IMG/VR virus record: IMGVR_UViG_3300008262_004839
Coordinates: 1-54,557 of that record
DNA: 54,557 nt
Source: a virus
Reading direction: 5' to 3' (one strand)
The notes beneath the pieces are model-generated. The model was not told the DNA's origin. It saw only the letters and a list, made by a program, of their open reading frames with translations, and searched no databases. The first letter of the stretch is position 1. Each line of letters starts with the position of its first letter. Of the stretch, positions 1 to 54,557 are shown one piece after another. A program made the translations under genes and the position numbers.

Positions 1-3000
1 ACTTGTTCCTGAAGAACCTGAAGATCTACTTAAACCTGATGTACCATTTGTTCCTGAAGAACCTGAAGAAGCAGAAGAGCCACTTAATTGTGACAACCCT
101 GAAGCGCCAGCTGTACCTGAAGTACCAGTTGTACCTGAGCTAGCTGAAGAACCAGCAGACCCTGAAGAACCACTTAATTGAGACAACCCTGAAGTACCAG
201 CTGTTCCGCTTGTTGCAGAAGAAGCCGAAGTTCCAGAGGATGCTGAAGCACCTGATACACCCGCAGTACCGTCAGTACCTTTAGAACCACTAGAACCAGA
301 AGTTCCAGAAGTTCCTGAAGTTACACTTAAACCACTATTTGCAGCTAAACCTGAAGTACCAACCGTACCTGAAGTTGCTGAAGACCCTGAAGTTCCAGCT
401 GAGCCACTATTATTACTTGAACCAATTGTACCAGCAGTACCAGTTGAACCTGAAGAACCTGAAGTTCCAGAACTTCTACTTAATGCTGAAGCACCATCTG
501 TACCATTTGTTCCTGAAGACCCAGACGTTCCTGAAGATCCTGAAGATCTACTTAAACCTGAAGTACCATTTGTACCACTTGAACCAGAAGAAGCAGAAGA
601 TCCACTTAATTGTGACAACCCTGAAGCACCTGCTGTACCGCTTGAACCAGAAGTACCTGAAGTTGCTGAAGAACCACTAGAACCAGACAATCTTGATAAA
701 CCTGATGTACCAACTGTTCCTGAGGTGGCTGAAGAACCAGCAGACCCTGAAGAACCACTGTTTGCTGATTGACCACTCGTACCGTTTGTACCAGTTGATC
801 CTGAAGAACCAGAAGTTGCTGAAGAACCCGAGTTGGCACTCAATCCTGAAGTAGCCGCTGAACCTGAACTACCTGAAGTTCCTGAAGTCGCAGATGTACC
901 CGCAGAACCACTTGAACCTGATAATTGAGATAAACCATTTGTACCAGCTGTACCTGTAGTACCAGAAGATGCACTTGTACCTGATGAACCCGCATTTGCA
1001 GATGCACCATTTGTACCATTTGTACCTGTAGACCCACTAGAACCTGAAGTTCCAGCTGAGCCACTATTATTTGAAGAACCTGAGGTTCCAGCTGTACCTG
1101 AAGTTGCTGAAGAACCACTAGAACCTGATGAACCCGCATTTGCAGAAGCACCATTTGTACCATTTGTTCCAGTTGTACCACTTGTTGCCGAAGAACCTGA
1201 GGTTGAACTTAAACCACTATTACCAGCATTACCTGAAGTACCATTTGTACCCGTAGACCCAGACGAACCTGAAGTTCCTGAAGAACCTGAGCTTCTACTT
1301 AAACCTGATTGACCATCTGTACCTGAAGTACCAGTTGAACCAGCTGATCCCGATGTACCTGAAGTATCACTTGTAGCAGACACACCATCCGTACCTGAAG
1401 TACCAGACGTTCCAGCTGTTGCTGAAGAACCAGACAGTCTTGATAAACCGTTTGTACCAGCGGTACCAGTTGTTCCAGAAGAACCACTTGATGCGCTTGA
1501 TCCACTTAATTGTGATAAACCAGAAAGACCCGCAGTACCATTTGTACCAGTAGATCCTGAAGATGCTGAAGTACCGCTTGAACCACTATTTGCCGATTGA
1601 CCACTTGTACCAGCGCTACCTGAAGATGCTGATGATCCTGAAGAACCAGATGTTCCAGAAGTTGCACTTGATCCAGCACTACCTGAAGATCCGCTTAATT
1701 GAGACAATCCTGAGGTTCCAACCGTTCCAGAAGTTGCTGAAGAACCTGATGTAGCGGAGCTACCACTATTCGCACTCGCACCATTAGTACCATTTGTACC
1801 CGTAGAACCTGAAGAACCTGATGTTCCACTTGATCTACTTAATGATGATTGACCATCTGTTCCAGAAGTTCCTGTAGAACCTGAAGAACCACTTGTTCCA
1901 GAAGTATCACTTGTAGCAGACACACCATCTGTACCTGAAGTACCTGATGTACCAGCTGTTGCTGAAGAACCACTTAATCTACCCAATCCTGAAGTACCAG
2001 CGGTACCACTTGTAGCAGATGAACCAGAAGTTGCTGAAGAACCACTATTTGCACTCGCACCCGAAGTTCCATTAGAACCAGTTGAACCTGATGTTCCAGA
2101 AGTTGCTGAAGAACCAGCAGAACCACTTAAACCTGAGGATCCAGCTGTTCCTGAAGTTGCACTAGACCCTGAAGAACCTGAACTACCAGATGAACTACTT
2201 AAAGCTGAAGAACCAACTGTACCAGTAGTACCTGATGTACCACTTGATGCGGATGTTCCTGAAGAACCACTATTTGCAGCTAAACCTGAAGTACCATTTG
2301 TACCAGTTGATCCGCTTGATCCTGAAGAACCTGATGTTCCCGAAGATTTACTTAATGCAGAAGCACCGTCTGTACCAGCTGAACCACTTGATCCTGAAGA
2401 ACCAGAAGTTCCTGAAGTTGCTGATGTTCCCGCTGAACCTGAGCTACCGCTTAACTGAGATAATCCAGATGTACCGACCGTACCTGAGGTCGCTGAAGAA
2501 CCACTTGTAGCTGAACTACCTGAGTTAGCTGAAGCACCATTTGTACCGTTTGAACCAGTCGATCCAGATGAACCTGATGTTCCAGAACTTCTGCTTAAAC
2601 CAGACTGGCCATCCGTACCTGAAGTACCAGTTGAACCACTTGATCCAGATGTACCTGAAGTATCACTTAAAGCAGATTGACCATCCGTACCTGAAGTACC
2701 TGATGTACCAGCCGTTGCTGAAGAACCTGATAATCTACTTAAACCTGAGGTTCCAACCGTACCTGAAGTAGCTGAAGAACCTGAAGTAGCTGAGCTACCA
2801 CTATTCGCTGATTGGCCACTTGTACCAGCAGAACCAGAAGACCCACTTGTACCAGATGTTGCTGAAGAGCCAGCTGAACCCGCACTACCACTTAATTGTG
2901 ATAAACCACTTGTACCAGCTGTACCTGAAGTTGCTGAACTACCAGAAGTAGCTGAAGAACCTGAGTTTGCTGATGCACCGTTTGTACCGTTTGTACCAGT

Positions 3001-6000
3001 TGAACCTGAAGAACCTGAAGTTCCAGAACTTCTACTTAATGCTGAAGCACCATCTGTACCAGAAGAACCTGAACTACCAGAAGAACCTGAAGTTCCACTT
3101 GTAGCCGAAGTACCCGCACTACCTGAAGATCCAGATAATTGAGATAAACCGTTTGTACCAGCGGTTCCTGAAGTAGCGGAGCTACCTGATGTTGCTGAAG
3201 AACCACTATTTGCGCTTAAACCAGATGTACCGTTTGTTCCTGTACTACCTGAAGATGCTGATGTACCAGCCGATCCTGAAGACGCTGATAAACCAGATGA
3301 CCCTGAAGTTCCTGAGGTTGCAGAAGAACCTGCACTACCAGCTGAACCGCTTAACGCTGAACTACCTGATGTTCCAGAAGTTGCTGAAGAACCCGAACTA
3401 CCAGCAGAACCCGAAAGTTGACTTAAACCTGATGTACCAGCTGTTCCTGATGTAGCTGAAGTCCCAGCAGAACCTGAGCTACCACTATTTGCACTTGCAC
3501 CATTTGTACCGTTTGTACCTGTAGACCCACTAGAACCTGATGTACCCGAAGATCTACTCAAAGCAGACGCACCGTCCGTACCATTTGTTCCAGAAGAACC
3601 TGATGTACCCGATGAACCTGAAGATCTACTTAAACCCGATGTACCGTTTGTTCCTGAAGAACCGCTTGATGCACTCGATCCGCTTAATTGTGATAAACCT
3701 GAGTTACCAGCGGTACCTGAAGTACCAGTTGTACCTGAGCTAGCTGAAGAACCAGCAGACCCTGAAGAACCGCTTAATTGTGACAAACCTGATGTACCTG
3801 CGGTACCGCTTGTTGCGGAACTACCAGAAGTTGCTGAAGAACCTGAATTTGCGGATGCACCATTTGTACCGTTTGTACCTGTAGACCCACTAGAACCTGA
3901 TGTACCCGAAGATCTACTCAATGCCGATGCCCCATCAGTACCTGCTGATCCTGAACTACCTGAACTACCTGAAGTTCCAGAAGTTGCTGAAGTTCCAGCC
4001 GATCCTGAAGAACCTGATAATTGAGATAAACCATTTGTACCAGCTGTACCTGAAGTTGCAGAAGAACCACTTGATCCTGAAGATCCAGAGTTTGCAGAAG
4101 CACCAACAGTACCGCTTGTACCACTTGATCCTGAAGAACCTGAAGTTCCAGCAGAACCACTATTATTTGAAGAACCTGAAGTTCCAGTTGTACCAGTTGT
4201 ACCTGAAGAAGCGCTTGTACCAGATGAACCAGAGTTAGCTGAAGCACCATTTGTACCGCTTGTACCAGTTGTACCGCTTGTTGCAGAAGAACCTGAAGTT
4301 GCGCTTAAACCACTATTACCTGCATTACCTGAAGTACCGTTTGTACCAGTTGATCCGCTTGATCCTGAAGAACCAGAAGTTCCTGAAGATTTACTTAATG
4401 CAGAAGCACCGTCTGTACCAGCTGAACCTGAAGATCCACTTGATCCAGATGTACCTGAAGTAGCTGAAGTTCCAGCAGAACCCGATGAACCACTCAATTG
4501 AGACAAACCAGAAGTACCAGCTGTGCCTGAGGTTGCGGATGAACCAGAAGTTGCTGAAGACCCTGAATTTGCGGATGCACCATTTGTACCAGCTGATCCT
4601 GAAGATCCACTTGAACCTGATGTACCACTTGATTTACTTAATGCCGATTGACCATCTGTACCTGATGTACCAGTTGAACCGCTTGAACCAGACGTTCCTG
4701 AAGTATCTGATGTAGCTGATTGTCCATCCGTACCTGAAGTACCAGACGTTCCAGCTGTTGCTGAAGAACCAGACAATCTTGATAAACCTGATGTACCAAC
4801 TGTTCCTGAAGTTGCAGATGAACCTGAAGTTGCTGAAGAACCACTATTTGCTGATTGACCACTTGTACCAGCAGAACCTGAAGATCCTGAAGATCCTGAT
4901 GTACCACTAGTTGCTGAAGAACCAGCGGATCCAGCACTACCGCTTAATTGTGATAAACCACTTGTACCAGCTGTACCTGAAGTAGCGGAAGAACCTGATG
5001 TTGCTGAACTACCAGAGTTTGCAGAAGCACCATTTGTACCCGCAGTTCCAGTTGATCCTGATGAACCAGAGGTACCACTTGATTTACTTAAAGCGGATGC
5101 TCCATCAGTACCAGCCGATCCTGAAGACCCGCTTGATCCAGAAGTTCCTGAAGTTGCTGATGTACCAGCGGATCCACTTGACCCACTCAATTGTGACAAC
5201 CCTGATGTACCAGCGGTTCCTGAGGTAGCTGAACTACCTGAAGTTGCGGATGAACCACTATTTGCGGCTAAACCTGAAGTACCATTAGAACCTGTAGAAC
5301 CAGAAGATGCTGATGTACCAGAAGATGCTGATAATGCACTTAAACCTGAAGAACCTGCGGTTCCTGACGTTGCTGAAGAACCTGAACTACCAGCAGAACT
5401 GCTTAACGCTGAACTACCAGAGGTACCTGTTGTACCACTTGTTGCGGAACTACCGCTTGTCGCAGAAGAACCGCTATTTGCAGCTAAACCTGAAGTACCA
5501 TTTGTACCAGTAGAACCTGAAGATCCACTTGAACCAGATGTACCTGAAGATTTACTTAATGCTGACGCACCATCAGTACCCGCACTACCTGAAGAACCAG
5601 AAGAACCTGATGTTCCTGAAGTCGCAGATGTACCCGCTGAACCAGAAGAACCACTTAATTGAGACAATCCTGATGTACCAACTGTACCTGAAGTTGCGGA
5701 TGAACCAGAAGAAGCTGAAGTTCCTGAAGAAGCTGAAGCCCCACTAGAACCAGCTGAACCAGTTGACCCACTTGTTCCTGAGGTTGCGGATGAACCCGCA
5801 GAACCTGAAGAACCACTATTAGCTGAAGAACCAACTGTACCAGTAGTACCTGATGTACCACTTGATGCGCTTGTTCCTGATGAACCTGAATTTGAACTTA
5901 ATCCTGAAGTACCATTTGTACCTGAAGTTGCTGAAGATCCGCTTGACGCTGATGTCCCTGAAGACGCTGATGCTCCCGAAGAACCGTTAGAACCTGTAGA

Positions 6001-9000
6001 ACCAGAGGTACCACTTGTTGCTGAACTACCAGAAGACGCTGATAAACCAGATGAACCTGCGGTTCCTGAAGTTGCTGAAGATCCTGATGAAGCTGAACTA
6101 CCAGAATTAGCTGATAAACCTGAGGTACCATTTGTACCTGAAGTTGCTGAAGAACCAGCTGTACCACTTGTTGCTGAAGACGCTGAAGCTCCTGATGAAC
6201 CACTTGTTCCTGTAGAACCAGCTGTACCGCTTGTTGCTGAACTACCAGAAGATGCTGACAACCCACTTGAACCAGCTGAGCCAGAAGTTGCGGATGATCC
6301 TGATGTAGCAGAGCTACCACTATTTGCACTCAACCCTGATGTACCATTTGTTCCACTTGTAGCTGAACTACCAGAAGAAGCGGATGTACCTGAAGAAGCT
6401 GAAGCACCTGAAGCACCAGCTGTACCGCTTGAACCAGAGGTACCTGAAGTTGCAGAAGAACCACTTGAAGCACTTAAACCTGAAGAACCAGCTGTACCTG
6501 AAGTAGCGGAGCTACCTGAAGTCGCTGAGGATCCGCTTAATGCGCTTAAACCACTTGTACCATTTGTTCCTGAAGTTGCGGATGAACCAGAAGATGCTGA
6601 TGTACCTGAAGAAGCTGAAGCTCCTGATGACCCTACTGAACCTGAAGAACCTGATGTTCCTGACGTAGCAGAACTACCAGAACTTGCACTCAATCCTGAA
6701 GAACCTGCGGTTCCTGAAGTTGCTGAGGATCCTGATGTGGCAGAGCTACCACTATTTGAAGATAGACCTGACGTACCAGCTGTTCCTGAAGTAGCGGAGC
6801 TACCTGAAGAACCTGATGAACCAGAACTATTACTATTTCCACTCGAACCTGCGGTTCCTGAAGAAGCTGAACTTCCTGAAGAACCCGATGTACCACTAGT
6901 TGCAGATGACCCACTTGTAGCGGATGATCCAGAATTAGCAGCTAAACCTGAAGTACCATTTGTACCTGAAGTTGCTGAAGATCCGCTTGACGCTGATGTC
7001 CCTGAAGATGCGCTTAAACCTGAAGAACCAGCTGATCCAGCTGAACCTGATGTTCCTGACGTAGCAGAACTACCAGAAGATGCGCTTAAACCTGAACTAC
7101 CTGATGTACCGCTTGTAGCAGAGCTACCTGAGGTTGCAGAAGAACCTGAATTAGAACTCAACCCTGATGTACCATTTGTTCCTGAAGTTGCGGATGAACC
7201 AGAAGATGCTGATGTACCTGAAGAAGCTGAAGCTCCTGATGAACCAGCGGAACCACTTGTTCCCGAAGTACCAGAAGATGCTGAACTACCAGAAGATGCA
7301 CTTAAACCTGAAGAACCAGCTGTACCTGAAGTTGCAGAAGAACCAGAGGAAGCTGATGACCCACTATTTGAGGCTAAACCTGAAGTACCATTTGTTCCAC
7401 TTGTAGCTGAACTACCAGAAGAAGCTGATGTACCAGAAGAAGCTGAAGCCCCTGAAGAACCTGATGTACCAGATGATCCTGAAGTAGCGGAAGTTCCTGA
7501 AGAACCCGCTGAACCAGAGCTACCACTATTTGCGGCTAAACCAGAAGTACCATTTGTACCTGAAGTTGCGGAAGAACCAGAAGAAGCTGAAGTTCCTGAA
7601 GAAGCTGATGCTCCCGAAGAACCGTTAGAACCTGTAGAACCAGATGTTCCACTTGTTGCTGAAGATCCAGAAGAAGAACTTAAACCTGAAGAACCAACTG
7701 TTCCTGAGGTTGCGGATGAACCTGATGTTCCTGAAGAACCAGAGTTACTAGATAAACCGCCAGTACCATTTGTACCCGTAGAACCGCTTGAACCAGATGT
7801 TGCTGAAATAGCAGAAATACCATCAGCACCATCAACACCGCTTGAACCAGATGTACCTGAAGAACCCGAAGAACCTGATGTTTTACTTGAACCAGCTAAA
7901 CCGCTTGTACCTGTCGTACCTGAAGTCGCAGATGTACCTGAAGTTGCAGAAGAACCACTATTTGAAGATAATCCTGAAGTACCGTTTGTTCCTGAAGTTG
8001 CTGAAGATCCGCTTGATGCAGATGTTCCTGATGTTGAAGAAACACCGCTTGATCCAGCTGTACCAGAAGTTGCTGAAGAACCTGAGGTTGCTGAACTACC
8101 AGAAGATGCAGATAAACCCGAAGATCCTGATGTACCACTTGTAGCAGAACTACCTGAGGTTGCAGAAGAACCACTATTTGAAGATAAACCCGAAGTACCG
8201 TTTGTTCCTGAAGTTGCAGAAGAACCAGATGATGCAGACGTACCTGAAGTTGCTGAAGCACCTGAAGAACCAGCGCTACCTGTTGATCCTGATGTTCCTG
8301 ATGTAGCACTTGATCCAGCTGAACCAGAAGACGCACTTAAACCAGAAGTACCAACTGTACCAGAAGTTGCTGAAGAACCTGAAGAAGCTGAAGCGCCAGA
8401 ATTACCACCAGTTCCTGAAGTTCCTGAAGAACCACTTGAACCAGATGAGAATGATAATCTACTTTGACCAGCAACACCAGTTGTACCATTTGTACCAGAA
8501 GAACCAGAAGAACCTGAAGTTTCACTTAAACCACTGTTTGAACTAGCACCATTTGTACCGCTAGAACCTGAGGTTGCAGAAGAACCTGAGGTTGCGCTTG
8601 AACCACTATTTGCGGCTAAACCAGAAGTACCGATTGTACCTGAAGTTGCAGACGAACCTGAAGATGCTGCTGAACCTGATGACCCACTTTCACCACTTGA
8701 ACCATTAGAACCTGATGTTCCTGAAGAACCAGCTGTTCCTGAAGAGGCTGAGTCGCCAGAACTTCCTGATGTTCCAGTAGAGCCTGAAGCACCACTTGAA
8801 CCAGATGTTCCAGTAGAACCGTTATCACCAGAAGAACCGTTTGTTCCTGAAGAACCAGAAGCGCCTGATTCACCATTTAAACCATTTATACCTGAAGAAC
8901 CTGAAGATCCAGTTGACCCTGAAGACCCACTTTCACCACTTTCACCTGAAGTACCAAAACTACCACCATCACCAGATGTACCATCGCTACCTGTAGAACC

Positions 9001-12000
9001 AGATTCACCCGATTGACCAGATGTCCCAAATGAGCCATCATTACCCGAAGATCCATCGCTACCTGTAGAACCAGATTCACCACTTATTCCTGAAGTTCCT
9101 GAAGAACCGTTATCACCGCTTGTACCATCCGATCCTGTACTACCACTTTCACCGCTTATTCCTGATGTACCGTTAGAACCTTCGTTTCCTGATGTACCAT
9201 CTGATCCAGTTGAACCTGATTCACCACTTATTCCTGAAGTTCCTGAAGAACCGTTATCACCGCTTGTACCATTTGAACCAGTTGACCCAGAGTCGCCACT
9301 TACACCCGATGTACCATTAGAACCATCATTACCTGATGTACCATCTGAACCAGTTGAACCGCTTTCACCTGATAAACCACTTGTACCGTTAGATCCGTTA
9401 TTACCTGATGTGCCATCACTACCCGTGCTACCACTTTCACCTGATACACCAGAAGTTCCACTTGAACCATTATCACCAGAAGAACCATCTGAACCAGTTG
9501 ATCCCGATTCTCCACTTATACCAGAGGTTCCGTTGGAGCCATCATCACCTGAAGAACCGTTAGTTCCTGAAGAACCTGAAGCTCCGCTTTCACCATTTAA
9601 ACCATTTATACCTGAAGAACCTGAAGATCCAGTTGATCCCGAAGACCCACTTTCGCCAGATTGGCCAGATGTTCCAAATGAACCATCATTACCTGAAGAA
9701 CCATCTGATCCAGAGGATCCAGACTCACCTGATATACCAGATGTTCCAAATGAACCATCATTACCTGAAGATCCATCGCTACCTGTGGAACCAGATTCAC
9801 CCGATTGACCAGATGTACCGTAAGACCCATCAGCCCCACTTGATCCATCTGACCCAGTTGATCCAGACTCACCACTTATTCCCGAAGTCCCTGAAGATCC
9901 GTCATTACCTGATGTGCCATCACTACCAGTTGAACCTGATTCTCCACTTATTCCTGAAGTTCCATTTGAACCATTATCACCGCTACTACCATCACTACCA
10001 GTTGATCCAGACTCACCACTTATTCCTGAAGTCCCATTAGATCCGTCATTACCTGAAGATCCGTCTGAACCAGTTGAACCACTTTCACCTGATTGACCTG
10101 AAGTTCCGTTGGAACCATCGTTACCTGAAGACCCATCTGAACCAGTAGACCCAGATTCACCACTTATACCAGAGGTTCCAAAACTACCGTTAGCTCCTGA
10201 AGAACCGTCTGAACCAGTTGAACCTGATTCACCACTTATACCAGAGGTTCCGTTAGAACCGTTATCACCAGAAGAACCGTTAGTTCCTGAAGAACCTGAA
10301 GCTCCGCTTTCACCATTTAAACCATTTATACCTGAAGAACCTGAAGATCCAGTTGATCCTGAGGATCCCGATTCACCACTTTCACCTGAAGTACCAAAAC
10401 TACCGTCAGCTCCTGAAGAACCATCACTACCCGTGCTACCACTTTCACCTGATTGACCAGATGTTCCTGAAGAACCGTCATTACCTGAAGATCCGTCTGA
10501 ACCTGTGCTACCACTTTCACCACTTATTCCTGAAGTCCCATTTGAGCCATTATCGCCTGATGTACCATCTGAACCAGTTGATCCTGACTCGCCAGATTGG
10601 CCAGAAGTACCAAAAGATCCATCATTACCTGAAGACCCATCTGATCCAGTAGACCCAGATTCACCCGATTGACCAGAGGTTCCAAATGAACCATCATTAC
10701 CTGAAGACCCATCTGAACCTGTGCTACCGCTTTCACCCGATTGACCAGAAGTACCATTTGATCCGTCATTACCTGAAGAACCATTGGATCCGTTTGATCC
10801 CGATTCACCACTTATTCCTGAAGTTCCATCAACACCATCAACACCATCAACACCATTTGTACCAGAAGTACCACTTTCACCTGATGTACCAGATTCACCC
10901 GATGAACCACTTTCACCAGATTGGCCAGATGTACCGTTAGAACCATCCGCTCCTGAAGAACCATCTGAACCAGTAGACCCAGATTCACCACTTATACCAG
11001 AGGTTCCTGAAGAACCGTCATTACCACTACTACCATCACTACCAGTTGAACCAGATTCCCCTGAAGTCCCGTTAACGCCTGTTGTACCAGAATCACCGTC
11101 CGAACCGTTAGTTCCTGAAGAACCTGAAGCTCCGCTTTCACCATTTAAACCATTTATACCTGAAGAACCTGAAGACCCAGTTGATCCTGAAGACCCACTT
11201 TCGCCAGATTCACCTGAAGTTCCATTTGAACCATTATCACCACTACTACCATCACTACCTGTACTACCACTTTCTCCACTTACCCCTGAAGTTCCTGAAG
11301 AACCATCATTACCTGATGATCCATCTGATCCTGTACTACCGCTTTCACCACTTATACCTGAAGTTCCGTTGGAACCATCGTTACCGCTTTCACCTGATGT
11401 ACCATTACTGCCTGATTCACCAGAAATACCTGAAGTACCAAAACTACCATCATTACCACTTGACCCATCTGATCCTGTTGATCCCGATTCACCACTTATA
11501 CCAGAGGTTCCGTTAGAACCACTTTCTCCACTTATTCCTGAAGTTCCTGAAGAACCATCATTACCACTAGATCCGTCAGACCCTGTTGAACCTGATTCAC
11601 CAGAAATACCTGAAGTACCAAAACTACCGTCAGCTCCTGAAGAACCATCTGATCCTGTTGACCCAGATTCACCAGAAATACCAGAAGTTCCATTGGAACC
11701 ATCGGCACCACTTTCACCTGAAGTACCAGTTGACCCTGATTCACCTGAAACACCTGAAGTACCATTAGAACCATCGTTACCGCTTATCCCACTTGTGCCA
11801 TCAACACCATCAACACCATCAATACCATTTGTACCAGAAGTACCAGATTGACCACTCGTACCATCATTTCCTGTGCTACCAGATTCACCTGATATACCTG
11901 ATGTTCCATTTGAACCATCCGCTCCTGAAGAACCATCTGAACCAGTACTACCAGATTCACCACTTACTCCTGAAGTCCCTGAAGATCCGTCATTACCTGA

Positions 12001-12792
12001 TGTGCCATCACTACCAGTTGAACCTGATTCACCACTTATACCAGAGGTTCCGTTGGAACCATCTGCTCCTGAAGAACCGTCAGAGCCAGTTGAACCACTT
12101 TCTCCACTTATTCCTGAAGTTCCTGAAGAACCATCATTACCACTTTCACCTGATGTGCCATTACTACCACTTTCTCCACTTAAACCTGAGGTTCCGTTAC
12201 TACCATCATTACCCGATGTACCATCTGATCCTGTTGACCCAGATTCGCCAGACATCCCCGAAGTTCCGTTGGAGCCATCGGCACCGCTTTCACCTGAAGT
12301 ACCAGTGCTACCTGATTCACCACTTATCCCTGAAGTTCCTGAAGAACCATCATTACCACTACTACCATCACTACCATTACTACCTGATTCTCCAGAAACA
12401 CCAGATGTACCATCAGAACCACTCAAACCCGAATAACCTGAAGTACCAGCTGTACCAGAAGTACCTGTTAATAAAGGTGAATATGAATATTCACCAGTAG
12501 CTGCATTAAACGACACAAAATAGTTCGGTGAACTATTTTCGGTCATTCCTGTAACAAATAACTCATTTAAAATATAAACACCCTTAAGATCTTGGGTGTT
12601 TTCCCACTGTCCAGTGGTATCGTTCCAAACTAAAATGTCCCCTTCATTGGGGCCACTAATTACAACGTCAGATAGATCATCTATTCCAAGATTTTCTATA
12701 ACGTCTTTTATATTTTGGAAGTTAGCATCTAATTCCGCATAGGATAGTGCCCTTCCTAGATCGTCTCTAAGATAAATTGTTACTGTTGCCAT
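1..12792 (-). CDS. Giant collagen-like Gly-X-Y repeat protein (tail fibre candidate), C-terminus outside window
   Basis: The frame is open from ATG at 12792 to the left edge, giving at least 4264 codons without a stop. Residues 1 to about 105 are non-repetitive. They start MATVTIYLRDDLGRAL and include GDILVWNDTTGQW, both of a style common at the N-termini of phage tail proteins. From about residue 108 the protein is Gly-X-Y triplets. The N-terminal part (plus coordinates about 8500-12450) is strict and rich in GES, GTS, GND, GSN and GTD. The distal part (1-8500) is rich in S, T, A and L and often replaces Gly by Ala, Arg or Gln (GLSQLSG, GLSRSSG, SSATSG). Near 7800-7830 it reads GISAISATSG. 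I saw no proline in the triplets. A tail fibre or whisker role is inferred from the repeat type and the N-terminus. The long plus-strand ORFs here are its antisense shadow. Confidence 0.85.
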   Translation of the reverse strand, partial: MATVTIYLRDDLGRALSYAELDANFQNIKDVIENLGIDDLSDVVISGPNEGDILVWNDTTGQWENTQDLKGVYILNELFVTGMTENSSPNYFVSFNAATGEYSYSPLLTGTSGTAGTSGYSGLSGSDGTSGVSGESGSNGSDGSSGNDGSSGTSGISGESGSTGTSGESGADGSNGTSGMSGESGSTGSDGTSGNDGSNGTSGLSGESGSNGTSGESGNDGSSGTSGISGESGSTGSDGSSGADGSNGTSGISGESGSTGSDGTSGNDGSSGTSGVSGESGSTGSDGSSGADGSNGTSGISGESGSTGNDGTSGQSGTSGTNGIDGVDGVDGTSGISGNDGSNGTSGVSGESGSTGTSGESGADGSNGTSGISGESGSTGSDGSSGADGSFGTSGISGESGSTGSDGSSGNDGSSGTSGISGESGSNGTSGISGESGSTGSDGSSGNDGSFGTSGISGESGSNGTSGESGNDGSNGTSGISGESGSTGSDGSSGNDGSSGTSGVSGESGSTGSDGSSGDNGSNGTSGESGESGSSGSTGSSGSSGINGLNGESGASGSSGTNGSDGDSGTTGVNGTSGESGSTGSDGSSGNDGSSGTSGISGESGSTGSDGSSGADGSNGTSGQSGESGSSGESGTSGESGTSGTNGVDGVDGVDGTSGISGESGSNGSNGSSGNDGSNGTSGQSGESGSTGSDGSSGNDGSFGTSGQSGESGSTGSDGSSGNDGSFGTSGQSGESGSTGSDGTSGDNGSNGTSGISGESGSTGSDGSSGNDGSSGTSGQSGESGSTGSDGSSGADGSFGTSGESGESGSSGSTGSSGSSGINGLNGESGASGSSGTNGSSGDNGSNGTSGISGESGSTGSDGSSGANGSFGTSGISGESGSTGSDGSSGNDGSNGTSGQSGESGSTGSDGSSGNDGSNGTSGISGESGSTGSDGSSGDNGSNGTSGISGESGSTGSDGTSGNDGSSGTSGISGESGSTGSDGSSGADGSYGTSGQSGESGSTGSDGSSGNDGSFGTSGISGESGSSGSDGSSGNDGSFGTSGQSGESGSSGSTGSSGSSGINGLNGESGASGSSGTNGSSGDDGSNGTSGISGESGSTGSDGSSGDNGSSGTSGVSGESGSTGSDGTSGNNGSNGTSGLSGESGSTGSDGTSGNDGSNGTSGVSGDSGSTGSNGTSGDNGSSGTSGISGESGSTGSDGTSGNEGSNGTSGISGESGSTGSDGTSGDNGSSGTSGISGESGSTGSDGSSGNDGSFGTSGQSGESGSTGSDGTSGDGGSFGTSGESGESGSSGSTGSSGSSGINGLNGESGASGSSGTNGSSGDNGSTGTSGSSGASGSTGTSGSSGDSASSGTAGSSGTSGSNGSSGESGSSGSAASSGSSATSGTIGTSGLAANSGSSATSGSSATSGSSGTNGASSNSGLSETSGSSGSSGTNGTTGVAGQSRLSFSSGSSGSSGTSGTGGNSGASASSGSSATSGTVGTSGLSASSGSAGSSATSGTSGSTGSAGSSGASATSGTSASSGSSATSGTNGTSGLSSNSGSSATSGSSATSGTSGSSGLSASSGSSATSGSSATSGTAGSSGVSSTSGTSASSGSSATSGTNGTSGLSSNSGSSATSGTSATSGTTGTSGLAGSSKTSGSSGSSGTSGSSGVDGADGISAISATSGSSGSTGTNGTGGLSSNSGSSGTSGSSATSGTVGSSGLSSSSGSSATSGTSGSTGSNGSSGASASSGTSASSGSSATSGTNGTSGLAANSGSSGSAGSSGTSATSGSSGTSGSSGASASSGTSASSGSSATSGTNGTSGLASNSGSSASSGSSATSGTAGSSGLSASSGSSASSGTSGTSGSAGSSGASASSGTSASSGSSATSGTNGTSGLSSNSGSSATSGSSATSGTSGSSGLSASSGSSATSGTSGSAGSAGSSGLSASSGTSASSGSSATSGTNGTSGLAANSGSSATSGSSATSGTSGSSGSSASSGTAGSSGNSNSSGSSGSSGSSATSGTAGTSGLSSNSGSSATSGSSATSGTAGSSGLSASSGSSATSGTSGSSGSVGSSGASASSGTSASSGSSATSGTNGTSGLSALSGSSATSGSSATSGTAGSSGLSASSGSSATSGTSGSSGTAGASGASASSGTSASSGSSATSGTNGTSGLSANSGSSATSGSSATSGSAGSSGLSASSGSSATSGTAGSTGTSGSSGASASSATSGTAGSSATSGTNGTSGLSANSGSSASSGSSATSGTAGSSGLSASSGSSATSGTSGSTGSNGSSGASASSGTSASSGSSATSGTNGTSGLSSNSGSSGTSASSGTSGTTGTVGSSANSGSSGSAGSSATSGTSGSTGSAGSSGASASSGTSASSGSSATSGTVGTSGLSQLSGSSGSAGTSATSGTSGSSGSSGSAGTDGASALSKSSGTSGSSGSSGSTGTNGTSGLAANSGSSATSGSSATSGTTGTSGSSALSSSAGSSGSSATSGTAGSSGLSALSASSGTSASSGSTGSNGTSGLAANSGSSATSGSSATSGTAGTSGLSQLSGSSGSAGTSATSGTSGSSGSSGSAGTDGASALSKSSGTSGSSGSTGTAGTNGASANSGSSATSGSSATSGTAGTSGLSQLSGSAGSAGSSATSGTSGSSGSSGSAGTSGQSANSGSSATSGSSATSGTVGTSGLSRLSGSSATAGTSGTSGTDGQSATSDTSGTSGSSGSTGTSGTDGQSALSKSSGTSGSSGSSGSAGTNGASANSGSSATSGSSATSGTAGTSGLSQLSGSSGSAGTSATSGTSGSSGSSGSAGTDGASALSKSSGTSGSSGSSGSTGTNGTSGNAGNSGLSATSGSSATSGTTGTSGTNGASANSGSSGTSASSGTTGTTGTSGSSNNSGSAGTSGSSGSSGTSGTVGASANSGSSGSSGSSATSGTAGTNGLSQLSGSSGSAGTSATSGTSGSSGSSGSAGTDGASALSRSSGTSGSSGSTGTNGTNGASANSGSSATSGSSATSGTAGTSGLSQLSGSSGSAGSSASSGTTGTSGTAGNSGLSQLSGSSASSGSSGTNGTSGLSRSSGSSGTSGSSGTNGTDGASALSRSSGTSGSSGSTGTNGTNGASANSGSSGSAGTSATSGTAGTSGLSQLSGSAGSSGSSATSGTSGSSALSGSAGSAGSSATSGTSGSSGLSASSGSAGTSASSGSTGTNGTSGLSANSGSSATSGSSATSGTAGTNGLSQLSGSSGSAGTSATSGTSGSSGSSGSSGTDGASALSRSSGTSGSSGSTGTNGTNGASANSGSSATSGSSATSGTAGTSGLSQLSGSAGSAGSSATSGTSGSSGSAGTSGQSANSGSSATSGSSATSGTVGTSGLSRLSGSSATAGTSGTSGTDGQSALSDTSGTSGSSGSTGTSGTDGQSGLSRSSGTSGSSGSTGSNGTNGASANSGSSATSGSSATSGTVGTSGLSQLSGSSGSAGTSATSGTSGSSGSSGSAGTDGASALSKSSGTSGSSGSSGSTGTNGTSGLAANSGSSGTSASSGTSGTTGTVGSSALSSSSGSSGSSGSSATSGTAGSSGLSGSAGSSATSGTSGSTGSNGTSGASANSGSSATSGSSATSGTAGTSGLGRLSGSSATAGTSGTSGTDGVSATSDTSGTSGSSGSTGTSGTDGQSSLSRSSGTSGSSGSTGTNGTNGASANSGSSATSGSSATSGTVGTSGLSQLSGSSGSAGSSATSGTSGSSGSSASSGSAGTSGQSANSGSSGTSASSGSTGTNGTAGLSGLSQLSGSSASSGSSGTTGTAGTNGLSRLSGSSATAGTSGTSGTDGVSATSDTSGTSGSAGSTGTSGTDGQSGLSRSSGSSGTSGSSGSTGTNGTSGNAGNSGLSSTSGSSATSGTTGTNGTNGASANAGSSGSSGSSATSGTAGTSGSSNNSGSAGTSGSSGSTGTNGTNGASANAGSSGTSASSGTTGTAGTNGLSQLSGSSGSAGTSATSGTSGSSGSAATSGLSANSGSSATSGSSGSTGTNGTSGQSANSGSSGSAGSSATSGTVGTSGLSRLSGSSGSSATSGTSGSSGTAGASGLSQLSGSSASSGSSGTNGTSGLSRSSGSSGTSGSSGTNGTDGASALSRSSGTSGSSGSTGTAGTIGSSNNSGSAGTSGSSATSGTVGTSGLAANSGLSVTSGTSGTSGSSGSKGTDGTAGVSGASASSGTSASSATSGTAGTSGLSQLSGSSGSAGSSASSGTTGTSGTAGASGLSQLSGSSASSGSSGTNGTSGLSRSSGSSGTS
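8821..11210. repeat. Long-period direct repeats inside the collagen-like gene
   Basis: A nearly identical block of about 100 bases recurs with its core caccatttaaaccatttata at 8871, 9591, 10311 and 11139. The spacings are 720, 720 and 828 bases, that is 80, 80 and 92 Gly-X-Y triplets. The block encodes GINGLNGESG. A separate block encoding GVDGVDGVDG lies near 10827-10858 and 11799-11820, with a degenerate copy near 7830. The gene therefore seems to have grown by duplication of units of about 720 bases as well as by triplet expansion. Confidence 0.75.
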
Positions 12793-12859
12793 TTATATAT
12801 GTTAGTTTAAACTACTAACATATAAATAGTATCAAATACTAATAAGGCAACAGTAACAA
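12777..12859 (-). promoter_or_regulatory. Three-way-junction RNA fold over the start codon of the giant gene
   Basis: Three perfect helices fit together. The outer stem pairs 12846-12859 with 12777-12790 (14 bp) and includes the G of the start codon and codons 2-5. Inside it are a 6-bp hairpin (12827-12832 with 12836-12841, 3-base loop) and an 11-bp hairpin (12796-12806 with 12814-12824, 7-base loop). The TATTTAT motif at 12822-12828 lies at the junction. A transcript reading through from the upstream unfoldase gene would carry the whole fold and hide the start. One beginning at the TATTTAT motif would lack the outer 5' arm. Confidence 0.6.
12822..12828 (-). promoter_or_regulatory. TATTTAT late-promoter candidate for the giant gene
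   Basis: CTATTTATA on the sense strand ends 29 bases before the ATG at 12792. Confidence 0.4.
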
Positions 12860-12879
12860 CGTTTTTTTTTACTATTTTT

Positions 12880-15345
12880 TTATTCTGTGATGTTAACGTT
12901 TATTTTTTCACTCTTAATATTATAAGTTAAACTTATTTTACCAGATTTAGGCATTTGTTTACGTAACATTTCGTCTGAAATCGGGTCCTCTACATATTTC
13001 TGTATGGTTCTTTGGATTTCCCTAGCCCCGTATAGTTTATTAAAACCTTTTTCCAAAATAAATTCTTTAGATTTTTTATCAATTTTAAATGTAAACCCAA
13101 CATTTTTTAAGTGATTTTCAAAATCCTTTAATTGTAAATCAATAATTTTAACAACATCATCTTGTGTTAGATAATTAAAATAAACAATTTCATCCAAACG
13201 ATTAATAAATTCTGGTTTAAAAGTTTTCTTAAGGTTTTTTTCAATAATACTTTTTGAGTTTACAATCGCATCCGCTTCAGAATCATTAAAACCGATTTTA
13301 GTACCAAAATCTTGAACCTCTTTCAAACCGATATTTGATGTCATGATGATAATGGTATTTTTGAAATTAATTTTTCTACCGTTAGCATCGGTTAAATAAC
13401 CCTCATCAAGTAATTGAAGCATAACATTGAAAATATCTGGGTGAGCCTTTTCAATCTCATCAAATAAAACCAAAGAATATGGTTTATTTTTAACTTTCTC
13501 CGTTAATTGACCACCTTCGTTATACCCAACATAACCTGGGGGTGCCCCAATTAACTTACTAATATTAAATTTTTCGGAGTATTCGGACATATCGACACGG
13601 ATAATAGCATCTTGAGAACCAAAAACTTTTTCAGCTAAACATTTTGCTAATTCTGTTTTACCAACACCAGTTGGTCCAATAAATAAGAATGAACCGATTG
13701 GTTTAGATTGTTTTCTAATACCAGTTCTATTTCTTTTGATTGATGAAACAACTTTATCGATTGCATCTGATTGACCAATAACACAATTAGCCAATTCACC
13801 ATCCATTGATAATAATCTTGTTACCTCATTCTCAGAGACTTTACTAACAGGTATACCCGTCATCATTGATACTACTTCGGAGATCATATCATCCGTCACA
13901 ATATTTCTTTTATCATTAATCGATAACTTCCACATTGAATTTTCTTTATCTAACTCGGTAAGAATTTTTTTCTCTTGATCACGAAGCTGCGCTGCCTGCT
14001 CAAAATTTTGGGTTTTAACAACTTGTTGTTTTTGATCCTTAATCTCTTTTAACTTAAGTTCAAGATCCTTTATTTTTTGTGGTGCCTTAACCGCCACCTG
14101 AGTTCTTGAACCAGCCTCATCCATGATATCGATAGCCTTATCAGGGAATTCCCTGTTTGTGATATAACGATCAGCCAATGCGATAATTTCATCAATAGCC
14201 TCTTCAGTGTATGTTACTTTATGGAAATCTTCGTATTTCTCTTTAATATTCATAAGGATTTCTTTAGTCTCACTTAAGATTGGTGGGTTAACCATAACTT
14301 TTTGGAATCTTCTATCTAAAGCACCATCCTTTTCAATATGCTCACGATATTCATCAAGAGTTGTTGCACCAATACATTGGAGTTCTCCACGGGCTAATGC
14401 GGGTTTAAATACGTTTGCAGCGTCTAACGAACCCGATGAATTACCAGCACCAACAATTGTATGTAATTCATCAATGAAAAGAATCACATTTGGGTTATCT
14501 TTAGCCTCATCAACAATAGCTTTAATTCTCTCCTCAAACTGACCACGATATTTTGTACCAGCAACCAACGATGTCATATCTAATGTTACAACACGTTTGT
14601 TCATTAGAGGCCTTGGGCAATCACCGTTCGCAATTTTAATTGCTAAACTTTCAGCGATAGCTGTCTTACCAACACCTGGATCACCAATAAGAATCGGGTT
14701 ATTTTTCTTTCTTCTTGTTAAAATTTGACAAACCCTCTCAACCTCAGATGCACGACCTATTACAGGATCTAATTTACCTTCTTGTGCTAAAACAGTTAAA
14801 TCACGACCAAAATTATCTAATGTCGGTGTTTTTGATTTAATATTTTTATTTGCCTCGTTTAATGGTTTCCTATCTCTAGGTAACTCATCATCATTAGAGA
14901 ATACGCTGGCTTGTGGTGTTGATAATTGTTTAATTTTCTTAGCGATAAAAGTTTTTGTTAAACCATATTCCTTAAAAAGTTTAACAATCGCATTATCTTT
15001 TTCCATTGAGATTAGAAAGAAAAGCTCAACAGTGATGTAGTCGGTTGGCTTTTTCCTTACGATACACTCTTTAATTATTTCTTGAAGATCTGACTCAAAA
15101 GGTAAGATACCATCTTGTTTACCATTAGATGAATCGGAAAGCCTCTTATTAATGTCATTTAAGTCATTAACCATCACATCAAAATCCAATACTTTGTTTT
15201 TGACAACCTCATAAATCATATTCTCAGTAGTAAGGATACCGAATATAACATGTTGTAACCTAAGCATCGAGTCATCATACTTAATTGCCACGGATTGCCC
15301 CCTAGTAAAGGCGCTTCTTAACTCATTTGTCATTCTTTCTTTCAT
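12880..15345 (-). CDS. clpC: ClpC/ClpA-type double AAA+ unfoldase
   Basis: 821 residues, full length for a ClpC-like protein. The N-terminal region (1-150) looks like a diverged Clp_N double repeat. AAA1 has Walker A GDPGVGKT (221-228), pore loop KYRG (265-268), Walker B VILFIDE (287-293) and DRRF (344-347). A UVR-like coiled segment follows at about 430-462. AAA2 has Walker A GPTGVGKT (557-564), pore loop GYVGYNEGG (604-612), Walker B LVLFDE (625-630) and sensor 2 GAREIQRT (773-780). The tripeptide IGF (684-686) sits where ClpA/C/X proteins carry the ClpP-docking loop, so the protein could feed substrates to the host ClpP. It has its own host-type promoter and lies upstream of, and co-oriented with, the giant gene. 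A phage role in redirecting proteolysis is inference. Confidence 0.92.
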
Positions 15346-15365
15346 GTGCGAATATATATTTTATG

Positions 15366-15396
15366 CAAAGATAGTAATAATCTTGACATAACCAAA
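15366..15396 (-). promoter_or_regulatory. Host-type promoter for the unfoldase gene
   Basis: Minus strand TTTG (15396-15393), 19 bases, TATCTTTG (15373-15366). The gene starts at 15345. It overlaps the divergent plus-strand promoter. Confidence 0.65.
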
Positions 15397-15413
15397 CTTT
15401 TTTCCTACTTTTG
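15382..15413 (+). promoter_or_regulatory. Host-type promoter for the 15.4-17 kb operon
   Basis: CTTG (15382-15385), 20 bases, TACTTTTG (15406-15413). The ATG at 15429 is only 15 bases further on. Confidence 0.7.
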
Positions 15414-15428
15414 TTAAAAATAAATATT

Positions 15429-15680
15429 ATGGGGAAAACAACAATCTATTTTAAGGACGGTAATTTTATCGAATACTCCGATCAGGATGTAAACAATGTT
15501 GTATCTATGATAAGTGGTAACCATTTAATTGTAACAACAAAGTCAACAGAAGAAACTGATAATGGGCCAGTTATCATTAATAATACAATTGTATATGAGT
15601 TGGATAAGATAAAAAACTTTGTAAAAATAACACCAACAATAAAATTTAACATCGAAGAAGATCATGTCAGTAACAAGTAA
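15429..15680 (+). CDS. Small protein of unknown function (83 aa)
   Basis: I do not recognise the family. The protein starts MGKTTIYFKDGNFIEYSD and looks like a small beta-rich domain (alternating TTIYF, FIEYS, LIVTT and TIVYEL strands). I chose the ATG at 15429 because the in-frame TTG further upstream falls inside the promoter -7 element. It is the first gene after the divergent promoter and overlaps the KTSC gene by 17 bases, so the two are probably translated together. Confidence 0.75.
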   Translation: MGKTTIYFKDGNFIEYSDQDVNNVVSMISGNHLIVTTKSTEETDNGPVIINNTIVYELDKIKNFVKITPTIKFNIEEDHVSNK

Positions 15681-15906
15681 ACAGTATTTGGGTGAAAACG
15701 TAGTAGTTTCGTATGAAAGCTCAAATATCAAAGAAGGTAAGTACAATACAAACACTAAAAAACTACAAGTAACATTTAATAATGGTGCAATTTATGAGTA
15801 TGATGATGTGCCCCATGAAACATTTGCCGCAATGAATTTAGCTGAAAGTCAGGGTAAATATTTTAACGCTAATATAGCAAAAGCATACACCTATAGAAAA
15901 ATTTAA
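15664..15906 (+). CDS. KTSC domain protein
   Basis: 80 residues, nearly all one KTSC domain. The sequence SSNIKEGKYNTNTKKLQVTF then GAIYEYDDVP and GKYFNANIAKAYTYRKI follows the family pattern: SSNI at the start, a Y-DVP turn, a G-K-YF-IK segment and a final tyrosine-rich strand. KTSC domains are small and found alone or fused to lysyl-tRNA synthetases and nucleases; their biochemical role is not settled. Gene overlap with its neighbours shows it belongs to the same operon. Confidence 0.8.
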   Translation: MSVTSKQYLGENVVVSYESSNIKEGKYNTNTKKLQVTFNNGAIYEYDDVPHETFAAMNLAESQGKYFNANIAKAYTYRKI

Positions 15907-15909
15907 CCT

Positions 15910-16374
15910 ATGTACGTTGATATAAGATATGAGTCAAGAGCCAACATAACCTTTCATAACATGGCTAAGGTTTCCATACGTGGTAACCAAAATTACCTTG
16001 TTAAATGGTATTATAATGATGAGTTTTTTGGTGAAATGTTTTTAAACGGTGGAACCTGGGGAGCCTATCCGATGAATGAAATAGGGCATTGGAAAATTGA
16101 ATTTTGGCAAGAGGGTAGATTAGTCTACACTTACACCAACATGCTAGAAAAAAACAATATCTTAATATTGTTTGAAAATGACGGTAACGATTTTGGCGAA
16201 TTTGCTAAAAAAGTTAAAGAATATTCAGATGACCTATCCGATAGATACGGTTGTAATACGTTTGTTTTTTTTAAAAATTCAGAATTATGTGATTTTAGTG
16301 AGCATAAAGGTATTCCATTAAGATTAAACGATGATATTAACAGTTTTAAAATTATTTATAACAAAAAATTATGA
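15910..16374 (+). CDS. Unknown protein upstream of the 2OG oxygenase (154 aa)
   Basis: No family recognised. The first half has several aromatic beta strands (YLVKWYYNDEFFGEMFLNG, WGAYPMNEIGHWKIEFWQEG). The second half looks helical. Its stop overlaps the start of the next gene (ATGA), so it is translationally coupled to the oxygenase and may act in the same step. Confidence 0.7.
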   Translation: MYVDIRYESRANITFHNMAKVSIRGNQNYLVKWYYNDEFFGEMFLNGGTWGAYPMNEIGHWKIEFWQEGRLVYTYTNMLEKNNILILFENDGNDFGEFAKKVKEYSDDLSDRYGCNTFVFFKNSELCDFSEHKGIPLRLNDDINSFKIIYNKKL

Positions 16375-17039
16375 CGGATAATTTAATTAAAATATACGAA
16401 AAAGCCATCCCAAAAGAAGTTTGTGAGTTTATAATAAATGAGTTTGAAACTTCTAAAAATCAAATGGAAGGTATTAGTGGGGCTGGTGTAAATAAGTTGG
16501 TAAAATCCTCAACAGATTTGATGATCCATTTAAATTTAGACAACCCAAATTGGTTATACATTTATGATTACTTGAGAGAAAATTTATTAGGTAATTTGGT
16601 TGATTACATTGAATGTAACAGTTTCATGACAATGACAGGTGGTTTTGCCACTAAAGCTTCTGCCGTTAGGACGGCCCAATCTTGTTACATGGCTGGTAGT
16701 AACGGCCAACCCCACATGCAAATGCAGAGGTACATTGACGACCAAGGTTATTACGCTTGGCACCACGAAAATGAGGGTGGAACAACATCAAAAAGGGAGT
16801 TGTTTTTTATCTACTATTTAAATGATGTTGATAGTGGTGGTGAGACCGAATTCAAGTTCAACCCACTTAAAGTCAACCCAGAAGTTGGTAAATTAGTTAT
16901 AGCACCAGCTTTATGGACACATAAACATCGTGGTAACCCACCGCAAAATGGTCAGTATAAATATATCATCACTGGTTGGATTGAAAAAAAGGATGAACAC
17001 TATATTTCTGAAGAATTTGAGGAAGATTACCTAATTTAA
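16371..17039 (+). CDS. 2OG-Fe(II) oxygenase, prolyl-4-hydroxylase-like
   Basis: 222 residues. The double-stranded beta-helix core is recognisable. H131-x-E133 (in WHHENEGG) provides the first iron ligands, GGETEF lies in the middle, and H186 with K197 (in HRGNPPQNGQYKYIITGW) matches the distal iron ligand and 2-oxoglutarate contact of the P4H family. The iron triad has Glu in place of the usual Asp. The reaction would be oxidation of a substrate side chain with decarboxylation of 2-oxoglutarate. It lies about 3.6 kb from the start of the collagen-like gene, which makes that protein a tempting substrate. However, that protein shows no proline in its triplets. Confidence 0.82.
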   Translation: MTDNLIKIYEKAIPKEVCEFIINEFETSKNQMEGISGAGVNKLVKSSTDLMIHLNLDNPNWLYIYDYLRENLLGNLVDYIECNSFMTMTGGFATKASAVRTAQSCYMAGSNGQPHMQMQRYIDDQGYYAWHHENEGGTTSKRELFFIYYLNDVDSGGETEFKFNPLKVNPEVGKLVIAPALWTHKHRGNPPQNGQYKYIITGWIEKKDEHYISEEFEEDYLI

Positions 17040-17052
17040 CCGAAAATACAGA

Positions 17053-17059
17053 TATTTAT
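17053..17059 (+). promoter_or_regulatory. TATTTAT late-promoter candidate
   Basis: Five bases before the ATG at 17065, inside the perfect palindrome CAGATA-tt-TATCTG. Confidence 0.35.
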
Positions 17060-17064
17060 CTGAT

Positions 17065-17808
17065 ATGGACAATATTTTAAAAAGTTTTACTGTTCGACCT
17101 AGCTTATATTCAGATATTTGGGAAAACCCGTCATCTGATAATTTTAAGGAAATAAAACTTAAAAAAGAGATTAGAGAACGTTTAATTGCGATAGCAAAAG
17201 ATTTTATTGAAAGTTTTGGTATTGATAGTTTTGCTATTGAAGATATTTTGTTTGTTGGTAGTTTAGCTAATTACAATTGGTCAGAGTATTCTGATATTGA
17301 TTTACACATTGTTGTAGATAAAAAAGCTGTTAACGATGATAATATTTTAGTTGATGAATTTTTTACGGCTAAAAAAGAGTTATATAACCTAAAACATGAT
17401 ATAAAAATCAAGGGGTTTGATGTTGAGTTATATGTCCAGGATGTTGAAGAGGTTTTGGATGCAGCCGATGGTATATATAGCATACTTTATAGTAAATGGA
17501 GAAAAGAACCCAGTAAACAAAAACCAGAGATAAATAAAAAAGATATTGTTAAAAAGGTAAAAGAATTTGATAAAAAATTAAACGACATCGCCAATGAAAA
17601 AGATGCGGATGCTAAGATTTTAAAATTAAAAAAATTAAAAGAAAAGATTAGAGCATATAGAAAAAGCGGTTTAAACTCAACGGGTGAGTTCAGTACTGAG
17701 AATTTGGTTTTTAAATATTTAAGAAGATCTGGGTATATGGATAAATTAGCTGATATGGGTATTGATGTCAAAGATGAATTTTTATCCCTAGAAAATCTGG
17801 AATATTGA
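17065..17808 (+). CDS. MNT-type nucleotidyltransferase domain protein
   Basis: 247 residues. The pol-beta superfamily signature is clear: VGSLANYNWSEYSDIDLHI, with G65-S66 and the catalytic pair D77/D79. The C-terminal half is lysine-rich and helical (about 150-230). Such enzymes transfer an NMP to a protein, RNA or small molecule. Relatives include toxin-antitoxin MNT proteins, but no HEPN partner gene lies next to it. Phage genomes often carry a single stand-alone copy. The substrate is unknown. Confidence 0.8.
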   Translation: MDNILKSFTVRPSLYSDIWENPSSDNFKEIKLKKEIRERLIAIAKDFIESFGIDSFAIEDILFVGSLANYNWSEYSDIDLHIVVDKKAVNDDNILVDEFFTAKKELYNLKHDIKIKGFDVELYVQDVEEVLDAADGIYSILYSKWRKEPSKQKPEINKKDIVKKVKEFDKKLNDIANEKDADAKILKLKKLKEKIRAYRKSGLNSTGEFSTENLVFKYLRRSGYMDKLADMGIDVKDEFLSLENLEY

Positions 17809-17828
17809 TATTTTCCTCTTTTTGCTTA

Positions 17829-17835
17829 TATTTAT
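17829..17835 (+). promoter_or_regulatory. TATTTAT late-promoter candidate
   Basis: ATATTTATA, 31 bases before the ATG at 17867. Confidence 0.4.
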
Positions 17836-17866
17836 AAGAAGAATAATTATTTTAAATAACTAAGAT

Positions 17867-18813
17867 ATGAAACCAATAGGTTCTGAAAAAATAGAAAACG
17901 TAGACGATAAATTAGCTAGGATCTTAGAGATTGCTGGTATTAAAAAAGAATTGGTTACTGAAAGTGCGCCAGTTCTTGGTCATTTGTCTAATGTATTACA
18001 CGAAGCCGTAGCGGCTAACGGTACCGAATATGGTATTGTACAAGAAGAAAAACACGTTTACATTAAAACTAAAAATGAAAACGGTGAATATGATTATTTA
18101 ACAGGTGTTCAAAACATTCATGAGCATTCTTACAAATCATACGCTGATGCTTTAAAACACTTAAATATGATGTTTAGAGAAATTAACGAATCTGTTGATT
18201 TTAAAGAAAACATCGATGTTTTAAAAAAAAAAGTATAACTGAGCGTTATATCCTAAAACTTAAGAATACTGGTACCGCACCAGCAACCGATACAACGGTT
18301 GATTCGGGCATTGATACCACAGCTGCACCATCGGAAGAACCTGCGGATTTAGCCACAGATTTCTCAACTGAAACACCAGCTGATACAGCTGTCGATACAA
18401 CTACAGACCCAGCATTAGATCCAGCCGCTGCAACCGCAGAAGAACCAGCTCAAGAAACTGGGGCTGAAAACACTGATGAACCAATTTTAAAAACGGTTCA
18501 AAAACTCACTGGTAAATTAACCCAAAAAATGAGAGATGGTTCTCAGGAATTAGAATCAAAAGATTATAAATACGTTGTTAATTCAATCTTATCTGCAATC
18601 GATATGACAAAGATAACAGAAGAAGATATGAATGATATGTTAAATAAACTTCAAAATAAAGATTCTGAAGATACAACAGAAGCCGAACCAACAGCTGAAC
18701 CAGGTGCTGAAGAAATGGCACCAGAACAACCAGTTCAAGAACAACCAAAAGATTATTTAAGAAGAATACATAAATCAGTTGTGGACGAATTTCTAAATGA
18801 AATAAATAAATAA
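17867..18813 (+). pseudogene. Single gene split by a frameshift at an A10 run (programmed or sequencing)
   Basis: Frame 1 (17867-18238, 123 aa, starting MKPIGSEKIENVDDKLARIL) stops just after ten consecutive A's at 18223-18232. The -1 frame is open from 18205 and continues without a stop to 18813. It encodes a Pro/Ala/Thr/Glu-rich linker, then ILKTVQKLTGKLTQKMRD and a helical C-terminus. The second part has no ATG until 18529, well inside coding-like sequence, so the two parts look like one 315-residue protein. The whole protein is acidic and low-complexity in its middle, like a scaffold or core protein. Explanations are a lost A in the assembly, ribosomal -1 slippage on A AAA AAA, or a true mutation. 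Confidence 0.75.
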
Positions 18814-18815
18814 TA

Positions 18816-18843
18816 AAATCCCCGAAAGGGGATTTGTTTTTTT
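18816..18843 (+). terminator. Intrinsic terminator
   Basis: AAATCCCC-GAAA-GGGGATTT stem followed by a T run. The TTTG of the next promoter is made from its 3' arm and T tract. Confidence 0.85.
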
Positions 18844-18864
18844 AAAACGTTTTTACTATTATTG
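18833..18864 (+). promoter_or_regulatory. Host-type promoter for dNMP kinase
   Basis: TTTG (18833-18836), 20 bases, TATTATTG (18857-18864). The ATG is at 18880. Confidence 0.6.
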
Positions 18865-18879
18865 TACAAATAAGTTAAT

Positions 18880-19449
18880 ATGATAATAGGTGTTTTAGGA
18901 AAAAAACGTTCAGGTAAAGATACAACAGGTGATTACCTAGTCGCAAGTAAAAATTTTGTAAAATATAGTTTTGCTAACCCGATCAAACGTGGGGCTATGG
19001 AATTGTTTGGTTTTACGGAAGATCAGGTTTTTGGTGATGCTAAAGATGAGATTGACCCAACCTGGGGGATAACCCCAAGATTAGTGCTACAGATAATGGG
19101 TACTGAGGTTTTTCAATACGACATGCCAAAATATATACCAGAATTACAAGTATTTGGTAGAAGTTTCTGGGTTAAGCGTTTTGAACAATGGTATAACCAA
19201 AATAAAGATCTAGATGTTGTTATTTGCGATGTTAGATTTCAACACGAAGTTGATGCAATATTAAAGATGGGTGGTACGATATTGTCAGTGCAAAGACCAA
19301 ACCTAAGTACTGGTGATGAGCATGCATCTGAAAAAGAAATGGACTCTATTGTTGGTATTACAACCGAAATAATAAATGATCGTACTTTACATGATTTGTA
19401 CGATAAGATAGATAATTTGGTAAATGATTTACGAAAACCCCTTAGCTGA
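18880..19449 (+). CDS. Deoxynucleoside monophosphate kinase (T4 gp1-like)
   Basis: 189 residues. P-loop GKKRSGKD at 7-14, then FANPIKRGAMELFGFTEDQ, WGITPRLVLQIMGTE and CDVRFQHEVDAILKMGG, in the order seen in phage dNMP kinases of the T4 gene 1 type. The enzyme phosphorylates dNMPs to dNDPs with ATP to supply phage DNA synthesis. Preceded by a terminator and its own host-type promoter, which fits early expression. It overlaps the next gene by 26 bases. Confidence 0.88.
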   Translation: MIIGVLGKKRSGKDTTGDYLVASKNFVKYSFANPIKRGAMELFGFTEDQVFGDAKDEIDPTWGITPRLVLQIMGTEVFQYDMPKYIPELQVFGRSFWVKRFEQWYNQNKDLDVVICDVRFQHEVDAILKMGGTILSVQRPNLSTGDEHASEKEMDSIVGITTEIINDRTLHDLYDKIDNLVNDLRKPLS

Positions 19450-19804
19450 AATATTATCAGTACATAAATTTAAAGTTGATACAGCTACAGCTGAAATGTT
19501 ATGCTACACCTTTAACAGGGAAATAAAGTGTGATAGAAAGATTAACATCGAGTTGTTTAGAAGATTTGCCAAATACAATCCTTTATACATTTTTAGTTGG
19601 GGTGGTATCATAAATTATGGGGTAAAAGATCAACCCGTACAATTAAATGGTGTTGAAATCGTTATCCAACCTGGAAAAGAGGAAGAGTTTATGGATGAAA
19701 ATTCTAATTTTATATTCTATGGTGGGGCAAATTCAGGTCTTCAGTGGTTAGATCAAGAAGATGGTTATGAGGGTGTTTACGGAACTTGTAGAATTAACTT
19801 TTAG
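19424..19804 (+). CDS. Unknown protein ending at TAG (126 aa)
   Basis: No family recognised. The C-terminal half, rich in Gly and aromatic residues (YIFSWGGIINYGV, FIFYGGANSGLQWLDQEDGY), suggests a small globular domain. It overlaps the dNMP kinase by 26 bases. The stop is TAG (19802-19804), rare in this window. Reading it as sense would add only five residues before TAA at 19817. It converges on the minus-strand cupin-like gene, with an 11-base overlap of the ends. Confidence 0.65.
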   Translation: MIYENPLAEILSVHKFKVDTATAEMLCYTFNREIKCDRKINIELFRRFAKYNPLYIFSWGGIINYGVKDQPVQLNGVEIVIQPGKEEEFMDENSNFIFYGGANSGLQWLDQEDGYEGVYGTCRINF

Positions 19805-20072
19805 TTATTTTTAACCTAAGATTACCAGTACCCTTTATAACTCTATGCCAGTCATGTCTTGCTATTTTTAGTGAGACATTTTCTTTTAATGGAATGGGTA
19901 ATTGATTATCATATTGAAATTTCCAGTCAGTTGTGTTTAACACCTCAATAACACGATCTTCATTATCTCTATGCCACATAAGTTCAATGGGATCAATCTT
20001 TTCGTCAAATTCTCTTATGACATAATTGTCACCAACCTCAATGTCTTTGTATGGTTTACCAGTATCCACCAA
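19794..20072 (-). CDS. Small cupin-like protein
   Basis: About 92 residues starting at TTG 20072 or GTG 20069; no ATG is available before the conserved part. The body LMWHRDNEDRVIEVL, WKFQYDNQLPIPL and IARHDWHRVIKGTGNL follows a pattern I know from T4-like phage hypothetical proteins. Spaced histidines and a final HRxIKGxG strand suggest a one-domain cupin that may bind a metal. It overlaps the 3' end of the upstream gene by 17 bases, so translation is coupled. Function unknown. Confidence 0.65.
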   Translation of the reverse strand: MVDTGKPYKDIEVGDNYVIREFDEKIDPIELMWHRDNEDRVIEVLNTTDWKFQYDNQLPIPLKENVSLKIARHDWHRVIKGTGNLRLKITKS

Positions 20073-21018
20073 ATTTAGATTTTAAACCGAGTAAACTAGC
20101 ATATCTAGGTAATCTACATGACCAGTAGGATGCTTTAGTCCTATCTTTTTTATTCGCACAATCATGTCTAGAAGCAAACGCTTTACGTGCCGCTGGGTTA
20201 TTTAATTTAACAGATAAACCAGTTGTATCACCAAAAGAAACTTTCTTAATACCACCACCTGGTTTTCTAACATAAACATAAAACTTTTTAGAACCACCTC
20301 TTTTAGGTTTACCAAGCTCAACTTCCTTACCCTGATACTTTGCTTCAGCTATAAGTTCGTCTTCTGGCATATCTTCAGTAAATGGTAAATCCAATGGAAC
20401 CATCTGACCCTCAAATAAATCAAATCTACCTAAATCTGTGTTTTCAAATAACTTTGTGTCTAAAGCGGATAACCTAATTACCTTCTTTTCCCAAAGCTCC
20501 CTAGCTTCTTTAATTAGGAAAGCGTGTTTTTCACTACCAGGTCTATATTCATTTTCTAATAAAGGTATGCTATTACTCAAATGGTATTTTACGTCTTCAG
20601 AAACCAGATCTTTTAATATCCAAGAGTCAAAATTTTCCATTAATTTTTTTTCAATGGATAACTCAAAACACTCCTCACAAATAACCTCTGATTCAGAAAT
20701 TAACGGTTCAAACTCTTTGTTTTCATACATATCATTAATAACTTCAAAAACAAAAGAAAGATCCTTATACTCTGGGTTAACAACAACATGATAACAATCA
20801 TCAGATTTTTCCATCATGGGTTTACCAAAATTATCTTTATTTTTTGAGATGTAAAACGCTGGGTTTTCAGCTTCCTCATGAATTGAGAACAATTCCGAAA
20901 TCACATCAAGACTCAAACCCTCATCTTTGGGGGATGATAAAGTGTTATTTTTTGAACCTCTTTCATTCAAAATTTTAGCCATTTGGCTTTCGGTCATTTT
21001 GTATATTTTTTTACCCAT
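20056..21018 (-). CDS. Phage protein with basic Gly-rich C-terminal domain (320 aa)
   Basis: The N-terminus MTESQMAKILNERG is a short amphipathic segment ending in LNE and may be a variant of the tag shared by other proteins here. The middle is acidic. The C-terminus (about 230-320) has GKPKRGGSKKFYVYVRK, VSFGDTTGLSVKLNNPAARKAF, SRHDCANKKDRTKASYWSCRL and LGLKSKFGGYW. This is a basic domain with two cysteines that I recognise from many T4-like phage proteins, usually of unknown structural or capsid role. It forms an operon with the cupin-like gene. Confidence 0.7.
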   Translation of the reverse strand: MGKKIYKMTESQMAKILNERGSKNNTLSSPKDEGLSLDVISELFSIHEEAENPAFYISKNKDNFGKPMMEKSDDCYHVVVNPEYKDLSFVFEVINDMYENKEFEPLISESEVICEECFELSIEKKLMENFDSWILKDLVSEDVKYHLSNSIPLLENEYRPGSEKHAFLIKEARELWEKKVIRLSALDTKLFENTDLGRFDLFEGQMVPLDLPFTEDMPEDELIAEAKYQGKEVELGKPKRGGSKKFYVYVRKPGGGIKKVSFGDTTGLSVKLNNPAARKAFASRHDCANKKDRTKASYWSCRLPRYASLLGLKSKFGGYW

Positions 21019-21036
21019 TACTAATGATATTATAAT

Positions 21037-21043
21037 ATAAATA
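21037..21043 (-). promoter_or_regulatory. TATTTAT late-promoter candidate
   Basis: ATATTTATA on the minus strand, 18 bases before the ATG at 21018. Confidence 0.4.
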
Positions 21044-21048
21044 TCTCT

Positions 21049-21603
21049 TTAAATGAATAAATTCTTAAAATCATATACATTATTTGGTATTGGGCTTAAA
21101 CGATCAAAACCGTAAAAAGCACTCATATTTGATTGTTCTCTTATTGTTTGATTATTAACTAACATCTTAGAGTGAAAACTATCAATTAATCTTGGTGTTG
21201 CGTAACCACACACAATAAACTCAGTATCACTAACTTTGCAAACAAAAATAGCTTTTTTATACATTGGTCTGTAAAAAATCGGAAACTCATTGTAATTAAA
21301 CATAATAACATCAACCCACTTTTCAAATGAGTTTCTTAATTGCTGTAAGGGTTCAACATTAACATTGTTGTAATCCATAATCGGATGTTTTATACGTTTT
21401 GAAATCGCTGTTATTGCGCATGTTAACGTGAACATATCTTTGTATTTCTCATTATTTTTATTTAGTTTTGTTGTGTTGTGTTTGTGTTTAACAACAGCCC
21501 TAATGTATGAAACGCAATTATGGATGTCCCTTTCATCCAACTTAATTCTACTGAATTTTTTTATGTGCGTATCGAACGCACCTTTAAATGTTATAATGCT
21601 CAT
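21049..21603 (-). CDS. Unknown protein divergent from the helicase (184 aa)
   Basis: No family recognised. I chose the ATG at 21603 (MSIITFKGAF) rather than a start further upstream, because the TACTTTTG promoter element ends four bases before it. The protein is mixed alpha/beta with a hydrophobic strand KKAIFVCKVSDTEFIVCGYA near residues 128-147. It shares an overlapping divergent promoter with the helicase gene and is probably expressed at the same time. Confidence 0.7.
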   Translation of the reverse strand: MSIITFKGAFDTHIKKFSRIKLDERDIHNCVSYIRAVVKHKHNTTKLNKNNEKYKDMFTLTCAITAISKRIKHPIMDYNNVNVEPLQQLRNSFEKWVDVIMFNYNEFPIFYRPMYKKAIFVCKVSDTEFIVCGYATPRLIDSFHSKMLVNNQTIREQSNMSAFYGFDRLSPIPNNVYDFKNLFI

Positions 21604-21607
21604 GACA

Positions 21608-21639
21608 CAAAAGTAAAAAAAAATTTGTTTATAACCAAA
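21608..21639 (-). promoter_or_regulatory. Host-type promoter, near-leaderless
   Basis: Minus strand TTTG (21639-21636), 20 bases, TACTTTTG (21615-21608). Four bases then separate it from the ATG at 21603. It overlaps the plus-strand promoter by 16 bases. Confidence 0.75.
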
Positions 21640-21655
21640 TAAATTCCTAATTTTG
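21624..21655 (+). promoter_or_regulatory. Host-type promoter, near-leaderless
   Basis: TTTG (21624-21627), 20 bases, TAATTTTG (21648-21655). Five bases then separate it from the helicase ATG at 21661. Confidence 0.75.
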
Positions 21656-21660
21656 TAAAC

Positions 21661-23058
21661 ATGAAAGGATATACTAAAGAACAACTTGAGTTTATTGAGT
21701 TTAGCGGACCAGAATCCGTAATATTGTCAGCAACAGCTGGTAGTGGTAAAACCCATTCCACGGTGGGTAGGTTAAATCACCTATTGGATAACGGGGTTGA
21801 CCCAAACAGAATAATCTTTTTCTCATTTACTAATGATGCTGTAAATGAATTAAGACACCGTATTAACAGTGATGTTAAGATTACAACCATACATAGTTTT
21901 ACCAGTGGTACGTTGGCAAAACTAGGTAAGTTTAAACCCATTGTCACATTTTACGATTTTATAAATTGGTACCGTGATAAAAAGAAGCCGTCTTTTAAAG
22001 ACCCAAGAAAAATAAGAGAGGAATATTACGCTACTATTGAAAGGTTTTATGAAGAGGGTGCCAGTATATCATCATCTTTTTCGGCATATAAACTACAATT
22101 TTACGATGGTGTTAAATCACCAAAACCAAATTTTTATGACCACTACATTGCCTTTTTAAAGGAGACTAATAGCCGTGATTTCTCTGACATGTTAATTGAC
22201 ACAGAAAAATTAACAAGAGACCCTAAACATAAAGAATTTTTTGACGGTATGTATGATTATATCTTTATTGATGAGTATCAAGATACATCGACACTCCAAA
22301 TGAAAATCTTATCCGCAATTAACGCAAAACAATATTACCTTATTGGTGACAAGAACCAATCAATCTATGGTTTTTCTGGAGCTAATTGCGAAAAAATTGA
22401 ATCGTTGTTAAAACAAAAGAAAACTGTTGTTGAGTTAACCTTAACAAAAAACTTTAGGTCTCATAAAAAAATTGTTGAGAACGCAAACAAATTTAGCTCG
22501 TTAATGGCTATACCTGAATCGGAACATGAGGGTTTTGTTGATGAAAAATTCATAACAAAAAAGAGATTATTTGAGATGATGTTAGACGGTAAACCCTTAA
22601 CCGTTCTTGTTAGAACAAACAATATTATCAAAGAGATTGAAAAGCAAGCTCTTAAGAAAAAAGTCCCAATGCGTTATTTTAACTACATAACAAAAACGGA
22701 TCTTGATAACATTAAAAAATCAAACATAACAGATAGTCTTAAAAAGAAATTAAATGATGTATTACCCTACTTCTTAAATAACCAAGACTTCATAGATTTT
22801 ATTGAATCTAATATCGACTCCGATGTATTTGTAACATCAATACATAAAAGTAAAGGTAGGGAATTCCCAAGATGTGTTGTTATTAATTCAGCCGATCCAG
22901 ATATGTTAATAAAACATGGTAGTTTAACACATAGTTTGGCAGAATATTCATTTATAACAGACGATGGTGATATTGATGAAGAAGGTAGAAACATACATTA
23001 TGTTGCGGTTACCAGACCAAAAGAAGAATTATACTTCATGATTTACGATGATTTGTAA
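21661..23058 (+). CDS. UvrD/Rep-like superfamily 1 helicase
   Basis: 465 residues, much shorter than UvrD (about 720). All main motifs are present: Q-like start YTKEQLEFI, Walker A ATAGSGKT (24-31), motif II DEYQD (204-208), motif III GDKNQSIYGFSGA (229-241), motif IV NFRS (264-267), motif V TSIHKSKGREF and motif VI VAVTRPKEELY near the C-terminus. The enzyme would unwind DNA 3'-5' with ATP, in replication, recombination or repair. The missing length is in the 1B/2B subdomains. A stand-alone terminator follows. Confidence 0.9.
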   Translation: MKGYTKEQLEFIEFSGPESVILSATAGSGKTHSTVGRLNHLLDNGVDPNRIIFFSFTNDAVNELRHRINSDVKITTIHSFTSGTLAKLGKFKPIVTFYDFINWYRDKKKPSFKDPRKIREEYYATIERFYEEGASISSSFSAYKLQFYDGVKSPKPNFYDHYIAFLKETNSRDFSDMLIDTEKLTRDPKHKEFFDGMYDYIFIDEYQDTSTLQMKILSAINAKQYYLIGDKNQSIYGFSGANCEKIESLLKQKKTVVELTLTKNFRSHKKIVENANKFSSLMAIPESEHEGFVDEKFITKKRLFEMMLDGKPLTVLVRTNNIIKEIEKQALKKKVPMRYFNYITKTDLDNIKKSNITDSLKKKLNDVLPYFLNNQDFIDFIESNIDSDVFVTSIHKSKGREFPRCVVINSADPDMLIKHGSLTHSLAEYSFITDDGDIDEEGRNIHYVAVTRPKEELYFMIYDDL

Positions 23059-23063
23059 AATAT

Positions 23064-23092
23064 AAAAAGCCACCTATTACGGTGGCTTTTTT
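23064..23092 (+). terminator. Intrinsic terminator after the helicase
   Basis: AAAAAGCCACC, six-base loop, GGTGGCTTTTT. Confidence 0.9.
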
Positions 23093-23202
23093 ATAGAGGT
23101 TGTTTAAATTTTTGACTTTACGTTACCATAAGTATTGGTTCAAGGGTAATCATAATTAACTCATAATTAACCCTTTACCTGAATTTGATTTTTTTTCTAA
23201 AG

Positions 23203-23364
23203 TTATCTTCTACCCTGTCCTCTATATGGTTTCTTGTAGTTTTTACTCTGTTTACCCTTACTTGTTTTATTCTTAGAATGGATACCCTTTCTATTCTTTT
23301 TGATTTTACGTCTAAACTCCTTAATACCTGATGAGGAAGTTTTCTTTTTACCTGGTGCTGCCAT
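23203..23364 (-). CDS. Small very basic protein (53 aa)
   Basis: ATG at 23364, TAA at 23203. The sequence runs MAAPGKKKTSSSGIKEF, then RRKIKKNRKGIHSKNK, then a Lys/Arg/Gly-rich tail ending QGRR. More than a third of residues are Lys or Arg and there is no acidic cluster, so nucleic-acid binding is likely. It is isolated between a terminator and the endolysin unit. A TATTTAT motif lies 35 bases upstream of the start. Confidence 0.65.
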   Translation of the reverse strand: MAAPGKKKTSSSGIKEFRRKIKKNRKGIHSKNKTSKGKQSKNYKKPYRGQGRR

Positions 23365-23399
23365 AGTTAGTTTGTTTTAGTAGTTGTTTAGTTTTTTCA

Positions 23400-23406
23400 A
23401 TAAATA
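23400..23406 (-). promoter_or_regulatory. TATTTAT late-promoter candidate
   Basis: ATATTTATTG on the minus strand, 35 bases before the ATG at 23364. Confidence 0.35.
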
Positions 23407-23442
23407 TATTGATAAAAATGAAAATTATCCTATAATCTTAAA

Positions 23443-23449
23443 TATTTAT
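23443..23449 (+). promoter_or_regulatory. TATTTAT late-promoter candidate
   Basis: ATATTTATT, 13 bases before the ATG at 23463. It heads the endolysin block. Confidence 0.4.
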
Positions 23450-23462
23450 TAAAAACAAACAT

Positions 23463-23621
23463 ATGATTATTTTTTACAATAGATTCGACAAAACAAAAGA
23501 GCCAATCGGCAGAACTAACAAACACGCTTCAAGGTTAGAGGCCGCAAAATTTTTTGCTGAAATTAAAAAAATGAGTCTTAAGGATTTTTTGAAAGTATTT
23601 ACTGTTAGTATAATAAAATAA
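23463..23621 (+). CDS. Small protein before the endolysin (52 aa)
   Basis: ATG 23463 to TAA 23619-23621. It starts MIIFYNRFDKTKEPIG and continues with a basic helical middle (KHASRLEAAKFFAEIKK) and a hydrophobic tail (FLKVFTVSIIK). Too small to assign. Its position 18 bases before the endolysin and the shared upstream motif suggest co-expression at lysis time. Confidence 0.5.
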   Translation: MIIFYNRFDKTKEPIGRTNKHASRLEAAKFFAEIKKMSLKDFLKVFTVSIIK

Positions 23622-23639
23622 AAAATCAAAAAAAGAATT

Positions 23640-24476
23640 ATGTTATTAAAAGTAGGTTCAAAAGGAGATGATGTAAAAAAACTCCAAGCGAAACTGGGTA
23701 CGACAGCTGATGGCGCTTTCGGTCCAGGTACAGAAAAATTAGTTAAAGAATGGCAAGCTGCCAATGGTTTAACAGCTGATGGTATTGTTGGTGATGCGAC
23801 TTGGGCAAAAATGGGTTTAAATGAGGGCGCTGCCCCAGCTAAACCAGCTGCCGCTCCAGTAGCTATCCCACCATCTAGCTTCAAATTAGAAGCATTAAAA
23901 GGTCATATCCCTGATGCGGTTATTGCTCAGATCCCTGACACAGCAGCTAAATTCAACATTACAAACGTATTAAGATTAGCACATTTCTTGGCACAGTGTG
24001 GTCATGAATCTGGTGGTTTTAAAGCTGTTAGCGAAAACTTAAATTACAGCGCTGATGGTCTTAAAAAAATATTCCCTAAATATTTTCCTGGTAATTTAAA
24101 TGAGTCTTATTCTCGTCAGCCAGAAAAAATTGCTAACCGTGTATATTCATCTCGTATGGGTAATGGTGATGAAGCTTCTGGTGAAGGTTTTAAATTCAGA
24201 GGCCGTGGATACATTCAATTAACTGGTAAATCAAACTACACAGCGTTTGACAAAATGGTTGAGGAGAATATAATTGAAACGCCAGATCTTGTTGCAACAA
24301 AATATCCTTTAATGTCAGCGGCATTTTTCTTTGATTCAAATAAACTTTGGTCTATATGTGACAAGGGTGCTGATGATGCAACGGTAACAGCTGTTACAAA
24401 AAGAGTTAATGGTGGTACAATCGGTTTAGCTGATAGAATCAAACATTTTAAAGAATATTACAATTTACTAAAATAA
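23640..24476 (+). CDS. Endolysin: peptidoglycan-binding domain plus GH19 lysozyme
   Basis: 278 residues. Residues 1-60 are a PG_binding_1 domain (VGSKGDDVKKLQAKLG, TADGAFGPGTEKLVKEWQAA, GLTADGIVGDATWAKMG). An Ala/Pro linker follows, then a GH19 chitinase-like lysozyme domain from about 85. FLAQCGHESGGFKAVSENLN carries the two catalytic glutamates, and FRGRGYIQLTGKSNY and KRVNGGTIGLADR are family motifs. It cleaves the glycan strands of the host wall. No signal peptide is seen, so release would need a holin. The small membrane proteins at 30.9-31.7 kb are candidates. Confidence 0.92.
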   Translation: MLLKVGSKGDDVKKLQAKLGTTADGAFGPGTEKLVKEWQAANGLTADGIVGDATWAKMGLNEGAAPAKPAAAPVAIPPSSFKLEALKGHIPDAVIAQIPDTAAKFNITNVLRLAHFLAQCGHESGGFKAVSENLNYSADGLKKIFPKYFPGNLNESYSRQPEKIANRVYSSRMGNGDEASGEGFKFRGRGYIQLTGKSNYTAFDKMVEENIIETPDLVATKYPLMSAAFFFDSNKLWSICDKGADDATVTAVTKRVNGGTIGLADRIKHFKEYYNLLK

Positions 24477-24500
24477 ATAAAAAACTAATAAAAAAAAATT

Positions 24501-24740
24501 ATGGACGAAATTATGGGAATGGTAAAACTATTTGCTGGTACTTACGAAGTTAACGGCTTTATGTTTTGCGATGGTAGAAAATTACCAATTAATGGTAACG
24601 AGGCGCTTTTTAGTATAATCGGTACTATATACGGTGGTGATGGTATCACAACATTTGAGATACCAGATTTAAAAGATAAAGCACCTGAGGGTATGCATTA
24701 TATGATTTGCGTGCAAGGTATTTATCCACCAAGATATTAA
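24501..24740 (+). CDS. Mini tail-collar (Tail_Collar/MdpB-like) protein
   Basis: 79 residues. GMVKLFAGTYEVNGFMFCDG, then LPINGNEALFSIIGT, YGGDGITTFEIPDL matches the N-terminal collar domain of phage tail fibres and microcystin-dependent proteins almost end to end. The C-terminal fibre part is missing, so this is a stand-alone domain. A virion tail or fibre-tip role is likely from the family. Confidence 0.8.
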   Translation: MDEIMGMVKLFAGTYEVNGFMFCDGRKLPINGNEALFSIIGTIYGGDGITTFEIPDLKDKAPEGMHYMICVQGIYPPRY

Positions 24741-24777
24741 TATAATAAAATAAACATAAAACTAAAAAACAATTAAA

Positions 24778-25032
24778 ATGGCATTTGTAAAAAATTTAAA
24801 TGGAAAGGCTGTAGAATGTGAGTACGAAGATGGTGCTTTATTGGTACCCGCATCTGGTTATGTAGCTGCTATTGTACAATCCAACGAAATTCATTTCTTT
24901 GGTGCTGCTGATGATGAAGGTGTTATCGCCATCGGTTCAACAGCTAATGGAAGTTCAGTTGAAACATTAACTGAAGCTAAAGCGGCTATTGCTACTTTAG
25001 GTACTTTATTCTTAGATGGTGTTGCTGTCTAA
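24778..25032 (+). CDS. Small unknown protein (84 aa), possible virion component
   Basis: MAFVKNLNGKAVECEYEDGA followed by beta strands (LLVPASGYVAAIVQSNEIHFFG) and an Ala-rich end. The make-up is like small phage head-decoration or tail proteins, but I recognise no family. It lies in the same transcription unit as the endolysin and collar proteins and is closed by a terminator. Confidence 0.65.
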   Translation: MAFVKNLNGKAVECEYEDGALLVPASGYVAAIVQSNEIHFFGAADDEGVIAIGSTANGSSVETLTEAKAAIATLGTLFLDGVAV

Positions 25033-25051
25033 TTAAAATTAAACAAAAAAT

Positions 25052-25084
25052 AAAGGCTTGGTTTTTACCAGGCCTTTTTTATTA
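25052..25084 (+). terminator. Intrinsic terminator overlapping the next promoter
   Basis: AAAGGCTTGG, loop, CCAGGCCTTT and a T run. The CTTG at 25057-25060 in its 5' arm also serves as the -33 element of the following promoter. Confidence 0.8.
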
Positions 25085-25087
25085 TTG
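25057..25087 (+). promoter_or_regulatory. Host-type promoter, near-leaderless
   Basis: CTTG (25057-25060), 19 bases, TATTATTG (25080-25087). Four bases then separate it from the ATG at 25092. Confidence 0.55.
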
Positions 25088-25091
25088 TACT

Positions 25092-25292
25092 ATGAGTTTT
25101 AACAAAAGATATGTTGACAGTCGTAAAATTTTAATATATAAAGATAGGTTAGAAGACCTCTTTACTAATAAAATTGACGCATTTATATTTAATGATAATT
25201 TCTCAAAAGAGATATTTGATTTATATGAGGAAAAAAAATTTGATTTAATTAGGGATCGAATACTTGAATATGAGACTAAATCGCTGATCTAA
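25092..25292 (+). CDS. Small charged protein (66 aa)
   Basis: MSFNKRYVDSRKILIYKD, then a helical acidic/basic body ending ETKSLI. No family recognised. Its 3' end overlaps the convergent outer-membrane-like gene by 48 bases, which could give antisense interference between the two transcripts. Confidence 0.55.
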   Translation: MSFNKRYVDSRKILIYKDRLEDLFTNKIDAFIFNDNFSKEIFDLYEEKKFDLIRDRILEYETKSLI

Positions 25293-25982
25293 CGGCTTTA
25301 CATTTTTATTTAATTCTGAACTAATTGTCGATAAATAACCCTCATAAACAAAACCAATAGACGTTGTTTTTTTAATCGCCTTTGTTATCGATAGATTGTA
25401 ATTACCGACAGTGTTTCTTACCCATATTAAATCATTAGTCGATACAACAGCTGGTTGTAATAATAAATTATGCTCAACGGTGTAATCAATCACTTTATAT
25501 TTAAACGTATGTCTATAAGAAACTCTTTTACTACCAAACCAGAGTTTTGATATTTCTGATCTGTCATACACATATGCAAGTGAAACACTGCCACCTAATT
25601 TATTAGTCTTAAAAGATTTTTTAAGACCCATACCACCAGAAACACTTAAATCTAAATTTTTAACTAAAGAATGCTCAACAGTTGAAAATAGTATCACACT
25701 GTAATTGTTTTTAACTTCTTTCCAGGAAAATATATTTAACCTAGCATCCTCAGACTGTTTAATAAATTCGTTATTCTTTTGCCCATAAAATAAAAAATAA
25801 TATGGGTTTAAACTAACCCCAATGTCCTTTTTTTTATTATTAAGTTCATAACTCATTTTAGACGTTATCTGAACATTTTTATTGTTTCCAGTAAGTAACA
25901 CCCCACCTAGGTCGAAACTCTTTATTTGGGCCTCTAAATGACCAAAAAAACATACTAATAATACTGTTATAAAATACTTCAT
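25245..25982 (-). CDS. Secreted outer-membrane beta-barrel-like protein
   Basis: 245 residues from ATG 25982. Signal peptide MKYFITVLLVCFFGHLEAQ, then alternating amphipathic strands (VQITSKMSYELN, IGVSLNPYYFLFYG, LDLSVSGGMGLKKSF, GGSVSLAYVYDRS), with the last strand RFSLIFKYSIPN. This resembles the DUF481/YdiY type of outer-membrane barrel. Last gene of the surface operon. I prefer ATG 25982 over the in-frame ATGs 24 and 21 bases upstream because the signal peptide begins there. Confidence 0.7.
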   Translation of the reverse strand: MKYFITVLLVCFFGHLEAQIKSFDLGGVLLTGNNKNVQITSKMSYELNNKKKDIGVSLNPYYFLFYGQKNNEFIKQSEDARLNIFSWKEVKNNYSVILFSTVEHSLVKNLDLSVSGGMGLKKSFKTNKLGGSVSLAYVYDRSEISKLWFGSKRVSYRHTFKYKVIDYTVEHNLLLQPAVVSTNDLIWVRNTVGNYNLSITKAIKKTTSIGFVYEGYLSTISSELNKNVKPLDQRFSLIFKYSIPN

Positions 25983-25983
25983 A

Positions 25984-26442
25984 TTATAGTTTACTAACTG
26001 CATCAATTATACCTTTTTTCATAGCAATACCTATTGATGATTTGCTAAATGGCACTTTACCTTCTTTTAGTTCAATAAAAGCGTAGCTAGCTGTTGTAGC
26101 TGACTCGCCAATACCATCAACAACCGTTTCACCAAAATGAAGTTTCAATAATATTTGAGTTGTTTCTGTAGCGGCACCAACACCAGCGATTCTGAAAGTT
26201 GTTGACGGTGTACCAACTCTAGTAATCTCAACCATAACTGGTATAGCGTTTTGTTCACATAATGAATACTTTTCGGATAACACCTCTTCGGTTATTTGTT
26301 TAACCCCGAATAAGATATTCCTATCTTTAAACTCTTTTATTTTCATTGTGCTGTAAACTGAATCTACCTTAACACAAGTTTGAGAAAAAGCTGATACTGG
26401 TACTATTAGTACAAATATGAGCGCTAAAATAAACTGTTTCAT
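25984..26442 (-). CDS. Secreted small protein of the surface operon (152 aa)
   Basis: Signal peptide MKQFILALIFVLIVPVSAFSQ. The mature part has two early cysteines and ends KSSIGIAMKKGIIDAVSKL. The CsgG-like protein of the same operon has a similar ending (QSTIGTSTKKALETASSRVV), so the two may be related or assemble together. Periplasmic or outer-membrane location expected. Function not known. Confidence 0.65.
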   Translation of the reverse strand: MKQFILALIFVLIVPVSAFSQTCVKVDSVYSTMKIKEFKDRNILFGVKQITEEVLSEKYSLCEQNAIPVMVEITRVGTPSTTFRIAGVGAATETTQILLKLHFGETVVDGIGESATTASYAFIELKEGKVPFSKSSIGIAMKKGIIDAVSKL

Positions 26443-26446
26443 AATT

Positions 26447-28732
26447 TTATTGTTTATAACCTGTTTTTATTATATAAAAATTTGAAGTCCCGTTATGGGT
26501 TAAATTATCAACCATAAGTGACTGAGCCCCAGTATAGGTTGTTTTTAAATTATTATTAGATCCGTTAATCACTGACCACTGTGCTGATGTAAATAACCTA
26601 TAATTAGGGGTTAAATTTAACCAGCTTGGTAATATATTATTATTTCTTTGAAACACCAGAACAACATCTGTTATTGTTAACATATCGTTTCCATTTACAT
26701 CCATTCTGTAATAATCTCTCGCATTAAAAGATTGGGTTAATAACTTTTGGTTAAAAAACTGAGCATCAGTAATACTGGGTAGTAAAACGGTGATACTCTC
26801 ACCAGCAATCAACCTAAAATCATTTAAATTAACGCTTTCATTTGTTGTTATTGTGTATTTACCATTAGCATCTGTTGTATACGTCCCATATAATGTGTAG
26901 TTTGTTTGAGTTTTAATCTTATAGTATAGTTTTACAGATATACCAGATACCCCAATATTTTCAGTGTTATACACATATCCCGAATAAGCAAATGGGTTTA
27001 CGATTATAATACCATTGTTTGAGTATGTATAACCACAAGTCCCACTTTGTAACTGGGCCCTGAATAAAGTTGCGTCAGTCTGATTACTGTATGTATAGGT
27101 TGCCGCAGTATTTGCAATATCCGTCCATGTAACTCCGTTATTAACCGATCTTTGCCATTTTACTATTGTACCAGTATAGCCACTTAAAGTTAGTGTACCA
27201 GAATTAGTTGTGCTGGTATGTACGGCTGATGATACGGAACCGCCTGTTGGTGGGGTACCTGTTATAACACTGATGGTTTTACTAGTTGAATAAACCGCAC
27301 TACCACAATTAGGTGTCTGAACCTCTACTCTGTAGTAATATGTTCCAGCGGATGATATTGTTTCCGTTAAAGCTGTAGTTGTATTGGTTATGTTAGTCCA
27401 ATTAATATTATCCGTAGATTTTTGCCATTTATTAATGTTACCCTGTTGACCAGATAGCGTTAACTCAACAACACCACCAGCGCATATGGTATTGTTTGCA
27501 GCGAATACGGTACCAGAATTAGTTGGTTTTACCGATAAAAACACACTAGAAGAGGATAGCGATGAACAAGTAACTGGGCTACTTGAATTAACGATTGCCC
27601 TGTAATAAGTTGTCTTTGTTATATTTGATATTGTTATACTGGTTGATGTGCTGGATATAGTTGTACCAGCGGTAAAAAAGTTATCAAAGGATGATTCCCA
27701 CCTAACAACACTACCAGTCATACCACTCAAAGTTAACACCGTACTATTTGAACCAGAACAAACGTTTATATCTCCGCCACTAATAGTACCAGTGGAACCG
27801 TTGCCCACATTTATTTGTCTTGTGAATATTGTTACACTTGATGTTAGATCACCAGGCATATCACCATATTCACAAATATAACCAGGTAAATTTGTATTTG
27901 GTAAGTCATTCCATGAACCACTATTTGCTGAATAAAATTGTGCGTAATGCTCCCCACCAGCGTTGTTTGGTTCCCCACCAGCCCATTTTGCGTATTGACC
28001 TGTAACCGCTGTACTACCGTTAGAAAATTGCGTTCCCTTCTCGGGGCCAGTAACCCAGTGCCATTTTTGTTCCACTGCTGCTTGTGATGCAAAAGCTGTT
28101 GTACCTTTTGCCGCATTTACCTGACCAACCTCATCTGAACCGCCAAACCAACCATCTGAAGACATTAATTTCCAGATAAAATTATTCTCAGCTTCAGATA
28201 GCATTGTGGCTAGATAACCAACCCTACCAAAATAAGAGCGATTTTCAGCTGAACTTTTAGCACTTGTCCAAGATCCAGATGACGCTACATATTCATAAAA
28301 ATGTTCTGTTAACGGGTTGTAAAAAACCGTACCAGCGACAAATGTTATTCTTCTTAGGTTTGCGTAACAAGTTGTTGTTGTTGATTTAAACGTCACAGTT
28401 CTTAAAAGAGTTTGCCAGTTAGCGGCTGTTGTCGTACCGTTAAAACTTAATATACCTGTCGTTGAGTTCCAACTTGCTGTTACACCAGTCGGTAAAGTAC
28501 CTGTGTAAGTTAATACATCCCCAGATGTATATGTTTGCGATATTTGTACCCTGAAACCAGTTATGTTCCCATTAGCGGTTATTGTTAAATTAGCGTCAAC
28601 CACAGTGGCTGTGTTATATGAAACGGATAGGCTCGAAGCGGTACCGCCAACAGTTATGCTAGTTGCTTGAGCGTTAACAATGCTCGTACAACAAATAAAC
28701 ATAACCAAGAATAAAAAAAACCTTTTCATCAT
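26447..28732 (-). CDS. Secreted C-type lectin adhesin with Ig-like repeats and dockerin-like module
   Basis: 761 residues. Signal peptide to about residue 21. A C-type lectin domain spans about 140-290, with GYLATMLSEAENNFIWKLM, the sugar-binding EPN motif (254-256) and WND (274-276) before GYICEYG. Cysteine-containing Ig-like or Por-type repeats follow. Near the C-terminus DVNGNDMLTITDVVLVFQR looks like a calcium-binding dockerin half, and the flanking region matches part of the type-IX-sorted protein of this operon. EPN predicts mannose-type specificity in animal lectins; the ligand here is unknown. Its start overlaps the stop of the preceding gene (ATGA). Confidence 0.82.
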   Translation of the reverse strand: MMKRFFLFLVMFICCTSIVNAQATSITVGGTASSLSVSYNTATVVDANLTITANGNITGFRVQISQTYTSGDVLTYTGTLPTGVTASWNSTTGILSFNGTTTAANWQTLLRTVTFKSTTTTCYANLRRITFVAGTVFYNPLTEHFYEYVASSGSWTSAKSSAENRSYFGRVGYLATMLSEAENNFIWKLMSSDGWFGGSDEVGQVNAAKGTTAFASQAAVEQKWHWVTGPEKGTQFSNGSTAVTGQYAKWAGGEPNNAGGEHYAQFYSANSGSWNDLPNTNLPGYICEYGDMPGDLTSSVTIFTRQINVGNGSTGTISGGDINVCSGSNSTVLTLSGMTGSVVRWESSFDNFFTAGTTISSTSTSITISNITKTTYYRAIVNSSSPVTCSSLSSSSVFLSVKPTNSGTVFAANNTICAGGVVELTLSGQQGNINKWQKSTDNINWTNITNTTTALTETISSAGTYYYRVEVQTPNCGSAVYSTSKTISVITGTPPTGGSVSSAVHTSTTNSGTLTLSGYTGTIVKWQRSVNNGVTWTDIANTAATYTYSNQTDATLFRAQLQSGTCGYTYSNNGIIIVNPFAYSGYVYNTENIGVSGISVKLYYKIKTQTNYTLYGTYTTDANGKYTITTNESVNLNDFRLIAGESITVLLPSITDAQFFNQKLLTQSFNARDYYRMDVNGNDMLTITDVVLVFQRNNNILPSWLNLTPNYRLFTSAQWSVINGSNNNLKTTYTGAQSLMVDNLTHNGTSNFYIIKTGYKQ

Positions 28733-30216
28733 AACGCTAATCTTGTACCCATCATTACTGTATAATTTAATACGTTATCCCCGAGAGAATAAGCACCACC
28801 AAAATTAAAATTTAATTTAAATGTTTTTGTCACACCTAAGTTCATACCAACAATCGGTAAAACAACAAATGGTGATTTTAAAACAGCATCATCGTAATAT
28901 CTAACAAATGGTGCGTAAACAAATAGAGCCATTGTTTTAATATCAAGGCGCTTTCCTACTTTAAAATCCCTATTACCACCAACAATTGCAGCCGAACCAT
29001 AATAAGGTTCTTTATAAATTTGGCCACCCGAAGCTGTAACCATGTAAACAGCTTTAAACTTTTTAATACTCCTCATCTGGCCAAAAGCGATGGTGTTATA
29101 CATAGACCCACTACCAGCAAAACCAATTGTAATTGTATTAGAAAGTAATGTAATGGCTTTACGATTTATCCAGGCGTAATAACCAGTGATGTTACCGCCT
29201 TGTATTGAAGATGTATAATCGAGCATAATACCGTGTGATCTTAGACCATCATATCTTACAGATGAATAACCAGCATTGACCCTTGAACCTTTACTAACCT
29301 CACCCTCATTAAATTGAAAACCTACTAAGTCACTACTCATAAGTATTGATGGTCTACCACCGTTTTTACTTGTGGCTGACCCCTTACCGTTACCGCTACT
29401 ACTACCACTTTTTACAGCGTTTGTTGTACCACCTACAGCATCTGATTTTTTTTCTTCGGTGGTTTGTGTTTGATTGCCTGTTGAACCATTACCACCAGAT
29501 CCACCAGACCCTGTAGAGCTTGTGGTGGTACCACCTGAACCACCAGTAGAACCACCACCAGTGTTGGTGTTACCCGTTCCACCTGTTTCACCAGACCCTG
29601 TAGTGTTTCCACCACTTGTGCTTGTACCTGTGGTAGTTTCAGAACTACCACCACCATTATTATTTCCAGTAGTAGTACCAGATGAACTAGATCCACTTGA
29701 ATTATTTCCATTAGATTGTGTTTGTCCTTGTGACCCCCCACCAGATTGGTTTCCCCCACTAGAAGAGTTTTTATTATCCTTATTATCTTTACCACCATCA
29801 CCGTTTCCACCAACACTAGTAACCGATCCAGCTGCTGCCATTATGTTACCCGTACCACTAGATGCCATATCACTAATAGCCGATAAAGCACCAAATATAC
29901 TAACCACATTTAAAGCTGTGCTCTGGGTTTGCGATACAGTAACAGCGGTACCTATACTCCCGCATGGTGAAGCGTTTTGGAACTGATTGAAAACACCAGC
30001 CGCCCAGTTGTCAAAGACACCGTTATTAAAATCATTAGCTGTAAAGGTACCCACTTGACCGTAGTACGTTACAGCTATTTGATTTTGCCCGTAAGGAATT
30101 GATATATTATATACCTTGCCATTGCAAGGGTCGGTGTAAGAATAATTAAATGATTGAGCACTCGCTATGTTGCATAGCAAAGACACAAAAATAACTATAA
30201 TCAATTTTATTCTCAC
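28729..30216 (-). CDS. Secreted protein with Gly/Ser/Thr linker and membrane-barrel-like C-terminus
   Basis: 495 residues, GTG start at 30216, signal peptide MRIKLIIVIFVSLLCNIASA. The N-terminal domain has one cysteine pair region (YTDPCNGKVYNISIPYG). A long low-complexity linker of G, S, T, N and Q spans about 130-270. The C-terminal 220 residues show amphipathic strands and end MMGTRLAL, like an outer-membrane barrel. Central gene of the surface operon, four-base overlap with the lectin gene. The plus-strand ORF at 29474 is the antisense of the linker. Confidence 0.7.
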   Translation of the reverse strand: MRIKLIIVIFVSLLCNIASAQSFNYSYTDPCNGKVYNISIPYGQNQIAVTYYGQVGTFTANDFNNGVFDNWAAGVFNQFQNASPCGSIGTAVTVSQTQSTALNVVSIFGALSAISDMASSGTGNIMAAAGSVTSVGGNGDGGKDNKDNKNSSSGGNQSGGGSQGQTQSNGNNSSGSSSSGTTTGNNNGGGSSETTTGTSTSGGNTTGSGETGGTGNTNTGGGSTGGSGGTTTSSTGSGGSGGNGSTGNQTQTTEEKKSDAVGGTTNAVKSGSSSGNGKGSATSKNGGRPSILMSSDLVGFQFNEGEVSKGSRVNAGYSSVRYDGLRSHGIMLDYTSSIQGGNITGYYAWINRKAITLLSNTITIGFAGSGSMYNTIAFGQMRSIKKFKAVYMVTASGGQIYKEPYYGSAAIVGGNRDFKVGKRLDIKTMALFVYAPFVRYYDDAVLKSPFVVLPIVGMNLGVTKTFKLNFNFGGAYSLGDNVLNYTVMMGTRLAL

Positions 30217-30223
30217 GCACGTT

Positions 30224-30943
30224 TTAGTTCTTGAATAAACCTTTTTTAATTAATTTTACAACAACTCTAGAAGATGCAGTTTCTAAAGCCTTTTTAGTTG
30301 ATGTTCCTATTGTTGATTGATTAAATTTGATTTCATCCACATCATCTAGAATTGTTGACATTTTAACTGTTTTAGCTTCACCCAAACCAGAACCAACTAT
30401 AACTTCACCAGTTTCGGCATCAACAAATTTAACTTGCATACCCAATCTGGTTGTTTGTGTTGCGGTAGCCTTACCATTAACTTTAACAACCTCATCTTCA
30501 GACACACTAAAGTCGTAAACTTCAATGTAAACAAAATACTTCGCTAATTTAACTTTACCCCTACCATCAACTTTGTTTTCAGTAAACCCCTTATCAGATG
30601 CTTTAAATTGGTTAACCATTCTTTCTTTAATTTCTAATTTATCTTCAGTAAAGACAAATCTGTTAGTCATTTCCAGAAATTCGATTACAATATTGGTTAC
30701 ACCTAAACCAACTCTTTTATCTTTTAATTCAGGGTACATCTCATAAAGTTCTTCCGTGAACCCTATTTTTAATAACTGGATGGGGTATTTGATCGTGTCA
30801 GTATAATTTGAGACAACATCAATAGATTGAGTTTGCTCAAAACTAGCCTTATATTCTTCGGTTTTAACACTACCAATAGTCTGTGCTTGGGTTTTACAAG
30901 CACAGAATATTATTGGCAATATAATGAATAATAATTTTTTCAT
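30224..30943 (-). CDS. CsgG-like secretion lipoprotein
   Basis: 239 residues from ATG 30943. Lipoprotein signal MKKLLFIILPIIFCAC. The body follows the CsgG/HfaB pattern: an early LTE-like helix, RFVFTEDK, a central AKYFVYIEVYDFSV strand, and TRLGMQVKFVDAETGEVIVGSG (the VRLVDxxTGEV motif), then a helix ending VVVKLIKKGLF. In bacteria CsgG forms a nonameric outer-membrane pore for curli subunits. Here it could export or anchor products of the same operon. I chose this start because the upstream gene ends at 30945. Confidence 0.75.
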   Translation of the reverse strand: MKKLLFIILPIIFCACKTQAQTIGSVKTEEYKASFEQTQSIDVVSNYTDTIKYPIQLLKIGFTEELYEMYPELKDKRVGLGVTNIVIEFLEMTNRFVFTEDKLEIKERMVNQFKASDKGFTENKVDGRGKVKLAKYFVYIEVYDFSVSEDEVVKVNGKATATQTTRLGMQVKFVDAETGEVIVGSGLGEAKTVKMSTILDDVDEIKFNQSTIGTSTKKALETASSRVVVKLIKKGLFKN

Positions 30944-30944
30944 A

Positions 30945-31301
30945 TTAAACTTCTGTTGTGTTTGATAAAGAAACACCATCTTCCTCGTCAACTTTTTGGA
31001 TCAACATTTTGTCTCTATCTTCTGAGTTGAACCAGTAGTCAACAACCTTATTTAAGTTACCAACGAAAGCACCTAATAAGATTAATAACATTTCTTTCCA
31101 ATCTTCACCAATTGATACACCGAAGAAAACAGCTGAATTAATACCAGCTACGATGAAAAAGAATAAGAATAATACAATTCCAGTTATTCTCCATCTATTA
31201 GCTTGCATTTGTTGTAACATGTAATAGAATCTGTTTTTATCCTCAACTTGTACAGGCGCAGGTGCGCTAGTAAAACTTTTTAATGTTTCTTTAATTTTCA
31301 T
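30945..31301 (-). CDS. Two-TM membrane protein (holin-like or operon-specific)
   Basis: 118 residues from ATG 31301. After a soluble N-terminus come two hydrophobic segments, ITGIVLFLFFFIVAGINSAV and MLLILLGAFVGNLN, then WFNSEDRDKMLIQKV and an acidic tail. Topology and length would suit a holin but also a stabilising membrane partner of the secretion genes. No family recognised with certainty. Confidence 0.6.
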   Translation of the reverse strand: MKIKETLKSFTSAPAPVQVEDKNRFYYMLQQMQANRWRITGIVLFLFFFIVAGINSAVFFGVSIGEDWKEMLLILLGAFVGNLNKVVDYWFNSEDRDKMLIQKVDEEDGVSLSNTTEV

Positions 31302-31342
31302 ATTAGTTTTCTTTTCTTTTTTTATTTTTATCTCTTTTTTCA

Positions 31343-31675
31343 TTACCAAGGACTATCTTCAGTTTCTGATTTTTTAGCTGGTTTTTCTTCTTTAACGGGT
31401 GCGGCTTTTTCAACAACAGTTGTTTTTTCCTTAATAATAGTATTGGTACCGCCACCAGCATTATTTTTAGAAGAGTTATCAACACTTATATTGATTGCGG
31501 GTTGTGCAGCTGGAGCCGCTTGTTCCGTTTTTGTTTCTTCCTCACCACCACCAAATAATGTGGTTGTGAAATAGGTCCCACCAGCCATTATAGCTGTTGT
31601 GATAACCCCGATGATCGTTTTCTTTAAACCTGACCATGTTCCGTCTGATTCAGGTACATTTGTTTCCTCTGACAT
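31343..31675 (-). CDS. Single-TM protein with Pro/Lys/Glu-rich tail (110 aa)
   Basis: Acidic N-terminus (MSEETNVPESDGTW), one membrane segment about 20-45 (TIIGVITTAIMAGGTYFTTTLFGGG), then a flexible Ala/Glu/Lys/Pro-rich tail. No signal peptidase site is apparent. It could be a holin-like spacer or a membrane anchor. Lies between the type-IX-sorted protein and the two-TM protein with short gaps. Confidence 0.6.
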   Translation of the reverse strand: MSEETNVPESDGTWSGLKKTIIGVITTAIMAGGTYFTTTLFGGGEEETKTEQAAPAAQPAINISVDNSSKNNAGGGTNTIIKEKTTVVEKAAPVKEEKPAKKSETEDSPW

Positions 31676-31686
31676 TGTTTTAAATT

Positions 31687-33585
31687 TTAGTTTAGTTTTA
31701 TTGTTTTATTTGTTTTAATCTCATTTTGTGTTCTTAAAATACCGTAGTATGTACCAGGTATAACATTAGTTAAATCAACTGGATAAAGATATTTACCTTT
31801 ATACATTTTACCACTAAAAACTGTGTGTACTAATTTGCCGCTCGCATCGTAAAACCCAACGTTTATTTCACCATCTTCTGGTACACTAAAACTAACAAGA
31901 GCTAAACCTTCTGTTGGATTAGGTGACACAATTATTTCACAATCTTTTGTTGTTACAGCACCGCCATTAATTCTGAATATTTTAACAACACCATTTGTTG
32001 GTGTAATTCTCAAATCAGTTGCGTTTGCATCACCAGCATATTTTCTTATAACATATAAAGGGCTATTATTCCAAGTACTTTGTGGTGATAAGGCTGTAAA
32101 TTGTAACGTTAAAACAATATCCCCATCATTAGCCAAATATTCGTTTCTACTCATATCAGCGCCAGCCCACTCAACGATACCATTATTTGGATTTAAAAAT
32201 GACATCCAATTCATAAATTTTTCCTCTGTTTTAATACCTTTAAACTCTAATAAAGAGTTATCATAGGCTAAAGCTAATTGAATTGAACCAACTTGGTCGC
32301 CTTGTGTTAAAACTTTCATTGGTACGTTTAATAAACTACCTTCAGTAATTTCGATTTTAGGTAAATTAATTTCGATTGTAGCGGTTGGAAAATCGTACTC
32401 AACAGTTTCATCGATAATGTATTGAGGTGTCTTACTAGGGTTTAAGATCTCAATAGGAATTGTACGAGCCATATGGAAACCAGTACCGTTTGCATCACCG
32501 CCACCTAATACATAGAATGTTACTGAGTCTGGCTGACCAGCGACAATATCAAATGTTAAGTTAGTTACACCAGCAATAGTTGATGTGTAGTTAGTTGAAG
32601 ACCCGTTAATGGTATTATATTGTGAAACTGTAAAGAATCTAACATCCTGAACAGAGTTTGGCCACACTGAGAATCTACCCGCTAAACGACCATAGATAGC
32701 CGATACGTCAGCGATTGTAATACCGTAAGAACCGTTCACGTCAGAAGCGTAGAAATCAAATCCAGCTGGGGTTTCTTCACCTATAACAAATTTATTAACC
32801 TTTTGTGCATCGGCAACAGATACTGTGTTACCCACAGCCATTGTATCACCTTTAACGTATAAGTGAGCATCCCAATAAGTTGTATCTAAGATTTCATCGA
32901 AGGCAAAATAACCAGTAATGTCAGTTGTATCAAGTTTAACCTGAGTCCAGGCACCCGTTGATGTTTTAGGTCTTTTTTCTAAAGCAATTGTGATATTTTT
33001 AGAGCCAGAACCAGTTACGTTTGTAAATCTACCATGGTATTTTAATCTATTCATTTTGAACTCACCACCATAACTGTGTAAAGATAAGGTTGTATCAATA
33101 CCAGCTATTGTTGACGCATATGAGGGAAACGTTAAAGTACCAGTCACCTTTAAACTATCAATACTAGTTAAAGCTTGGAAAGCGGTTGCAGCTTGGTGAA
33201 AGAATTTGATCTGAAATGCCGCACCGTTAGCGTATGTAAAAGAGTTGTTCGTACCTGTATAAGCTAACGTAACGGTGATGTTACCATTTACCGAATCCGC
33301 AACATATTGCATATACTGATCAGAAGTACTGTACAATAAAGATACGATTGGTTTTGCACCACCAAAAGCCACTTTGTCGTAGAACACACGGAACTGTAAA
33401 CCAGCGATTTTAGTCGTTGTTGTGTTGTCATAGTAAAGGTTAGCTAAAGTGAAACCTTGTGACTGCGGACCAACATTGTAAGAAGAGTCAACGATAACCC
33501 AATTACCACTCGATGGTGCAGTTGTTTGTGCATAGCCCGTAATGGCTAATAACGCCAGCACTAGCGTTAAAAATAAATTTTTCAT
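31687..33585 (-). CDS. Secreted cohesin/dockerin-like protein with type IX secretion sorting domain
   Basis: 632 residues from ATG 33585 (signal peptide MKNLFLTLVLALLAITGYAQ). Two cohesin-like beta domains can be seen: one in the first 180 residues (FRVFYDKVAFGG) and one after IEITEGSLLNVPMKVLTQG. Between them DVNGSYGITIADVSAIYGRL is a dockerin-like calcium loop, and its surroundings match the C-terminus of the lectin protein. The last 75 or so residues (IIVSPNPTEG, VGFYDASGKLV, DLTNVIPGTYYGILRTQNE, IKLN) are a type A type IX sorting domain. This predicts export across the outer membrane by the host type IX system. First gene of the operon. Confidence 0.85.
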   Translation of the reverse strand: MKNLFLTLVLALLAITGYAQTTAPSSGNWVIVDSSYNVGPQSQGFTLANLYYDNTTTTKIAGLQFRVFYDKVAFGGAKPIVSLLYSTSDQYMQYVADSVNGNITVTLAYTGTNNSFTYANGAAFQIKFFHQAATAFQALTSIDSLKVTGTLTFPSYASTIAGIDTTLSLHSYGGEFKMNRLKYHGRFTNVTGSGSKNITIALEKRPKTSTGAWTQVKLDTTDITGYFAFDEILDTTYWDAHLYVKGDTMAVGNTVSVADAQKVNKFVIGEETPAGFDFYASDVNGSYGITIADVSAIYGRLAGRFSVWPNSVQDVRFFTVSQYNTINGSSTNYTSTIAGVTNLTFDIVAGQPDSVTFYVLGGGDANGTGFHMARTIPIEILNPSKTPQYIIDETVEYDFPTATIEINLPKIEITEGSLLNVPMKVLTQGDQVGSIQLALAYDNSLLEFKGIKTEEKFMNWMSFLNPNNGIVEWAGADMSRNEYLANDGDIVLTLQFTALSPQSTWNNSPLYVIRKYAGDANATDLRITPTNGVVKIFRINGGAVTTKDCEIIVSPNPTEGLALVSFSVPEDGEINVGFYDASGKLVHTVFSGKMYKGKYLYPVDLTNVIPGTYYGILRTQNEIKTNKTIKLN

Positions 33586-33605
33586 GTTGTTTTGTTTTGA
33601 TATTA

Positions 33606-33612
33606 ATAAATA
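33606..33612 (-). promoter_or_regulatory. TATTTAT late-promoter candidate for the surface operon
   Basis: CTATTTATTA on the minus strand, 20 bases before the ATG at 33585. No TAnnTTTG element was seen. Confidence 0.45.
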
Positions 33613-33689
33613 GATAAAAATCATAAAAAAACCATTTACTTTAAAAAAAAAAGTATTAAAACGGCCCTAACTTTTACCCGAAACCCTAA

Positions 33690-33696
33690 TATTTAT
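33690..33696 (+). promoter_or_regulatory. TATTTAT late-promoter candidate
   Basis: ATATTTATTG, 15 bases before the ATG at 33712. Confidence 0.4.
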
Positions 33697-33711
33697 TGTT
33701 TAAAAAAGATT

Positions 33712-33954
33712 ATGAATAAAATTACTTTTGAATACTTGAAAGATTTAAAAAATCAGTTAACAACATTAGCTGATGAACAACAAGATAAGCTGGAAGAAAT
33801 TGATAACGAAAATTTTAAAGATGATGTTTCTGAAAACATTTTTGGTAGAATAGATGATGTTTTATATGAGATAGAGACTATAATGACTGATGTTGAAGAG
33901 GGTTATTATAGTAACGAAAAAAATGATCAAGATGATGATTTTGATGATTATTAA
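33712..33954 (+). CDS. Small acidic protein (80 aa)
   Basis: MNKITFEYLKDLKNQLTTLA, a coiled, strongly acidic body and a tail of Asp (DQDDDFDDY). No family recognised. It could act as a DNA mimic or protein inhibitor, but nothing in the sequence proves this. Isolated gene between two divergent or tandem promoters. Confidence 0.6.
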   Translation: MNKITFEYLKDLKNQLTTLADEQQDKLEEIDNENFKDDVSENIFGRIDDVLYEIETIMTDVEEGYYSNEKNDQDDDFDDY

Positions 33955-33973
33955 AAATAATTTTTAAAAAAAA

Positions 33974-34005
33974 CTTGTTTTTTCCAAAAAACTTTACTAA
34001 TATTG
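33974..34005 (+). promoter_or_regulatory. Host-type promoter for the amber-gated genes
   Basis: CTTG (33974-33977), 20 bases, TAATATTG (33998-34005). The surrounding 40 bases closely resemble the promoter at 35418-35449. Confidence 0.65.
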
Positions 34006-34010
34006 TAGCA

Positions 34011-34017
34011 TATTTAT
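34011..34017 (+). promoter_or_regulatory. TATTTAT late-promoter candidate
   Basis: ATATTTATA, seven bases before the ATG at 34025. This gene has both promoter types. Confidence 0.4.
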
Positions 34018-34024
34018 AAAAGAT

Positions 34025-34369
34025 ATGAAAAACTACTAGATTAACAAATTAATCATCGTAACCAGAAAGGACTTAGCACCAGGTTACCAAATTGCTCAAG
34101 CGAGTCACGCTTTAGCGCAATTCATGCTTGACTATCCTGATCAAGCTAATCAATGGAACAATAACTATCTTATCTGTTTGTCCGTTGAAAACGAAAATCA
34201 ATTAAAAACTTTACTGGAAAAGATGTGTATGCATGACATACCCATATCTTATTTTCTCGAACCAGATCTTGGTAACGAGATGACAGCTATTGCTTTTCAA
34301 GGAAGTGAAAAGGCGAGTAAATTAACTTCGTCTATACCATTGGCATTAAAATCTTATAATAAACAATAA
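34025..34369 (+). CDS. Peptidyl-tRNA hydrolase 2 (Pth2)-like protein with in-frame TAG at codon 5
   Basis: ATG at 34025 is followed in the same frame by AAA AAC TAC TAG and then the full protein: INKLIIVTRKDLAPGYQIAQ, ASHALAQF, then LEPDLGNEMTAIAF. This is the Pth2 pattern (TRKDL-PG--AQ--HA, later EPDL---TAIA). With the TAG read as sense the length is 114 codons, usual for the family. No ATG, GTG or TTG lies between the TAG and the conserved core; the next ATG (34124) would delete the active region. Pth2 enzymes release peptides from stalled peptidyl-tRNA. The gene is followed by another TAG-containing gene and by a tRNA array with a CTA suppressor. Confidence 0.8.
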
Positions 34370-34379
34370 ATCAACGATT

Positions 34380-34637
34380 ATGAAGTAGATTACAAAAAAA
34401 CCAGAAGAGATCGTGTTTCACTTTAATAAGAAACATCTCGAAACCCCAACAATCCCCATGTGGGTTGTGAAGTGTCGTGGCGACACCTATTATGTTAACC
34501 ATATTGATGTATCCCCTGGTGTGGGGTTCTCAACAAAGGAAACTCCTGATAACCCTCATACTAAAGGGAGTATAAAATTCAAGGCCAACTTGATGATTGA
34601 GGAACAAAATAACATAATTAACGCTAAAATTTATTAA
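34380..34637 (+). CDS. Conserved phage protein with in-frame TAG at codon 3
   Basis: ATG AAG TAG ATT at 34380, then an open frame to TAA at 34637: ITKKPEEIVFHFNKKHLETP, TIPMWVVKCRGDTYYVNHI, FSTKETPDNPHTKGSIKFK. I have seen this FHFNKKHLE..P.W..K and TKETPDN.HTKGSIK pattern in other phage hypothetical proteins. The conserved part begins only about ten codons after the TAG. A GTG at 34413 could serve as a start but would remove the PEEIV part. Function unknown. Confidence 0.72.
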
Positions 34638-34639
34638 AA

Positions 34640-34984
34640 ATGAAAAACACAAAACACAACCCAACAATGATGATTAAATCAGCTTTCTCAAATAAACTTC
34701 ACAAAATACTAGGTGAATGCATCGAACACAAACGCTATTCAAGAGAATGGTATGATTGTAAAAGAGTAAAAACCAAATTGACTGATGAGGATAAAATTAA
34801 ACTTTTTGATGAGATCAAAACCATCTATGAAGAAACTTCTCAAGAACTGAGAAATTATTTTCAGGATAGAAATCTTAAGAAAAGAGTTGAAAAAGAACGA
34901 GTTAAGAGAGGTTATACCCCAAAAAAGAAGACAAAAAAAGAGGATTATGAAAAAAATCTTCAAGAAAATTTGGATAGTAAATAA
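34640..34984 (+). CDS. Basic helical protein before the tRNA array (114 aa)
   Basis: MKNTKHNPTMMIKSAFSNKL, long helices and a Lys/Arg-rich C-terminus (KKRVEKERVKRG, PKKKTKKEDYEK). RNA or DNA binding is plausible from charge alone. No family recognised. The tRNA-array promoter begins inside its last codons. Confidence 0.65.
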   Translation: MKNTKHNPTMMIKSAFSNKLHKILGECIEHKRYSREWYDCKRVKTKLTDEDKIKLFDEIKTIYEETSQELRNYFQDRNLKKRVEKERVKRGYTPKKKTKKEDYEKNLQENLDSK

Positions 34985-35000
34985 ATTTGTCCTAGTTTTG
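34969..35000 (+). promoter_or_regulatory. Host-type promoter for the tRNA array
   Basis: TTTG (34969-34972), 20 bases, TAGTTTTG (34993-35000). The expected RNA start is followed at once by a 6-bp hairpin (35009-35014 with 35020-35025). Confidence 0.7.
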
Positions 35001-35029
35001 TAGTCCAGTTGAGTTAAAGACTCAATGGA

Positions 35030-35169
35030 TGTTGTGTGACGAAATTGGTATACGTGCTGGTCAGTACCCAAAAGAGTGTAGAATGGGGGAAACTGGTGGA
35101 CATACTACAGACACGAGTAGTAGGAGATTAGGTCTTTAAATCCATGTGGGTTCGAATCCCACCACAACA
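35030..35169 (+). tRNA. Aberrant 140-nt tRNA-like gene (Leu-like ends, interrupted middle)
   Basis: The ends form a 7-bp acceptor stem (TGTTGTG with CACAACA), with a perfect T arm (GTGGG-TTCGAAT-CCCAC) and a Leu-style D arm (ACG-AAATTGGTATA-CGT). Between the D and T arms lie 80-90 bases instead of about 35-45. The insert holds a second D-arm-like stretch (GGAAACTGGTGGACA), a TACTAC/GTAGTA hairpin with an eight-base loop lacking T33, and a possible variable arm. I cannot assign an anticodon. It may be an intron-bearing, recombined or decayed tRNA. Confidence 0.5.
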
Positions 35170-35174
35170 GCGCA

Positions 35175-35227
35175 CCAACATAAGGTTGGAACCTCAAGGC
35201 TACGTAGAGGATAATGGTTAACGTAGC
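35175..35227 (+). ncRNA. Candidate folded RNA with pseudoknot between tRNAs
   Basis: A 5-bp hairpin (35175-35179 with 35185-35189) is followed by a perfect 7-bp pairing (35199-35205 with 35221-35227). This crosses CCTC/GAGG (35192-35195 with 35207-35210) or AACC/GGTT. The crossing order is that of an H-type pseudoknot. It ends four bases before tRNA-Cys. Confidence 0.35.
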
Positions 35228-35231
35228 AAAT

Positions 35232-35302
35232 GGTTGGATGACCGAGAGAATAGGTAAAAATCCGCAAGATTTTTTACGGTGGTTTGAATCCATCTCCAAC
35301 CT
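35232..35302 (+). tRNA. tRNA-Cys: tRNA-Cys (anticodon GCA), C33 variant
   Basis: Acceptor GGTTGGA/TCCAACC with U73, as expected for Cys. D stem ACC/GGT, anticodon arm AAAAT-CCGCAAG-ATTTT, T arm GGTGG-TTTGAAT-CCATC. Position 33 is C instead of the near-universal U. Confidence 0.8.
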
Positions 35303-35309
35303 CTAAAAT

Positions 35310-35384
35310 GGCTCTATGGTGTAGCGGCAACATAGGAGACTCTAAATCTCACAGTCACGGGTTCGAACCCCGTTAGGGCCACCA
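35310..35384 (+). tRNA. tRNA-Sup: Amber suppressor tRNA (anticodon CTA), CCA encoded
   Basis: Acceptor GGCTCTA/TAGGGCC, discriminator A at 35381 and CCA at 35382-35384. D arm GTG-TAGCGGCAA-CAT. Anticodon arm GGAGA-CTCTAAA-TCTCA, so T33 and anticodon CTA (35342-35344), which reads UAG. T arm ACGGG-TTCGAAC-CCCGT. The fold is complete apart from one G-A pair at the base of the anticodon stem. The amino acid it carries cannot be told from sequence. Two genes upstream (34025, 34380) have TAG near their starts. Confidence 0.88.
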
Positions 35385-35417
35385 AAAAATAAAAAAAATA
35401 AAATTTTTTTGAAAAAA

Positions 35418-35449
35418 CTTGTTTTTTTCAGAAACTTTGCTTAATTTTG
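35418..35449 (+). promoter_or_regulatory. Host-type promoter for the short ORF
   Basis: CTTG (35418-35421), 20 bases, TAATTTTG (35442-35449). Confidence 0.7.
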
Positions 35450-35474
35450 TACTAATTATAACAATAACATAAAA

Positions 35475-35573
35475 ATGAAAAATATGAACCTTCATATCGC
35501 AGTGATTAAACCGATGGCAGTGTGCCAGTGGTATCCTCGTGCCGTATCAGGTTCAGACCAAGTATTTTCATGA
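35475..35573 (+). CDS. 32-codon ORF as its own transcription unit
   Basis: ATG 35475 to TGA 35573, starting MKNMNLHIAVIKPMAVCQWY. It has its own promoter 26 bases upstream and a strong terminator 35 bases downstream, so a transcript of about 190 bases is predicted. It may be a small protein, a leader peptide or simply part of a small RNA. It stands between the first three tRNAs and the rest. Confidence 0.45.
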   Translation: MKNMNLHIAVIKPMAVCQWYPRAVSGSDQVFS

Positions 35574-35607
35574 TGTTATAGAAATAAAACTAAAACTAAG
35601 AAAACAC

Positions 35608-35642
35608 AAAGCCCTGAACCTACAAGTTCAGGGTTTTTTTTT
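35608..35642 (+). terminator. Intrinsic terminator in the tRNA array
   Basis: CCCTGAAC, six-base loop, GTTCAGGG and nine T's. The end of the T tract forms the TTTG of the next promoter. Confidence 0.9.
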
Positions 35643-35670
35643 GTAGTTCTTTGACGTATTGGTAATTTTA
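35640..35670 (+). promoter_or_regulatory. Host-type promoter for the main tRNA run
   Basis: TTTG (35640-35643), 19 bases, TAATTTTA (35663-35670). tRNA-Pro begins at 35676. Confidence 0.5.
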
Positions 35671-35675
35671 AAAAT

Positions 35676-35750
35676 AGTGTAGTTGGCCAATTGGTAGGCC
35701 GCCTCATTTGGGATGAGGACATAGTGCAGGTTCGAGTCCTGTCTACGCTA
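35676..35750 (+). tRNA. tRNA-Pro: tRNA-Pro (TGG)
   Basis: Acceptor AGTGTAG/CTACGCT, D stem GGCC/GGCC-type with GCC, anticodon arm CCTCA-TTTGGGA-TGAGG with G37, T arm GCAGG-TTCGAGT-CCTGT. Confidence 0.9.
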
Positions 35751-35757
35751 CTTAATT

Positions 35758-35833
35758 CAGGATATGGGGGAGTCAGGTCGTCCCTACCTGCCTTGGACGC
35801 AGGGGATCGCTGGTTCGAATCCAGCTATCCTGA
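35758..35833 (+). tRNA. tRNA-Pro: Second tRNA with anticodon TGG (Pro by anticodon)
   Basis: Acceptor CAGGATA/TATCCTG (C1-G72, A73, as in Pro), anticodon arm CCTGC-CTTGGAC-GCAGG, T arm GCTGG-TTCGAAT-CCAGC. It has A37, whereas Pro tRNAs normally have G37, and the anticodon arm otherwise resembles tRNA-Ala, so identity is less sure. Confidence 0.75.
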
Positions 35834-35839
35834 CACAAT

Positions 35840-35913
35840 GTCTTCGTAGCTCAGTTGGTTAGAGCACCTCACTTTTAATGAGGGAGTCACAGGTTCGAGT
35901 CCTGTCGGGGACA
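35840..35913 (+). tRNA. tRNA-Lys: tRNA-Lys (TTT)
   Basis: Acceptor GTCTTCG/CGGGGAC, D arm GCTC/GAGC, anticodon arm CCTCA-CTTTTAA-TGAGG, T arm ACAGG-TTCGAGT-CCTGT. Confidence 0.93.
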
Positions 35914-35918
35914 CAAAC

Positions 35919-35988
35919 GTATAAGTTGATCGTGGTGGTCGGTTGGTCTGCAAAACCAACGGTGTTGGTTCGATTCCAACCTTATACT
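35919..35988 (+). tRNA. tRNA-Cys: tRNA-Cys (GCA), second copy
   Basis: Acceptor GTATAAG/CTTATAC with U73, anticodon arm TTGGT-CTGCAAA-ACCAA with T33, T arm GTTGG-TTCGATT-CCAAC. The D arm is short. Confidence 0.88.
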
Positions 35989-35997
35989 CAAATATAC

Positions 35998-36068
35998 ACG
36001 GATATGGTGAAATGGTATCATAATGGTCTCCAAAACCACAGTTCAGGGTTCGAATCCTTGTATCCGTG
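35998..36068 (+). tRNA. tRNA-Trp: tRNA-Trp (CCA)
   Basis: Acceptor ACGGATA/TATCCGT with G73 (the Trp discriminator), anticodon loop CTCCAAA, T arm CAGGG-TTCGAAT-CCTTG. Confidence 0.9.
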
Positions 36069-36074
36069 CTAAAT

Positions 36075-36154
36075 GCCCTTGTAGGCGAATGGTATAGCCG
36101 CTGGTCTTAGAAACCAGAGCGAAAGCATTGCAGGTTCGAGTCCTGCCAGGGGTA
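36075..36154 (+). tRNA. tRNA-Leu: tRNA-Leu (TAG)
   Basis: Class II tRNA: acceptor GCCCTTG/CAGGGGT, anticodon arm CTGGT-CTTAGAA-ACCAG, variable arm AGCGAAAGCATT, T arm GCAGG-TTCGAGT-CCTGC. Confidence 0.92.
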
Positions 36155-36159
36155 CACAT

Positions 36160-36232
36160 GCACCTTTAGCTCAGTTGGTAGAGCGCTGCCCTTACATGGC
36201 AGATGTCATAGGTTCGAGTCCTATAGGGTGTA
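36160..36232 (+). tRNA. tRNA-Val: tRNA-Val (TAC)
   Basis: Acceptor GCACCTT/AGGGTGT, D arm GCTC/GAGC, anticodon arm CTGCC-CTTACAT-GGCAG, T arm ATAGG-TTCGAGT-CCTAT. Confidence 0.93.
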
Positions 36233-36240
36233 CAAAGGTT

Positions 36241-36329
36241 GATCGGGGAATGATCACATCAATAGTTCGAGAGTGAATACTGACTGGTGTGATCGGAGTT
36301 TGCAGGTATTCACCTAAGTAATGCCGATC
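36241..36329 (+). ncRNA. Candidate structured RNA with strong pseudoknot between tRNA-Val and tRNA-Tyr
   Basis: Outer stem GATCGG (36241-36246) with CCGATC (36324-36329). Inside, a 10-bp helix pairs 36252-36261 with 36285-36294 (one G-T pair). A perfect 8-bp helix pairs 36273-36280 with 36306-36313. Their order A-B-A'-B' makes a pseudoknot. A second GATCGG at 36291-36296 could replace the outer 5' strand, so two exclusive folds are possible. No tRNA fold fits. A further hairpin (36333-36340 with 36358-36365) follows before tRNA-Tyr. Confidence 0.55.
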
Positions 36330-36373
36330 GTAAAAGAGGATGTCCACTGAACCATCTTCCTCTTTCCTAACTT

Positions 36374-36455
36374 GCCAGTATCGCATAGCGGCAATTGCAG
36401 CGGATTGTAAACCCGCTCTCATTCGAGTTCGGTGGTTCGAGTCCACCTGCTGGCA
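36374..36455 (+). tRNA. tRNA-Tyr: tRNA-Tyr (GTA)
   Basis: Acceptor GCCAGTA/TGCTGGC, D arm GCA/TGC, anticodon loop TTGTAAA in GCGGA/CCCGC (one A-C mismatch next to the loop), long variable arm CTC-att-GAG as in bacterial Tyr, T arm GGTGG-TTCGAGT-CCACC. Confidence 0.87.
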
Positions 36456-36456
36456 C

Positions 36457-36463
36457 TATTTAT
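36457..36463 (+). promoter_or_regulatory. TATTTAT late-promoter candidate
   Basis: CTATTTATTA directly after tRNA-Tyr, four bases before the ATG at 36468. Confidence 0.35.
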
Positions 36464-36467
36464 TAAT

Positions 36468-36929
36468 ATGAGGAAACTAATATTAATGATCGTAATGGTT
36501 TTATCCACAACGATTTGTAAATCACAAATTGTGATAGATAAAGCTGGGGATGGTTGGGATCTAAGAGCTGATAGCGCTTTGGTGATTATTAAGCAAACAG
36601 ATACCACCGCATATAAACTCGTATTACGAGTTTGTAATAAAATAACTTTTTGGTCTGGGAACTACTCAACAAACGAGGGTTCTAAAGATACAAAAGGAAG
36701 TATAATAATATCATCGACAGATGCTAGGGCTAAATCCTTAAACAATCTAGCGGCTGTTATTGTGCACGAATCTTTACACCTTTATCTTAGATATAGGGGT
36801 GTTCAAGAATCACCAAGAGAAGAAATACTCTGTTACTCATATGAGTATGACTTCTTAAGGAAAATACCAAATGTTGAACAATATCTGTTAGACCATTGTC
36901 TAAGACAGATAAACCTTCGACAAAATTAA
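36468..36929 (+). CDS. Secreted HExxH metallopeptidase-like protein inside the tRNA array
   Basis: 153 residues from ATG 36468, two bases before tRNA-Ala at its 3' end. Signal peptide MRKLILMIVMVLSTTICKSQ. The zinc-binding helix AAVIVHESLHLYLRYRG has HESLH (HExxH). EEILCYSYEYDFLR downstream supplies a possible third ligand (Glu), as in gluzincin-like enzymes. A periplasmic or secreted protease role is likely from motif and signal. The ORF can be extended into tRNA-Tyr, but the signal peptide fixes the start. It has its own TATTTAT motif. Confidence 0.78.
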   Translation: MRKLILMIVMVLSTTICKSQIVIDKAGDGWDLRADSALVIIKQTDTTAYKLVLRVCNKITFWSGNYSTNEGSKDTKGSIIISSTDARAKSLNNLAAVIVHESLHLYLRYRGVQESPREEILCYSYEYDFLRKIPNVEQYLLDHCLRQINLRQN

Positions 36930-36930
36930 T

Positions 36931-37003
36931 GGGGTTATAGCTCAATTGGCTGAGCGCTTCCCTTGCAAGGAAGAGGATGTGGGTTCGAGTCCCATTAGCT
37001 CCA
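36931..37003 (+). tRNA. tRNA-Ala: tRNA-Ala (TGC)
   Basis: Acceptor GGGGTTA/TAGCTCC, D arm GCTC/GAGC, anticodon arm CTTCC-CTTGCAA-GGAAG, T arm GTGGG-TTCGAGT-CCCAT. Confidence 0.93.
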
Positions 37004-37009
37004 CTATAT

Positions 37010-37083
37010 TGTCCTTTGGTGTAATGGCAGCACATCTGGTTTTGAGCCAGAGAATTCAGGTTCGAGTCCTGAAGGGACAACCA
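37010..37083 (+). tRNA. tRNA-Gln: tRNA-Gln (TTG), CCA encoded
   Basis: Acceptor TGTCCTT/AGGGACA, anticodon arm TCTGG-TTTTGAG-CCAGA, T arm TCAGG-TTCGAGT-CCTGA, discriminator A at 37080 then CCA. Confidence 0.92.
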
Positions 37084-37086
37084 AAT

Positions 37087-37161
37087 GGCGAGATAGCTCA
37101 GAGGAAGAGCATTCGGCTCATATCCGAAAGGTCGGGATTTCGAAATTCCCTCTCGCTACCA
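37087..37161 (+). tRNA. tRNA-Met: tRNA with CAT anticodon (Met, or Ile after modification), CCA encoded
   Basis: Acceptor GGCGAGA/TCTCGCT, anticodon arm TTCGG-CTCATAT-CCGAA. Not an initiator, since position 1-72 is a G-T pair. The T stem has a T-T mismatch next to the loop. Confidence 0.87.
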
Positions 37162-37166
37162 TACAT

Positions 37167-37240
37167 GGTGTCTGTAGCTCAATCGGGAGAGCACTTGATT
37201 GTGATTCAAGAGGTAGTGGGATCGAAACCCACCAGTCACC
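37167..37240 (+). tRNA. tRNA-His: tRNA-His (GTG)
   Basis: G-1 at 37167 opposite C73, the His signature. Anticodon arm CTTGA-TTGTGAT-TCAAG, T arm GTGGG-ATCGAAA-CCCAC. Confidence 0.92.
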
Positions 37241-37243
37241 CAA

Positions 37244-37358
37244 AATAGGTTACCCCGTTTGTTCCGTCAGGGGTTATAAAATAGATATCAGTTAACGGAA
37301 CCCATGATGGAGACCCTGCCAAGAAAGTGGGTGAAAGATATTGTAACAATGACCTATT
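37244..37358 (+). ncRNA. Candidate structured RNA with closed outer stem and loop-to-downstream pseudoknot
   Basis: A 9-bp outer stem (37244-37252 with 37350-37358, one G-T pair) encloses the element. CCCC/GGGG (37253-37256 with 37270-37273) forms a hairpin. Its loop contains GTTCCGT (37261-37267), which pairs perfectly with ACGGAAC (37295-37301), giving a pseudoknot. Further helices are possible: 37284-37289 with 37337-37342, and CCA/TGG around 37302-37304 with 37328-37330. It has no tRNA T loop or anticodon arm and no ORF. It ends four bases before tRNA-Arg. Confidence 0.58.
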
Positions 37359-37362
37359 ATTT

Positions 37363-37436
37363 GCCTTCATAGCTCAATGGATTAGAGCGTTTCGCTACGA
37401 ACGAAAAGGTTGGGAGTTCGAGTCTCTCTGAAGGTA
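37363..37436 (+). tRNA. tRNA-Arg: tRNA-Arg (ACG)
   Basis: Acceptor GCCTTCA/TGAAGGT, D arm GCTC/GAGC, anticodon arm TTTCG-CTACGAA-CGAAA, T arm GGGAG-TTCGAGT-CTCTC. Confidence 0.93.
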
Positions 37437-37479
37437 CAATAAACCTGTTTTTGTAACGATAAACCAAACAAGTTTATTG
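37437..37479 (+). other. Imperfect 14-bp hairpin between tRNA-Arg and tRNA-Ile
   Basis: 37437-37450 pairs with 37466-37479 with a single C-A mismatch; 15-base loop. No T run follows, so it is more likely a processing or stability element than a terminator. Confidence 0.5.
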
Positions 37480-37496
37480 AGCAAAATCTAATTTAT

Positions 37497-37570
37497 CGTC
37501 CTGTAGCTCAGTTGGTTAGAGCGTCTGCCTGATACGCAGAAGGCCGCTGGTTCGAGTCCAGCTAGGACGA
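37497..37570 (+). tRNA. tRNA-Ile: tRNA-Ile (GAT)
   Basis: Acceptor CGTCCTG/TAGGACG, D arm GCTC/GAGC, anticodon arm TCTGC-CTGATAC-GCAGA, T arm GCTGG-TTCGAGT-CCAGC. Confidence 0.93.
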
Positions 37571-37616
37571 CTCAATATTTTAATTACCAGTACTGTCTTT
37601 TTTTCGTTTATAAAAG

Positions 37617-37623
37617 TATTTAT
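37617..37623 (+). promoter_or_regulatory. TATTTAT late-promoter candidate
   Basis: GTATTTATA, 13 bases before the ATG at 37637. Confidence 0.45.
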
Positions 37624-37636
37624 AATAAAAGCTTTT

Positions 37637-38527
37637 ATGAAAAAAATTACCTTAAACGAAGAACTTACCAGAATGCAAGAAATGATGGGTGTTAAGCATA
37701 CTAGCCCAAGTGGTAAGGTTACAAATATGTCACCAGAAGATGATGACTATGAAATTAATTATGGTAAAGATGCCATAAAAGAACTTTCTCCTTCAGACAT
37801 AGTTGGTTCAATGAGAGAAGAAGAGACTGATGAAAATACGGAAGTCCTTAATAAATTCAAAGACCAATACGGAGACAAAAAAGGTGAAAAAATTTATTAC
37901 GCAACTGCTAATAGTCAGGATAGAGATCCAGAAACTTTTGAAAAGAATGAAGAGTCTGCAATTGGTGGATGGGATCTTGCTATGGAAGAAGACGCTAGAG
38001 TTGATTCTGATAATAGGGTTGATTATCTTGCAAATGCGTTAGAACATATTTGGAATATGGGTAGTGGTAAAAATGATATTGATTTCAAATCAGTCGCCCA
38101 ATCACTTTGTGATGATATGTTCGGAGAACCAGAAGAAAATACAGATGAAATTCCAGGTTTTGAGGGTACCAAAGACGCTTTAGATGATTTAAGTATCAGA
38201 GAAGAAGAAAAATCTTTCATGGAAACAAGAGGTGGTGCAGAAGGTCCAGTTTATGAAAATGAAGAAATGGGTGAGGGTAAAAAATTTCAACAAGAAACGT
38301 ATTTTGAAACACAAGCTGGTGCTTTAGAATCGGCTAAAGAATACGCAGCTCAAAAAGGCTATGTTGCTAACTTTGAAAGTATAACACCACAACATGTTGC
38401 TTATGGTCAAACCGTTAGTTACAGCGTTGAATTAATGAAGGATGGTATGCCAGTTAAAAAAATGTTACAGATATCTTTATATAGAATGGAATCTGGTAGG
38501 TATGAGCTAACGAATTATATTAACTAA
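37637..38527 (+). CDS. Acidic protein with N-terminal capsid-targeting-like tag
   Basis: 296 residues. The tag is LNEELTRMQEMMGVKH (6-21). The body is strongly acidic (Glu/Asp clusters between 30 and 200) and the last 80 or so residues form a compact domain (YFETQAGALESAKEYAAQKG, then YSVELMKDGMPVKKMLQISL). I recognise no enzyme family. By analogy to T4 internal proteins it is a candidate for capsid packaging. Next gene starts one base after the stop. Confidence 0.75.
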   Translation: MKKITLNEELTRMQEMMGVKHTSPSGKVTNMSPEDDDYEINYGKDAIKELSPSDIVGSMREEETDENTEVLNKFKDQYGDKKGEKIYYATANSQDRDPETFEKNEESAIGGWDLAMEEDARVDSDNRVDYLANALEHIWNMGSGKNDIDFKSVAQSLCDDMFGEPEENTDEIPGFEGTKDALDDLSIREEEKSFMETRGGAEGPVYENEEMGEGKKFQQETYFETQAGALESAKEYAAQKGYVANFESITPQHVAYGQTVSYSVELMKDGMPVKKMLQISLYRMESGRYELTNYIN

Positions 38528-38528
38528 A

Positions 38529-38795
38529 ATGAAAGAGTTTATCCGTTTATACATAATACCCTTTTTGGTTTTGATGATATTCCAATGCGGCTTTGTATAC
38601 GGTATTTTAGCCCTTACTATCGGTAAAGTAAATCCGTTAGATTGGCACCCAGTAATTTACACCTTATTTTTTGAGTTTGTTTTACTAATAAGTTATACAA
38701 GTTATAGGGCTTTAAGCGATGACGATAAATTTTTTGATATAGAAAGTACTTATTTTAATTATAAACACGAAGAAGAAAATAAAAACAACAATTAA
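38529..38795 (+). CDS. Two-TM membrane protein (88 aa)
   Basis: Hydrophobic segments IIPFLVLMIFQCGFVYGILA (about 9-28) and YTLFFEFVLLISYTSY (about 44-60), then a charged tail. Size and topology allow a holin or an inner-membrane superinfection-exclusion protein. No family recognised. Confidence 0.65.
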   Translation: MKEFIRLYIIPFLVLMIFQCGFVYGILALTIGKVNPLDWHPVIYTLFFEFVLLISYTSYRALSDDDKFFDIESTYFNYKHEEENKNNN

Positions 38796-38806
38796 ATAAA
38801 ACAACA

Positions 38807-40030
38807 ATGGCAGGCACATCAAAAAGATATTACGTTGTAAATGACAATTATAATCAGGATCTAAACCAATATTACGAAAACGGGTACCCGAGCTATATAA
38901 TATATAAACAAAGGGGTAATAACGGTGATACCGCTATGATCTTATTTAGTGAAAAGAATTTACCAATAGCAGACATATTCCCAGACCCCCCAGGGTTTGC
39001 TTACCCAGTTGGTTATGTTGGAGATACCATTCACCCATCTGTTGATGGGTCTAACAAATATGTCGTTACAATGACATCAACAACAGATGTTGACAGACAT
39101 CCTAAATTTTATGTTGCTGATACCCAAAACGATTTAAGGGATATGTTAATAAGATTATTCCCAACTGTTTCTTTAACTGGAAGTACGTACAATTCTTATT
39201 TAAATTTATTAAACGAGTTACATGGACCAGGTAATGGTTATTTGACATACCATAATTTATTACATCCAGGTTTTCCATTCCCTTCTGGTTATGGGGATGG
39301 TACGTATTTAAATCCATCATTAGTCATAGACCCATACTTTATAGATTGTTGGGATAGATCGTCAAATGCTTTTTACGATATATCATACCACAACGACTCC
39401 ACTCTTTTTATATGTCCAGCTGGCGTACCTAATGTTAACTTTAACACAACAGGCGCTTTTACGGGCCTTAACACAAAACCATTGATTGGTATTAATTATT
39501 TTAATACTGTCGCACCTATAACATCAACAAGTAGCACAATGGGTATAGAGTTTTGGATTAAAAACGCTGACAACACAGCTGGTGTTTCAATTCCAGCATT
39601 TATAAGAGGTTGGTCTAGTGGTCAAATCGCTTGCGGTGTTACTATAAACAATGGTACTGTTTACGCATACTCAAACGGTAGTCAAGTTCAAGTTTCAATT
39701 AGTAATATTCTTAATGCTGGTGTGTGGAATCATATTTTTGTTTCTTATGAACAAGTTGGCGCTGGTATTGGGATAAGATGTTGGGTTAACGGTGCTGAAT
39801 TCACGTTAAATGGTATACCTATTGTTGGTAACGCTATTGTTGGTACACATCAAGAAACAGCAACAATTGGTTGTTACACGGCAAATGGTACAACCATAGA
39901 CAGTTCAATGCCAACATTTGGTTCAACACATGAAATAGCTATGATTAGATTTTATGGTGATGACACATTATCATTAAATAATGAAATACAATATTTATAT
40001 AAAGCAACTTACGAAAGATTTTTCCTATAA
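38807..40030 (+). CDS. Adhesin/tail protein with C-terminal LamG-like jelly roll
   Basis: 407 residues, no signal peptide. The N-terminal 170 residues are of unknown fold. The C-terminal 180 or so match a concanavalin/laminin-G type lectin: MGIEFWIKNAD, WNHIFVSYEQVGAG, RCWVNGAEFTLNG, then IAMIRFYGDDTLSLNNEIQ. This is the standard layout of a host-recognising fibre protein. It lies between a membrane protein and a tagged protein. Confidence 0.75.
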   Translation: MAGTSKRYYVVNDNYNQDLNQYYENGYPSYIIYKQRGNNGDTAMILFSEKNLPIADIFPDPPGFAYPVGYVGDTIHPSVDGSNKYVVTMTSTTDVDRHPKFYVADTQNDLRDMLIRLFPTVSLTGSTYNSYLNLLNELHGPGNGYLTYHNLLHPGFPFPSGYGDGTYLNPSLVIDPYFIDCWDRSSNAFYDISYHNDSTLFICPAGVPNVNFNTTGAFTGLNTKPLIGINYFNTVAPITSTSSTMGIEFWIKNADNTAGVSIPAFIRGWSSGQIACGVTINNGTVYAYSNGSQVQVSISNILNAGVWNHIFVSYEQVGAGIGIRCWVNGAEFTLNGIPIVGNAIVGTHQETATIGCYTANGTTIDSSMPTFGSTHEIAMIRFYGDDTLSLNNEIQYLYKATYERFFL

Positions 40031-40033
40031 CAC

Positions 40034-40567
40034 ATGCAAAACATTAACGAACAAATATCACGTATAAAATCCATGATGGGTTTAAATGAAGATGGGTCAA
40101 CACCACAATCACAAAACCCTACTGGTAAAACTAAACGTAAATGGGATAGCGGTGTTGCTAGAAGCGGACCAGCTAACCCTATCGGTGTTGCACCGTCTAG
40201 TGTAAGAACAACACATGGTAGAGCTAATCCTATTGAATTAGCCGAAGATGACTCAACAAAACTTGAATCATTCGCTGAGACAAGATTGGGTGGTGCTGAA
40301 ACAATTGCTAGTAACGCCAAAGAAAAAGGTGGTGCTGCGTTATTAACCTATCACCATTTCGAAGTGAAATTAGAATATTACGAAAAAGCTTCCAAAGGTG
40401 AGTTGGATATAGAAGACGCTAAAAAAGAATACAAAGATTTGTTAGAAAAACTATACACATCCACAAAAAGTGATATGGGTATTGAACAAATAGATTTTCA
40501 AGAGCTACTCGGGAAAATGGAAGTCCTGGGGGAGTTGATAATTAAAGAAAATGAAAAAGGAGCTTAA
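40034..40567 (+). CDS. Tagged protein (177 aa)
   Basis: Tag INEQISRIKSMMGLNEDG at residues 4-21, ending in LNE. Then a Pro/Ser/Thr/Arg-rich basic linker and a helical acidic C-terminus (about 85-177). The stop codon is in the loop of a strong bidirectional terminator. Function unknown; capsid internal protein candidate. Confidence 0.72.
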   Translation: MQNINEQISRIKSMMGLNEDGSTPQSQNPTGKTKRKWDSGVARSGPANPIGVAPSSVRTTHGRANPIELAEDDSTKLESFAETRLGGAETIASNAKEKGGAALLTYHHFEVKLEYYEKASKGELDIEDAKKEYKDLLEKLYTSTKSDMGIEQIDFQELLGKMEVLGELIIKENEKGA

Positions 40568-40580
40568 AAGCTCCTTTTTT
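40554..40580. terminator. Bidirectional intrinsic terminator
   Basis: AAAAAGGAGCTT-AA-AAGCTCCTTTTT. It closes the plus-strand gene (stop inside the hairpin) and the convergent minus-strand adhesin. Confidence 0.92.
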
Positions 40581-41854
40581 TATGAGAATGAAAGTGTTAT
40601 TGGAACACCACTAACAAATGGTGAAGCTGCTGTTACTGTTTGTGTAGCAGGACCCGTTTGCATTACGAAGAATCCAGACGCACCATCAACAAAGAACGTA
40701 CCTGGTATTACACTCGTATATGTTGCGATATTGACACCCTGTGTCATAGTTATTGTACCGCCATTAGTTTGTAATGCGGTAAATTGAGTTGTATAATCAG
40801 TACCAGCGCTATCACTTAAGTTGAAATAAATTTCGTTGACACCATTTGTTTTATTTGGGTTATATGTTTCAACTTTAGGTGAACCGTTTATTAGGAATAT
40901 AGCATTACCATCTGCTGTTGGAGCAAGTGCATTTATATTACCTTCGTCACTATAGAATAACCATCCAGCCCCGCCACCAGATCCGCTAGTTCCTGAAGTA
41001 CCAGATGTACCGCTAGTTCCACCAATTGTCATACTTATTCCACTCGCATTTGCACCAGCCCCCCATGTATAATTGTATGTACCTTCTGTTAGATTTAAAG
41101 CTGATATTGTTGTATTGTTAAATGTCATACTACCTGAAATAGACTGACCAGATGTATACCCTGTTGGGACAACCACTAAATACGGTGGTGCACCATCAAA
41201 AATAACACCGATAGGACCACCTGTACCTGAAGAAGCGGATGCACCACCCGAACCAAAGTTAGCTGGCGTATTAATTGTTGACCCGCTATACTGATCAAAA
41301 TAAGTGGTACCACCAATTATGAAAGTAGCCGAACCAGCACCAAGACCACCCTGACCAGGACCTTGAGATTGACCCACATATATTAAGCCATCAATATTAA
41401 GGGAACCACTACCGTTAACAACAACATTATTACCTGATTGCATTATTGTTATTGTATATCCTGTAGGTGATCCACCACCGCCAGTATAATCATTTACAAT
41501 GGCAAAATAAGAAGATGCTAAAGCGTTTCTAGCGGCTGTAACATTTGAGTAATTACCAGCTGAACCAGGTAATTTATTAATCAAATCAATTAAAGCTTGG
41601 TCAGTTAACCCATCCGATTTCCAAAACGTTGGTGTGTTGGATTGTGCGATACCAGTACCGCCACCAGTTGTTCTACCAACTAAATTAGCACTTGTTGTGT
41701 CACTAACAATAACATAACCATCACTGTTATCAACCCCACCAACCCAACTACCTTCCGTATAGTCTGGATTATTATCTGTCGCAATTGCGATATCATTAAC
41801 CTGAGTTGTTCCCGATATGGTACCACCCGTATTATAAGCTACATCTTTTATCAT
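40580..41854 (-). CDS. Adhesin with short GTS collagen-like insert
   Basis: 424 residues, no signal peptide. The N-terminal 110 residues (MIKDVAYNTGGTISGTTQVN, later YVIVSDTTSANLVGRT) match the N-terminus of the next upstream gene and look like a shared attachment domain. The middle is Gly/Ser-rich, with GTSGTSGTSGSGGG near residue 285. The C-terminal part is beta-rich (AGTDYTTQFTALQTNGGTIT, VDGASGFFVMQTG) and resembles a fibre-tip domain. A virion fibre role is likely. Confidence 0.72.
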   Translation of the reverse strand: MIKDVAYNTGGTISGTTQVNDIAIATDNNPDYTEGSWVGGVDNSDGYVIVSDTTSANLVGRTTGGGTGIAQSNTPTFWKSDGLTDQALIDLINKLPGSAGNYSNVTAARNALASSYFAIVNDYTGGGGSPTGYTITIMQSGNNVVVNGSGSLNIDGLIYVGQSQGPGQGGLGAGSATFIIGGTTYFDQYSGSTINTPANFGSGGASASSGTGGPIGVIFDGAPPYLVVVPTGYTSGQSISGSMTFNNTTISALNLTEGTYNYTWGAGANASGISMTIGGTSGTSGTSGTSGSGGGAGWLFYSDEGNINALAPTADGNAIFLINGSPKVETYNPNKTNGVNEIYFNLSDSAGTDYTTQFTALQTNGGTITMTQGVNIATYTSVIPGTFFVDGASGFFVMQTGPATQTVTAASPFVSGVPITLSFS

Positions 41855-41883
41855 CTTAATTATATTTCTTTTTTAATTCTACT

Positions 41884-41890
41884 ATAAATA
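41884..41890 (-). promoter_or_regulatory. TATTTAT late-promoter candidate
   Basis: ATATTTATA on the minus strand, 29 bases before the ATG at 41854. Confidence 0.4.
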
Positions 41891-41933
41891 TCTTATTATT
41901 GTTTAATGTTAATTAAACTCTTTGTTTTTATCG

Positions 41934-42983
41934 TTAAAGACCGTATCTTGATTTTGTTTCGTTATATTCCGCTAATATTTCAGCACCCGTTATATTTGAT
42001 TTCCATATTTTAAATATACCCATATTGGCGTTCATTTGATAAGAATTACCACCAATAGCACCCATCCACCAGTTACTGTTGTTCATACCGATATTACTAA
42101 CTGGCGAACCACCACTGGCAGTGGCGATTTCAGTACCATTTTTATAAAATTTTATAGATGGTGTTGTTTTATTAAAAACAAACGTTAACATTTGCCATGT
42201 GTTTACAGAAACTGTATTACTAGCTGTCGATGTTGTGTTACCAACAGAACCGTTACCAGCCTCAAAATTCATCGTATAGTTTGTTGTTGTCCAGTTATTC
42301 CAGGACATTTTAAATCCATTTGTGGCTGTATTGGCACCGCAATTGGACATTAAGTTATTAATACTAGCCTCAGTTCTTGGATAAACCCAAGCATTTACGG
42401 TTATGTTATTACCAAAATCATATTGCCCAAAGGTTATGGTATCACTCACACCATCAAAATTAAAAACCCCACCAGCTGTCGCACCGTCATAAGCAACACC
42501 ACTTAAGGTTCCTTGTGTACCAGTTATATCACCAATTAAACCTATGTTCTTTAAAGTTGTTCCAGAACCTGTATATGATAAAACATTACCTGGATCATAA
42601 TAAAATTGAGCAGAGGGTACGCTACTTGGTTGATTAATTAAATAATATTTATTACTATCGTTAACCCACGTTACAGCAGCTGCAACTGTATCTAATAAAG
42701 TCATACCACGTCTGTCGTTTAACCTATTTACTATCGCCAAAAAATCAGCGTCAGATGTCGCAACCCAAAATAAAGGTTTTGCATTACCCTGTGTACTAAA
42801 ACCAAGATCATACGAATTAGAGATCATTACATAGTCGTTGCTGTAGGAAGGCGAATTATACCAAGTTAAACCACCAGTGTTCACCCTATAGTTATTAGCG
42901 ACCGTACCAACTTCATTGTTACCGTATTTAGTACCATAGGCTGTTACAGTGCCACTATTATATGCTACAACTTTATTACTCAA
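41934..42983 (-). CDS. Adhesin with LamG jelly-roll domain
   Basis: 349 residues with a TTG start at 42983 (no closer ATG). N-terminal domain shared with the neighbouring adhesin (KVVAYNSGTVTAYGT, FWVATSDADFLAIVNRLN). C-terminal LamG domain from about 135: FNFDGVSDTITFGQYDFGN, VNAWVYPRTEAS, WQMLTFVFNKTTPSIKFYKN, IFKIWKSNITGAEILAEYN. Starts one base before the stop of the tagged gene upstream, so it belongs to the tagged-protein operon. Confidence 0.75.
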   Translation of the reverse strand: MSNKVVAYNSGTVTAYGTKYGNNEVGTVANNYRVNTGGLTWYNSPSYSNDYVMISNSYDLGFSTQGNAKPLFWVATSDADFLAIVNRLNDRRGMTLLDTVAAAVTWVNDSNKYYLINQPSSVPSAQFYYDPGNVLSYTGSGTTLKNIGLIGDITGTQGTLSGVAYDGATAGGVFNFDGVSDTITFGQYDFGNNITVNAWVYPRTEASINNLMSNCGANTATNGFKMSWNNWTTTNYTMNFEAGNGSVGNTTSTASNTVSVNTWQMLTFVFNKTTPSIKFYKNGTEIATASGGSPVSNIGMNNSNWWMGAIGGNSYQMNANMGIFKIWKSNITGAEILAEYNETKSRYGL

Positions 42984-42984
42984 T

Positions 42985-43902
42985 TTAGTTTATTGTTTGA
43001 GTTTTAAATAATTCTTCGTTATACCTACTGATTTTTTCAGTCATATTAATAAGCTCCTCAAAAGTATCTGATAACTGATAAATTGTCATAGCGTGATTAT
43101 CCAATTGATTCGCCAGGTCATCTAACTCACTAACATTATCTGGATATTCACCGACTTCATACATCTCAACGATGTTATAAAACTTGTTATATTTATTTTC
43201 AAGATATTTTTGACTCTCATCCATTTTTTTTTGGGCGGCTTTCATCTTTTCCAAGTTTTCAAAAATGCTAACAAGTGATGAATTAACCACAGCTGATCCA
43301 AATTTTTCGATCAATGCTACGCCCATCTGGATATCTTTTTTTGCCTCAGCAACGAATTCATCAATTTTTGATGGGTCGTATGAAATACCCTCTTCGTTTA
43401 ATGAAACTATTTCATTTATTTGAAAAATTTTACCACCAGGTTTGTTGATCATCTCAACTTCACGAGCATTTGTAACGGGTTCCTCAGAATCTTTGTAAAC
43501 AAAGGTATCATATTTGTAAGGATCGTATGTTATTGATTTTGAACTACTTGGTGATGGAATGTCTGTTGATTGATATGGTTTAAAATCAATTAAATCACCA
43601 ATAACGAATGCGTGCACATTCTTTGACATCTCAGCTCTAACTTTTTCTTTACCGCCTTGGCGTACTCTAAATTCAACATTTTTAAGTTTTACATAATCAG
43701 CATGTGCTATTACTAAACTTTTATATTGAATTGAGAATGTTTTTTTATGGAGATTATAGTATACCATAACCCTTTTACCTATATGAGAATCCTCAGCAGG
43801 CGCTTCATCATCTGTACCAGCAAACATATCCAATTGGTCTTCATTCAAGCCCATCATTGAACGTATCTTAGCTATTTCTTCTGTTAATATTTCTTTTTTC
43901 AT
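42985..43902 (-). CDS. Tagged protein (305 aa)
   Basis: Tag LTEEIAKIRSMMGLNEDQ at 6-23. A domain at about 40-105 (GKRVMVYYNLHKKTFSIQYK, VKLKNVEFRVRQGG, VHAFVIGDLI) follows a pattern I have met in other phage hypothetical proteins. The C-terminal 130 residues are a predicted coiled coil. Unknown activity. Its start abuts the stop of the next tagged gene. Confidence 0.73.
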   Translation of the reverse strand: MKKEILTEEIAKIRSMMGLNEDQLDMFAGTDDEAPAEDSHIGKRVMVYYNLHKKTFSIQYKSLVIAHADYVKLKNVEFRVRQGGKEKVRAEMSKNVHAFVIGDLIDFKPYQSTDIPSPSSSKSITYDPYKYDTFVYKDSEEPVTNAREVEMINKPGGKIFQINEIVSLNEEGISYDPSKIDEFVAEAKKDIQMGVALIEKFGSAVVNSSLVSIFENLEKMKAAQKKMDESQKYLENKYNKFYNIVEMYEVGEYPDNVSELDDLANQLDNHAMTIYQLSDTFEELINMTEKISRYNEELFKTQTIN

Positions 43903-44694
43903 TTACGAGAACATTTTTGACACATTTTCATACCATTCTGGAAAATATCTTCTTAGATATAATCTCATAGCTTTCATAACTAAACTATCCCTATCAGTTT
44001 TATATTCTTCCCAATCGCTCCAATAATCATCCACAGCTTCCCCAGCAGCACTTTTTAAATCATCAAACATCCCAAAACTAAACTCTGTTGGTTGGTTGAG
44101 GCTATCATGGATCGTTTTATTCATGTATCCTTGATCAGAACCACCCCAATCTTCATCGATTGCGCCAGACTCGACATCATCGTAATTTTTTGAAGCGTAT
44201 TTGTTAGCTTCTTCCTCATCATGAGCATCGATCATAGCTTGATCCTCTTGTGATATTAAATCATCAAAAGAAACCATTTTTTCTTCTGGGTCAATAGCTT
44301 CATAAACATCTGGGCCTTCGTAACTTTCAAGCGCTTTTTCGATTAACTCTGGGTATTTTTTTGAAAATCTTTCACACTCCTCATCAGATAAGTCCATATC
44401 CTCACCTTTCCAAAATAAATTACTCGCAACCCAACTACCATCCATTCTACCATCAAGACCCATATCAGCGATATCAACTTCTTTACCATCTAATTCATAT
44501 CTTTCATTTGAATCGTCATTAGATCTGATAGAATCAGCGTACTCTTTATCCATTTTACTCGTATTGTCAATATACCCAGCTGTTCCTTTAGAATTGGTAA
44601 CACCACCCATTTGAGCGGTATTGAATATATTTTCATTAAGACCCATTATTTTACGCATCTTTTTAATTTCTTCATTTAAAATAGGTTTTTTCAT
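43903..44694 (-). CDS. Tagged acidic protein (263 aa)
   Basis: Tag LNEEIKKMRKIMGLNENI at 6-23, ending in LNE. The body is very acidic with no recognised domain. A helical C-terminus with basic residues follows (SLVMKAMRLYLRRYFPEWYE). First gene of a three-gene minus operon with a GTATTTATA motif 19 bases upstream. Confidence 0.72.
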   Translation of the reverse strand: MKKPILNEEIKKMRKIMGLNENIFNTAQMGGVTNSKGTAGYIDNTSKMDKEYADSIRSNDDSNERYELDGKEVDIADMGLDGRMDGSWVASNLFWKGEDMDLSDEECERFSKKYPELIEKALESYEGPDVYEAIDPEEKMVSFDDLISQEDQAMIDAHDEEEANKYASKNYDDVESGAIDEDWGGSDQGYMNKTIHDSLNQPTEFSFGMFDDLKSAAGEAVDDYWSDWEEYKTDRDSLVMKAMRLYLRRYFPEWYENVSKMFS

Positions 44695-44713
44695 AATAAT
44701 CTCGTATTTTTAT

Positions 44714-44720
44714 ATAAATA
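44714..44720 (-). promoter_or_regulatory. TATTTAT late-promoter candidate
   Basis: GTATTTATA on the minus strand, 19 bases before the ATG at 44694. Confidence 0.45.
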
Positions 44721-44745
44721 CCATGAACTTTACATAAATTCCCCA

Positions 44746-44752
44746 TATTTAT
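44746..44752 (+). promoter_or_regulatory. TATTTAT late-promoter candidate
   Basis: ATATTTATT, five bases before the small leader ORF at 44758. Confidence 0.35.
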
Positions 44753-44757
44753 TCCAG

Positions 44758-44799
44758 ATGCATCGAAAAAAACAAAATAAAAATAATATAATCATGTGA
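44758..44799 (+). CDS. Possible 13-codon leader peptide rich in Asn codons
   Basis: MHRKKQNKNNIIM, with AAT at codons 7, 9 and 10, directly before a strong terminator and a class II synthetase-like gene. The arrangement is that of transcription attenuation, but no clear antiterminator pairing was found. Confidence 0.3.
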   Translation: MHRKKQNKNNIIM

Positions 44800-44802
44800 A
44801 TG

Positions 44803-44834
44803 AAAACCTCTTCCTTTTGAAGAGGTTTTTTTTT
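44803..44834 (+). terminator. Intrinsic terminator upstream of the synthetase-like gene
   Basis: AAAACCTCTTC-CTTTT-GAAGAGGTTTT and a T run. It lies between the leader ORF and the gene at 44857, with no annotated plus-strand gene to terminate. Confidence 0.85.
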
Positions 44835-44856
44835 GCCCTAAAAAAACAAAAAAGAA

Positions 44857-45675
44857 ATGAAAAACACAGAAACTTACCACGAGCTGGTACAAAAAATGAG
44901 AAGCTTCTTCATCCAAAGAGGATTTAAAGAAGTACCAACACAATCAAGATTATCAATCCTTGCCGCATGCGAAAACCCACACTCAGTTAAAACGTTTGAG
45001 TACAGCGGAGAAATCTGGCCACTACCACAAACTGGACAAATGTGGCTTGAGCATGAACTATTAATGAACCCTGAATGGGAAGGTGTATTCTGCATCTCAA
45101 CATCTTACAGAGAAGAAAAGAACCCAATCCCTGGTAGACACGAATTAATCTTCCCGATGTTCGAGTTTGAATCAAAAGGTACAATGGAAGACCTAATCAA
45201 ATTGGAAGGTGACCTATTGGCTCATCTTGGATTCGGTGATTCAATGCATGAAGTACAATACGAAGACGTATGTGAAGAATACGGTGGGGTTCCAATTCTG
45301 GAAGATGAACACGAATCAAGAATGTGGAAAGAGAAAGGAAACATCGTTTCACTTCAACACTTCCCAATCAGAACAAACCCGTTCTGGAATATGAAACATG
45401 ATCAGAATGGTATCTTTAATAAAGTGGATGTAATTATGTATGGACAAGAAACAATCGGCTCCGCAGAGAGAAGCTGTGACGTGGAAAAGATGAAAGAGAT
45501 GTTCTACGCCATCGAAGATGGCGGTTACGCTAGGAAACTGTTCGAATTATTCGGCAAAGACCGTGTGGAAGCTGAACTTGAAGAGTTTTTAAAATTTAAT
45601 TTCTTCCCAAGATTCGGTGGGGGGATCGGAATGACTAGATTAGCAAGGGCTTATGAATTAATGAAGGGGGGGTAA
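44857..45675 (+). CDS. Stand-alone class IIb aminoacyl-tRNA-synthetase-like catalytic domain (Asp/Asn type)
   Basis: 272 residues. Motif 2 is clear (FCISTSYREEKNPIPGRHEL followed by FPMFEFE; R85-E86 and R94-H95-E96), as is motif 3 (GGGIGMTRL near 255-263). The N-terminal OB-fold that AspRS/AsnRS use to bind the anticodon is absent, so this is either an asparagine-synthetase-A-like enzyme or a synthetase paralog that charges something other than a standard tRNA. Codon choice is richer in C and G than its neighbours, suggesting separate origin. It lies about 7.3 kb from the tRNA array. Charging of the CTA suppressor is an attractive but untested idea. Confidence 0.83.
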   Translation: MKNTETYHELVQKMRSFFIQRGFKEVPTQSRLSILAACENPHSVKTFEYSGEIWPLPQTGQMWLEHELLMNPEWEGVFCISTSYREEKNPIPGRHELIFPMFEFESKGTMEDLIKLEGDLLAHLGFGDSMHEVQYEDVCEEYGGVPILEDEHESRMWKEKGNIVSLQHFPIRTNPFWNMKHDQNGIFNKVDVIMYGQETIGSAERSCDVEKMKEMFYAIEDGGYARKLFELFGKDRVEAELEEFLKFNFFPRFGGGIGMTRLARAYELMKGG

Positions 45676-45688
45676 TCACCCCCTTTTT
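45664..45688 (+). terminator. Intrinsic terminator
   Basis: AAGGGGG, short loop containing the stop codon of the preceding gene, CCCCCTT and T's. Confidence 0.8.
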
Positions 45689-45783
45689 ATTCTAATAAAT
45701 CTCATATAAAAATATGATATTGCTCACTGGACGGGGTTTTTTTCACATTTTAAACATATTTACTTTTAAATAATAAAATTTTT

Positions 45784-46422
45784 ATGTACATTAACACACC
45801 TTACAAAATTGTCTACGATACCCAAAAGTATCCGTTTAAAGAAGTTGTCAAAGAAATCTTAGAGGTTGATAACTTGGAGAAAATCCATCAGCTTGAAAAT
45901 TACGACTTATTATCAAGAGACAAAGACCAATCAACTGGATGGCATAAAGCCTATTATAATAAGTTCGAAGAAAAGTTTTACCCTTTATATGTTGAGTTCG
46001 TAAAACACCTTGCTGAGAAATTTGGTTACGATTCAATTATTTACCAAAAAATTCCAACATTCCGTGCACACCTGGTAAATAATCTTGGTGTTGGTGAATG
46101 GCATAAGGACAAAACCTATAATCACGGTGTTGATGAAGTTAACTTTTGGATGCCTTTTACGGATACTTATGACACAAACACCATTTGGTGTGAGAGTATT
46201 GAGGATCTTGGTGATTACAGATCATATGATGTTAAGTACGGTGAGATATTAGTTTTTAGCGGTGCCAACTTAATGCACGGTAATAAAATTAACACAACCG
46301 AAGATACACGTGTATCTGTTGATTTTCGTTTGGTTGACCCAGAAAAATTCGTTACTAACGATAAACAATCAATAAATGGTATAACCAGTTTTGTTGTTGG
46401 TGGGTACTTTGAAAAGATTTAA
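45784..46422 (+). CDS. Second 2OG-Fe(II) oxygenase (StrG/phytanoyl-like)
   Basis: 212 residues. H107-x-D109 (EWHKDKTYNHG), H165 (NLMHGNK) and R176 (TRVSVDFR) give the iron triad and the 2-oxoglutarate arginine. The spacing and FRAHLVNN start resemble StrG-type and related small-molecule or peptide hydroxylases, a different branch from the P4H-like enzyme at 16371. A TATTTAC variant lies 25-30 bases upstream. A bidirectional terminator follows. Confidence 0.8.
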   Translation: MYINTPYKIVYDTQKYPFKEVVKEILEVDNLEKIHQLENYDLLSRDKDQSTGWHKAYYNKFEEKFYPLYVEFVKHLAEKFGYDSIIYQKIPTFRAHLVNNLGVGEWHKDKTYNHGVDEVNFWMPFTDTYDTNTIWCESIEDLGDYRSYDVKYGEILVFSGANLMHGNKINTTEDTRVSVDFRLVDPEKFVTNDKQSINGITSFVVGGYFEKI

Positions 46423-46440
46423 TTCGTAATTAAGATAAAC

Positions 46441-46467
46441 AAAAAAGGGGCCTAGGCCCCTTTTTTT
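46441..46467. terminator. Bidirectional intrinsic terminator
   Basis: Perfect palindrome AAAAAAGGGGCC-TA-GGCCCC and T's between convergent genes. Confidence 0.93.
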
Positions 46468-47308
46468 ATTTGATTCCCATCCTTTCTTTTAAAGCTGGGA
46501 GAAATTTATGTATCTCAAAATTATCAACATCATTGTACTGAGACTTAAATGATTTTTCATTAGTGAATTCTCTGCCCCATGATTTGTAGGTATTAATTTT
46601 AACTTCGGTGTAATCCAAATCCCTGAACACATAATGATTAATAACCATATTATCTAAAACCTGAAGATCGGTATGGTAAGCCTTTTCATTAATATTACTC
46701 GGGTTGTTGTTCGAATCAACATATAGATAATTTGGTTTTAATCTACAAAAATGAACTGATGTTAATATATCAAAAGCATCTTTTCTCACAAGACACTTCA
46801 CGTGTCTTTGATCATCCCATTTAGCGCCAGTATCTTTTATTTTTGATTTTGTTAACTTTTCAGTTATTAACTCACCATCATTTAGTCTGTAACCAGAGTT
46901 ACCCATCATTCTCCAATTAACGCCTATTTGACCAACATTTGAAGGGAAGGTATTAATAACATTTTTTATGTTACCGTTATTAACTGGGTATAAAAACTCA
47001 TCAACGTTTAAAAAAATAAACCAGTCGGTCACAGATTCTTGTATAAGTTTATTAAAAAGTGGTATTGATGTGTTTACCAAAAGAACTTCATTATCAAATG
47101 AGTTTTTACCGTTATTGGTTTCAACGGATAGGTTAGTTAAATGTACAATACCTCTGTCAATATATGGTTGTAAAACCTCAAGGTAATTATCTTCACTTAA
47201 ATGATTAATTAAATAAAAATTATCAAAACCAATCATAAGGTGAAACTCAATCCATTCTTTTAAAAACTTCGCCTCATCCCTAAATTGAGATACTATGGAT
47301 ACTTTCAT
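46466..47308 (-). CDS. GT92/GT2-like glycosyltransferase
   Basis: 280 residues. Starts VSIVSQFRDEAKFLKEWIEF, then HLMIGFDNFYLINHLSEDN, the signature N-terminus of the Glyco_tranf_2_4/GT92 group. WFIFLNVDEFLYP holds the DxD-like metal site in the form NVDEF. A later GAKWDDQRHVKCLVR and NHYVFRDLDYTE region fits the acceptor half. It would move a sugar from a nucleotide sugar to a glycan, protein or modified base. A fibre or surface-glycan target fits the context. Confidence 0.8.
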   Translation of the reverse strand: MKVSIVSQFRDEAKFLKEWIEFHLMIGFDNFYLINHLSEDNYLEVLQPYIDRGIVHLTNLSVETNNGKNSFDNEVLLVNTSIPLFNKLIQESVTDWFIFLNVDEFLYPVNNGNIKNVINTFPSNVGQIGVNWRMMGNSGYRLNDGELITEKLTKSKIKDTGAKWDDQRHVKCLVRKDAFDILTSVHFCRLKPNYLYVDSNNNPSNINEKAYHTDLQVLDNMVINHYVFRDLDYTEVKINTYKSWGREFTNEKSFKSQYNDVDNFEIHKFLPALKERMGIK

Positions 47309-47347
47309 TTAATAAGATTAGGAACTATTTTATTAAAATAAATGTTT

Positions 47348-48202
47348 TTAGAGTTTACACTCAACACTTGTTTTAATTATTTCGTATGTACTTTCGTTTA
47401 ATGGTACTTCCACTGGGGAGTCTTTTTTGAGAATGCCGAGTATCTCATCATAAGATTTGCAGATATCTTGTTCAAGTTCTTCAACAGATGGTTTATCTTT
47501 GAAACCACCGCTTGGGTAACCACCACCCATTTTAACTAAGTTTCCGTTAACGTCAAATAAAATTCTATCACCAAGGGATACCAAACGGCCTTCCTTAAAA
47601 TAACCAGCCATTAATTTACCTCTGTCAGATACAATACCGATCGTTTCGTTTGAATCAGCCTCTTCTAAACTAGCCCAGTTTTTTTTTACCTCATCTGGTG
47701 TAACTGGACCGATGTTGTTTTTTTCTCTGTAAGCTTGAGCTTTAACACCCTTTAAAATATTTTCAAGAATTTTGGCAACATCTTCGTAATCAAGATCTTT
47801 GTATTTCTCATCGATCAAATCATTTATCTCCATGTATAAATTACCGCTTCTGTTAGAAAGGTCTTCACCTAGTGGGCTTGGGTTGTAACCCATCTCACCG
47901 TTGGTGCTTTCGTTTTCAATCTTTTGTGCGCCATATCTGATCCCTTTTAAAAAATCCTCAACACTATCAAACTTACCAGTCAATGTACTTTCTTCATACA
48001 CGCTTATGCCACCATCAATGTTACCATATACTCTATGGCCAATCTCAAGAACATAAGGCGCAATCTTATGTAAATCACCAACAACGCTTTCTAACTCGTG
48101 CATAATTGTTGTATCATAGTAAACACCACTGATGTTTCTACCTTCATTAAGTCCCATCATCTTGCGGATCTTAGCGATTTCGTTTAACATATTCTTTTCC
48201 AT
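47348..48202 (-). CDS. Tagged protein with LNE-type motifs at both ends (284 aa)
   Basis: N-terminal tag LNEIAKIRKMMGLNEGR (6-22). Near the C-terminus PLNESTYEIIKTSVECKL repeats the LNE start of the tag. The middle has a compact segment (GIVSDRGKLMAGYFKEGRLV, ILFDVNGNLVKMGG). No known enzyme. Capsid internal protein candidate. Confidence 0.73.
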   Translation of the reverse strand: MEKNMLNEIAKIRKMMGLNEGRNISGVYYDTTIMHELESVVGDLHKIAPYVLEIGHRVYGNIDGGISVYEESTLTGKFDSVEDFLKGIRYGAQKIENESTNGEMGYNPSPLGEDLSNRSGNLYMEINDLIDEKYKDLDYEDVAKILENILKGVKAQAYREKNNIGPVTPDEVKKNWASLEEADSNETIGIVSDRGKLMAGYFKEGRLVSLGDRILFDVNGNLVKMGGGYPSGGFKDKPSVEELEQDICKSYDEILGILKKDSPVEVPLNESTYEIIKTSVECKL

Positions 48203-48220
48203 AATAAGAGGTTATTAATG

Positions 48221-48227
48221 ATAAATA
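48221..48227 (-). promoter_or_regulatory. TATTTAT late-promoter candidate
   Basis: GTATTTATC on the minus strand, 18 bases before the ATG at 48202. Confidence 0.45.
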
Positions 48228-48252
48228 CTTGAAACTTTTTTAAAATTACATA

Positions 48253-48259
48253 TATTTAT
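48253..48259 (+). promoter_or_regulatory. TATTTAT late-promoter candidate
   Basis: ATATTTATTG, 65 bases before the ATG at 48325; the leader holds a GTTGG/CCAAC hairpin next to the start. Confidence 0.3.
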
Positions 48260-48324
48260 TGAAGACCTTGTGATTGGGTTCCATGCGTACTGGATGCGTT
48301 TGAGTTGGAATTGATGCCAACGAT

Positions 48325-49200
48325 ATGGACACCAAATACAAAAAAAATATAAGGAAAATGTTATACACGTACATTAATACTGTACCTGCGCCCAGTGCGT
48401 TCATCACAGTAAACAAACAAAGACTCCGTCAAAACGGAAAGTTGGTCTACATGAAAGACCAAACAGAGTTCGAGATCGAACTTTACAATCCCACAAAAGA
48501 AAAAATAATGGCAATGATTGAAATGAATGGCACACCCATTTCAGATTCAGGTATCATTCTAAAACCAGGTCAAAGGGTATTCCTCGAAAGGTTCCTGGAT
48601 GACGAGAAGAAGTTTCTTTACGAAACTTATGTGGTAAACAATAATAAGGAAACCAAAGAAGCGATCCAGAACAACGGAAAGGTTACGGTAAGATTCCACA
48701 AAGAATCAAAACCAAGGCCGAGAAGTTTAGCATACGGATCCGTCTTTAATGGTTCATCGGGTTTTGGTTGGAGTGAGATTATTTACACAGACTACAAATA
48801 CAACAACCCAATAACATATAACACAACTGACTTTAAAGGTATCAACAACACCTTCTTCACAAACAGTTTTGCTAATACAGAAATTAGCAACAGCATGAGA
48901 AAGACGGAAACTGGTTCAGTTGAACAAGGAAGCCAAAGCAACCAGGAGTTAAAATCAACCAACGGAAACTTTGAATGGTTTTACACATGGACGGATGAAT
49001 GGCAAATAATGCCACACAGCCAACAACCAGTTCAAGCGAAGGATTTGATTGACAGGTGTGTTAAATGTAAGACCAAATTAAAATCGAGCCATAAATTCTG
49101 TCCAGAATGCGGTGAAAAGAATTTGAGTAAACAAGATCCAGATGAATTCTTACAGTCACTGACAAAGGAACAATTAATTGAATTGTTAAAAGCAAAATAA
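48325..49200 (+). CDS. Phage structural-type protein with C-terminal zinc ribbon
   Basis: 291 residues. The N-terminal 200 residues are beta-rich (VNKQRLRQNGKLVYMKD, FEIELYNPTKEKIMAMIEMNG, KPGQRVFLERFLDDEKKFLY), like a virion decoration or tail domain. The C-terminus has a zinc ribbon, CVKCKTKLKSSHKFCPECG, followed by a helix (DEFLQSLTKEQLIELLKAK). Zinc ribbons of this type bind nucleic acid or protein partners. Codon use differs from the AT-extreme genes to the left. Confidence 0.7.
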   Translation: MDTKYKKNIRKMLYTYINTVPAPSAFITVNKQRLRQNGKLVYMKDQTEFEIELYNPTKEKIMAMIEMNGTPISDSGIILKPGQRVFLERFLDDEKKFLYETYVVNNNKETKEAIQNNGKVTVRFHKESKPRPRSLAYGSVFNGSSGFGWSEIIYTDYKYNNPITYNTTDFKGINNTFFTNSFANTEISNSMRKTETGSVEQGSQSNQELKSTNGNFEWFYTWTDEWQIMPHSQQPVQAKDLIDRCVKCKTKLKSSHKFCPECGEKNLSKQDPDEFLQSLTKEQLIELLKAK

Positions 49201-49221
49201 AATAATCTTCACAAGGTCACT

Positions 49222-49247
49222 AAATCCCGCCAAAAGCGGGATTTTTT
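49222..49247 (+). terminator. Intrinsic terminator
   Basis: AAATCCCGC-caaaa-GCGGGATTT and T's. Confidence 0.9.
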
Positions 49248-49287
49248 ATTAGTTTTGGCGATATATATAAGAAAAAACCCCTAAAAT

Positions 49288-49473
49288 ATGACAAATGAAG
49301 AGATTACAGAGGAAATTTACCACGAAGCCTTCACTGAAGGATTCATTGATGAATTGAGACAAAAAATTGATGAATTTAAGTTTTCAAAGGATCATCATAA
49401 ACTTCCGCACCATGAAATGGTGTATAAAGCCTATTTTTTAGTGAAATCTGGTGAAATAAATGGGAAATCTTAA
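49288..49473 (+). CDS. Small acidic/histidine-containing protein (61 aa)
   Basis: MTNEEITEEIYHEAFTEGFI, then a helical body with HHKLPHHEMVYKAYF. No family recognised. It is 14 bases upstream of the GNAT gene and probably co-transcribed. Confidence 0.55.
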   Translation: MTNEEITEEIYHEAFTEGFIDELRQKIDEFKFSKDHHKLPHHEMVYKAYFLVKSGEINGKS

Positions 49474-49474
49474 G

Positions 49475-49481
49475 TATTTAT
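49475..49481 (+). promoter_or_regulatory. TATTTAT late-promoter candidate
   Basis: GTATTTATA, six bases before the ATG at 49488. Confidence 0.4.
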
Positions 49482-49487
49482 AAGAAC

Positions 49488-49868
49488 ATGAACGTTTTTG
49501 ACCAATTAGGAGCCAGACATCCAGATGTTAGATATGAACTTTACCCAACAATTAAGGGTAATGAGAAGCGTGTATATCTCACAGGATTCATGGTACCTTA
49601 TACAATGAGGGGGAAGGGTCTTGGAACGGAATTTATGGAAGATCTTATTAAGGTTGCCGATGAAAATGGGTTTAAGATAACTCTAACACCATCAAGCAGC
49701 TACGGTGGAAATGTAACAAGGTTAAAACAGTTCTATAAAGGATTCGGATTTGTTGAAAACAAAGGGCAAAACAGAGACTTCTCACACAGAGAAGATATGT
49801 ACAGAAATCCACAGGGGTTAAACGAAAATTTGAAAAGATTAAAAGAAATAATAGATTCAAATTTTTAA
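49488..49868 (+). CDS. GNAT acetyltransferase with C-terminal LNE tag
   Basis: 126 residues. The acetyl-CoA loop MRGKGLGTEFMEDLIKVA (R/Q-x-x-G-x-G/A form) and LKQFYKGFGFVE at the end of the fold identify a GNAT N-acetyltransferase. The last 16 residues, LNENLKRLKEIIDSNF, resemble the N-terminal tag of the capsid-candidate proteins but sit at the C-terminus. The acetyl acceptor is unknown. Confidence 0.8.
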   Translation: MNVFDQLGARHPDVRYELYPTIKGNEKRVYLTGFMVPYTMRGKGLGTEFMEDLIKVADENGFKITLTPSSSYGGNVTRLKQFYKGFGFVENKGQNRDFSHREDMYRNPQGLNENLKRLKEIIDSNF

Positions 49869-49879
49869 AGAAAAAATTA

Positions 49880-49886
49880 TATTTAT
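49880..49886 (+). promoter_or_regulatory. TATTTAT late-promoter candidate
   Basis: ATATTTATA, six bases before the ATG at 49893. Confidence 0.4.
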
Positions 49887-49892
49887 ATTAGT

Positions 49893-50345
49893 ATGGGAAT
49901 CGAATTAAAAAAGAAAAAACAACTCATAGAGAGATTAAACAGAAGATTGCTTTCTGAATCTGAAATGGCTTGCCCAAGGGCGACTCAGGATCTTGAGTTG
50001 AATACCAGAAATAGAAATAAATCAATAGAGGCAGAATATATCCAATACGGCCCATTGAATTTAAATGACGAGGAGTATTGGGAAAGATATGCCAAAAAAT
50101 GGAAGACTGAACCAGAGGTTGCAAAGAAATCCAATTGCGGTAATTGCGTTGCTTTCGATATCTCCCCAAGAATGGACGAGTGTATGCCAGGTGAAGTTTC
50201 CGATGAAGAAGGTAGATTGGGTTATTGCTGGATGCACCATTTTAAATGTCACTCAGCTCGCACCTGTTACACCTGGGCGGCTGGTGGTCCGATAACCGAT
50301 GATAAGGTATCATATGATTGGCAACAAAAAAACCAAAACGATTAA
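49893..50345 (+). CDS. Cysteine-rich phage protein, possible metal or Fe-S binder
   Basis: 150 residues. N-terminus basic and helical (IELKKKKQLIERLNRRLLSE). The C-terminal half carries CGNCVAFDISPRMDEC, then GYCWMHHFKCHSARTCYTWA and GGPI. Six cysteines and paired histidines suggest zinc or Fe-S binding. I know a similar C..C-AF / YC--H-F-C--ARTC--W--GGP arrangement from T4-like phage hypothetical proteins. Function unknown. The next gene starts one base after the stop. Confidence 0.65.
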   Translation: MGIELKKKKQLIERLNRRLLSESEMACPRATQDLELNTRNRNKSIEAEYIQYGPLNLNDEEYWERYAKKWKTEPEVAKKSNCGNCVAFDISPRMDECMPGEVSDEEGRLGYCWMHHFKCHSARTCYTWAAGGPITDDKVSYDWQQKNQND

Positions 50346-50346
50346 G

Positions 50347-51669
50347 ATGGAACAAAAAGATTTAAATAGACTTGTGGAAGTAATGGGCTTGATCAATGAT
50401 GATCTTGTTGTTGAGTCTTTTGACGTTATTAACGAGGAGAAAAAGAAAGCGGACCGTTGTCTTAGAATAGCGAGAAGAAAATACGACAAACCATCAGCAT
50501 ACAGATCTGGTGCCATTGTTCAGTGCAGAAGAGGAAAGATCTGGAAGGATCTTAAGGAAGAAGATATTAATGACGCACCAGAAGATGTAAAGGAACTCAT
50601 ATACAAAGCGCATGACGCAATCACAAGAAGAAAGGGTAAGGACTACGCTCCAGACGTTCACGAATTGCAAGCATGGGTGGATGAGTATTTGGATGGACAA
50701 CAAAATGAAGCCCATTCGGACGCAAAATTTCAATTTTCAAAGGATTTAGCTGATGACCCAGAATACGCTGAATTTAAAAAGAATTCAATGTATAAGGATG
50801 AAATTGGTCAAGAAAGAACTTACGGGACACCAAATGCGGTAGGTAGGGATAGCTTTATACAGAAAAAGAAGTGGGGTAGAGTTGGCGTTGATGACTACGA
50901 TCCAGATTTTGACGATGATATTGATGAAGCAAAGAAGACCGATTTCTCAAAGGAAAAGAAAAGCGGACTTCACGGATGGTTTTCAAGAAGAGGTGGTGGT
51001 GGAAGCAAAGGATGGGTTGATTGCAACACATGCAGAAACACGGACGGTAAAAAGAAATGCAAAGCATGTGGAAGACAAGCTGGTGAAAAAAGATCAAAGT
51101 ATCCTTCATGCAGGCCAACACCAGCATCTTGTGGAACACCAGGAAAAGGAAAGAAATGGGGAAAGACAAAAGAAGAGTCTTACAACATGATGAATGAAGC
51201 GGAACAAAAGGAAAAGAAAAGAATTGCATTGTTGTTCATTGTGATCGACAATAAAGTATTATTATTCAAAAGAAGCCCAGAGGAAACAACGAATCCAGGG
51301 AAATACGGAATGCTTGGTGGACACATTGAAAAAGGTGAATCACCAGAAGCAGCATTAAAAAGAGAAATTAAAGAAGAAGCTGGGGTTGAATTAAAATCGT
51401 TCAAAAAATTAAAAACATATGAATTGGATGATGTACAATTAAACGTGTTCTACACAAACGAATTTGACACAGAGAGTATTAGATTAGATAAGAAAGAACA
51501 CACAGGTAAGAAATTCTTCACATTGGAGCAACTTGATGAAATGTCTCCAGAAGAATGCATAGACACAAACAAAGGAATCGCCAGAGATTACAACAAGAAG
51601 GCGAAAGAGGATATGCAACTTAATGAGAGTGTACATAGAATGAAATCCATCATAAGTTATGCCATATAG
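50347..51669 (+). CDS. Nudix hydrolase fused to Cys-rich phage domain, with LNE tag at the C-terminus
   Basis: 440 residues from ATG 50347. N-terminal part: a degenerate tag (LNRLVEVMGL), then a basic segment (RCLRIARRKYDKPSAYRSGA). Middle, about 205-275: GLHGWFSRRGGGGSKGW, DCNTCRNTDGKKKCKACGRQ, YPSCRPTPASCGTPGKGKKW, a Cys-rich phage domain that I believe is the DUF5872 type. C-terminal Nudix domain with a perfect box (GHIEKGESPEAALK, then REIKEEAGV). It ends LNESVHRMKSIISYAI. The stop is TAG, overlapping the next gene; readthrough would add 34 residues. Nudix enzymes hydrolyse nucleoside diphosphate derivatives such as NAD, ADP-ribose or capped RNA. Confidence 0.82.
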   Translation: MEQKDLNRLVEVMGLINDDLVVESFDVINEEKKKADRCLRIARRKYDKPSAYRSGAIVQCRRGKIWKDLKEEDINDAPEDVKELIYKAHDAITRRKGKDYAPDVHELQAWVDEYLDGQQNEAHSDAKFQFSKDLADDPEYAEFKKNSMYKDEIGQERTYGTPNAVGRDSFIQKKKWGRVGVDDYDPDFDDDIDEAKKTDFSKEKKSGLHGWFSRRGGGGSKGWVDCNTCRNTDGKKKCKACGRQAGEKRSKYPSCRPTPASCGTPGKGKKWGKTKEESYNMMNEAEQKEKKRIALLFIVIDNKVLLFKRSPEETTNPGKYGMLGGHIEKGESPEAALKREIKEEAGVELKSFKKLKTYELDDVQLNVFYTNEFDTESIRLDKKEHTGKKFFTLEQLDEMSPEECIDTNKGIARDYNKKAKEDMQLNESVHRMKSIISYAI

Positions 51670-53257
51670 TTTAAAATCCATAGGAGATGCAAATCTCCCA
51701 ATCACCCTGGTGTCCGCAACATACACCGCACTGGACACCGACTACATTATAAATGCAACATCTGGAACGTTTAATATTACCTTACCCACAGCGGTTGGTA
51801 TAACAAATAAACTTTATATTATAAAGAATAGCGGGACGGGTGTTGTTACCATTGTAACAACAGGTAGCCAAACGATTGATGGAAGTTCGGCATCAATAAA
51901 CCTTACGCAAAACACAAGCATATCTATCCAAAGTGATGGATCAAACTGGATTATTACCACAGCTTCTGCAACAGGCAATCCAACGGAGATACAATACAAC
52001 AAAAACGGATCTTTCGCCTCTTCATCTAACTTAACTTATGATGATAGCACCAACACCTTTTTATCTAATGGGATTAGTGCGCTACGTAGAAAAGTGGAGA
52101 TCGGCATAAACGCTGATTGGGTATTCGTAAGCAGAGCGGATGATTTACCCGCAGCAGTTGGTGGCGTTATCACTTTGCTTGATAACATAACTTATATGTT
52201 TGTGTGTGTGGTGGACCTTCAGGGTGATCGTTTAGTGTGTGGAGACAACACAACACTTTTGGGCGGCTCCTCGGAAAACTGTAGGATATTATCAACTGGT
52301 TTAACTGGTCAAGCTATGATATCATCAGTATACTCCTTACCGATCAGGAATTTAACAATTGAAGCGGACGTGGCTTTAAACTTAGCTGGTAATGTTACAA
52401 CATCTGCAATAGACTGGTTTGGTGTTAACTTTACCAACTGCAATACAATAGGCGTAATAAGAGATTACGCAAACGTTATCATGACGGACTGCGCTTTCTT
52501 GGAAAGCGCTTCATTAACCTTTGATGGAACCATCGGAACGGTTGGATTCGCCCAATGTTTATTTAATGGAACCACTGGTAATACCATATTTATTTTACCA
52601 CCAAGTTTAACCATTTCCAGAAGATTTAGAATTATTTACAGTTCATTTGTGGTTTTATCAGGTGAAACGGGAATCAACGTATCAACCACAGCAACCATAC
52701 CAGCGGATGCTTATATTTTAACATATTGCAATTTTTCGGGTGGTGGCACATATTTGGCTGGTCACGATCATACCTCAAACAAAGCTTTATTTATTAATAA
52801 TGTTGGTATAACTAACTCAAGTAACGTTGGTCATTATTATATGCAGAACAATGCCACTGCAACTACGGGTATAGTTCAAAACACTTATCTGAAAGCTGCT
52901 GGGACAACTGTTGTTGGGGCTGGTAACTCCCCGAAATGGACTACCGCAACTACTAATAGATTAACTTATGCGGGTAGTATAACAACTGAATTTATAATTA
53001 CTGTGGTTGGTAGCGTTCAGTCTGCGGCTAACAACTCAACTATTGGTGTTGGTGTGGCCGAAAATGGAACCATTATAGCCGAGTCCAGGGTATCAATTAG
53101 AGCTGCTGTTGCAGGTACACCAATGCCATTTGCAACACAAGACGTTATCCAAGTCGCCACTGGTGACTTTTTTGAGATATGGGTAACTAACGAGACAGGT
53201 ACTCAAGCGATAACGTTAACAGATTTAAATGTGATTATACAGAAAGTTACTGGATAA
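51659..53257 (+). CDS. Tail-fibre/adhesin with beta-helix middle
   Basis: 532 residues, no signal peptide. Residues 15-105 (YTALDTDYIINATSGTFNIT, LYIIKNSGTGVVTIVT, ISIQSDGSNWIIT) are a domain widespread in phage fibres. The middle (about 150-380) shows short repeated strands with stacked Asn/Thr/Cys, typical of a right-handed beta helix. The C-terminal 120 residues form a jelly-roll-like tip (FIITVVGSVQSAANNSTIGV, DFFEIWVTNETGTQAITL). It overlaps the Nudix gene by 11 bases. Confidence 0.75.
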   Translation: MPYSLKSIGDANLPITLVSATYTALDTDYIINATSGTFNITLPTAVGITNKLYIIKNSGTGVVTIVTTGSQTIDGSSASINLTQNTSISIQSDGSNWIITTASATGNPTEIQYNKNGSFASSSNLTYDDSTNTFLSNGISALRRKVEIGINADWVFVSRADDLPAAVGGVITLLDNITYMFVCVVDLQGDRLVCGDNTTLLGGSSENCRILSTGLTGQAMISSVYSLPIRNLTIEADVALNLAGNVTTSAIDWFGVNFTNCNTIGVIRDYANVIMTDCAFLESASLTFDGTIGTVGFAQCLFNGTTGNTIFILPPSLTISRRFRIIYSSFVVLSGETGINVSTTATIPADAYILTYCNFSGGGTYLAGHDHTSNKALFINNVGITNSSNVGHYYMQNNATATTGIVQNTYLKAAGTTVVGAGNSPKWTTATTNRLTYAGSITTEFIITVVGSVQSAANNSTIGVGVAENGTIIAESRVSIRAAVAGTPMPFATQDVIQVATGDFFEIWVTNETGTQAITLTDLNVIIQKVTG

Positions 53258-53262
53258 ATGAT

Positions 53263-53877
53263 ATGAAAAAAACTTTAAAGGAAGAAATAAACAGAATGAA
53301 GACCATGATGGGTGTCTCCGAAGAAATGATAGAGATACCCAGCGACAGCAATTTAATGAATTTCTTTCATGGTGGCGATTTGGATGAGATCAAATACGAT
53401 ATACAACAAAAAACTGATAGACAGCGATATGGTTCTGGTTTATACCTGACAACATATTATGATGTCGCAAAAAAATATGCAAAGGGCAATAGGAAGATGT
53501 ATTTGGTTTCGGTACAAAAAGGTGTGGACATAAATGATAAGAAGGTGGATATGGAAACTTTAATGCAATTCCTTAATCAAAGCTTTCCCAAAAAAACGGC
53601 ACAGACCATACTTAATTTAGCCAATTACAGAATACACAATGATGGCATACCATTATATTTGGTGAATAACATATTAATAAACCACAATTACCTTAAAGGT
53701 CCCAAATCGGTTGCATGGAGAACGTTTCTGGTTGGTTTGGGTGTTGATTACGAGATCGTTGATAACGCTTTTGGTTATGGTGACACCATGATGGTTTTAT
53801 ATAACCCAAGTTTAATAAAGAGCGTTAAACGTATTCAACCAAAGGACACCTTACCCACATACGATTTAAATAAATAA
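53263..53877 (+). CDS. Tagged ADP-ribosyltransferase-like protein (Alt-like candidate)
   Basis: 204 residues. Tag LKEEINRMKTMMGVSEEM (5-22). Then FFHGGDLDEIKYD (H36-G37) and YGSGLYLTTYYDVAKKYAKG (56-75), the NAD-binding pattern of PARP/diphtheria-type ADP-ribosyltransferases (HG, then G-YLT---A--YA). The final catalytic Glu cannot be fixed by eye; YGDTMMVLYNPSLIKSV near the C-terminus has the strand but no obvious Glu, so activity is unsure. T4 Alt is also an ART that carries a capsid-targeting sequence and is injected with DNA. Confidence 0.68.
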   Translation: MKKTLKEEINRMKTMMGVSEEMIEIPSDSNLMNFFHGGDLDEIKYDIQQKTDRQRYGSGLYLTTYYDVAKKYAKGNRKMYLVSVQKGVDINDKKVDMETLMQFLNQSFPKKTAQTILNLANYRIHNDGIPLYLVNNILINHNYLKGPKSVAWRTFLVGLGVDYEIVDNAFGYGDTMMVLYNPSLIKSVKRIQPKDTLPTYDLNK

Positions 53878-53910
53878 AAAAAAAGTTATCAGTAGGCAAT
53901 AAATAACACG

Positions 53911-53938
53911 CCCTCTTAGCGATAAGGGGGTTTTTTAT
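53911..53938. terminator. Intrinsic terminator between convergent genes
   Basis: CCCTCTTA-gcga-TAAGGGGG with one G-T pair and T's on the plus side. Confidence 0.85.
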
Positions 53939-53939
53939 T

Positions 53940-54533
53940 TTACCCGTTTGCCATTCTTTTTCTGTCGTTGGAATTTGGTCTTGCGCTGTAGCTATATGTA
54001 TTTGGATTATACAACGATCTGCTGCTTTGTTGATTTAAGCGCACAACAATGGAATATCTGTCAGCAAAACCGCTACCGCTCTCAACAAATTTAACCTCAC
54101 CAGACATTTGATCTGGGTATTTGGATAAAACATCCTGAAGAACTTTTTCAGCCTCTTGTTTTGTTGGGAAACCAATTACGTGTATGTAATATACATTATA
54201 GTGAATTGTAATTTCGCTGAAATCTTTGCTGTTGATGTCAATGGATTTACCAAGTTTACCTAGGCTATCATTTTGATAATACATTGAAACCTTTTGTTTG
54301 TATTCAATGGGTTCACCCTTAATGTTCATCATTGGCTTACCCTCTTTGTCCAAAGGTGTATTAATGGGTTGTTTCTTAAGATCAAGATAAAGATTTTTGG
54401 CAACACCACCCATGATGGTTGTATCCGCCTCTTCAAGACTCATTTCATTTTCATTGATGATATTCTCACCCATAAAGTTCATAAGACCTTTGATTTTACT
54501 TAATTCCTCATTTAACATATTTTTGTTACCCAT
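53940..54533 (-). CDS. Tagged protein with SPOR-like fold candidate (197 aa)
   Basis: Tag LNEELSKIKGLMNFMGENIINE (7-28), containing LNE at the start and INE at the end. The centre has a compact alpha/beta segment ITIHYNVYYIHVIGFPTKQE followed by AEKVLQDVLSKYP and FADRYSIVVRL, which by eye resembles a SPOR-like strand-helix-strand layout; this is weak. Basic flexible C-terminus. GTATTTAT lies 16 bases upstream. Confidence 0.68.
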   Translation of the reverse strand: MGNKNMLNEELSKIKGLMNFMGENIINENEMSLEEADTTIMGGVAKNLYLDLKKQPINTPLDKEGKPMMNIKGEPIEYKQKVSMYYQNDSLGKLGKSIDINSKDFSEITIHYNVYYIHVIGFPTKQEAEKVLQDVLSKYPDQMSGEVKFVESGSGFADRYSIVVRLNQQSSRSLYNPNTYSYSARPNSNDRKRMANG

Positions 54534-54549
54534 AAAATTATATTTTTAA

Positions 54550-54556
54550 ATAAATA
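54550..54556 (-). promoter_or_regulatory. TATTTAT late-promoter candidate
   Basis: GTATTTATT on the minus strand at the window edge, 16 bases before the ATG at 54533. Confidence 0.4.
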
Positions 54557-54557
54557 C

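Follow-up and report, generated by a model that had tools for sequence, protein, structure and literature searches.

Early in-frame stop codons in two small phage genes and a phage-encoded suppressor tRNA that probably reads them

The window analysed here (54,557 nucleotides, positions 1 to 54,557 of IMG/VR virus record IMGVR_UViG_3300008262_004839) carries two consecutive genes with an in-frame TAG among their first codons and, downstream, a tRNA with the anticodon CTA. A suppressor encoded by the phage, the same stop in the first codons of one or two genes and the normal meaning of that stop elsewhere very probably make up a stop-codon gate to which the phage holds its own key. The features of the locus are:

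34025..34369, + strand: TAG-gated gene of a PTH2-family peptidyl-tRNA hydrolase (MKNY, stop, INKLIIVTRKDL...), from a PF01981 profile match and gated homologues
34037..34039, + strand: amber gate of the PTH2 gene, codon 5, from sequence reading
34380..34637, + strand: TAG-gated gene P0002 for an 85-aa all-beta protein (MK, stop, ITKKPEEIVFHFNKK...), from gated homologue clusters and an AlphaFold2 model
34386..34388, + strand: amber gate of P0002, codon 3, from sequence reading
35310..35384, + strand: putative amber suppressor tRNA, anticodon CTA at 35342-35344, loop CTCTAAA, from ARAGORN and RF00005 (58.9 bits)

The PTH2 gene opens ATG AAA AAC TAC TAG ATT and the P0002 gene ATG AAG TAG ATT, as an earlier note on this DNA had read them, and the CTA tRNA which that note had placed downstream was recovered both by ARAGORN and as RF00005; the closest window tRNAs to it are Trp(cca), Gln(ttg) and Lys(ttt), all low-scoring. 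The next in-frame ATG, GTG or TTG lies 29 codons after the TAG in the PTH2 gene and 9 codons after it in P0002. A scan of the window outside the mapped genes for an ATG, a TAG within 10 codons and then at least 60 open codons returned three sites, namely these two genes and one antisense to the giant gene at 1-12792. Among 49 hand-picked window genes (standard-code ORFs, from which internal stops are excluded by construction, so that the test bore on the frame left open ahead of each start), three others had a TAG in that upstream frame, none with a preceding ATG. The 48 of these genes with a visible end used TAA 42 times, TGA four times and TAG twice (19804 and 51669); TAG is thus a rare terminator in the window, with two TAG stops beside the two gated genes.

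For P0002, 231 loci were considered, with 12 lacking the motif dropped (L097-L099, L114, L115, L072, L074-L077, Phosso and Atu_ph07), and 85 of 103 homologue clusters were gated by TAG: 83 had an early TAG, one (L070) carried it as an inserted internal codon, and one (L057) had an early TAG without a preceding ATG. Fifteen of the 18 clusters without a clear gate have a gated PTH2 gene. Counted from the nearest ATG, the gate lies at codon 2 to 10; the codon after it is ATT in 66 of 83 cases, with AAT, CCC and GTT among the others. The base after the gate was A in 79/83 cases against 50/191 ordinary TAG stops, a difference confounded by the following residue, which is mostly Ile, all of whose codons begin with A; for this reason it is not counted as evidence that the context favours suppression. 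In L074 and L075, which lie outside the clusters, P0002 looks frameshifted; both are gated, and a CTA tRNA was not found in them.

The P0002 protein was modelled by AlphaFold2 with a mean pLDDT of 92.4. Its sequence had no match in Pfam or PHROG, its alignment gave nothing convincing against Pfam, PHROGs and PDB sequences (the lowest Pfam E value was 0.0073, reached by a single member out of 38), and 84 pattern matches in 84,980 bacterial and archaeal genomes yielded no confirmed relative. Comparison of the model with the PDB by Foldseek (best E 0.46) and VIA-align (best Z 3.9, rmsd 4.5, 56 aligned) revealed no clear relative; matches to viral models were weak, the best (E 1.8e-4) being to a phage protein labelled DUF2061. 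Some of the weak structural matches were to the OB-fold proteins CusF, RuvA, RPA and NusA, and P0002 is not assigned to their fold class.

The gene upstream of P0002, which the note had left unnamed, is, by its match to PF01981 (E 3.8e-6, 27.5 bits, above the gathering score of 23), a PTH2-family peptidyl-tRNA hydrolase, with hydrolysis predicted. In this subfamily (79 of 80 loci parsed, L018 left out) 63 of the 64 distinct loci carried the gate, the 64th being interrupted by the contig end, and the core residues R, D, Q and H did not vary among 15 gated members that were aligned. PTH2 as a query gave no match in plasmids. The TAG thus recurs in homologues down to about 50% identity for P0002 and about 40% for PTH2, and phage RHph_I1_18, whose genome is complete, has it too; for these reasons the TAGs are neither chance nor sequencing errors, the latter being the objection that the note had raised against itself.

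Gate and tRNA usually occur together. A CTA tRNA was located on the same contig in 81 of the 85 gated P0002 clusters, in 69 by ARAGORN within the locus and in 12 with a covariance model or in another part of the contig, three of these 12 being less certain (odd loop in L128 and L133, cut in L288). All 81 clusters with an ARAGORN CTA tRNA, gated or ungated, have it on the strand of the gene, at a median distance of 431 bases. The tRNA bodies are highly varied (69 distinct sequences), with nearest neighbours of mixed isotype. In G007, the CTA tRNA is the sole tRNA found by ARAGORN in 160,000 of 171,839 bases, and the gated P0002 is about 0.4 kb away from it. The ungated G009 has a single ARAGORN tRNA in all 139,590 bases, which is not CTA, and matches the covariance model just with a CAT tRNA; an anticodon-arm pattern gave one weak TTCTAAT candidate, unsupported by either program. 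For PTH2, with duplicates and previously covered loci left out, 51 of 58 loci tested had a CTA tRNA, L482, whose loop reads TCT, not being counted.

Exceptions run in both directions. No CTA tRNA was detected with the gated P0002 of L267, L297 and L058 (contigs of 11-14 kb) or of G008 (L071; ARAGORN on 180,000 of 188,369 bases, anticodon-arm pattern on all), nor in the sequence examined around the gated PTH2 genes of L443, L449, L451, L452, L469, L482, L069, L026 and LR745206. Conversely, L007 has an ungated PTH2 gene with an adjoining CTA tRNA, and in G018 (L054) a CTA tRNA lies 157 bases from an ungated P0002, with no gated gene recognised.

Outside the gated genes, TAG acts as an ordinary stop, in agreement with the note's view that it is only partly reassigned. 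In ten relatives, each covered completely or almost completely by the scan, TAG ended about 5-27% of the greedy ORFs (for example 25/250 in RHph_I1_18, 20/161 in G007 and 49/264 in G008), counts that are inflated because the greedy piecewise scan (non-overlapping ORFs of 60 or more aa, the final few kb of several records lying outside it) admits small spurious ORFs. In one survey of early-TAG ORFs, those that have homologues, recur and are without a nearby normal start are PTH2 and P0002. The scans also list other early-TAG ORFs as mere candidates, mostly with a start 7-40 codons on (e.g. L224:4129-5358, 406 codons, in G007, and L179:14370-14867 in G003).

Cultured phages carry the gate as well: RHph_I1_18, XacN1, RAS14, ME3 and GAP32 are all gated, the last four, which had played no part in arriving at the idea, serving to test it. 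The XacN1 gate is at codon 3 of a fusion protein for which 35 records were found, and the three fetched (RAS14, ME3 and GAP32) were all gated, at codon 3 or 4; no CTA tRNA was seen within the 3-4 kb examined in RAS14 and GAP32. The PTH2 gene of Phosso reads MKY(TAG)VEEK and is accompanied by a CTA tRNA, that of Atu_ph07 reads MIGEHF(TGA)INYEEL and is accompanied by a TCA tRNA, so that in this one pair the identity of the stop tracks the anticodon of the tRNA. The gated gene itself differs from phage to phage.

These results suggest the following mechanism. The phage would supply a suppressor tRNA, usually CTA and in one case TCA, and would place the matching stop in the first codons of a PTH2-type peptidyl-tRNA hydrolase (or HD-PTH2 fusion), of P0002 or of both, the stop retaining its usual meaning in the rest of the genome. 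With the stop so early, full-length protein should require both the transcript and a charged suppressor tRNA that outcompetes the release factor. From these sequences we infer a charged tRNA that reads the gate; suppressor-dependent translation of the gated genes, as the note proposed, is strongly supported by the widespread gate, the CTA linkage, the ordinary use of TAG, the TGA/TCA swap in Atu_ph07 and the gated cultured phages.

Among the alternatives, an unlikely one keeps the same anatomy and changes the signal: the gate would report weakness of RF1, PTH2 and P0002 being made on termination failure, comparable to autoregulation of RF2 by frameshift and control of ArfA by tmRNA. Peptidyl-tRNA hydrolase acts on failed translation and one gated product belongs to that family, which suits this reading, but a pure RF1 sensor would need no dedicated suppressor tRNA, and the Atu_ph07 gate is TGA, which is read by RF2. 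Considerably less probable is a leader, untranslated or of the start-stop kind, that contains the stop, with initiation past it (at AUU, say, or further on) and a short ORF that just attenuates. The mycobacteriophage PTH2 genes, with RTG-TAG-GTG and Shine-Dalgarno spacing that suits the GTG, may indeed be translated from beyond the stop, and later starts are available in the window P0002 gene and in the HD-type genes (ATG 6-7 codons past the stop); however, the codon after the gate varies, the Shine-Dalgarno suits the ATG preceding the stop in L041, L061, RAS14 and XacN1 (four cases, by eye), the 29 codons without a start in the window PTH2 gene extend into its conserved core, and in Atu_ph07 and Phosso the stop matches the anticodon of the tRNA.

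That the gate marks the beginning of a genome-wide reassignment of TAG, or is what one has left behind, is very improbable: code-15 phages carry CTA tRNAs (PMC13037316, in the part of it available), but code 15 (TAG=Gln), with TAG as sense in many genes and a rare terminator, was rejected for the scanned genomes, where TAG ends many ordinary ORFs and the recurrent early-TAG ORFs with homologues in the survey come down to PTH2 and P0002; nor is the gate transient, since it is kept across very different phages. A special, pyrrolysine-like residue required by the protein is hardly credible and was rejected, since the gate sits at varying codon numbers and in different genes, was inserted as an extra codon in L070 and takes the form of TGA in Atu_ph07. 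ARAGORN labels these tRNAs Pyl, which signifies just the anticodon CTA.

What a suppressor-read gate is for can be stated more tentatively. As a best guess, the purpose may be a leak-proof feed-forward loop in which a rescue enzyme rises with stop-codon readthrough: the suppressor tRNA would let ribosomes overrun UAG stops, peptidyl-tRNA drop-off should rise, and the same readthrough, by gating a peptidyl-tRNA hydrolase, would scale rescue to need. Of what such a loop would need, the nonsense codon, the cognate tRNA and their same-strand linkage are seen; in the XacN1 record about 208 kb separate the tRNAs from the gated gene. Borges et al. reportedly proposed in 2022 that stop recoding times lytic genes, and the timing switch put forward in the note is one possible purpose, with demand-matched rescue and RF1 sensing as its rivals. 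In the window and most relatives the tRNA is close, on the same strand and could be co-transcribed with the gated genes, so that suppression of leaks, sensing of RF1 or rescue matched to demand is there at least as likely as a delay. Timing fits better in XacN1, where a long distance separates tRNAs and gene.

The phages may thus possess a new class of natural translational circuit, a possibility that we put forward with reserve, in which a stop and a private suppressor tRNA place a ribosome-rescue enzyme under AND control, with output only on stop overrun and in proportion to it. The tRNA itself may disturb host termination, the gated enzyme then giving self-protection, and the pairing of stop and anticodon can change as a unit (TAG/CTA to TGA/TCA). 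If true, stop-codon suppression would be tied to ribosome rescue, and the circuit would be the natural counterpart of one that synthetic biologists had to build. Suppressor tRNAs in standard-code phages are a puzzle for which candidate targets are now in hand, in genes whose start annotation missed or cut; gene callers can overlook or shorten conserved phage genes. Because candidate targets are also found in cultured phages, the idea is testable now. In searches of the open-access PMC literature, no title or abstract listed dealt with a stop-gated PTH2 or such a gate.

The window protein resembles canonical PTH2 (PF01981) in sequence family, whereas the genes described here are stop-gated and in some cases have an HD-type protein as fusion partner or neighbour; the two canonical phage PTH2 genes examined (phiM12, and XacN1 174048-174452) are ungated. 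In the available portions of the respective reports, CTA tRNAs stand without a confirmed target in XacN1 (PMC5852040), RsoM2USA (PMC8504454), zeta crAss-like phages (PMC12386605) and AP-J-162 (PMC11242549), the XacN1 authors having sought suppressor targets and found none (PMC5852040), and the Atu_ph07 suppressor tRNA had already been published (PMC6102473). Of these orphan amber suppressor tRNAs of non-recoded phages, those of XacN1 now have a candidate target in its gated gene, and gating of a tRNA-recycling gene or its neighbour in many large phages suggests an explanation for orphan suppressors under the ordinary code. As far as the accessible text of the reports goes, code-15 phages (crAss-like, jumbo and others), for which regulation via stop recoding has been proposed, likewise read in-frame TAG with a phage CTA suppressor tRNA, but they have TAG in many genes, whereas here it is an ordinary stop with homologue-supported gates near the start of one or two small genes (PMC12386605, PMC13037316, PMC10879173). 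The closest likeness in design is the synthetic suppressor-tRNA feed-forward 'leak dampener' (Ho et al., PMC7969014), which, in what is accessible of that paper, also combines a nonsense codon in the regulated gene with a suppressor tRNA into low-leak AND logic; it was engineered in E. coli, whereas the arrangement described here is natural, phage-borne and gates a peptidyl-tRNA hydrolase or P0002.

Two adjacent genes of the window, which is an entire IMG/VR virus record of 54,557 bases, carry an in-frame TAG within their first codons, a stop hereafter called a gate, and a putative amber suppressor tRNA lies on the same record:

34025–34369, + strand: PTH2 gene, beginning ATG AAA AAC TAC TAG ATT
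34380–34637, + strand: P0002 gene, adjacent to the PTH2 gene, beginning ATG AAG TAG ATT
35310–35384: tRNA with anticodon CTA

When the stop is read through, the first gene gives a PTH2-family peptidyl-tRNA hydrolase of 114 residues (PF01981, E = 3.8e-6) and the second gives P0002, 85 residues long and without a family match; the fold predicted for P0002 is confident, small and all-beta, and no clear PDB relative of it was found. A hand-picked list, derived from standard-code ORFs with inspection of the open frame upstream of each start, includes 48 genes whose end can be seen, and of these 42 stop at TAA, four at TGA and two at TAG. The window sequence and this tally bear out the coordinates in the earlier note and its remarks that TAG still serves as a stop and that nearly all genes end in TAA. 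Three further genes have a TAG in the upstream open frame, where no ATG precedes it, and a scan for early TAGs outside the mapped genes gave only one extra place, opposite a giant gene (1–12792, - strand), whose single reading frame stays open for 4,264 codons or more and runs off the record. The window also encodes a 645-aa protein (31687–33624, - strand) that combines a cohesin domain with a Por secretion C-terminal sorting tail scoring below threshold, which is unusual in a phage and points to a Bacteroidota host. At 35034–35170, two D-arm-like stretches were seen by eye, flanked by a single acceptor stem and a single T-arm; neither ARAGORN nor Rfam (gathering threshold) called a tRNA there, and this composite is possibly a recombined or interrupted tRNA.

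The gate is widely conserved. Searching viral contigs with P0002 returned 69 loci, most with a TAG a few codons from the start, to which two alignment-based searches added the best 80 of 375 and the best 80 of 366 relatives. In this set, 231 loci were parsed and 219 contained the motif, forming 103 clusters at 95% identity; with the best 80 relatives kept per alignment search, 83 of the 103 clusters had an early TAG. Counted from the nearest upstream ATG, the TAG occupies codon 3 in 59 of these 83 clusters (range 2 to 10). In one further cluster (L070) the TAG is a single codon inserted inside the protein, and in another (L057) an early TAG has no ATG upstream of it. Seventeen clusters had no gate and one more (L069) was ambiguous; a gated PTH2 was present for all of these 18 except L062, L073 and L054, and an ungated P0002 usually has a gated neighbour. 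In many loci PTH2, itself with an early TAG, lies directly upstream of P0002. Among the best 80 of 158 PTH2 relatives on viral contigs, 63 of 64 distinct loci were gated and the other was cut by the contig end, a result that covers one subfamily of PTH2, since the search pattern was built from gated members; many of these loci lacked the P0002 motif. L069 and L147 encode a gated PTH2 of divergent type (MS#IAEDKNIVYTFVREDL and ML#INEDKNYVYSFIRTDL, respectively), similar to those of phages ME3 and GAP32, and the L069 gene has a second in-frame TAG further on. In five loci (L457, L461, L464, L472, L473) the gene immediately before PTH2 encodes an HD-type protein, possibly a third gated family, which is fused to PTH2 in phages XacN1 and RAS14; the gate of this gene is less certain because an ATG is present 6–7 codons after the TAG.

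ARAGORN found a CTA tRNA within the locus for 69 of 85 gated P0002 clusters, and a CTA-tRNA covariance model together with scans elsewhere on the contigs added 12, three of them less certain. This left L071, L058, L267 and L297, the last three being contigs of 11 to 14 kb; the L071 record (188,369 bases) contained no CTA tRNA detectable by ARAGORN (180,000 bases) or by an arm pattern (all bases). In all 81 clusters with an ARAGORN match, gated or not, the tRNA was on the strand of the gene, at a median distance of 431 bases (at most 1,000 in 65 of the 81). Fifty-one of the 58 PTH2 loci tested also had a CTA tRNA. The tRNA bodies were very different among 69 distinct CTA tRNA sequences. The CTA tRNAs of L025, L035, L053, L068, L309, L323 and others were missed by ARAGORN and found by the covariance model. 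The clearest exceptions to the linkage are G008 (the L071 record), gated with no CTA tRNA found, and G018 (the L054 record) and L007, which have the tRNA and in which no gate was found.

In the relatives scanned, TAG is otherwise an ordinary stop. Greedy ORF maps, which for several of the records from G006 to G019 below covered all but the last few kilobases, gave these numbers of ORFs ending in TAG:

RHph_I1_18: 25 of 250
G001: 8 of 165
G002: 10 of 182
G006: 52 of 420
Phosso: 87 of 645
G007: 20 of 161
G008: 49 of 264
G009: 22 of 167
G012: 65 of 241
G019: 30 of 166

The genome scans recovered gated PTH2 or P0002 wherever these were present and started with ATG, along with other early-TAG ORFs, most of them with another start codon downstream, at a distance of 7 to 40 codons. 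In a separate scan requiring homologues, the early-TAG families that recurred and lacked a normal start close by were PTH2 and P0002. There may be additional gated genes, such as a 406-codon ORF of G007 (L224:4129–5358, MI(TAG)NSNREYESRDDV...); the sole tRNA found by ARAGORN in G007 (160,000 of 171,839 bases) is a CTA tRNA beside a gated P0002. Another early-TAG ORF (L179:14370–14867, MKK(TAG)INIRGPDEMFLKEEQ...) lies just after a second CTA tRNA in a 482-kb record.

The idea was checked in phages that had played no part in shaping it, including XacN1, RAS14, ME3, GAP32 and RHph_I1_18. XacN1 has two CUA tRNAs, for which its authors, in the text available, sought targets without success (PMC5852040). 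A PF01981 search revealed that XacN1 has a divergent PTH2 (27.2 bits) besides its canonical one. It forms the end of an HD-PTH2 fusion (L515:5735–6592) whose gene starts ATG AAA TAG, with a Shine-Dalgarno sequence preceding the ATG; the canonical PTH2 is ungated, and the two CTA tRNAs lie in tandem about 208 kb from the fusion in the record. The fusion protein matched 35 records, and all three fetched (RAS14, ME3, GAP32) were gated, ME3 with a CTA tRNA 0.4 kb upstream and RAS14 and GAP32 with none in the 3 to 4 kb examined. RHph_I1_18 contains an unannotated gated P0002, followed within 30 bases by a CTA tRNA. Two of three uncultured phage records had both gate and tRNA; LR745206 was gated with no CTA tRNA within 8.3 kb. 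At the PTH2 start of five mycobacteriophages (Myrna, Phabba, ScoobyDoobyDoo, I3 and StephanieG; L494, L496–L499), RTG-TAG-GTG may be a gate or a start-stop element at codon 2. Four of the five have a CTA tRNA nearby (annotation or ARAGORN) and Phabba an undetermined tRNA, and they count as suggestive only, because annotation places the start at the GTG that follows the stop. The PTH2 of Sinorhizobium phage phiM12 (L495, KF381361) is ungated; six loci checked of its eight tRNA matches contained no CTA tRNA, and an ochre tRNA (anticodon TTA) is present at L500:1501–1576.

The jumbo phages Phosso and Atu_ph07, which have named hosts, encode PTH2 cores that are 72% identical and within which both annotated starts fall. 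In frame upstream of these starts, Phosso reads MKY(TAG)VEEKLRV and has CTA tRNAs, whereas in Atu_ph07 the sequence is MIGEHF(TGA)INYEEL, accompanied by a TCA tRNA already published as an opal suppressor in the part of the paper available (PMC6102473). By sequence comparison, stop identity follows the anticodon in this one pair, a pairing with no easy explanation if the tRNA does not read the gate stop. P0002 is ungated in both phages and part of a longer protein.

Translation would begin at the ATG before the gate, an order favoured because Shine-Dalgarno placement fits in the four cases inspected (L041, L061, XacN1 and RAS14) and because the window PTH2 has no nearby later start. Full-length product would then need a charged suppressor tRNA that outcompetes the release factor. 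An A directly after the stop is expected for efficient suppression, and it follows 79 of 83 gates vs 50 of 191 ordinary TAG stops, an excess largely explicable by the next residue being Ile. The suppressor tRNA should also push ribosomes past UAG stops and raise peptidyl-tRNA release, and a hydrolase produced by readthrough only would match rescue to need. We infer that this may be the reason for gating PTH2; leak control, delay (the timing switch proposed in the earlier note) and RF1 sensing are alternative purposes.

No paper on a stop-gated PTH2 was found among the titles or abstracts shown. The logic of the gate is that of a synthetic feed-forward loop, as described in the accessible portion of that report (PMC7969014), the natural gate being known here, throughout, from sequence. 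The suppressor tRNA is of the kind found in recoded phages, whereas the phages described here lack recoding. Why non-recoded phages retain amber suppressor tRNAs is a question raised, in the part available, by a 2025 paper on zeta crAss-like phages (PMC12386605); the gate seen in the phages above is a candidate answer.
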